Positions 1 through 32,739 of a stretch of DNA of 32,739 nucleotides are shown here, in pieces. The notes below the pieces were generated by a model. It worked only from the letters and a program-made list of their open reading frames with translations. It was not told the DNA's origin and ran no database searches. Location of the stretch: positions 1 to 32,739 of the forward strand of contig JAPLEZ010000093.1 of NCBI GenBank assembly GCA_026390935.1, given 5' to 3'. A program made the position numbers and the translations under genes. Origin of the DNA: Bacteroidota bacterium (GTDB lineage: Bacteria > Bacteroidota > Bacteroidia > Flavobacteriales_C > GCA-002722245). Each line of letters opens with the position of its first letter. Position 1 is the first letter of the stretch.

Positions 1-1580
1 CTGCAACTGGTGCAGGTTCTATCACAAGTGATGCAACAGTTTGTTCAGGAACAAATGGCGCTACTTTAACATTAACAGGACACAACGGAACTATTGTAAA
101 ATGGCAAAGTTCTACAGATAATTTTGTAACGCCGGTGGATATTGCGAACGTTACTAGCACACAAACTTATTCCAACATTACAGCTTCTACTCAATATAGA
201 GCGGTGGTAAAATCGGGGACTTGCTCTTCGGCAAATTCAGCGACTGCAACCATAACTGTTGATGCTGCAACTGTTGCAGGTTCTGTAACAAGTGATGCAA
301 CAGTTTGCTCTGGATTAAATGGCGCTACTTTAACTTTAACAGGACACAACGGAACTATTGTAAAATGGCAAAGCTCTACAGATAATTTTGTAACGCCAGT
401 GGATATTGCGAACGTTACTAGCACACAAACTTATTCCAACATTACAGCTTCTACTCAATATAGAGCGGTGGTAAAATCGGGGACTTGCGCATCAGCAAAT
501 TCAGCGACGGCAAGCATCACCGTTGATGCTGCAACTGTTGCAGGTTCTGTCACAAGTGATGCAACAGTTTGTTCGGGTGCAAATGGCGCTACTTTAACTT
601 TAGCAGGACACAACGGAACTATTGTAAAATGGCAAAGCTCTACAGATAATTTTGCAACACCAGTGGATATTGCGAACGTTACGACTACTCAAACTTATTC
701 CAACATTACAGCTTCTACTAAATATAGAGCGGTGGTAAAATCGGGGACTTGTTCTTCGGCAAATTCAGCGACGGCAAGCATCACCGTTGATGCTGCTTCT
801 GCCACAGGAACAGTGAGCACCAACGCAACAGTTTGTTCAGGAAACAATTCAGGAACTTTAACTCTGTCGGGACAAATAGGCGCTGTGTTGAATTGGGAAA
901 GCTCCACTGATAATTTTTTAACTAGCACCACCATTGCCAATGTCACAAGTTCTCAATCATACAATAACCTCAGCGCTAGCACAAAATACAGGGCAGTTGT
1001 AAAATCTGGTGCTTGTCCATCAGGTGTTTCTGCAGAAGCTACTATTACTGTTGATCCTATTTCAGTAGGAGGAATTATAAGCAGCGACGCAACAGTTTGC
1101 TCAGGAACAAACGGCGCTACATTAACTTTGAGCGGACACACTGGAACAGTAAATTCTTGGGAAAGTTCTACCGACGACTTCAATACTAAAACCACTATAG
1201 CCAATACAACTAACACTTTAACTTACAACAACATTAGTGCAAGTACAAAATACAGAGCAGTGGTAAAATCGGGCACTTGCGCTACTGCAAATTCAGCAGA
1301 AGTAACAATTACTGTGGATCCAATATCTATTGGTGGCACTGTCACTTCCGATGCAATTGTATGTTCCACCGTCAACTCAGGAACTTTAACAGTAGCAGGA
1401 TACACAGGCGCAGTGAGCAGTTGGGAAAGCTCCACTGATAATTTCAACACTACAACTACAATTCCAAATAGCACTACTACACTAGCTTATTCCAACATTT
1501 CAAAAAGCACAAAATACAGAGCCATCATAACATCAGGAACTTGTGCTTCTACCAATTCTTCTGCTGCAACAATTACCGTT
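1..1580 (+). repeat. Tandem 264-bp coding repeats (five full units and one partial)
   Basis: Unit boundaries fall at 261, 525, 789, 1053, 1317 and 1581, counting from the Asp codon that opens each unit, so every unit is exactly 264 bp (88 codons). The partial first unit (1-260) and units 261-524 and 525-788 are nearly identical at the DNA level. Units from 789 onward are clearly more divergent but keep length and motif spacing. This points to recent expansion or homogenisation at the upstream end. Confidence 0.95.
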
Positions 1581-2546
1581 GATCCTATTTCCATAACACT
1601 GGCCAACGATACTATTTGTGATAAAACGAGCAACGTGTTTAACGCAGCACCTGGCTTTGTAAACTACAGCTGGTCGGGAGTAGTATCGCACATCGGACAA
1701 TCCATCACCGCAAAAACTGCAGGAACTTACATCATTACAGTTAGCGACTCACTTGGATGTGTTGCCTCAGCGAGTGCAAATCTTATTGTCAATCCGATAC
1801 CGCAACCACATTTCGCCGAAGACACGATGGCTGTTTGCTCAGGAAGCACAGTGGTTTTGAATCCCGGAACATCAAATTCTTTAAATTACGTTTGGAATTC
1901 TCTTCAAACCAGTTCAACAATTACAACAGGAACTGCCGGACAACACATTGTTACCGTAAGTGACGGAATCGGCTGCTACAACAAAGATACTGTGGTAGTG
2001 CTAGTAAAAAGCTTGCCTGTTGTTTCACTTGGAAATGACCTTAGCATTTGTGAAAATGGATTCGACAAACTAACGCTCACTGCTCAGTATAGCGGAAACT
2101 ATCAAACACTATGGAGCAATTCTGAAACAAATGTGAAATCTATTTTGATTGAACAACCAGGATCCTATTGGGTAGAAGTTAGCGATGCAAACAATTGCAC
2201 TGCTACCGATGCCATAGAAATTACGGCATATTGCGATGATATCACCATGGACTGGCCCGATGTTATCACACCAAATGGAGATGGCATCAACGACAACTTC
2301 AAACCAAAAGGAGTGGACGATTCCAATTTCCAAAAAATCATTGCCAACATTCACATCATTAGTTTTGGAGTTTACGACAGATGGGGTCGATTTATGTTTT
2401 ACTCAGAGGAAGATATCTTGCCTTTTTGGGATGGTAAATTCAATGGCGATGCAGCTGCTTCTGGCACCTACTTTTATGTAATTAAATACAAAAACTCAGC
2501 TGGCAAAGTTTATGAAATTGCCAATTACATGTCGCTAATAAATTAG
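1..2546 (+). CDS. Large secreted repeat protein with T9SS type B C-terminal domain (5' end outside window)
   Basis: The reading frame is open from the left edge (first full codon at position 3), so the start and any signal peptide lie outside the window. A GTG at 135 lies inside a repeat and is not the start. The visible part is a run of 88-residue Ig/PKD-like repeats, each with a V-C-S-G motif, a W-[QE]-S-S-T-D-[ND] motif and a Y-R-A-[VI] motif. These are followed by about 215 residues of more divergent PKD-like modules. The last ~95 residues form a gliding-motility-associated C-terminal domain, with DWPDVITPNGDGIND, VYDRWGR and ASGTYFYVIKYK. In Bacteroidota this domain directs export through the type IX secretion system to the cell surface or medium. 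The repeats suggest an adhesin or surface filament protein, but no catalytic domain is visible and the ligand is unknown. Confidence 0.9.
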   Translation, partial: ATGAGSITSDATVCSGTNGATLTLTGHNGTIVKWQSSTDNFVTPVDIANVTSTQTYSNITASTQYRAVVKSGTCSSANSATATITVDAATVAGSVTSDATVCSGLNGATLTLTGHNGTIVKWQSSTDNFVTPVDIANVTSTQTYSNITASTQYRAVVKSGTCASANSATASITVDAATVAGSVTSDATVCSGANGATLTLAGHNGTIVKWQSSTDNFATPVDIANVTTTQTYSNITASTKYRAVVKSGTCSSANSATASITVDAASATGTVSTNATVCSGNNSGTLTLSGQIGAVLNWESSTDNFLTSTTIANVTSSQSYNNLSASTKYRAVVKSGACPSGVSAEATITVDPISVGGIISSDATVCSGTNGATLTLSGHTGTVNSWESSTDDFNTKTTIANTTNTLTYNNISASTKYRAVVKSGTCATANSAEVTITVDPISIGGTVTSDAIVCSTVNSGTLTVAGYTGAVSSWESSTDNFNTTTTIPNSTTTLAYSNISKSTKYRAIITSGTCASTNSSAATITVDPISITLANDTICDKTSNVFNAAPGFVNYSWSGVVSHIGQSITAKTAGTYIITVSDSLGCVASASANLIVNPIPQPHFAEDTMAVCSGSTVVLNPGTSNSLNYVWNSLQTSSTITTGTAGQHIVTVSDGIGCYNKDTVVVLVKSLPVVSLGNDLSICENGFDKLTLTAQYSGNYQTLWSNSETNVKSILIEQPGSYWVEVSDANNCTATDAIEITAYCDDITMDWPDVITPNGDGINDNFKPKGVDDSNFQKIIANIHIISFGVYDRWGRFMFYSEEDILPFWDGKFNGDAAASGTYFYVIKYKNSAGKVYEIANYMSLIN

Positions 2547-2759
2547 AAAGAAAAGCACTTGTTGCACTTAAAGCCCACGATTTCAGGTCCATATTTTTTC
2601 GTAAAAAGCCAATATTTAGCACCCTCCCATCTGTTGTCTTTTTACTGAATTTCAGCTACTTAACTTCAATACTTACTTCACACCCTCTTGATTTTTCAGG
2701 GACAATTAGACTTTCCATTTACTATGGTGTTTTTTTGATGGTATCCAAAGCAAAGTCGT

Positions 2760-5393
2760 ATGAAAAATATTTTACTTACAATCATTACCATCGCAACAGT
2801 ATCAAGTCTGAACGCCCAAAGTGGCGGATGGGATGGCAGCGCAACAAATGGCACTACCGGTTACAAAGACTGGGGTAACGGGGTGATACAATTGTTGGAT
2901 TACAATTCAACAGGTTGTGCAGGTTCAGCTGTGCATGAAACTACGGCTACGTACGATCCTCTTTCTGCAGATTTCAATCAGTGCTATCAGGTGTATTTCG
3001 GTTGTCCAGGAAACGACAATATTGGCAGTGATGCCAAAGGCGATGGAATGGCATTTTCATTTTGGAAAAGTGGCTTATCCTATAACATCAATAATGGATT
3101 GGCTTGTGGCGGCGGATTGGGTTATATGGGAACTGTGGGTGCTGTTGATCCGAACACAAAAATGATCAGCATTGAATTTGATACCTGGAGCAGTCAGGGC
3201 AACTTCGGATTTGATGCCGCTTTTGGTGGTGGCGCTTCTGGCGTGCATGATGAAATAGCATTACACAGAGGTGGTGACGCCAGTGACGGCGGACGATTAA
3301 CAAGCGTAAATGCAGGAAATTTAGAAGATGGATTGGAGCATGCCGTTTGCATCAACTACAATCGAACAACTCATATCCTAACGGTGAGTGTTGACGGGAA
3401 CGTAAAATTAACTTACGATTTCACTGGTTCAACTTATGAATTTGCCGCTTTTTTTGGTGCGGGTGGCGTGAACCAAAGCTGGTCGGCTGGTAAATTTGGA
3501 GCTACCGATCAAGCAACGGTGAGCAATGGCGCAAGTATTTTCGCCAATGTTGGCGGTGCTTTTAACTTACCTACTCCAGCTGTAGCAGATCAAACTGTTT
3601 GCTCTGGTAATTCAACAACATTTGATGCTGGTAGCGGATACAACTCTTACTCATGGAGTACTGGCGCAACATCACAAAGCATTAGCGCATCAAGTGCAAA
3701 CACTTACACTGTAACAGTAATCAATGCCGCTGGTTGCTCGGGATCAGCTTCGGGAATATTAACTGTAAATCCATTGCCAGTAGTGAACGTTGCCGATCAA
3801 ACAATTTGCGCTGGAGCTAGCACTTCATTTGATGCTGAAAATGCCGGTGCAACATTCGCTTGGACGGGTCCAAGTGGCTTTAATTCCACCTCACAAACAC
3901 CTACTGTTTCAGTAGCAGGAAACTATTCGGTAACAGTAACAAAAAATGGATGTTCAGGCAACGACAATGCAACTTTAACTCTAACAACACCTGCAGTAAA
4001 TGTTGCCGATAAAACAATTTGTGCCGGAACAAGCACCACTTTAGATGCTGGAAATTCTGGTGCAACTTATGTTTGGACGGGACCGAATGCGTTTTCTTCT
4101 ACTTCGCAAACACCAACAGTAGCAGATGCAGGAACTTATTCAGTAACAGTAACTGTTGGATCTTGTTCAGCCAACGACAACGCTCTTTTAACATTGACAG
4201 CTTCACCAACAGTAAACGTGGCTGATAAAACAATTTGCGCTGGAAGCTCTACCACTTTTGACGCAGGAAATGTGGGCGCAACTTTCGTATGGACTGGTCC
4301 AGGTGCATTTTCCTCTACCGCACAAACACCAACAGTTTCAGCAGCGGGAGCATATACGGTGATTGTAACTCAAAATTCATGTTCAGCAACCGACAATGCT
4401 ACTTTATCACTAAATGCGCTGCCTACAGTAAATGTTGCCGATAAAGTAATTTGCTTTGGAGCTTCAACATCTTTTGATGCAGGAAATGCAGGTGCAACTT
4501 TCGCGTGGACGGGTCCTAGCGGATTTACATCAACTTCAAAAACGCCATCAGTAGCGCTTGGAGGTACTTATTCAGTAAAAGTTACCGATGGAAATTTATG
4601 CTCATCTAATGACAATGCTGTTTTAACAGTTAATGCAGCCATTGCACCACAGCTTATTTCCGACACGGTGATGTGTGTGGGACAATCGATAGAATTAAAT
4701 CCTGGTACACTTCCTTCTCTTCATTATTCATGGACACCAACCTTAGAAACTACCTCAAAAATTTATGTAAGCAATGCCGGGAAATATAAAGTAATTGTGA
4801 GCGACGACAACAATTGTAAGGGCAGCGATTCTATCGTTGTTCAATTCACTACACCGGTAAATAGCAATTTACATTTGGGAAATGATGCTACCATTTGCGG
4901 CAACGACATCAATCAATTAACGCTTTCAGTGGCCTACTCTCCTATTAGCAAATTGCATTGGAGCACGCTTGATAGTAACGTTAACTCAATTGTAATTACC
5001 AAGCCAGGATCATACTGGGTTAAGGTTACCGACGCAAACAAATGCTCTGTTGCCGACACCATCAACATCACTCCTTATTGCAACGATTTATTAATCGATT
5101 GGCCAAACGTAATTACTACCAACGATGACAATATCAATGATAAATTTCAACCAAAAGGATTGGATGATTCCAACTTTCAAAACGTTATTGCCAACATCAA
5201 CTGGATTAGTTTTGAAGTTTACGACAGATGGGGTATTTTAATGTTTAGCTCGGGTGCGGGTACCTTGCCTAACTGGGACGGGAAATACAATGGATCAACT
5301 GCGCCATCAGGAACTTATTACTACGTTGTGAAATACAAAAATTCTGCAGAGAAATTATACGAAGTGGCAAATTATATGACTGTGCTCAACTAA
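2760..5393 (+). CDS. Secreted lectin-like / PKD-repeat protein with T9SS type B C-terminal domain
   Basis: 877 aa. Residues 1-20 form a signal peptide ending in LNAQ. Residues ~50-250 resemble an L-type (legume-lectin/ConA-like) carbohydrate-binding domain: DGMAFSFW, GLGYMG, ISIEFDTW and HDEIALHRGG are the typical strands. From ~275 to ~640 there are PKD/Ig-like modules, including four closely related units of 71-72 residues, each starting VADxxICxG and containing FxWTGP. The last ~95 residues are a gliding-motility-associated sorting domain very like that of the upstream gene (DDSNFQ, VYDRWG, WDGKYNG, PSGTYYYVVKYK). Its first signature is altered to NVITTNDDNIND instead of the usual TPNGDGxND. 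The two neighbouring genes probably encode co-exported surface proteins that bind glycans or form matrix. The function is inferred from domains only. Confidence 0.9.
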   Translation: MKNILLTIITIATVSSLNAQSGGWDGSATNGTTGYKDWGNGVIQLLDYNSTGCAGSAVHETTATYDPLSADFNQCYQVYFGCPGNDNIGSDAKGDGMAFSFWKSGLSYNINNGLACGGGLGYMGTVGAVDPNTKMISIEFDTWSSQGNFGFDAAFGGGASGVHDEIALHRGGDASDGGRLTSVNAGNLEDGLEHAVCINYNRTTHILTVSVDGNVKLTYDFTGSTYEFAAFFGAGGVNQSWSAGKFGATDQATVSNGASIFANVGGAFNLPTPAVADQTVCSGNSTTFDAGSGYNSYSWSTGATSQSISASSANTYTVTVINAAGCSGSASGILTVNPLPVVNVADQTICAGASTSFDAENAGATFAWTGPSGFNSTSQTPTVSVAGNYSVTVTKNGCSGNDNATLTLTTPAVNVADKTICAGTSTTLDAGNSGATYVWTGPNAFSSTSQTPTVADAGTYSVTVTVGSCSANDNALLTLTASPTVNVADKTICAGSSTTFDAGNVGATFVWTGPGAFSSTAQTPTVSAAGAYTVIVTQNSCSATDNATLSLNALPTVNVADKVICFGASTSFDAGNAGATFAWTGPSGFTSTSKTPSVALGGTYSVKVTDGNLCSSNDNAVLTVNAAIAPQLISDTVMCVGQSIELNPGTLPSLHYSWTPTLETTSKIYVSNAGKYKVIVSDDNNCKGSDSIVVQFTTPVNSNLHLGNDATICGNDINQLTLSVAYSPISKLHWSTLDSNVNSIVITKPGSYWVKVTDANKCSVADTINITPYCNDLLIDWPNVITTNDDNINDKFQPKGLDDSNFQNVIANINWISFEVYDRWGILMFSSGAGTLPNWDGKYNGSTAPSGTYYYVVKYKNSAEKLYEVANYMTVLN
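3789..4649 (+). repeat. Tandem 71-72-codon PKD-like coding repeats
   Basis: Four related units start at about 3789, 4002, 4218 and 4434, giving spacings of 213, 216 and 216 bp. Each begins with the codons for V-A-D-[QK]-x-I-C and contains an F/Y-x-W-T-G-P motif. They differ in length and sequence from the 264-bp units of the upstream gene. Confidence 0.85.
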
Positions 5394-5432
5394 GCTCTTA
5401 CAAACAATAAACCTAAGCTGGTAATAGTAGAT

Positions 5433-5466
5433 AATAAGGTCGTGAACTTACTTTCACGACCTTATT
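5433..5466 (+). terminator. Rho-independent-type terminator after the lectin/PKD gene
   Basis: A perfect 14-bp inverted repeat (5433-5446 with 5453-5466) surrounds a 6-nt loop and is followed by a T-rich stretch. It lies 39 bp after the stop at 5393. The gene on the other side is convergent, so it may act on both strands. Confidence 0.8.
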
Positions 5467-5503
5467 TGTTTTAGAACAATTATGAATGCGAAGTAATTAT
5501 TGA

Positions 5504-5594
5504 TAGATCCTGAAACAAGTTCAGGATGACGAATGTGAACCATACTCTTCAGATAATGCCGGCTAATGTCATCCTGAACTTGTTTCAGGATCTA
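5504..5594. repeat. 91-bp palindromic dispersed element, copy 1
   Basis: Perfect 27-bp terminal inverted repeats (5504-5530 and 5568-5594) flank a 37-bp centre. A second copy of identical length lies at 11717-11807 with only five base differences. It sits between two convergent genes. No coding capacity is present. The form is that of a REP-like or miniature palindromic element. The arm sequence, beginning tagatcctgaaacaagttc, resembles repeats I recall from several unrelated bacterial genomes, but that was not checked here. Confidence 0.9.
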
Positions 5595-5616
5595 GACAAA
5601 CGTTACCAGGATGAGT

Positions 5617-6948
5617 CTACTTCTTTTTCTTCTTGCCGCCGCGGGATTGTGAAATTTTAAATTTGTAGGCATCACTTCTTTTGTACGCACCACCCAAATT
5701 CACCTTTTTATTTTTCTCGCTTTTCTCCTGAAATCCTGTGGTTGGTGTTACCACTTTCATTTTGCGATTGCGCTTGATAGGCATCTTCACTTCCTCTTCA
5801 GGAGTGACCTTGTAGCTTATTTCTACTTCCTCCGGAAAATCAATTTCGGGTATGTCGTAGTTCATTAATTTTTCAATGGCTCTTTTGTAATCATCTTCTT
5901 TGTCGGTGTAAAACATAATAGATTTACCACTTTGTTTTGCTCTACCTGTTCTACCGATGCGATGAATATAATTTTCGGGGAAAGCCGGCACGTCGAAATT
6001 AATTACATGCGATAATTTTTCTAAATCGATACCTCGTGCAATTAAATCGGTTCCCACTAAAACACGAATAGTTCCTTCATCAAACTTTCTTGTGATTTCC
6101 AATCGGTGAGCTTGTTCTTTGTTGGCGTGAATGATGCCCACACGAGTCATTTCTTCTTCCAAAATTTCAAAAAGCTGATTGGCCATTTTTTTACTCGACA
6201 CGAAAACCAATACTTTTTTGTACTCGTTTTTATCGGCCAGCAAATGGGTGAGCAAATTCACTTTGGTGTAAAAGTTTTTTACTTCGTAACAGCTTTGTTC
6301 AATGTTTGTGAGTGGTTCACCACTTGGCGCAATTTCAATTCTTACGGGGTTCACAAAATAATCATCAATCAAAGCACTTACCTCCTCCGTCATCGTTGCC
6401 GAAAACAAAATATTTTGTCGACGTTCCGGCAGCATGTCCAATATATTGTTCAATTGCACTCGAAATCCTTCATCCAATAAAACATCCACTTCATCCATCA
6501 CAAACTTATTGATGGTTTTTAACTTCACCACTCTGCTTGCTGCTAAGTCGAATAAGCGACCAGGAGTGGCCACTAAAATATCGGCACCTTCCGCCAAATC
6601 CTGCACTTGCACGTTGATGTTCGCTCCTCCAAACACGCCCTTAATTCTAAAGCTTTTGTATTTGGCAAACTGTTTTATGTTTTCTACCATTTGCACCACC
6701 AGCTCGCGAGTTGGAACTAAAATTAAAATGCGCGGACTCATTTGCTCCGAAAATTTTAAGTCTTGTAAAAGCGGTAACATATACGCCAGCGTCTTTCCCG
6801 TTCCGGTTTGGGCTATCCCCACCATATCCCTTCCCGACAAAATCACCGGAAAGGATTGCACCTGAATGGGCGTAGGCTCGGTAAATTTCAAATCGTCAAG
6901 CGCATTCTTTAATTGCTTGGAAAGATTAAAATTTTGAAATGTGTTCAT
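5617..6948 (-). CDS. DEAD-box ATP-dependent RNA helicase (DEVD variant)
   Basis: 443 aa. The canonical motifs appear in order: Q motif around 22-29 (FTEPTPIQ), motif I AQTGTGKT (46-53), Ia PTREL (79-83), Ib TPGR (128-131), motif II (152-155), SAT (183-185), TDLIARGID and HRIGRTGR. The C-terminus is basic and ends in a run of lysines, a common RNA-binding tail. The likely role is ATP-driven remodelling of structured RNA, in ribosome assembly or cold adaptation as for RhlE/CsdA-type enzymes. The exact subfamily cannot be assigned. Motif II reads D-E-V-D rather than D-E-A-D; the catalytic D-E and final D are kept, so activity is expected. The gene stands alone and is convergent with the T9SS gene upstream. 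Confidence 0.93.
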   Translation of the reverse strand: MNTFQNFNLSKQLKNALDDLKFTEPTPIQVQSFPVILSGRDMVGIAQTGTGKTLAYMLPLLQDLKFSEQMSPRILILVPTRELVVQMVENIKQFAKYKSFRIKGVFGGANINVQVQDLAEGADILVATPGRLFDLAASRVVKLKTINKFVMDEVDVLLDEGFRVQLNNILDMLPERRQNILFSATMTEEVSALIDDYFVNPVRIEIAPSGEPLTNIEQSCYEVKNFYTKVNLLTHLLADKNEYKKVLVFVSSKKMANQLFEILEEEMTRVGIIHANKEQAHRLEITRKFDEGTIRVLVGTDLIARGIDLEKLSHVINFDVPAFPENYIHRIGRTGRAKQSGKSIMFYTDKEDDYKRAIEKLMNYDIPEIDFPEEVEISYKVTPEEEVKMPIKRNRKMKVVTPTTGFQEKSEKNKKVNLGGAYKRSDAYKFKISQSRGGKKKKK

Positions 6949-7000
6949 GGCGGTTTTTTTTTGTAAAAGTAATGTTTTACAATTTAGTAGAATAAAACAA

Positions 7001-7025
7001 AAAATGCCCCGAAGGGCACTTTTTA
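7001..7025 (-). terminator. UUCG-loop terminator after the YceI gene
   Basis: Read on the minus strand this is a short GC-rich stem (gtgccc/gggcat) closed by a TTCG tetraloop and followed by a T-run. It starts about 20 bp after the YceI stop at 7046, the classic layout of an intrinsic terminator. Confidence 0.8.
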
Positions 7026-7045
7026 TTGAACGTGATGTGTAAGTA

Positions 7046-7660
7046 TTATTTTTTTGCTACCAAGGTGAAGTCAATAGCGATGTCATTCGACAACACCATG
7101 TCTTTCATGAAATGAACCCAAGCCACATCATATTTCTGACGGTTGAAAACCAGTTTTCCAGTAATGGTTGCAACACCATCTACCACTTGTGATGACAAGA
7201 TCTCTGCACTTTCTTCATTTGTTTTTCCTCTCACTGTTAAATTCCCTTTTACAGTACTGCCTTCAACACTTGTAATAACAAAAGTTGCAGTTGGAAAAGA
7301 ATCAGTTGCAAAGAAATCTTTAGTGGTTAAATGTTTTTGCAAATCAGTGATGCGATGTCCTTCTTCATCTTTATATGAAGCGCTATCTGTTGGAGAAATT
7401 ACCGACATGTCTACCACAAATTCACCACCCGTTAAGGCGCTGTCGTTAAATGTTACTGAACCACTTTTTAAATTCACAAAACCTTGGTGACCATACACTC
7501 CTGCTACTTCACCTTTCCAGTTTACTTTTGATGCTGCTGCATCGGCAGTGTAAGTACCTGCAGTTACTGATCCTTCTGTTTTTACTTCTTCTTTTGTTTC
7601 GCCGCAAGAGGCCAATACAAGAGCTGAAAACGCTAATGCTGATAATAATTGAACTTTCAT
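7046..7660 (-). CDS. YceI-family lipoprotein
   Basis: 204 aa. The N-terminus is a lipoprotein signal with lipobox L16-A17-S18-C19, followed by an acidic/Lys linker, so the protein should be membrane-anchored in the cell envelope. From ~35 onward it matches the YceI lipocalin-like beta-barrel: GTYTADAAASKVNWKG, the GHQGFVNLKSGSVTF strand, DMSVISPTDS, HLTTKDFFATDSFPTATFVI and a late KYDV segment. Family members bind isoprenoid-type lipids, and the exact ligand here is unknown. Length is normal for the family. It appears monocistronic, with its own promoter and a UUCG terminator. Confidence 0.92.
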   Translation of the reverse strand: MKVQLLSALAFSALVLASCGETKEEVKTEGSVTAGTYTADAAASKVNWKGEVAGVYGHQGFVNLKSGSVTFNDSALTGGEFVVDMSVISPTDSASYKDEEGHRITDLQKHLTTKDFFATDSFPTATFVITSVEGSTVKGNLTVRGKTNEESAEILSSQVVDGVATITGKLVFNRQKYDVAWVHFMKDMVLSNDIAIDFTLVAKK

Positions 7661-7699
7661 TTTTATAAATTTTTAGTTTGAATAGATATTTAAGTGCTG

Positions 7700-7729
7700 C
7701 AAATATATAGATATTACTTGTACATACAA
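7700..7729 (-). promoter_or_regulatory. Bacteroidota-type promoter of the YceI gene
   Basis: On the minus strand TATATTTG (7700-7707) matches the phylum's -7 consensus TAnnTTTG exactly. A TTG (7727-7729) lies 19 bp upstream, the expected -33 spacing. It lies about 40 bp before the ATG at 7660. Confidence 0.6.
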
Positions 7730-7770
7730 TTAATGTAAAGACAGATTTAACATTTATTTTAATTCAACAC

Positions 7771-7806
7771 AAAAAAAAGCCCGTAAACTCAATGTTCACG
7801 GGCTTT
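7771..7806 (-). terminator. Terminator of the 34-aa lysine-rich gene
   Basis: Read on the minus strand, a 13-bp stem with one mismatch (arms 7776-7788 and 7794-7806, core gcccgt/acgggc) is followed by a run of T residues. It begins 22 bp after the stop at 7828. Confidence 0.8.
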
Positions 7807-7827
7807 AAAGCATAAGAAAATAAAGGA

Positions 7828-7932
7828 CTAGCCTTTTTTCGCTTTCTTCTCTTTTTTAGCTAATTTTTTTTCTTTAGCTGTTTTCAACGGTTCTTTTTTT
7901 ACCGATTTTTTAGCGTCTTGTGATTTTGCCAT
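7828..7932 (-). CDS. Very small lysine-rich basic protein (34 aa)
   Basis: ATG at 7932 to TAG at 7828 gives MAKSQDAKKSVKKEPLKTAK followed by 14 more residues, nearly all Lys, Ala and Glu, ending KAKKG. Fifteen of the 34 residues are lysine. There is no signal peptide or membrane segment. A dedicated intrinsic terminator directly downstream supports a real, separately transcribed gene. I recall similar short MAKSQDAKK-type proteins from other Bacteroidota, so it is probably conserved, but the function is unknown. Nucleic-acid or ribosome binding is a guess from charge alone. Confidence 0.75.
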   Translation of the reverse strand: MAKSQDAKKSVKKEPLKTAKEKKLAKKEKKAKKG

Positions 7933-8013
7933 GGTTGTATGATTTTTAATTGTTTGCTTGTACTGTGTTTAATTGGAATGGTTCGAATTTAATAATATTT
8001 TTTTTTACATCTT

Positions 8014-8550
8014 CTATTCTACTGCCGGTCCAATAAAAACTTTTTTCCAGTTTTCCTTTTCCCAATGCATCGCTTTTTTGTAAGATGGGGTAGCGGCCTC
8101 AGCCACCCTAAAATCATAATGATGAATGATCCATTTGCCTCCACTTCCTTTAATAGGCGGACATACTTCATGCAACATTTCATGATGAATAACATGCTCC
8201 ACAAAAAACTCAGGAACCTTTTCAATATCAATTGCAGGATGTATTCTGATCAACAATTCGGCGCTGGAATAAGTACCAAACAAAATGCTTCTTTTCCTAG
8301 GAACATTTTTACAACCGTGTTTGCCCCAAGTAATTTTTGCTTTTATCCTTCCTTGAAAATGTTGCTGATTTAAGCGGTCAAATATTTTTTGAATGTCGTG
8401 AACAGCAAATTCTGTTTTAATGACGGTGCGCCGCGAACTCTCGGGCTTGTCGCGGATATAATCATTTCCCGACCAATCCTCACTGGATAAATTCGCCTTT
8501 GCTTCCTGCGGAAATAACCAACTAAATAAAAATAGCAACAACTCTTTCAT
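8014..8550 (-). CDS. SprT-like zinc metallopeptidase domain protein
   Basis: 178 aa. A HExxH zinc motif is visible as H123-E124-M-L-H127 in VIHHEMLHEV. A downstream HHYDFR (143-148) could give the third ligand, as in SprT/Spartan-like proteases. The region 48-95 (VHDIQKIFDRLNQQHFQGRI...ITWGK) matches the start of the SprT-like domain, where a helix precedes the strand of a small gluzincin fold. The first ~20 residues are hydrophobic (LLLFLFSWLF) and could be a signal or membrane anchor. Substrates are unknown; in other organisms the family cleaves DNA-bound proteins or is uncharacterised. The gene is divergent from crcB with a 65-bp gap. Confidence 0.8.
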   Translation of the reverse strand: MKELLLFLFSWLFPQEAKANLSSEDWSGNDYIRDKPESSRRTVIKTEFAVHDIQKIFDRLNQQHFQGRIKAKITWGKHGCKNVPRKRSILFGTYSSAELLIRIHPAIDIEKVPEFFVEHVIHHEMLHEVCPPIKGSGGKWIIHHYDFRVAEAATPSYKKAMHWEKENWKKVFIGPAVE

Positions 8551-8615
8551 GATTGCACAAACTTACCCAAAGCGCAACTAAAAACAGAATAAAAAATTAA
8601 TTGTAATTTTAAAGC

Positions 8616-8990
8616 ATGGCTAGAATTTTACTTTTAATTGGAACTGGTGGATTTATTGGCAGCGTATTGCGCTACCTTCTTTCCACCTACCTCAATAAAT
8701 CATTTCCCTCCGCATTTCCTTATGGAACCTTTATCGTAAATGTTTTAGGATGCTTGCTCATAGGTGTTGTATTTGGAATTTCAGAAAAATACAACTGGCT
8801 CACTCCCGAATGGCGATTGTTTTTAACCACTGGAATTTGCGGTGGCTTCACCACTTTTTCAGCCTTCGCTCATGAAAACATGAAACTACTTCAAGAAGGA
8901 AATTTCCTGGTTTTTTCTTTGTACAGTATTGGAAGTTTCTCTTTAGGAGTATTAGCAGTTTTTGCCGGATTAACACTCGCGAAAATTTAA
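8616..8990 (+). CDS. crcB: Fluoride ion channel CrcB/FluC
   Basis: 124 aa, normal for the family. Four hydrophobic segments are visible. Hallmarks are GGFIGSVLRY near the N-terminus, the PYGTFIVNVLGC segment with its conserved Asn, and the signature GICGGFTTFSAFAHE in TM3. The protein dimerises in the inner membrane and exports fluoride passively. No fluoride riboswitch could be recognised in the 65 bp upstream. The stop is 22 bp before modA, so the gene probably shares a transcript with the molybdate operon. Confidence 0.95.
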   Translation: MARILLLIGTGGFIGSVLRYLLSTYLNKSFPSAFPYGTFIVNVLGCLLIGVVFGISEKYNWLTPEWRLFLTTGICGGFTTFSAFAHENMKLLQEGNFLVFSLYSIGSFSLGVLAVFAGLTLAKI

Positions 8991-9012
8991 AATAAATCAG
9001 GTATTCTACCGC

Positions 9013-9780
9013 ATGAAAAAAATATTCTCTATAAAGCAGCTCGTTGTATTATTGTCGCTTTTCATTTTTTCATCGGCCACCATTCCAGAAAAAAAAATAA
9101 CCATTGCCCTTGCCGCCAATGCACATTACGCTTTTAAAGAAATAGAAAAACAGTACGAAAAAGAAACAGGAAAAGAAATTGAACTCATCATCGCTTCGTC
9201 AGGAAAACTCAGCGCTCAAATTCGCGAAGGCGCACCTTTCGATATATTTTTGTCGGCCGACATGGTCTTCCCCAATCGCCTCCACAGTGAAGGTTTAACC
9301 GTGGGAGCGCCCAAGGTTTATGCCTACGGCAGTTTGGTGCTGTGGTCGTTAACTATTGGAGATGAATTAAACTTAAAAAGTTTACTCAGCAGCAAAGTAA
9401 AAACAATTGCCATCGCCAATCCGAAACTGGCACCATACGGAGTTGCCGCAATCGAAGTAATGAAATATTACAAAATGTATGATCAGCTTGAAAAAAAACT
9501 CGTTTATGGAGAAAGCATTTCGCAGGTAAATCAATACGTTTCATCTAATGCAGTCGATGTTGGGTTCACCGCCAAATCTGTAGTGATGAGTCCCGAAACA
9601 CAAGGCAAAGGTCGCTGGATTGACATCGACAAAAAAGCTTATTCTCCCATTGAGCAAGGCGCTGTTCTTTTAAAACATTCTAGCGGAAATAAAACAGACG
9701 CAGAAGCTTTTTACAATTATATTTACTCCACAAAAGCACAAACGATTTTAAAAAAGTACGGTTACCATTTTACAAAATGA
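9013..9780 (+). CDS. modA: Molybdate ABC transporter substrate-binding protein ModA
   Basis: 255 aa with a signal peptide over residues 1-22. The mature start KKITIALAANAHYAFKEIEKQYEKETGKEI and the SSGKLSAQIREGAPFDIFLSAD segment are typical of ModA. Its Ser residues in ASSGKL and the later APYGVAAIEVM stretch line the oxyanion site that binds molybdate or tungstate. The protein is predicted to sit in the periplasm and deliver oxyanion to ModB/ModC encoded just downstream. Its last codons overlap the next start by 4 bp (ATGA), showing translational coupling. Confidence 0.95.
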   Translation: MKKIFSIKQLVVLLSLFIFSSATIPEKKITIALAANAHYAFKEIEKQYEKETGKEIELIIASSGKLSAQIREGAPFDIFLSADMVFPNRLHSEGLTVGAPKVYAYGSLVLWSLTIGDELNLKSLLSSKVKTIAIANPKLAPYGVAAIEVMKYYKMYDQLEKKLVYGESISQVNQYVSSNAVDVGFTAKSVVMSPETQGKGRWIDIDKKAYSPIEQGAVLLKHSSGNKTDAEAFYNYIYSTKAQTILKKYGYHFTK

Positions 9781-10172
9781 ATCAACTTTTAGCGGAAATA
9801 ACAGAGATAAAAACAAGCGATGACCTGGCTTTGGTGAAGATGAAGTGTGAAGACGAAATTTTTTCTTCCCTCATCATCAGCAGAGATGATTCCATGAGCG
9901 TAGGCAAAAAAGTGTGGATGTCATTTAAAGAAACTGAAGTGATGCTGCGCGAAATTTCTGGCGAAGGAATCAGCATTAAAAACCGTTTTGCTTCCACTAT
10001 AAAAACGTTGCAAAAAGGAAAACTTTTGTGTGAAGTCATTTTGAATTACAAAGGACATTCCATCACTTCCATCATCACCAGCGAAAGCTGCGAGGCAATG
10101 AATTTATTTATAGGCAAGGAAGTAGAAGCGCTGGTAAAAACTAACGATTTAATGCTTATTCAACATCAATAA
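9777..10172 (+). CDS. Stand-alone di-Mop (tandem TOBE) molybdate-binding protein
   Basis: 131 aa, cytoplasmic, with no signal peptide. The second half (~66-131) is a clear Mop/TOBE domain: NRF-ASTIKTL, a G-K-L-CEV-L strand, ITSIITSES, MNLFIGKEVEALVKTNDLML. The first half (1-62) is a weaker copy of the same fold (LLAEITEIK...SLIISRDDSMSVGKKVWMSFKETEVML). Two tandem Mop domains occur at the C-terminus of ModE and in ModG-type molybdate storage proteins. Its position between modA and modB, coupled to both (4-bp overlap; 1-bp gap), points to molybdate buffering or sensing linked to uptake. No helix-turn-helix is present, so it is not a ModE repressor. Confidence 0.8.
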   Translation: MNQLLAEITEIKTSDDLALVKMKCEDEIFSSLIISRDDSMSVGKKVWMSFKETEVMLREISGEGISIKNRFASTIKTLQKGKLLCEVILNYKGHSITSIITSESCEAMNLFIGKEVEALVKTNDLMLIQHQ

Positions 10173-10173
10173 A

Positions 10174-10839
10174 ATGTGGGAGCCGCTGTTACTTTCTTTT
10201 AGCTTGTCGCTAATCACCACGGTGATTCTGCTGCTGATTGGCGTTCCGCTGGCTTACCGCTTGTCGCAAAGTAAAAGTCGATGGAAACCAGTTTATGAAA
10301 GTCTGATTTCCCTGCCCATGATTTTACCTCCCTCCGTGCTCGGATTTTATTTGCTGATCGCTTTCAGTCCGAATAATTTTTTTGGGAAATTTTTACAAGA
10401 ATATTTTGACATCCGCTTACTTTTTTCCTTTGAAGGATTAATTATTGCATCGGTCATTTACAGCTTGCCTTTTATGATTCATCCGATACAAGCAGGATTT
10501 CAAAATCTTTCTCCCTCTTTAAAAGACGCAGCTTACACGCTAGGAATTTCTCCGAGAAAAACTTTGTTACACATATTATTGCCCAACATTAAACCTGCTT
10601 TGCTCACCGGAATTGTACTCACTTTCGCACACACCGTTGGTGAATTTGGCGTGGTGATGATGATAGGCGGAAATATTCCGGGCGTTACCAAAGTAGCGTC
10701 ACTGGCCATTTACGATGAAGTAGAAAGCATGAATTACGATGCCGCAAATTTTTATTCGCTGGTTTTGCTAGCGCTTTCTTTCCTCATTTTATTTCTGCTT
10801 TTTGTGTTCAATAAAAAATGGAAATCTAAAATTTACTAG
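10174..10839 (+). CDS. modB: Molybdate ABC transporter permease ModB
   Basis: 221 aa with about five transmembrane segments. LISLPMILPPSVLGFYLLIAF and the EAA loop DAAYTLGISPRKTLLHILLPNIKPALLTG are the standard ModB/CysW-type permease features. The EAA loop docks onto the ATPase. The following TFAHTVGEFGVVMMIGGNIPG is highly characteristic of ModB. The ATG follows the Mop gene stop by 1 bp, and modC starts 1 bp after its stop, so the genes form one operon. Confidence 0.96.
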   Translation: MWEPLLLSFSLSLITTVILLLIGVPLAYRLSQSKSRWKPVYESLISLPMILPPSVLGFYLLIAFSPNNFFGKFLQEYFDIRLLFSFEGLIIASVIYSLPFMIHPIQAGFQNLSPSLKDAAYTLGISPRKTLLHILLPNIKPALLTGIVLTFAHTVGEFGVVMMIGGNIPGVTKVASLAIYDEVESMNYDAANFYSLVLLALSFLILFLLFVFNKKWKSKIY

Positions 10840-10840
10840 C

Positions 10841-11713
10841 ATGTTTGAAATTCAACTTTCCAAAAAACTTCATTCGGCGCAGGGCGACATGCTTTTAGAC
10901 ATCGACTTAAAAATTCCGGAAAAACAGTTTGTTTCAATTTACGGAAAGTCGGGTGCTGGAAAAACCACCTTACTAAAAATGCTCGCTGGAATTGTTCAAC
11001 CCGATAAAGGTAGCATCGTTTCAGGACAAGAAATTTGGTTCAACCACAACACGAATCTCTCTCCACAAAAAAGAAAAATCGGATTTGTGTTTCAAGACTA
11101 CGCACTTTTTCCAAATATGAATGTGCGCGAAAATTTAGAATTTGTTTTGACCGATAAAAAAAATAAAAACATTGTCGACGAGCTTCTTGAAATTACTTCA
11201 CTCACTGGCTTAGCACAAACTTCTGTCACTCAACTTTCAGGCGGACAACAGCAACGTGTTGCACTCGCAAGGGCTTTGGTGAAGCAGCCCGAGCTCTTAT
11301 TATTGGATGAACCGCTCTCCTCCCTCGATCATGAAATGCGTTGGAAATTGCAAGATGAGCTGATAAAAATTCACAAACATTTTCAACTCACCACCATCAT
11401 GATCAGTCACGACACATCGGAAATTTATCGCTTGTCGGATACGGTGATCAAAATGGATTTCGGAAAAATTATTCAGCAAGGATCTCCCGATGAATTGTTT
11501 CACAACAACAAAGTCTCAGGCAAAGTACAAATCACCGGACAGCTGATTTCCCTATCTAAAAATGATGTGGTGTACATCGCCAAAATATTGTCGGGCAACA
11601 ACCTCATGAACGTAATCATCACCGCCGAAGAAGCAGAAAAATTAAGTGTTGGCGATACGGTGTTGATAGTATCAAAAGCGTTTAATCCAACGGTGATGAA
11701 GTACAATTCATGA
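10841..11713 (+). CDS. modC: Molybdate ABC transporter ATP-binding protein ModC
   Basis: 290 aa from the ATG at 10841. A TTG at 10802 is in frame but lies inside modB, so the ATG one base after the modB stop is preferred. Walker A is GKSGAGKTT, the Q-loop is FQDYALF, the ABC signature LSGGQQQRVALARAL and Walker B LLLLDEPLSSLD, with the H-loop in MISHDTSE. The C-terminal ~65 residues (GKVQITGQLISL...VLIVSKAFNPTVM) look like a TOBE/Mop regulatory domain, shorter than in E. coli ModC (about 350 aa). It couples ATP hydrolysis to molybdate import. Confidence 0.94.
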   Translation: MFEIQLSKKLHSAQGDMLLDIDLKIPEKQFVSIYGKSGAGKTTLLKMLAGIVQPDKGSIVSGQEIWFNHNTNLSPQKRKIGFVFQDYALFPNMNVRENLEFVLTDKKNKNIVDELLEITSLTGLAQTSVTQLSGGQQQRVALARALVKQPELLLLDEPLSSLDHEMRWKLQDELIKIHKHFQLTTIMISHDTSEIYRLSDTVIKMDFGKIIQQGSPDELFHNNKVSGKVQITGQLISLSKNDVVYIAKILSGNNLMNVIITAEEAEKLSVGDTVLIVSKAFNPTVMKYNS

Positions 11714-11716
11714 AAT

Positions 11717-11807
11717 TAGATCCTGAAACAAGTTCAGGATGACAAATGTGAACCATACTCTTCAGGGAATGCCAGCTAATGTCGTCCTGAACTTGTTTCA
11801 GGATCTA
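11717..11807. repeat. 91-bp palindromic dispersed element, copy 2
   Basis: Same length and sequence as the element at 5504-5594 apart from five substitutions. The arms (11717-11743 and 11781-11807) differ from perfect pairing at one position, which would still be a G-U pair in RNA. It begins 4 bp after the modC stop codon, so it could serve as the operon's 3' structure. Confidence 0.9.
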
Positions 11808-11816
11808 GTATAAAAA

Positions 11817-11850
11817 ATTGAGATAAAAAGCGTGCGCCTCTTAGCTCAAT
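11817..11850 (-). terminator. Terminator hairpin, copy A (twin of 12914-12947)
   Basis: Inverted repeat attgagataaaa...ttagctcaat with two imperfect pairs around a GC-rich centre, followed on the minus strand by a T-run. It matches the hairpin at 12914-12947 in sequence and length. It lies just after the remnant gene end at 11882, as the twin lies after the metallophosphatase gene. Confidence 0.7.
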
Positions 11851-11881
11851 CACTAGGGTATATTTACAGCAGGGAACTAGA

Positions 11882-11923
11882 TTACTCTTGTACAAATTTT
11901 TGATACGTAACTTCTTCATTTAC
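11882..11923 (-). pseudogene. Remnant 3' end of a T9SS type A protein gene
   Basis: On the minus strand, 11923-11882 reads VNEEVTYQKFVQE followed by a stop. This resembles the very end of a T9SS type A domain and of the intact gene at 12990 (HQKFVKE-stop). The downstream DNA and hairpin (11817-11881) also match the region after the intact gene (12914-12989). Upstream, the frame runs straight into the palindromic element at 11924-12034, and nothing recognisable follows. I read this as a decayed paralogue of which only the last codons and terminator survive. The coding match is short, so this is an inference. Confidence 0.45.
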
Positions 11924-12034
11924 CTCGCGCGCGTCTGTGACGCGTGCGGATTTATCTTTAACAATTGTATTGTTTCTAATTCTTGGCATTTCAAATGCCT
12001 TAATAAATCCGCACGCGTCACAGACACGCGCGAG
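11924..12034. repeat. Cloverleaf-type palindromic element, copy 1 (111 bp)
   Basis: Outer arms 11924-11955 and 12003-12034 are 32-bp inverted repeats with one mismatch. Each arm is itself a hairpin (cgcgtc-tgt-gacgcg at 11930-11944). Between the arms lie two small hairpins: acaat-tgt-attgt (11961-11973) and ggcattt-c-aaatgcc (11985-11999). It shares arm sequence with the copy at 20864-20979 and architecture with the copy at 12767-12876. Confidence 0.85.
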
Positions 12035-12269
12035 TGGGAAAATCTGAAAATACGGGGTTTGTTGTAAAAACAATATATTAGTGGGGTAAAATATAAAGCA
12101 TCAAATCCATTAAAGAATATCATATTTAGATTAGAAAAATGTATTTGACATTAAGGGACTGAAGCAATGCGTAAATACAAATGAAAAAATCAATTACCAG
12201 AAGTTCAAACTTCGGGCTCTTGGAAAACTGAAATTTTAGGTACGGAATTAATAAACCATTTTAAAATAA
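12035..12269. other. AT-rich non-coding stretch
   Basis: No open frame of note, tRNA or promoter match is seen. One 8-bp hairpin with a single mismatch (12197-12216, ccagaagt-tcaa-acttcggg) is present, possibly a fragment of another palindromic element. Together with 11714-12034 this makes a 556-bp gap without an intact gene. Confidence 0.6.
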
Positions 12270-12746
12270 ATGACAATAAAGAAAAATACACAATTAGAAC
12301 AAGGTGATGTTTTTTGCATTAAAACAAAGATTGGAAATGCATTTTTTCAATATATTGAGACAGATAATTTGGGACAAGACTTTATTCGAATTCTAGACTA
12401 CATATCTGTTTCTAATAATCAAATTAAACAAGAAGATGTCAATCGAATTGAAAAATGGAACATTAGTTTTACAATTAAACCAGCTCTAAGAAAACATATT
12501 ATTGAAAAAATAGGAAATTTTGAAATCCCTACTAATTTCATGATTCCTCAATATACAAGATCTGAACATAATATAAGAGGAAATTTTTTAGGTTGGTTTA
12601 TTGTAAATCGAAAATCTTTGCAAAGAGAACTAAAAGAAAAATTAAGTGAAGAAGAACTGAAGCTTTCTCCAAGTGGATTTATGAATGACACATTAATTAT
12701 TGAAAGAATTGAGCAAAATTGGACTTTGAAAAATTGGAATAAATAA
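12270..12746 (+). CDS. Hypothetical protein, possibly Imm26-like immunity protein
   Basis: 158 aa, soluble, with no signal peptide or membrane segment. The N-terminal stretch QGDVFCIKTKIGNAFFQYIE resembles the opening strands of the immunity protein 26 (Imm26) family, where a GDVFxI motif is typical. The match is from memory and weak further on. Composition is strikingly AT-rich (in 12301-12360 only 15 of 60 bases are G or C), unlike the modC gene nearby. The gene is bracketed by palindromic elements and a gene remnant, with no toxin gene beside it. This looks like an acquired orphan gene; the function is unproven. Confidence 0.65.
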   Translation: MTIKKNTQLEQGDVFCIKTKIGNAFFQYIETDNLGQDFIRILDYISVSNNQIKQEDVNRIEKWNISFTIKPALRKHIIEKIGNFEIPTNFMIPQYTRSEHNIRGNFLGWFIVNRKSLQRELKEKLSEEELKLSPSGFMNDTLIIERIEQNWTLKNWNK

Positions 12747-12766
12747 AAAATTACATTTAGCACCCA

Positions 12767-12876
12767 GTACTTTCAGATATTCAATCTCAAACAAAACTTA
12801 AAGCGATTTTCAATCGCAATTGAATGGGCATTGAAAATGCCTTTAAAGGGATTTCAGATTGAAAATCTGAAAGTAC
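12767..12876. repeat. Cloverleaf-type palindromic element, copy 3 (110 bp)
   Basis: Outer arms 12767-12787 and 12856-12876 are 21-bp inverted repeats with one mismatch. The right arm region is itself a hairpin (tttcagatt-gaa-aatctgaaa, 12852-12872). Two inner hairpins follow the same plan as the other copies: gcgatt-ttc-aatcgc (12803-12817) and ggcatt-gaa-aatgcc (12827-12841). The arm sequence differs from the other two copies, while the ggcatt/aatgcc hairpin, size and layout are shared. It lies between convergent genes. Confidence 0.8.
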
Positions 12877-12913
12877 ACTCCCGATTGCCAATTCATATAG
12901 TCTTGAAATAAAA

Positions 12914-12947
12914 ATTGAGATAAAAAGCGGGCGCCTTTTATCTCAAT
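12914..12947 (-). terminator. Terminator of the metallophosphatase gene (copy B)
   Basis: Perfect 12-bp inverted repeat attgagataaaa/ttttatctcaat around a 10-nt GC-rich loop, followed on the minus strand by a T-rich run. It lies 43 bp beyond the stop at 12990. A near-identical hairpin lies at 11817-11850. Confidence 0.8.
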
Positions 12948-12989
12948 TCACTAAGGGGGTATTACTACTATATACAGGTGGGAACTAAA

Positions 12990-14876
12990 CTACTCTTTTA
13001 CAAATTTTTGGTGCAACACTTTGTTGTATGCGCGAATGGTGATAATGTATATTCCTTTCGGCAAATCAATCGTACTAATTTTTATATGTGTGTTGTAAGT
13101 GTAAATACTTTCTACTAACTGTCCGGTAATATTATGAATATGCACTTCTTCAAGCGAGATGGAATTTTGAATATTTAATTCGTCGTCCACCGGATTAGGA
13201 TAAATTTTCAAGTCTTTAAAAAGACCTGGATTTTCAACAATCACTGTGCTTAAATCAGAAACCATACATATGTCATCGAAATAAAAAGCATTGCCTGTTG
13301 TTGCGCCAAAATCAAAGAACAAAGTAATTTTGTTATAGGTATTTGATGCTGATCCACTAAAATCAAATACCAACTCTTCCCAGGCATTCAACTGTGTTGT
13401 GGTTACCTCCACTTCCTTCATAGCATTTGAGTTGGCAGCGTCTTCCAATTTCATCAAAACCTTGCAAACTTTCGGACTATTCACTTTCATTTTAAAAAAT
13501 TTATTGACAGAAAAATCAATTTTAGAAGAGAGCGTTGCTGAGTAAATTCCCGCCCATGTTTGTGATGCAGCATCTTTCACACATTTTCCTACCATCGCAC
13601 TGGTATTGATTCCTGAAGGTGATGGATTAGCCACTTTAGAAAAATTACTTCCGCCGAATCCTGTAAAATTTAAATCTGTTGCGTCGTAATCCACAAAACA
13701 AACATCAGGGTTGTCCGACACTTTATAAGAACTCTCAGAAGAAGAGGAGTTATTTTCGTTATCAGTTGCTAACACTTTATAGTACACGGTGGAACCATCC
13801 ACTTGGGCCGGAATGGTTGCCGAATAAGTATCTCCGGAAGCAGTCATGGCAACACTATTGCTTAAATTCACAGAACTCAAACCCCATGAAAGTGTAACAG
13901 AAGAAATGCTTTTATCATCGGTAACAGTTGCCGAAACCGTTACTACATCTGTTGATTTTACTGCATTTGGCGTATTTTTCACAGCTGAAATCTGAGGAGA
14001 TGTTGGTGTAGCCATTTTGTAATCCATTATAAACTGAGAGGATGTGCCTGTTCTATAGGTATTGGTTAAGGGATTATAAGTATATGCGTAAATTTTATCT
14101 TCTGCCGGCTTGAAGGTGTAGTATCGTAAAAAACCATTCAAACTGCATTGATAATCCGACATGATTTCATGAATAGTGATCCCTGCCGCATTGGTATATG
14201 TGTTGTACCATTCCGGACCACAATAGTGTCCCGAAACAATAAGAAACACATTTGTGCTCTGTTTCGCCAAGTCGATAATTTTACCATTGTTTACATCATG
14301 AGTACTGATAATAGCTCTTTTATTTGGATATGCAGCAAGTTTTGCAACTGCCCAATTGTACTCAGCGGTACTCAAAGCATAACCTATGGAAATAACCATA
14401 AACTCCATGCCGGATGCATTAAAGAAACTTAAATTATTTTCGTTTTTCCCATTAGGATAAGTTTCAATCGCCCAGGAGTTTTGCATCCATGAGGAAGCAG
14501 GATAGTTTGAATTATAAATGTTCCAACTATCCGAACCCATTGGCAAGTCGGTGTCATGATTACCCGGAGCAATTGACCACGGAATTCCCGATGCTTCAAT
14601 TTTTTGCCAACCTGCTTTAAAACGCGTCCATTCATTGGTATTATCTGCATGATCTACTGCATCACCAACGTGACAAATGAACTGAATATTTAAGTTGTCT
14701 TTTTTTGCCGGTACCCAATCCATTTGTGCTGTAAACTGGTTAATGTTCGAGCCCATATAAGAAAAATCCATCACCTGAAATTGGGTATCAGGTATAATCA
14801 TTACCGTAAAGTCTTGAGCGACCAAATCTATTAGTGTCAAGAGAATTGAGAAAATCACGCTTAATATCCTTTTCAT
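12990..14876 (-). CDS. Secreted calcineurin-like metallophosphatase with T9SS type A sorting domain
   Basis: 628 aa from the ATG at 14876. A longer frame opens at 14942, but only the ATG at 14876 starts directly with a signal peptide (MKRILSVIFSILL...LVAQ). Residues ~22-290 form a metallophosphoesterase domain: IPDTQ, HVGDAVDH, APGNHDTD, STHDVN and VSGHYCG supply the metal-binding D, GD, GNHD and H residues. In the first motif Q stands where many members have H. A beta-sandwich module of FN3/Ig type (~295-385) and a carbohydrate-binding-like module (~395-540) follow. The last ~80 residues (IYPNPVDDELNI...LPKGIYIITIRA...KFVKE) are a type A T9SS sorting domain. The enzyme probably hydrolyses phosphate esters outside the cell; its substrate is unknown. 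Confidence 0.9.
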   Translation of the reverse strand: MKRILSVIFSILLTLIDLVAQDFTVMIIPDTQFQVMDFSYMGSNINQFTAQMDWVPAKKDNLNIQFICHVGDAVDHADNTNEWTRFKAGWQKIEASGIPWSIAPGNHDTDLPMGSDSWNIYNSNYPASSWMQNSWAIETYPNGKNENNLSFFNASGMEFMVISIGYALSTAEYNWAVAKLAAYPNKRAIISTHDVNNGKIIDLAKQSTNVFLIVSGHYCGPEWYNTYTNAAGITIHEIMSDYQCSLNGFLRYYTFKPAEDKIYAYTYNPLTNTYRTGTSSQFIMDYKMATPTSPQISAVKNTPNAVKSTDVVTVSATVTDDKSISSVTLSWGLSSVNLSNSVAMTASGDTYSATIPAQVDGSTVYYKVLATDNENNSSSSESSYKVSDNPDVCFVDYDATDLNFTGFGGSNFSKVANPSPSGINTSAMVGKCVKDAASQTWAGIYSATLSSKIDFSVNKFFKMKVNSPKVCKVLMKLEDAANSNAMKEVEVTTTQLNAWEELVFDFSGSASNTYNKITLFFDFGATTGNAFYFDDICMVSDLSTVIVENPGLFKDLKIYPNPVDDELNIQNSISLEEVHIHNITGQLVESIYTYNTHIKISTIDLPKGIYIITIRAYNKVLHQKFVKE

Positions 14877-14905
14877 AAATGAAAGTTTACGATTTGTTGT
14901 ATAGT

Positions 14906-14938
14906 TAAAGATATTGGAGAATGCTGGTGAAAATCCAA
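14906..14938 (-). promoter_or_regulatory. Possible promoter of the metallophosphatase gene
   Basis: On the minus strand TATCTTTA (14906-14913) differs from TAnnTTTG at one position. A TTG lies 22 bp upstream (14936-14938), within but at the long end of the usual spacing. Placed about 30 bp before the ATG at 14876. Confidence 0.35.
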
Positions 14939-15010
14939 CCAAAAAAGAGGGGGATTAGACAAACTCAAAATTAAAAATCCCTCTTGCCATCTCACCATAA
15001 CCATAGGCTC

Positions 15011-15108
15011 TCTCCCTTTTACAAAGGGAGAAGTGCACTACTCATCCATTTTCAAATCACACTTCAGAAAACGCCAGCTAACTAACTTCCTCCTTTGGAA
15101 AAGGAGGA
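15011..15108. repeat. Pair of purine/pyrimidine-rich hairpins
   Basis: Two hairpins of the same type lie between genes: tctcccttt-tac-aaagggaga (15011-15031) and tcctccttt-gga-aaaggagga (15088-15108). Both are followed by an agtgc word. They lie just beyond the stop of the ADP-ribosylglycohydrolase-like gene at 15144 and could end its transcript. Confidence 0.6.
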
Positions 15109-15143
15109 GTGCGAAGGAATTGTGCGGAGCAAGGAGGATTTTT

Positions 15144-16493
15144 CTACTTGGTCACCGGAACATACCACACATCCTCTTCCAAATCAACACCGCCACCCAT
15201 TTCCTCCTGCACTACTCTATCCACAATAAAAACGCCTTTTTCCGCCATTTTCAAAAAGGTGTCGATGCCATTGTTTGGAAATCCAATACGAGTGCGATGA
15301 ATATTGAACTGATCAGCAAATTTTCTGTTGAATGCTTTTTCCACACCTTCCTTACCTAGCATAAATCCGAGCATTCCACCCCATGTTGCGGTTGGATTAT
15401 CGGAATCCCATCCAGCCAAAGCGCCAATTTTTATTGTTTCTACAATATCTCCTTCGCCATACAACAAACTGATGATGCTTGATGCGAAATTGATTCCACC
15501 TGCAAAACAGCCATTGCAATATCTGTTTTGAGAAGTGATGTTGTAACCATCCAATTGATCCACCTGATAACGTTGGTAAACTTCATCTCTCACCTGTTCC
15601 CAAGGAATATTAGCATCGTATCTGCTTTTCACGAAATCGAACATTTTAGCCGAATAAGAATCATTTGGCAAATGTTTTCGTGCTTCAAGCGCCATCCACA
15701 TAATTTTGTCCTTCATCAATTTTTTTTCATCCACAGATGAGGCTAAAGAATACATCGTTACATAATATTCGGAAATCCATTGTGCATTATTTCTTGCTGT
15801 AGTTTGAATAGGCAAGGCTGCCATTTTTAAAGCAATATCAGGACGTGCTGGAGCAAAGAAACCAAAAATTTCTGTGGTGAGTTGCGCATCAATCATTTCA
15901 AATTCGGGATTGTTTTTTGGATCACTGGTTTCGGGCGGAAGCATTCCAGCGCGCATCAAATCAAAAGCTTTTTGATTGGACACCCACAAATAATTTTCTT
16001 CTTCCACCTTAATGTGTTTCAACCAACCCTCCTTAATTTGCTGAGGACTTAGCATACTTGTTTTATTGGAAAACAAAAGATCCTGATAAATATATTCAAT
16101 GTCGGTATCGTCATCGGCACCCCAAATTTCTCCTGGATTTTTAAAAACAAAATCAATATTTTTCGACAAATCACTTGGCACGCCTTGTCCCCAAATACTT
16201 GGCTGATCGGGTTTTCCCCAATCGTTGCGGGTATAAAATGCTCCTGTTTTAATTTCACCGATGTTTCCAATTTTATCCATTTCAGTCACCAAACCCGTCC
16301 AATTGGCAATGCATTGTCCGAGCCAAAATCCTTGCAATTGATTTAAATATTTTGATCGGGAAATTTTTTTGTCGCTAGACTTTGGAACATATTTTTTGTA
16401 TTCAAAATCCTTATTTACCAATGAATTTTCGGGCGTTGCAGAAGTGCAAGCCAACATCAAAGCACAACAAATAAAAAAAATATTTTTTCGCAT
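15144..16493 (-). CDS. ADP-ribosylglycohydrolase-family lipoprotein
   Basis: 449 aa. A lipoprotein signal (MRKNIFFICCALMLAC, Cys16) places it in the envelope. The ARH fold is shown by DDDTD (127-131) and GWDSDN (361-366), the two aspartate clusters that hold the metal ions in this family, with the last followed by PTATWGGMLGFMLG. The first family motif, usually GxxxGDxxG, here reads GQCIANWTG (59-67), so the usual Asp is Asn. The enzyme probably hydrolyses an N- or O-glycosidic bond to ribose, in ADP-ribose conjugates or nucleosides. The gene lies 6 bp after a sugar porter gene and in one operon with ribokinase, which fits release of ribose outside the inner membrane. The substrate is inferred. 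Confidence 0.82.
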   Translation of the reverse strand: MRKNIFFICCALMLACTSATPENSLVNKDFEYKKYVPKSSDKKISRSKYLNQLQGFWLGQCIANWTGLVTEMDKIGNIGEIKTGAFYTRNDWGKPDQPSIWGQGVPSDLSKNIDFVFKNPGEIWGADDDTDIEYIYQDLLFSNKTSMLSPQQIKEGWLKHIKVEEENYLWVSNQKAFDLMRAGMLPPETSDPKNNPEFEMIDAQLTTEIFGFFAPARPDIALKMAALPIQTTARNNAQWISEYYVTMYSLASSVDEKKLMKDKIMWMALEARKHLPNDSYSAKMFDFVKSRYDANIPWEQVRDEVYQRYQVDQLDGYNITSQNRYCNGCFAGGINFASSIISLLYGEGDIVETIKIGALAGWDSDNPTATWGGMLGFMLGKEGVEKAFNRKFADQFNIHRTRIGFPNNGIDTFLKMAEKGVFIVDRVVQEEMGGGVDLEEDVWYVPVTK

Positions 16494-16499
16494 GATTTC

Positions 16500-17492
16500 T
16501 TATTTTGATAAAATAATTACGAGCAATCCCGACACGTAAAACAAAAACATACACGCAATTAAAATATTGGTGATGCGTGGTGCATTTTTAAATTCCTTCC
16601 AAATAAAAACGCCCCAAATTGCAGCAATCAAAGTAGCGCCTTGTCCCAATCCATAAGAGATGGCGAAGCCCGCCTTCCCCGATGCGATGATATTGAATGC
16701 TGTACCAATACCCCAAATTAAGCCTCCTAAAATACCAGCCAAATGACTTTTTCTGCTGCCACTAAAATAATCGCTGTAGCTTACAGGATTTCCAGCGAAA
16801 GGCCTTTTCATTAAAATAGTATTGAATAAAAAATTACTAATCAATGCGCCTAAAACCATCACCACAAAAGCAGTATAAGGAGTTAGCATCCCTGCTTCTG
16901 GAGCAGAAAAATCGGGAGAAATTCCCTTCGCAACAAAAGGATAAAACGAGCCCATTAGCACTCCACTAACGACCGACAGCGCAATTCCTTTGCTTGACAC
17001 TTTGGTGCCTGCAGTAGCTTTGCGATACGCAGCAGCAGTAAATAAAATAGCTACCATCACCATCACCACTCCTAAAATTAAAAGTAAAAAATCACCCATT
17101 GGCGCCAGCATATAATTTAGCAAAACACCCAAAATTAAAGCGATGCCAATGCCCACCGGAAAGGCCACCGCCATGCCTGCTAAATTGAGTGCAGCCACCA
17201 ACAAAATATTGGCAAGATTGAAAATTATGCCACCAATAAATGCCGAGAGTAAATTAGAACTTTCGGCCTGATTTATATCAGTGGCGAATGATCGTCCAGC
17301 CTCTCCACTACTTCCTAAAGTAAAGGCCAGCACTATTGAAAAGAGGAACATCCCTAAAATGTAATCCCAATAAAACAATTCAAATCTCCAGTTTTTATCG
17401 GCCAACTTTTGTGTGTTCGCCCAAGAGCCCCAGCACAACATTGTGATGATGCAAAACAAAACGGCACTTCCGTAACTTTCTACTATAAACAT
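16500..17492 (-). CDS. GRP-family (glucose/ribose porter-like) sugar permease, DMT superfamily
   Basis: 330 aa with about ten hydrophobic helices. The N-terminal region ITMLCWGSWANTQKL followed by WRFELFYWDYILG is a strong signature of the Bacteroidota branch of the glucose/ribose porter family, related to RbsU/GlcU and RhaT. The Gly-rich GLIWGIGTAFNIIASGKAG and SYGLGQGATLIAAIWGVFIWKE stretches are further family traits. It should carry a free sugar across the inner membrane. It sits 9 bp after the ribokinase stop and 6 bp before the ADP-ribosylglycohydrolase-like gene, so ribose is the likeliest cargo. Confidence 0.85.
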   Translation of the reverse strand: MFIVESYGSAVLFCIITMLCWGSWANTQKLADKNWRFELFYWDYILGMFLFSIVLAFTLGSSGEAGRSFATDINQAESSNLLSAFIGGIIFNLANILLVAALNLAGMAVAFPVGIGIALILGVLLNYMLAPMGDFLLLILGVVMVMVAILFTAAAYRKATAGTKVSSKGIALSVVSGVLMGSFYPFVAKGISPDFSAPEAGMLTPYTAFVVMVLGALISNFLFNTILMKRPFAGNPVSYSDYFSGSRKSHLAGILGGLIWGIGTAFNIIASGKAGFAISYGLGQGATLIAAIWGVFIWKEFKNAPRITNILIACMFLFYVSGLLVIILSK

Positions 17493-17501
17493 ATTTTTTT
17501 C

Positions 17502-18425
17502 TTAAGCGGTAAATGTAGTTTCTGCGATTTCCTTTTTGTAAGGAATTGAACTTTGCGCACCCATTCTGGTAACAGAAATGGAGGCAGCACGCACAGCAAA
17601 TTCCACTGCTTCTTTGATGCTTAATTTTTCTGATAAAGCTACCGACAATGCGCCATTGAAAACATCGCCCGCCGCAGTGGTATCAATTGCTTTTACTTTA
17701 GGCGCAGAAACTGTTCCGGTGAATTCATCCGACAAAATAAATGCGCCGTTGGAGCCCATAGTAATGATCACATTTTTCACACCACGGGCTCTTATTTTTT
17801 CAGCCGCTTTTTTTGCAGATGCAACGTCGCTTACTGTAATGCCTGATAAAATTGCTGCTTCGGTTTCATTTGGGGTGATGACGAAAACAGTTTTCAATAA
17901 TTCATCAGACAATTTAGTAGCGGGTGCTGGATTTAAAATAAATTTTTTACCTGCTGCCAATGCCGATTTACCAATGAATTCAACAGTATCCATTGGAATT
18001 TCCAATTGCGTTATAACAATTTCCGCAGCTTGTATAACTGCAGCAGCACGTTGAATATCGTCAACATTTAATGCGCTATTTGCACCAGGCGCAACCACTA
18101 TACTATTTTCACCTTTATCGTCGACAGAAATCAACGCAACACCCGATGGATTTTGCGGATCGGCCACAATTAAAGAGGTGTCAATACCTTCTTTTTTAAA
18201 AGTGAAAACAGCTTGCTTCCCAAACAAATCATTGCCTACACGAGCAATGAAAAGCACAGCTCCTCCTAAGCGAGAGGCAGCAACGGCCTGATTGGCTCCT
18301 TTGCCTCCCGGATTCATAAAGAATTTTTTACCCATTACGGTTTCACCCGGTTTTGGTAGTTTTTCTGATTGGATCACCATATCAGAGTTACTGCTTCCTA
18401 TCACTATTATTTTTGCTGCGCTCAT
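17502..18425 (-). CDS. rbsK: Ribokinase (PfkB family)
   Basis: 307 aa, normal for RbsK. GSSNSDMVIQ at the N-terminus, the substrate-binding NPGGKGANQAVAASRLGG, the ATP-site PNETEAAIL and the anion-hole/catalytic DTTAAGDVFNGAL (catalytic Asp in AAGD) are all present. It phosphorylates D-ribose to ribose 5-phosphate. It is the first gene of a three-gene operon with a sugar porter and a ribosyl-hydrolase-like lipoprotein, so incoming ribose would be trapped by this enzyme. A good Bacteroidota promoter lies just upstream. Confidence 0.93.
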   Translation of the reverse strand: MSAAKIIVIGSSNSDMVIQSEKLPKPGETVMGKKFFMNPGGKGANQAVAASRLGGAVLFIARVGNDLFGKQAVFTFKKEGIDTSLIVADPQNPSGVALISVDDKGENSIVVAPGANSALNVDDIQRAAAVIQAAEIVITQLEIPMDTVEFIGKSALAAGKKFILNPAPATKLSDELLKTVFVITPNETEAAILSGITVSDVASAKKAAEKIRARGVKNVIITMGSNGAFILSDEFTGTVSAPKVKAIDTTAAGDVFNGALSVALSEKLSIKEAVEFAVRAASISVTRMGAQSSIPYKKEIAETTFTA

Positions 18426-18442
18426 AATTTTTGTTCTTTACT

Positions 18443-18472
18443 CAAAGATAGTTGGCGACTCAAAAAACACAA
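18443..18472 (-). promoter_or_regulatory. Bacteroidota-type promoter of the rbsK operon
   Basis: On the minus strand TATCTTTG (18443-18450) is a perfect TAnnTTTG -7 box with a TTG (18470-18472) exactly 19 bp upstream. This is the same spacing as at the YceI promoter. It lies about 20 bp before the rbsK ATG. Confidence 0.65.
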
Positions 18473-18523
18473 GTCCTCTTTTTGGTTGATACAGACAATC
18501 ATAAAAGTTTAAAAACAACACAA

Positions 18524-20035
18524 CTATCTGGAATTAAACTTTTTACTTAACAAGGAAACAAAACTCTGTTTTGAAATTTTTGCTTCCAACCAGCAGTCGA
18601 AATCAAACAATTTCGTCATTTGTTCCTCTTCATTTAAAGAACGGAAATCCCTTTGACAAGCAAGCAGACATTTTTTTTCTGATGCTTCATCATTGGCTTT
18701 TATCACATTTCTAAAGAATTTAAAGAGCATTTTTTCCAAACGAAACAAAGTACCATGCTTTTTTAATTTGCGCTCAAAGCCCCGTATTTCATAGTTGATG
18801 TATTCGTGATTTTCCATTTCGTAATGCACCAGCAAAGCCACCATCCTGCTCATCGTCACATATTCCTGTGAAACCAAAGTGGTGTCATTATTCAATATCA
18901 AGTTTAAAGAATACAGACAATTTTTCCATTCTTTCAATCCGAAATAAACTATGGCATTGTAGTAAAACACTTTGGCGTTGGCTACCGACAATACCGATTT
19001 GGAGCGTTTTGTAAATTGATCTTTGTGCGACAACAACACTTTTTTTGCTTCCTCAAAATTCCCTTGTCCGATATGAAAAATGATTTCAAACTGATAAATC
19101 AACGCCCACAATTGCTCTTCTTCACGATCTTTCTGATTTAAGTTTTTCAGCTTATCAATAAAAAAGGGAAGCGCTTCATAACTACCAATGGCTTGCAAAT
19201 TATTTAATATGCCTTCCACTACATATATATAATAGAGTGCGTTTTCTTCCCACAAAAAAGAATATTTTTGGAAGAGTTCATCGAGCTCACGGTAAATATC
19301 CAAACTCAATTCCGGACTCCCGATCAAGCGGAAATACACCGATTGAAAAAGCATGTGCAACTGCTGAGAATGAAAAGAATGATAATGCGGATTGGAAATT
19401 AAACTGGATTCCGACAAAACCAAATCGTCAAATTTTTGCTTTTCTTCTTCACTGCGAACAACGCCCTTTTGTACAAAACGGTGCAAAAGCAATTGGTACA
19501 AATCGGCGTGAGCGCTAATGTGCATTTCGTGCTCTACCAATGAACGAATGAGAGATTGTTTTTCTATTAAATCCTCTTCACTTACATTCAAAAAATCGGT
19601 GCGAGTGTAATATTCCAATTCCAAATTGGCAGCTTCTAAAAAGTAATAATTTTTCTCGTGCTTCTTGGCCAATACTTTCACTTTTTCCAGTTGCGACAAG
19701 CACTCGGCATAAACACCTTTTTTATATAAGAAACGCGCTTCCTGCAATAAGCGCAACAAAACAGCATCAATGTTTTGATCGGCATCATATGCCCTCATAC
19801 TTTTCATCAACACCTTGAAAAGATATTTCAATGTAACTTCAAAAGAAGCTTTTTTTGCTTGTGCTTCAAATTGTTGCTTGAGTTCCGATCGATCGGTAAT
19901 TCCTTTATCGATTAAATCAAAGAGCACCAAATAAAATTTATCTCCTTCCTGAATGGAGGAGAATAATTTAAAATAGCGTTTCTCTGATTTGCTTAAGGAA
20001 CAAACCAATAAAACAACATCACTAATTTTTGCCAT
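18524..20035 (-). CDS. Large alpha-helical (TPR-like) protein of unknown function
   Basis: 503 aa with no signal peptide and no catalytic motif that I can recognise. The whole length looks like paired amphipathic helices with A/Y/L patterns (for example GVYAECLSQLEKVKVLAKKH, FEEAKKVLLSHKDQF, AKVFYYNAIVYFGLKEWKNC), which suggests tetratricopeptide-type repeats. The N-terminus (ISDVVLLVCSLSKSEKRYFKLFS) resembles a conserved opening of uncharacterised Bacteroidota proteins. It stands alone between the rbsK operon and a divergent pirin gene. A scaffolding or regulatory role is possible but not shown by the sequence. Confidence 0.75.
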   Translation of the reverse strand: MAKISDVVLLVCSLSKSEKRYFKLFSSIQEGDKFYLVLFDLIDKGITDRSELKQQFEAQAKKASFEVTLKYLFKVLMKSMRAYDADQNIDAVLLRLLQEARFLYKKGVYAECLSQLEKVKVLAKKHEKNYYFLEAANLELEYYTRTDFLNVSEEDLIEKQSLIRSLVEHEMHISAHADLYQLLLHRFVQKGVVRSEEEKQKFDDLVLSESSLISNPHYHSFHSQQLHMLFQSVYFRLIGSPELSLDIYRELDELFQKYSFLWEENALYYIYVVEGILNNLQAIGSYEALPFFIDKLKNLNQKDREEEQLWALIYQFEIIFHIGQGNFEEAKKVLLSHKDQFTKRSKSVLSVANAKVFYYNAIVYFGLKEWKNCLYSLNLILNNDTTLVSQEYVTMSRMVALLVHYEMENHEYINYEIRGFERKLKKHGTLFRLEKMLFKFFRNVIKANDEASEKKCLLACQRDFRSLNEEEQMTKLFDFDCWLEAKISKQSFVSLLSKKFNSR

Positions 20036-20145
20036 AAATCCCCTTAAAGTAATTCAGATTAAAAGTTAACAAATATAAATTGTAAAAGGAACAAGAAGCG
20101 GAAACAATTAAAAATACTTATTTTCAAAGCCTCAGATAAAACAAT

Positions 20146-20862
20146 ATGGCCAAAGGAATTATACACAAAGCCGATTCTCGGGGACACGCTGATCATGGCT
20201 GGCTGAAAAGCCACCACTCATTTAGTTTTGCCAATTATTATGATCCACAACGTATGCACTTTGGCGTATTACGTGTGCTCAACGACGACGATATCGCAGG
20301 TGGAATGGGCTTTGGCACACATCCTCATGCCAACATGGAAATTATTACCATTCCTTTGGAAGGCGATTTACAACATAAAGACAGTATGGGCAACGGCACC
20401 ATCATTAAAAATGGTGATGTGCAGGTAATGAGCGCCGGAACAGGCATTCAGCATAGCGAGTTCAATGCCAATGAAGACAAAGCGGTGAAATTGCTGCAAA
20501 TTTGGGTGATTCCGAATAAACAAAATGTAACACCTCGTTACCAGCAAATTACCTTGAACCCCGCCGACCGCCACAATCAGCTGCAACAAATATTGTCACC
20601 AAACCCCGATGACGCAGGAGTTTGGATCCATCAAAATGCATGGTTTTATTTGTCTAAATCTGATCAAGGAAAAACCACCGAATACACGCTGAAATCAGAG
20701 AAAAACGGGATATACCTTTTTGTGCTCAACGGTGAAATCAGCATTGCCGATCAAACGCTGAGTTCTCGCGACGCTATTGGTATCTGGGAGATTGATACCA
20801 CCTCAATAACAGCAGAAAGTGACGCTGAATTTTTGTTGATGGAAGTACCGATGGCGGTTTAA
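20146..20862 (+). CDS. Pirin family protein (YhhW-like quercetin dioxygenase type)
   Basis: 238 aa, two cupin halves. The N-terminal cupin carries the pirin metal ligands H59, H61, H103 and E105 (THPHANMEIIT and GTGIQHSEFN). The start has the family's typical R-G-H-x-D-H-G-W-L-K-SHHSFSFANYYDP. The enzyme is expected to bind a single Fe or similar metal in the cytoplasm; relatives such as E. coli YhhW cleave quercetin in vitro, while physiological roles vary. Length is normal for the short YhhW group. The stop is followed within 2 bp by a palindromic element. Confidence 0.92.
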   Translation: MAKGIIHKADSRGHADHGWLKSHHSFSFANYYDPQRMHFGVLRVLNDDDIAGGMGFGTHPHANMEIITIPLEGDLQHKDSMGNGTIIKNGDVQVMSAGTGIQHSEFNANEDKAVKLLQIWVIPNKQNVTPRYQQITLNPADRHNQLQQILSPNPDDAGVWIHQNAWFYLSKSDQGKTTEYTLKSEKNGIYLFVLNGEISIADQTLSSRDAIGIWEIDTTSITAESDAEFLLMEVPMAV

Positions 20863-20863
20863 T

Positions 20864-20979
20864 TACTCGCGCGCGTCTCCAGACGCGTGCGGATTTAATC
20901 AGGCATTTATAATGCCTTTCTTTTTAAGCAATATAATTGCTAAGATAAATGCGCACGCGTCTGGAGACGGGCGCGAGTA
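20864..20979. repeat. Cloverleaf-type palindromic element, copy 2 (116 bp)
   Basis: Outer arms 20864-20897 and 20946-20979 are 34-bp inverted repeats with two mismatches. Each arm is itself a hairpin (cgcgtct-cc-agacgcg, 20872-20887). Two inner hairpins are present: aggcatt-tat-aatgcct (20901-20917) and agcaat-ata-attgct (20927-20941). Read on the minus strand, the order of inner hairpins equals that of the copy at 11924-12034, and the arms match it closely. It fills nearly the whole gap between two convergent genes. Confidence 0.87.
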
Positions 20980-20984
20980 TGCCC

Positions 20985-22208
20985 CTAGCCAATTTCCGCT
21001 AATATCTTCTCAGTAGCACCCGACTGCGTTTGCAACCACTTCAACTGATTTTGCTTAATCTCGTTCAAAACATTCGGCGAAGCCAGAAGATCACTTAAAA
21101 TCTTTTGAAATTCGGCAGAATTGTTCACACAAAATCCACTTTGCAATTGAATCATTTCTCCCGCTTCATCAAATTTTTGATGTTTCGGTCCGAAAATCAC
21201 CGGCAAACCAAAACAAGCCGGCTCCAAAATATTGTGAATGCCTGAGCCAAATCCGCCACCAATCACTGACACAGTGCCGTATTGATATAAAGAAGACAAA
21301 ATCCCAATGCAATTAATGATGATCACTTTTGGAGTGCTGGTCGCGGTTTCAATATTGCTCCATAAAACAACATTTTCAAACTTTTTCTCCAAAGCAGAAA
21401 TCGCGTTTTCAGATATTTCATGAGGAGCAATAATCAACACCGTATCCTTATCCATAGAAGGGAAATACTGCACTAAAAAAGCATTTTCGTCTTCCCAAGT
21501 GCTACCAGCAACGATCACCTTTTTGCCCTGCAACAATTGCGCTAATCGAGGAAATTGCAAAGGATTTTTAGAAAGCGTGATCACCCTATCAATGCGGGTA
21601 TCTCCGGCAAAGGTTGCATTATCAATTCCATGTACATTCAGAGTTTGCAAAGACGCTTCATCTTGCACAAAAAAATGAGTGAAGCCATCTTTCAACCGTT
21701 GTAAAAACCAAGCGCCTTTTTCCTGAAAAAATATCTGTTGTTTTCTGAATTTTCCAGAAATAAGATAAGTCGGAATTTTATGCTCGTGCAGCACACTTAA
21801 TAAATTGAACCAGAATTCATATTTAACAATGAAAAGCCGATGAGGATTGACTTTCTCCACGAAATCCGTCATCCTTCCTTTTAAATCCAAGGGCAAATAA
21901 GTCACCCAATCCGCCAACTCATAATTTTTGCGAATTTCATAACCCGAAGGCGAATAAAAAGTGATCAGTATTTTTTCGTCGGGATGAAGCATTTTTATTC
22001 TTTCAATGAGCGGACGTCCCTGCTCAAACTCCCCCAATGACGCACAATGGAACCAGTTTATCTTTTGCTGTTTATTCTTGTTATCGGGCAAATTCTTGAT
22101 GAGATTTCGTCGTCCCCGTACCCACAACTTAGCTTTGTAATTGAATAACGCTGCCAAACGGATACTGAAACCGTACATCAAAATTCCTATGGTGTAAATG
22201 AATTGCAT
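20985..22208 (-). CDS. waaA: 3-deoxy-D-manno-octulosonic acid (Kdo) transferase
   Basis: 407 aa, slightly shorter than E. coli WaaA (425). The N-terminal membrane-associated helix (IYTIGILMYGFSIRLAALF) leads to WFHCASLGEFEQGRPL, the family's conserved segment with the catalytic Glu. The GT-B C-terminal half has IVAGSTWEDE, IIAPHEI, SVIGGGFGSGIHNILEPACFGLPVIFGPKHQKF, the CMP-Kdo-binding region. It adds Kdo to the lipid A precursor at the inner membrane, so this is a Gram-negative LPS maker. Its ATG overlaps the upstream stop (TAATG), showing translational coupling to the barrel-like gene. Confidence 0.95.
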   Translation of the reverse strand: MQFIYTIGILMYGFSIRLAALFNYKAKLWVRGRRNLIKNLPDNKNKQQKINWFHCASLGEFEQGRPLIERIKMLHPDEKILITFYSPSGYEIRKNYELADWVTYLPLDLKGRMTDFVEKVNPHRLFIVKYEFWFNLLSVLHEHKIPTYLISGKFRKQQIFFQEKGAWFLQRLKDGFTHFFVQDEASLQTLNVHGIDNATFAGDTRIDRVITLSKNPLQFPRLAQLLQGKKVIVAGSTWEDENAFLVQYFPSMDKDTVLIIAPHEISENAISALEKKFENVVLWSNIETATSTPKVIIINCIGILSSLYQYGTVSVIGGGFGSGIHNILEPACFGLPVIFGPKHQKFDEAGEMIQLQSGFCVNNSAEFQKILSDLLASPNVLNEIKQNQLKWLQTQSGATEKILAEIG

Positions 22209-22933
22209 TAATCTATAAATTCTTCCTCATCATTATTAGCATACACGGGAATGATCCATCCTGCCTGAATTCCAAACATAAAATTAAAATGCCAGGATTC
22301 GTCTGCTGCGCCGTTAAAGTAATTATACTTTCTCAAATTTTTCAAAAGTGCCTCTTCGGCAAACAATTCCAAATAAAAATTAATTCTTTTTTTCGGACCT
22401 AAATGCGTCCACCTAATTTCTTGTTTTACAGATGGACCTAGAGAATACTGATCATATCCCTTGATGGATTCGGAGGATAAAAAAGGCAGAGTAGAACCTA
22501 GCGATCGGATGGCCAATCGGTTTTGCAAAGCACCAGCACAAAAATTCAAACCTAAAAAATCATTAACCTTCAGCGGAATAGCCCTGCCAATACTGGCATA
22601 AAAACCATTGCCTCTGAAAAACACCGCAACATCCGTAAGCGATCCATCACTGGCGATAAACAGGCCTTCCGAAGTGCGCAAAGCAGCAAAAATATCAGGT
22701 CCGGCATAATCGCCAAACAAAAAATAATATTGCAGTCCCATCGTCAATTTATTAAGCTTATAAGAATAACCTACTCCTATCCGATTGATATACGTGCTTT
22801 TTTGGGCCACTTCACCATTGCCCCAAGCACCGCTATACGACAGATCAAATAGATGGGTATTCCCCTGTGTTTGAGCCCTTCCAACAGAAAAAGCACAAAT
22901 GAAAAAAAGACAGAAAAAAAGAGATCTACTCAT
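22208..22933 (-). CDS. Predicted outer-membrane beta-barrel protein coupled to waaA
   Basis: 241 aa. The signal peptide (MSRSLFFCLFFICAFSVGRAQ) is followed by alternating aromatic/polar strands (HLFDLSYSGAWGN, RIGVGYSYKL, LTMGLQYYFLFGDY, GFYASIGRAIPL, INFYLELFAEEALL, HFNFMFGIQAGWIIPVY), as in a small outer-membrane barrel. No enzymatic motif could be identified with certainty. The gene is fused to waaA by a 1-bp stop/start overlap, which suggests a role in the envelope or LPS. The short acidic tail after the last strand is unusual for a barrel, so the topology is uncertain. Confidence 0.7.
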   Translation of the reverse strand: MSRSLFFCLFFICAFSVGRAQTQGNTHLFDLSYSGAWGNGEVAQKSTYINRIGVGYSYKLNKLTMGLQYYFLFGDYAGPDIFAALRTSEGLFIASDGSLTDVAVFFRGNGFYASIGRAIPLKVNDFLGLNFCAGALQNRLAIRSLGSTLPFLSSESIKGYDQYSLGPSVKQEIRWTHLGPKKRINFYLELFAEEALLKNLRKYNYFNGAADESWHFNFMFGIQAGWIIPVYANNDEEEFID

Positions 22934-22992
22934 AGCTTAAAAAACTGCGTAAAGTTAGGGTGAAATTATTATCTTCGCCTGAAATATTTAAA

Positions 22993-24129
22993 ATGTCGGA
23001 AATTGCTGCAGAAACTATAAGAATGGTCGATCTAGCAACTCAGTATAAAAGGTTGCAACCCGCTATCGATAAAGCCATCCAAAAGGTGATCGATGAAACA
23101 TCGTTCATAGGTGGGCCGATTGTCAAAGAATTTTCTGTTAATCTGGCAAAGCACATCAATGCCAAGCAAGTCATTCCTTGCGCCAATGGGACCGACGCTT
23201 TGCAAATTGCACTGATGGCGCTCGATTTAAAAGCAGGAGACGAAATCATTACTTCTTCTTTTACCTTCATAGCAACTGCTGAAGTAATTATTCTTTTGGG
23301 CTTGAAACCTGTATTTGTGGATGTAAACCCCGACGATTTCAATATCAACGTTGCAGCCATTGAAAAAGCAATTAGTCCAAAAACAAAAGTGATTTTGCCG
23401 GTACATCTTTTCGGACAGTGTTCGGATATGGAAGCCATTCTTTCACTGGCCAAAAAGCACAATTTATACGTTGTAGAAGACACCGCACAGGCCATAGGCG
23501 CCGAATACACCTTCAGCAACGGCGATAAAAAATCAGCAGGTACAATGGGAAATATAGGCACTACAAGCTTCTTCCCTTCAAAAAACTTAGGTTGTTTCGG
23601 CGATGGCGGCGCTTTGATGACCAACGATGAAACGCTAGGACAGAAAGCTGTACAAATTGCCAATCACGGTTCAAAGGTGCGTTACTACCATGATGTAGTG
23701 GGCATCAACTCTCGTTTGGATTCCTTGCAGGCAGCTATACTGAATGAAAAATTGAAACATCTCAATGATTTCAGCGCAAGAAGAAATAAAGCGGCCAGTT
23801 TTTACGATGAAAACCTTAAAGGCATAATGGGCTTAAAAACCCCATACAGAAGCAAAAACTCAACACATGTATTTCACCAATACACGATGCAAATCGCTGA
23901 TGGCAAAAGAGATGCGCTGAAAAATTTTCTTGATAAAAAAGAAATACCAGCGATGGTATATTACCCACTTCCATTGCACAAACAGGAAGTTTTTAAAGAA
24001 ATGAAAAACATCAGCTTACCAGTTACCGAAAAACTATCGGAAACCGTATTGTCATTACCAATGCATACTGAATTAAGCGATAGTCAATTGAATTATATTT
24101 GCGCGAGTATTAAAGAATTTTTTAATTAA
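22993..24129 (+). CDS. DegT/DnrJ/EryC1-family sugar aminotransferase (WbpE-like)
   Basis: 378 aa from the ATG at 22993. A GTG at 22960 is in frame, but a TATCTTCG box that could serve as a -7 promoter element lies between it and the ATG, so the ATG is preferred. The PLP lysine is in TTSFFPSKNLGCFGDGGAL. FTFIATAEVI, FVDVNPDDFNI, ILPVHLFGQ and VVEDTAQAIGAEY are the standard fold-type I motifs. GTDALQIALMAL near the N-terminus binds the phosphate. With the WbpB- and WbpD-like genes downstream, the likeliest reaction is amination of UDP-3-keto-GlcNAcA to UDP-GlcNAc(3NH2)A. Other keto sugars cannot be excluded. First gene of the polysaccharide operon. Confidence 0.9.
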   Translation: MSEIAAETIRMVDLATQYKRLQPAIDKAIQKVIDETSFIGGPIVKEFSVNLAKHINAKQVIPCANGTDALQIALMALDLKAGDEIITSSFTFIATAEVIILLGLKPVFVDVNPDDFNINVAAIEKAISPKTKVILPVHLFGQCSDMEAILSLAKKHNLYVVEDTAQAIGAEYTFSNGDKKSAGTMGNIGTTSFFPSKNLGCFGDGGALMTNDETLGQKAVQIANHGSKVRYYHDVVGINSRLDSLQAAILNEKLKHLNDFSARRNKAASFYDENLKGIMGLKTPYRSKNSTHVFHQYTMQIADGKRDALKNFLDKKEIPAMVYYPLPLHKQEVFKEMKNISLPVTEKLSETVLSLPMHTELSDSQLNYICASIKEFFN

Positions 24130-24135
24130 TAGAAT

Positions 24136-25467
24136 ATGAACATTGCCGTAATTGGTACCGGATACGTTGGATTAGTCACAGGAACCTGCTTTGCAGAAAG
24201 CGGCAACAATGTGATTTGTGTTGACAACAACAAAGACAAAGTAGAAAAATTAAAACAAGGCATCATTCCCATTTATGAGCCTGAGCTTGATGCTTTGCTT
24301 GAGCGCAATGCCAAGCAAAATCGTGTGCAGTTTACTACTGATTTGGAAGATGCTGTAAAAAAATCATCTATCATTCTTTTAGCGCTTCCTACCCCTCCGG
24401 GAGAAGATGGTTCTGCTGATTTATCCTACATTTTAGGTGTTGCCGAACAATTAGGAAAAATCATCACCGAGTATAAAGTAATTGTACACAAAAGCACAGT
24501 GCCTGTTGGTACTGCTGAAAAGGTAAGTGCTGTTATCAAAAAAAATAGTTCTGTTGATTTCGATGTGGTGTCAAACCCCGAATTTTTAAGAGAAGGTTTT
24601 GCAGTGAATGATTTCATGAAACCCGACCGCGTGGTGATTGGCGTTAGAAATGAAAGAGCAAGAAAAGTGATGGAAGAATTGTACAAACCCTTCGTTCGTC
24701 AGGGCAATCCCATCTATTTCATGGATGAGCGTTCGGCCGAATTAACGAAATATGCAGCCAATGCTTTTCTGGCTGTAAAAATTTCTTTCATGAATGAAAT
24801 CGCTAATTTGTGCGAACTCGTGGGTGCCGATGTGGATCAAATCAGAATTGGAATTGGTTCCGACACCAGAATAGGCAAGCGCTTTCTTTTCCCTGGTATC
24901 GGCTACGGTGGAAGCTGCTTTCCAAAAGACGTGAAAGCATTGATTAAATCTTCTAAAGATGTGAATTACAATTTCAAAATTCTCAACGCTGTAGAAGAAG
25001 TAAACTCTACACAAAAAACCATCATCGTTCCTAAAATAGAAGACTATTTTGAAGGCGACTTAAAAGGAAAAACTTTTGGCATCTGGGGCTTGGCTTTCAA
25101 ACCAAACACCGATGATATTAGAGAAGCACCGGCAATGTACGTAATTGAAGAACTCTTGAAAAAAGGCGCGAAAATAAAAGCCTTTGATCCAGAAGGAATG
25201 GAAAACATGAAAGTTGTTTTCGGAAATAAAATTGAGTTTTGCGACAATCAATATGATGCCATTTCAGGTGCAGATGCTTTGGTCATCGCAACTGAATGGT
25301 CGGTTTTCCGAGCTCCCGATTTTGAAAAAATGAAAGAGTTGTTAAAAACTCCTGTGATATTTGACGGCAGGAATTTATTCGATCTTGAAAGTATTCAGGC
25401 GAAAGGATTCGACTATATCAGCATAGGAAGAACACAAGTAGTGAACAAAAAAGCTCTTGCTAAATAA
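24136..25467 (+). CDS. ugd: UDP-glucose 6-dehydrogenase
   Basis: 443 aa. Rossmann start MNIAVIGTGYVGLVTGTCFAE, the middle ALPTPPGEDGSADLSYI, VHKSTVPVGTAEKV, NPEFLREGFAV, and the catalytic Cys in GIGYGGSCFPKDVKAL are all conserved. The C-terminal domain has FGIWGLAFKPNTDDIREAPA. It oxidises UDP-glucose twice to UDP-glucuronate with NAD+. It starts 6 bp after the aminotransferase. The UXS-type gene after it could use its product. Confidence 0.95.
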   Translation: MNIAVIGTGYVGLVTGTCFAESGNNVICVDNNKDKVEKLKQGIIPIYEPELDALLERNAKQNRVQFTTDLEDAVKKSSIILLALPTPPGEDGSADLSYILGVAEQLGKIITEYKVIVHKSTVPVGTAEKVSAVIKKNSSVDFDVVSNPEFLREGFAVNDFMKPDRVVIGVRNERARKVMEELYKPFVRQGNPIYFMDERSAELTKYAANAFLAVKISFMNEIANLCELVGADVDQIRIGIGSDTRIGKRFLFPGIGYGGSCFPKDVKALIKSSKDVNYNFKILNAVEEVNSTQKTIIVPKIEDYFEGDLKGKTFGIWGLAFKPNTDDIREAPAMYVIEELLKKGAKIKAFDPEGMENMKVVFGNKIEFCDNQYDAISGADALVIATEWSVFRAPDFEKMKELLKTPVIFDGRNLFDLESIQAKGFDYISIGRTQVVNKKALAK

Positions 25468-25546
25468 AATGAAATATACATTATTCCATAAAATGGATTT
25501 TTCTATTATGATATTCCATCTGACATTTAAAAAATTATAGACGCAG

Positions 25547-26521
25547 ATGAAAAAACGAATATTAGTTACCGGAGCAGCAGGATTTTTAGGATCTCATCTT
25601 TGTGAAAGATTTTTAAAAGAAGGCTATAATGTGATTGGCATGGACAATCTGATCACCGGTAATTTAAGAAATATTGAAGATTTTTTTCGCAACCAGCATT
25701 TTGAATTTTACCACCACGATGTAAGTACTTTTGTGCATGTTCCGGGTAAACTGGATTACATCCTTCACTTCGCATCACCGGCCAGTCCGATAGATTATCT
25801 TAAAATTCCGATTCAGACTTTAAAAGTTGGTTCACTAGGAACACACAACCTGCTTGGACTGGCAAAGGAAAAAAAATCACGAATGCTCATCGCATCCACT
25901 TCTGAGGTTTACGGCGACCCAACAGTTCATCCTCAACCCGAGGAATATTGGGGAAATGTAAATCCTATTGGTCCGCGCGGTGTTTACGATGAAGCCAAAA
26001 GATTTCAGGAAGCCTTGACGATGGCCTATCATACTTATCACGGATTAGACACACGCATTGTACGGATATTCAATACTTACGGACCGAAAATGCGCTTGAA
26101 TGACGGCCGCGCTTTACCTGCCTTTGTTGGTCAGGCCTTGCGCGGAGAAGACATCACGGTTTTCGGCGACGGCTCACAAACACGCTCGTTTTGTTATGTT
26201 GACGATCTTGTAGAGGGCGTCTACCGCTTGTTGTTAAGCGATTATCATTTGCCAGTAAACATTGGTAATCCAGATGAAATTTCCATCGCCGAATTTGCAG
26301 AAGAAATTGTAAAACTCACTGGCACAACAGCAAAAGTAATATACAAAGATTTACCTGTGGATGACCCGAAACAACGTCAACCCGACATCAGCAAAGCCAA
26401 AGAAATATTGGACTGGGAGCCAAAAGTAAATCGTGCAGAAGGATTAAAAAAAACATTGGAGTATTTTAAATCACTCCCTAAAGATGAACTGTTTAAAAAA
26501 GAATTAAGTTTTGGAAACTAA
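25547..26521 (+). CDS. UDP-glucuronate decarboxylase-like NAD-dependent SDR (UXS type)
   Basis: 324 aa, extended SDR. The dinucleotide site is [15 protein letters not shown], with catalytic STSEVYGDP and Y-x-x-x-K in [46 protein letters not shown] and [16 protein letters not shown] are strong signatures of UDP-xylose synthase. It should convert UDP-GlcA, made by the ugd gene just upstream, to UDP-xylose or its 4-keto intermediate. The 79-bp spacer before it is longer than most in this operon and contains a motif also found before the last epimerase gene. It overlaps the next gene by 11 bp. Confidence 0.88.
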
Positions 26522-27098
26522 AGAATTTTTTGTTCATCCTTCTTCCTATATTGACGAGGGCTGCATCATTGGAAAAGGTACTAAAATATGGCACTTTAGT
26601 CATGTTATGCCCAACTCCACTATTGGAGAAAACTGTAATATCGGGCAGAATGTAATTGTGTCTCCAGAAGTAGTTTTAGGCAACAATGTAAAAATTCAAA
26701 GCAATGTTTCATTGTATACTGGAGTAATTTGTGAAGACGATGTTTTCCTTGGACCATCGATGGTTTTCACCAATGTGATGAATCCTCGTTCTGCTGTAAA
26801 CAGAAAAAATGAATACCGCAAAACCATAGTAAAAAAAGGTGCTACTATCGGTGCCAACGCTACCATTGTTTGTGGAATACAATTGGGCGAATATTGTTTT
26901 ATTGGCGCAGGCACGGTGGTGATTCGCTCAGTAAAAGCTTATTCCATCATGGTTGGAAATCCTGCCAAACAAATTGGCTGGATGAGTGAACAAGGCGAAA
27001 AATTAGTTTTCAATGAAAACAATGAAGCCGTGTGCAAAGCAACAGGTGAAAAATATTTGCTATTGAATGGCAACGTAAAAAAACTAAGTAATGGCTGA
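26511..27098 (+). CDS. Left-handed beta-helix N-acetyltransferase (WbpD-like)
   Basis: 195 aa using a TTG start at 26511 that overlaps the previous gene. No ATG fits, since the first one is about 30 residues inside the hexapeptide domain. The [42 protein letters not shown] start and the hexapeptide repeats are typical of WbpD/WlbB. The [32 protein letters not shown] and [14 protein letters not shown] segments also match that family. The reaction is probably acetyl-CoA-dependent N-acetylation of UDP-GlcNAc(3NH2)A at the 3-amino group. Confidence 0.88.
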
Positions 27099-28110
27099 TA
27101 AAATTAAATTTGCGGTGATTGGTTGTGGCCACATCGGAAAACGCCATATGGAAATGATCCGTAGAGATCCCGAAGCGGAACTAATGGCTTTTTGTGATGT
27201 AAAGGAAAGATCAGCACTGAACATCGATCTGAAATTCACTCAGCCCTACTTTACCGACATTGACGATATGTTAAAGGCAATTCCTGAAATTGATGTTGTT
27301 AATATCTGCACCCCTAATGGTCTCCACGCCAAACAAAGCATTAAAGCATTAAACTACAATAAACATATCGTTTGTGAAAAGCCAATGGGGCTCACTAAAA
27401 ATGAATGTGAAAAAGTACTTGAAAAAGCACTCGACGTTTCAAAAAAAGTGTTTTGCGTAATGCAAAACCGTTATTCTCCTCCTTCTGTTTGGTTAAAGGA
27501 GATTATGGACAAAAAATTATTGGGAGATGTCTTTATCGTTCAATTGAACTGCTACTGGAACAGAGACGACCGTTATTACAAAAAAGACACCTGGAAAGGC
27601 AGTAAAGATATGGATGGAGGCACTTTGTTCACGCAATTTTCTCACTTCATCGATATCATGTATTGGCTATTTGGCGACATCACTGATATAAGAGCAAGAT
27701 TTGAAGATTTCACCCATCAACACTCCACAGAATTTGAAGATACCGGCATTGTAAACTTCCGCTTTTTAAATGGAGGAATAGGCACAATGAATTACTCTAC
27801 TGCCATTTACGATGTCAACTTGGAAAGCAGCATGACGGTGATTGGAAGCAAAGGCAGTGTAAAAGTGGGCGGACAGTACATGGATAAAATTGAGTACTGC
27901 AACATTAAAGATTATACAATGCCTGAATTGGCACCAGTCAACGCTCCAAATGATTACGGCGATTACAAAGGCTCTGCTGCCAATCACCACTATATCATCC
28001 AAAATGTAATCAACACTATTAAACGAGGAGATAAAGTAACCACCAACGCTTTGGAAGGCTTAAAAGTGGTTGAAATAATTGAAAGAATTTATTCATTAAA
28101 AGAGAAGTAA
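27091..28110 (+). CDS. Gfo/Idh/MocA oxidoreductase (WbpB-like, UDP-GlcNAcA 3-dehydrogenase)
   Basis: 339 aa. The Rossmann motif is [12 protein letters not shown] and the EKP signature is [50 protein letters not shown] is diagnostic of the WbpB/WlbA branch. These enzymes oxidise UDP-GlcNAcA at C3 with NAD+, giving the keto sugar for a WbpE-type aminotransferase. The start overlaps the upstream gene by 8 bp, and the following gene begins 5 bp after the stop. Together with the aminotransferase, acetyltransferase and HexNAc dehydrogenase genes it completes a four-step pathway. Confidence 0.9.
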
Positions 28111-28115
28111 AAGTT

Positions 28116-29408
28116 ATGATTTCCGAAAGAATTGCAAAGAAAGAAGCCAAATTAGCATTGATCGGCTTAGGTTATGTAGGATTACCCATTGCGCTGGAAT
28201 TTGCCAGAAAAGTAAAAGTGGTAGGATTTGATATCAATCCCGATCGCGTTAAATTAATGCAGCAAGGAATTGACCCTAGTAACGAATTAGATAAATCTGA
28301 ATTCGATGGTTGTGATATTCAATTCAGTGCAAATATTGAAGATTTACGTGATGTAAATTTTTTCATCGTAGCTGTTCCAACTCCTATTGATCAGCATAAT
28401 TTACCCGATTTAAAACCTTTGCTTTCTGCTTCTAAAACAGTAGGAAAAGTTTTGAAAAAAGGGGATTACGTTGTATTTGAATCTACAGTATATCCTGGAT
28501 GTACAGAAGAAGATTGTGTTCCGGTTTTAGAGCAGGAATCAGGATTAAAATTCGGCGTAGATTTTAAAGTGGGTTATTCTCCTGAGAGAATCAATCCGGG
28601 CGACAAAGAACATACGCTTTCTAAAATTGTAAAAGTGGTTTCAGGCTGCGATAAAGAATCGGCAGAACAAGTAGCCAACGTATATAAAATGGTGATCAAC
28701 GCCGGAGTTCATCAAGCGTCATCGATCAAAGTTGCTGAAGCTGCAAAAATTATTGAGAACACGCAACGTGATGTGAATATCGCTTTAATGAACGAGCTTT
28801 CGTTGATCTTTAGCAAAATGAACATCAATACTTATGAGGTTCTGGAAGCTGCAGGAACAAAATGGAATTTCTTGAAATTTTCTCCTGGATTGGTGGGCGG
28901 ACATTGTATTGGTGTTGACCCTTACTACCTTACCTACAAAGCAGAAGAATTAGGAATTCATTCTAAAATCATTACCTCTGGAAGAGCCATCAACGACTCA
29001 ATGGGACCATACTTGGCGCGATTGGCAGTGAAAAAAATGATCACCCTCGGAAAAGATATTGCTAAAGTAAGAGTATTGGTAATGGGCACAACTTTCAAGG
29101 AAAACGTAACAGATATCCGTAACTCAAAAGTAGCCGATGTGGTGAACGAGTTAAAATCTTTCGCCATCAACGTTGAAGTAAACGATCCTCATGCCGATTC
29201 GCATGAAGTTCAAGAAGAATATGGTTATGCCTTAACTCCAGAAATCACTGGACAATACGACGCCATCATTGTTGCTGTGAACCACAAAGAATACATTGGC
29301 TTGAAAGATGATTTCTTCAAAAAACATTTAAATACAAATGGTGTTTTGGTGGACATCAAAGGCATTTATAGAAACTCAGTGAAAACCGAACATTACATTA
29401 GTTTATAA
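28116..29408 (+). CDS. UDP-N-acetyl-hexosamine 6-dehydrogenase (WbpA/WbpO/TviB family)
   Basis: 430 aa. Rossmann start LALIGLGYVGLPIALEFA, VPTPID, ESTVYPGCTEE, VGYSPERINPGDKEH and the catalytic Cys in GLVGGHCIGVDPYYL mark the UDP-HexNAc branch, as opposed to the UDP-glucose enzyme earlier in the operon. It oxidises UDP-GlcNAc or UDP-GalNAc to the uronic acid. Next to WbpB/WbpE/WbpD-like genes, UDP-GlcNAc is the likeliest substrate. The sequence is also close to TviB, and a TviC/WbpP-like epimerase lies downstream, so UDP-GalNAcA formation is an alternative. Confidence 0.9.
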   Translation: MISERIAKKEAKLALIGLGYVGLPIALEFARKVKVVGFDINPDRVKLMQQGIDPSNELDKSEFDGCDIQFSANIEDLRDVNFFIVAVPTPIDQHNLPDLKPLLSASKTVGKVLKKGDYVVFESTVYPGCTEEDCVPVLEQESGLKFGVDFKVGYSPERINPGDKEHTLSKIVKVVSGCDKESAEQVANVYKMVINAGVHQASSIKVAEAAKIIENTQRDVNIALMNELSLIFSKMNINTYEVLEAAGTKWNFLKFSPGLVGGHCIGVDPYYLTYKAEELGIHSKIITSGRAINDSMGPYLARLAVKKMITLGKDIAKVRVLVMGTTFKENVTDIRNSKVADVVNELKSFAINVEVNDPHADSHEVQEEYGYALTPEITGQYDAIIVAVNHKEYIGLKDDFFKKHLNTNGVLVDIKGIYRNSVKTEHYISL

Positions 29409-29409
29409 A

Positions 29410-30426
29410 ATGATTTTAGTCACCGGCGCAACAGGTTATATAGGTTCTCATACCGTGGTTGAATTGATCAGCCATGGCTATAGCGTTGTTGCGTTGGACG
29501 ATTTATCAACTTCTCGGGCCTCTACCATTGATGCCATTGAAAGCATCACTGGTGTTAAAGTTCCCTTTGAAAAAATTGATTTAAAAGACAAAGCAGCACT
29601 ATTAAAAATAGTTGGAAAATATCCAATTGATGGAGTCATCCATTTTGCAGCTCACATGGCTGTTGGTGAATCAGTTTTAAATCCATTAAAGTATTATGAA
29701 AATAATCTTTGCGGATTGCTCAATCTTTTTCATTTCATGGACCAAAGCGGATGCAAAAATTTAATTTTTTCTTCTTCCTGCACAGTTTATGGAGAAGTAA
29801 ATAAAGTTCCGGTAACCGAGGATTTTCCTACGCAACGTCCACCTTCTCCTTATGGAAACACAAAAAAAATTGCAGAAGAAATTATTGAAGATCTCGCTGC
29901 TACCAATAAATTAAAATCGATTTGTTTGCGCTATTTCAATCCCATTGGCGCACATCCATCGGGCTTGCTGGGTGAAAATCCCGACAACATGAACAACCTC
30001 ATGCCACTGCTTTTAAAAGTAGCATCAGGAAAAATGGAAAGTCTAAAAGTTTTTGGCAACGACTATAAAACCAGAGACGGCTCCTGTGTTCGCGATTATA
30101 TTCATGTGATGGATTTGGCAACAGCTCATGTTAAAGCGTACCAAAGATTGGCAGCAAAGGAAAGCGCTGTAGCAGTAGAAAAATTTAACCTCGGATCAGG
30201 AAATGGATTCACTGTTTTGGAAATGATTCACGCTTTTGAAAAAGTAAACGGAATCAAAATCAACTACAAAATAGAAGACCGTCGTCCTGGTGATGCAGCT
30301 GAAATTTTTTCTGATTCAAAACTGGCTGCTGAAAAATTAAAATGGAAAACAGAACGCTCTCTGGAAGACATGCTTTCATCGGCATGGAACAGGGAAAAAA
30401 CATACCGACAAAATGAACTACGCTAA
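29410..30426 (+). CDS. galE: UDP-glucose 4-epimerase
   Basis: 338 aa. TGATGYIGSHTVVELISHGY, HFAAHMAVGESVLNPLKYYENN, SSSCTVYGE and YGNTKKIAEEII (Y-x-x-x-K) are classic GalE. LRYFNPIGAHPSGLLGE and the R-D-Y-I-H-V-M-D-L-A-x-A-H motif confirm it. It interconverts UDP-glucose and UDP-galactose (possibly also the N-acetyl forms), supplying galactose units to the polymer. It starts 1 bp after the previous stop and overlaps the next gene by 14 bp. Confidence 0.94.
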   Translation: MILVTGATGYIGSHTVVELISHGYSVVALDDLSTSRASTIDAIESITGVKVPFEKIDLKDKAALLKIVGKYPIDGVIHFAAHMAVGESVLNPLKYYENNLCGLLNLFHFMDQSGCKNLIFSSSCTVYGEVNKVPVTEDFPTQRPPSPYGNTKKIAEEIIEDLAATNKLKSICLRYFNPIGAHPSGLLGENPDNMNNLMPLLLKVASGKMESLKVFGNDYKTRDGSCVRDYIHVMDLATAHVKAYQRLAAKESAVAVEKFNLGSGNGFTVLEMIHAFEKVNGIKINYKIEDRRPGDAAEIFSDSKLAAEKLKWKTERSLEDMLSSAWNREKTYRQNELR

Positions 30427-31471
30427 AAAAATATTGGTTACCGGCGGAGCAGGTTTTATTGGAAGCTGCCTCATTCGACAATTGGTAACAAAATATCCCA
30501 ATTGCCTGATCGTAAATGTGGATAAACTCACGTATGCAGGAAACTTAGCCAATCTTGATTCAATTAAAGATGCGCCGAATTATCATTTTGTAAAAGGGGA
30601 TATTTGTGATGCAGCTGCTATCAATAAAATATTTACAGATTTTGCCATTGATCATGTTATACACACGGCAGCAGAATCACACGTAGATCGTTCGATTTTA
30701 AATCCGATGGAATTTGTGCAAACAAATGTAGTGGGTACAGTAACACTATTAAATGTTTGCAAAACTTTGTGGACCGATAATGCACCTCACCTTTTCTACC
30801 ATATTTCTACAGATGAAGTATACGGAAGCTTGGGAGAAACCGGTAAATTCAAGGAAACAACGCCCTACGATCCGCGCTCACCTTATTCTTCCAGCAAAGC
30901 GTCTTCTGATCATTTTGTTCGCGCTTACCATGAAACTTATGGTTTGCCAACAGTGATCAGCAATTGTTCTAATAACTACGGACCATTTCATTTTCCAGAA
31001 AAATTAATTCCGTTGTGCATCAACAATATATTAAATGAAAAACCATTGCCGGTGTATGGAAAAGGAGATAACGTGCGCGATTGGCTCTATGTAGAAGATC
31101 ACGTTGATGCGATTGATTTAATTTTTCACAAAGGAAAAGCGGGAAGCACATACAACATCGGTGGCGACAACGAATGGAAAAATATTGATTTAGTGCGCGC
31201 TTTGTGCAAAATCATGGATGCAAAACTGGGAAGAGAAAAAGGCACATCTGAAAAATTAATCACGTTCGTGAAAGATCGCGCTGGCCATGATCAACGTTAC
31301 GCCATTGATTTCACAAAACTGAATACTGAACTCGGCTGGAAACCAAAAGCAAAATTTGAAGAAGGTTTAGAAAAAACTGTTCAGTGGTATCTCGACAATC
31401 AGAATTGGGTGCAGCAAGTTATTTCAGGAGAATATAAAAAATACTACGAGGCGCAATATACAGCCAGATAG
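30413..31471 (+). CDS. rfbB: dTDP-glucose 4,6-dehydratase
   Basis: 352 aa. TGGAGFIGSCLIRQLV, NVDKLTYAGNLANL, HTAAESHVDRSI, STDEVYGSLGE with its catalytic D-E pair, YSSSKASSDHFVRAYHETYGLP, NNYGPFHFPEKLIPL and GKGDNVRDWLYVEDH are the standard RmlB signatures. It makes dTDP-4-keto-6-deoxyglucose, the entry to rhamnose, fucosamine-like and other deoxysugars. No rmlA, rmlC or rmlD is in the window, so the final sugar is open. Confidence 0.95.
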   Translation: MNYAKKILVTGGAGFIGSCLIRQLVTKYPNCLIVNVDKLTYAGNLANLDSIKDAPNYHFVKGDICDAAAINKIFTDFAIDHVIHTAAESHVDRSILNPMEFVQTNVVGTVTLLNVCKTLWTDNAPHLFYHISTDEVYGSLGETGKFKETTPYDPRSPYSSSKASSDHFVRAYHETYGLPTVISNCSNNYGPFHFPEKLIPLCINNILNEKPLPVYGKGDNVRDWLYVEDHVDAIDLIFHKGKAGSTYNIGGDNEWKNIDLVRALCKIMDAKLGREKGTSEKLITFVKDRAGHDQRYAIDFTKLNTELGWKPKAKFEEGLEKTVQWYLDNQNWVQQVISGEYKKYYEAQYTAR

Positions 31472-31572
31472 AAAAATAAAATTATGAAATACCCAAGCAT
31501 TAAAAGATCATTAAAAGAGACAAAGGAAATATGGGCATTCCATATGACCGTTGAAAAAAATATTAGCTGCAT

Positions 31573-32559
31573 ATGAAGTATCATTCAGAAGATTTAAGTC
31601 AGTACAAATTCCTGGTAACGGGTGGGGCAGGATTTATCGGTTCAAACATTGTGAAATACCTTGTGGCTCACAATGCGGGAGAAATAAGAATTGTAGATAA
31701 TTTATCCAACGGATACATTGAAAACATTGAACCGTTTTTGACCTTACCCAATGTTCTTTTCATTAAAGAATCATTGGTAGATTTTGAGTTGTGTCAAAAA
31801 GTTGTGAAAGGCGTGGATTACGTTATTCATCAAGCTGCCTTAGGCTCAGTACCCCGATCCATCAACAATCCTATTGCATCCAACGAAGCAAATGTTACCG
31901 GATTTTTAAACTTACTCACAGCTGCGAAAGATGAAAAAGTAAAACGTTTGGTTTTCGCTTCCTCTTCTTCAGTTTATGGAGATTCTGATGAAATGCCGCG
32001 ACGAGAAAATGTTTTAGGAAATCCACTTTCTCCTTATGCTGTGACAAAAAGAACTGATGAATTGTACGGTAGAGTGTTTCACCTAACATACAATGCGCCT
32101 TTCATCGGCTTGAGATATTTTAATGTGTTCGGTCCGCACCAAAGTCCGAATGGCCCATACGCAGCGGTAATCCCAATGTTTATGAATGCTTTGCTTTCCG
32201 GACAATCACCGGTAATTCATGGTGAAGGGGATCAATCGAGAGATTTTACTTACATCGACAATGTGGTGCAAGCCAACATCAAAGCCCTTTTCACAAAAGA
32301 CGAGCGTGCAAATGGCGAAATGTTCAACATTGCATTTGGAGAATCTACTTCGGTTTTAGATTTGTTTAAAATGTTGAAAGCTGCAGTTTCTTCTGATTTG
32401 GAACCTACATTTACCGCACCGAGAGCTGGTGATGTGAAAGATTCATTGGCCGATATTTCAAAGGCAAGAGAATTGTTGGGATACAATCCAACAATAACTA
32501 TCAACACGGGACTCACACAAACCATTCAATGGTTTGAGCAAAAATATTTCAAAAAGTAA
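31573..32559 (+). CDS. UDP-N-acetylglucosamine 4-epimerase-like SDR (WbpP/TviC type)
   Basis: 328 aa. TGGAGFIGSNIVKYLV, VDNLSNG, HQAALGSVPRSINNP, SSSSVYGDSDEMPRREN, SPYAVTKRTDELYG (Y-x-x-x-K), LRYFNVFGPHQSPNGPYAAVIP and GDQSRDFTYIDNVVQAN closely fit the WbpP/TviC group. That group interconverts UDP-GlcNAc/UDP-GalNAc or their uronic acids. It starts 101 bp after rfbB; the spacer carries a motif shared with the one before the UXS-type gene. With the HexNAc dehydrogenase earlier in the operon, UDP-GalNAc(A) is a plausible product. Confidence 0.9.
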   Translation: MKYHSEDLSQYKFLVTGGAGFIGSNIVKYLVAHNAGEIRIVDNLSNGYIENIEPFLTLPNVLFIKESLVDFELCQKVVKGVDYVIHQAALGSVPRSINNPIASNEANVTGFLNLLTAAKDEKVKRLVFASSSSVYGDSDEMPRRENVLGNPLSPYAVTKRTDELYGRVFHLTYNAPFIGLRYFNVFGPHQSPNGPYAAVIPMFMNALLSGQSPVIHGEGDQSRDFTYIDNVVQANIKALFTKDERANGEMFNIAFGESTSVLDLFKMLKAAVSSDLEPTFTAPRAGDVKDSLADISKARELLGYNPTITINTGLTQTIQWFEQKYFKK

Positions 32560-32568
32560 GCAAGAAAA

Positions 32569-32739
32569 ATGTTTGGACTCTTCAAAAAAAAACCAAAACC
32601 CTTATTGCGTTCTCCGCTGGATGCAAAGCTGATTGGTGTTGATATCCACTCACATTTAATTGCAGGAATTGACGATGGTGCGCAAACGCACGAAGAATCA
32701 CTCACCCTGGTAAAAGGCTTAAAAGACTTCGGCTTTCAA
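32569..32739 (+). CDS. CpsB/YwqE-type PHP-domain tyrosine-protein phosphatase (3' end outside window)
   Basis: The ATG at 32569 opens a frame that runs off the right edge after 57 codons. The visible start MFGLFKKKPKPLLRSPLDAK is basic. It is followed by DIHSHLIAGIDDGAQTHEES, in which D-x-H-x-H and the D-D-G-A turn are the first metal-binding motif of the PHP phosphatases that act on capsule-regulating tyrosine kinases. Placed 9 bp after the last epimerase, it probably controls chain length or export through a Wzc/BY-kinase-type partner that is not in the window. Confidence 0.85.
   Translation, partial: MFGLFKKKPKPLLRSPLDAKLIGVDIHSHLIAGIDDGAQTHEESLTLVKGLKDFGFQ

Follow-up and report, generated by a model that had tools for sequence, protein, structure and literature searches.

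A compact three-gene operon in a Bacteroidota genome joins a ribokinase and a DMT-superfamily porter to an exported ADP-ribosylglycohydrolase-family lipoprotein and probably serves ribose salvage

Among the closest described systems is the Rus locus of the gut bacterium Bacteroides thetaiotaomicron (BT2803-2809), which one report presents as needed for ribose use, with RusT proposed as the importer of free ribose (PMC12596196). A table of Rus components in a second paper lists a ribokinase, a TonB receptor, a SusD, a DUF4969 protein, a nucleoside hydrolase and a DMT permease (PMC10434189). Two further trios have been described: staphylococcal SERP2216-2218 place an ADP-ribosylglycohydrolase (ARH), a permease and a ribokinase side by side (PMC3637587, PMC3900703), and E. 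coli yegTUV is described as an operon of a transporter, an ARH and a kinase without clear function (PMC10819704). A literature search pairing ARH with polysaccharide utilization found nothing.

Here, we describe an operon in a Bacteroidota genome that carries the Rus-type set of a ribokinase (RbsK), a DMT-type porter and an exported ARH-type protein; we refer to the whole 32,739-nucleotide stretch of DNA that was analysed as the window. Compared by locus composition, the two loci share a ribokinase and a DMT-type permease (PMC10434189, PMC12596196). Rus differs in possessing SusC, SusD and a nucleoside hydrolase: a SusC/SusD pair is absent from the window operon, whose flanking open reading frames encode a metallophosphoesterase and a 503-aa protein, and its own genome has no match to nucleoside hydrolase (IunH, PF01156). 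We take BT2807 of the Rus locus to be an ARH-family protein, which would extend the likeness to a third component. The window operon is a reduced, unusual Rus-like variant that lacks SusC, SusD and IunH and has its own ARH subfamily, which we call ARH1 (our name for the subfamily of the window lipoprotein, distinct from human ARH1). SERP2216-2218 resemble it in that the same three functions adjoin, but their permease is annotated in the cytosine/purine/allantoin family, their host is Gram-positive and they lie in SCC-type or integrated elements (PMC3637587, PMC3900703). The yegTUV genes likewise combine a transporter, an ARH and a PfkB-type kinase in a single operon, but YegT is an NHS-type transporter, and YegU, in which the TDDT and GGDTDT motifs are retained, gives no match to the ARH1 profile (E 0.37). 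With the composition of Rus known and trios already published from staphylococci and E. coli, the original prediction's suggestion that the operon would put ARH enzymes to a different use is not a new idea.

All three genes lie on the minus strand. First comes rbsK, encoding a 307-aa ribokinase (17502-18425), followed after 9 bp by the gene for the 330-aa DMT-superfamily porter (16500-17492) and, 6 bp past that, by the gene for the 449-aa ARH1-type exported lipoprotein (15144-16493), exactly the three genes with 6-9-bp gaps that had been predicted. The single strong promoter predicted alongside them stands only in modified form: a sigma-70 scan gave 19 sites against 17.9 expected, which is chance level, and placed none in front of rbsK, so that a sigma-70 promoter is rejected, whereas the window has a TATCTTTG box, which we take to be the Bacteroidota -7 promoter type, some 20 bp ahead of rbsK, and two congeners (L007 and L008) share it in that position. 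In the window the box falls within an upstream region (18426-18530, minus strand) that is a candidate Bacteroidota-type promoter. The gene order rbsK-porter-ARH1 is identical in these two loci, and porter, RbsK and ARH1 also occur together in six further loci (L013, L016, L031, L036, L037 and L051), which argues that the arrangement did not arise by chance. An Rfam scan of the whole window gave no match.

The protein named RbsK is a true ribokinase. It scores 373.2 bits against the ribokinase model TIGR02152 (cut-off 299.65), passes both ribokinase equivalog cut-offs, and has as its best solved match the ribokinase 4x8f (E 3.1e-78, phmmer). Its residues are identical to those of E. coli RbsK at N14, D16, G42, K43, N46, E143 and D255, presumably the ribose-binding and catalytic positions, and all 10 of the RbsK proteins tested from other loci also exceed the TIGR02152 cut-off. 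For the porter, which had been predicted to be a GRP-type, ribose-type sugar permease, the family assignment has to be revised. Both Pfam matches above cut-off, Ureide_permease (PF07168, E 9e-21, the best) and Sugar_transport (PF06800, E 2.1e-11), are accompanied by a score of 54.2 bits against the RhaT model of the GRP/RhaT sugar porter family (TIGR00776), well under its cut-off of 319.6, and a PDB sequence search returned nothing meaningful. The porter's structure model (pLDDT 81.3) has the DMT fold and resembles LicB, CMP-sialic acid and nucleotide-sugar transporters, with a Foldseek probability of 1.00 to LicB, the CMP-sialic acid transporter and others, so that DMT permease is the better description and "ribose-type" comes from genetic linkage. 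Because the best Pfam match is to ureide permeases and the RhaT cut-off is missed, we read the porter's cargo from its neighbours, which point to ribose.

The lipoprotein was correctly placed in the ADP-ribosylglycohydrolase family: it matches PF03747 (E 2.9e-23, 83.4 bits against a gathering score of 26.2), and its sequence shows a lipobox, LMLAC, after a hydrophobic stretch. A lipobox regular expression is satisfied in 44 of 67 ARH1 open reading frames, some of which have misplaced starts or are cut. PDB searches with the single sequence and with a profile found no match, and since the sequence is too distant for such a match, we turned to fold comparison. The structure model (pLDDT 88.2, pTM 0.89) has the all-helical ARH fold and aligns best with ARH3 (6g1p; VIA-align Z 27.3, 304 residues, rmsd 2.9), with further matches to DraG (Z 23.9) and human ARH1 (Z 23.0). 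The window protein is the one ARH of its own genome and, as no IunH was matched there, would be the genome's sole hydrolase of the ARH and IunH families.

Across 33 aligned ARH1 members, D127, D128, D129, T130, D131, D363, D365 and N366 never vary and E71 hardly does; E71, D128, D129, D363 and D365 are invariant when ARH1 is aligned with YegU and with ARH2, a sister subfamily of about 515 aa that matches the ARH1 profile at E 3e-22 to 9e-26 and bears the motifs YDD and GQDxDCNP. We take E71 to be the catalytic glutamate and the acidic pairs (DD and DxD) to be the metal ligands of known ARHs. In the alignment D127 and N366 occupy both threonine positions of YegU; the replaced threonines (TDD and DxDT, as in ARH3) are presumably also ARH metal ligands. 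The first-helix GD motif is missing in ARH1 by comparison with YegU. Retention of the glutamate and acidic pairs together with replacement of the threonines suggests, at the level of sequence, that ARH1 and ARH2 probably still have a metal site, in altered form.

Ribose salvage is supported best by the exchange of ARH types with nucleoside hydrolase in the gene neighbourhoods of the porter. In a sample of 395 genomes from the phylum, the porter was found in 13, at 14 places, and we examined the 13 places outside the window's own genome. RbsK is encoded near the porter at 10 of them (L099-L108) and is absent near the other three (L098, L109 and L110); a hydrolase lies within 5 kb at nine of the ten porter-RbsK places, the exception being L107. 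The identity of that hydrolase varies: IunH alone at four places (L100, L101, L102 and L105), ARH2 at three (L099, L103 and L104, the last but one in the order RbsK, porter, SusC, SusD, ARH2), ARH2 with IunH at L106, and ARH1 with IunH at L108. The N-termini of all three partner hydrolases, ARH1, ARH2 and IunH, read as export signals. RbsK and porter are thus a constant pair, and the third part switches among ARH1, ARH2 and nucleoside hydrolase. Co-occurrence across genomes depends on how broadly the ARH is defined: of the 12 other genomes with the porter, 9 contain some ARH match, against 21 of the 382 that lack it (p 5e-9), while close ARH1 alone gives a weak co-occurrence (3/12 against 15/382, p 0.014), the porter being absent from 15 of the 18 close-ARH1 genomes other than the window's own in the 395-genome sample. 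ARH2 (at least 53% identity) is present in 8 of the 395 genomes and shares a locus with RbsK in five of these. Within a sample of ten genomes from the order, porter and RbsK are found in exactly the same three, each time with ARH1 adjoining; ARH1 itself is found in five, two of which, among the five genomes of a sister genus, have neither porter nor RbsK.

Seen from ARH1, the linkage recurs and is optional. Porter and RbsK are both present at 8 of 48 named ARH1 loci, and L039 adds RbsK alone, so that the neighbourhood check proposed for Bacteroidota contradicts the possibility that the three genes never co-occur elsewhere. We scored linkage on an ARH1 tree of 60 rows, of which 11 were linked (including L039, with RbsK and no porter), 40 were not linked (meaning that the genes are absent from the fetched stretch) and 9 were unscored because their flanks were too short; identical copies, L003 and L004 (from the same genomes as L007 and L008) and fragments (L012, L047, L048, L049, L054 and L127) had been left out beforehand. 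Of the 51 informative loci, 40 therefore carry ARH1 without these partners. Linkage needs eight changes on the tree, at least four of which are imposed by starred branches, and it shows some clustering (a count as low came up in 9 of 500 shuffles), indicating that the partnership of ARH1 with RbsK and porter formed or broke several times. Members of the subfamily also occur in Cellvibrio and Gilvimarinus (Pseudomonadota) and in a Marinimicrobia genome (L040, L042 and L046), so ARH1 crosses phyla.

We propose that this compact three-gene operon probably releases ribose on the outer side of the inner membrane, takes it up and phosphorylates it. The exported, lipid-anchored ARH1 would act on a compound arriving in the periplasm and break its glycosidic bond to ribose, the DMT porter would carry the free ribose across the inner membrane, and RbsK would convert it to ribose-5-phosphate for the pentose-phosphate pathway. 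A hydrolase activity of ARH1 on a ribosyl substrate is what we infer from this setting. Because the bonds cut by ARH enzymes are alpha and those cut by nucleoside hydrolases beta, an alpha-riboside is the likeliest substrate class, with ADP-ribose conjugates as one putative case, and at loci that encode both enzyme types (L106, L108 and L016) their activities may be complementary. This role, which the original prediction had outlined, is favoured by the true ribokinase, the conserved porter linkage and the alternation of ARH with nucleoside hydrolase, and it is weakened by the occurrence of ARH1 mostly without ribose genes. The 40 of 51 loci without ribose genes, the glucanase neighbours described below and the replacement of both presumed threonine ligands all count against a role dedicated to ribose. 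On balance, a ribose-salvage operon with ARH1 as its ribosidase is the reading we consider somewhat better than even. It would suggest that a fold familiar chiefly from the reversal of ADP-ribosylation, that of the ARHs, has repeatedly served as an exported sugar-releasing enzyme in Bacteroidota, and that next to one porter and one kinase an exported ARH and a nucleoside hydrolase may stand in for each other. The small size of the three-gene version allows a direct test of which riboside it serves.

It is possible, though we hold it with clearly lower confidence, that ARH1 is instead a glycosidase of the envelope, or a protein that processes glycans, with a specificity that is broader or different. 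Its association with RbsK and porter in some lineages would then be one use among several, and in the window it may act on a non-nucleotide sugar conjugate. The loci without ribose genes fit such a protein, as do its neighbours: GH17, GH128-type, GH3, GH5, GH31, GH30 or GH9 genes adjoin ARH1 in L010, L013, L017, L048, L051 and L127, Gfo/Idh/MocA oxidoreductase genes adjoin it in L009 and L115, and elsewhere FG-GAP proteins and a DUF7133-cytochrome protein are found beside it. Its repeated re-linkage to RbsK and porter on the tree and the interchange of ARH with IunH nevertheless favour a ribosyl substrate at the linked loci. Since ARH1 also exists outside ribose loci, it may have a wider specificity, or one that varies between clades. 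In L017 (3921-12417), ARH1 lies within a beta-glucan-type cluster with GH17, GH128-type, GH3 and GH5 genes, and phmmer shows a similar one in L111; a pure ribosidase role leaves these clusters unexplained.

Only tentatively can the ribose-salvage reading be sharpened to one in which ARH1 and ARH2 are exported nutritional ribosidases for alpha-linked ribosides, their metal site remodelled and their locus accompanied by a dedicated regulator of about 500 aa; such enzymes would cut ADP-ribose conjugates, alpha-nucleotides and corrinoid lower ligands where nucleoside hydrolases cannot. An unlikely alternative is that the porter's cargo is a nucleoside, nucleobase or ureide and that RbsK uses ribose made inside the cell: the porter's leading match to ureide permeases and its shortfall against RhaT would suit such a cargo, but the export-signal N-termini of ARH1, ARH2 and IunH make sense with free ribose as cargo, and the proposal that RusT transports free ribose would by analogy of locus composition favour the same (PMC12596196). 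ADP-ribosylation signalling as the main role, with the ARH protein acting as a signal eraser or immunity-like factor that removes ADP-ribose from envelope proteins, is a weak candidate that we consider very improbable, since against the fold match to ARH3, human ARH1, DraG and an immunity-type ARH stand an operon shared with a porter and a sugar kinase, the failure of Pfam to reveal an ADP-ribosyltransferase in the neighbours it covered, and loss of the GD motif and threonine ligands.

Returning to the ribose-salvage operon, the gene upstream of rbsK may belong to the same locus. It encodes a 503-aa protein without a Pfam match (18524-20035, minus strand) and is separated from rbsK by a 98 bp gap. 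Its family is broad, with matches in 91 of 395 genomes, but the four best matches outside the window's own genome (in G356, G380, G262 and G171; E 1e-71 to 2e-49) all adjoin a porter-RbsK locus, in the opposite direction, and the next-best matches, from 1e-37 downward, are from genomes that yielded no porter, or sit on other contigs. A stop-codon-bearing remnant of the gene lies near RbsK-ARH2 in G258, and one copy in the family has weak TPR matches. We regard the 503-aa gene as a specific partner and candidate fourth member of the ribose locus, and as a putative regulator of ribose salvage.

Directly downstream of ARH1, a secreted metallophosphoesterase with a Por secretion tail (12990-14942, minus strand; PF00149 3.3e-8, PF18962 8e-12) is a possible associate of the operon, and a homologue also adjoins ARH1 in L007. 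Further phosphoesterases flank ARH1 in L010, L013, L025, L027, L033 and L051. Such neighbours may hint at a phosphorylated substrate, although their count is biased: phosphoesterases make up 7 of 248 genes near ARH1 against 1 of 477 far from it (p 0.003), an enrichment that is circular and carries no weight because the query proteins were picked for their nearness to ARH1, from about three lineages. In Marinilabilia salmonicolor (L037, 9596-10966, plus strand), an apiosidase-like protein is encoded directly after a LacI-type regulator, porter, ARH1 and RbsK. Elsewhere in the window, the plus strand carries a molybdate-like binding-protein ABC transporter with a TOBE-domain protein (9013-11713), a similar set following ARH1 in L007 as read from N-termini, and genes for a UDP-sugar dehydrogenase, an epimerase and Gfo/Idh/MocA proteins (24136-30426) that probably form a surface-polysaccharide cluster.
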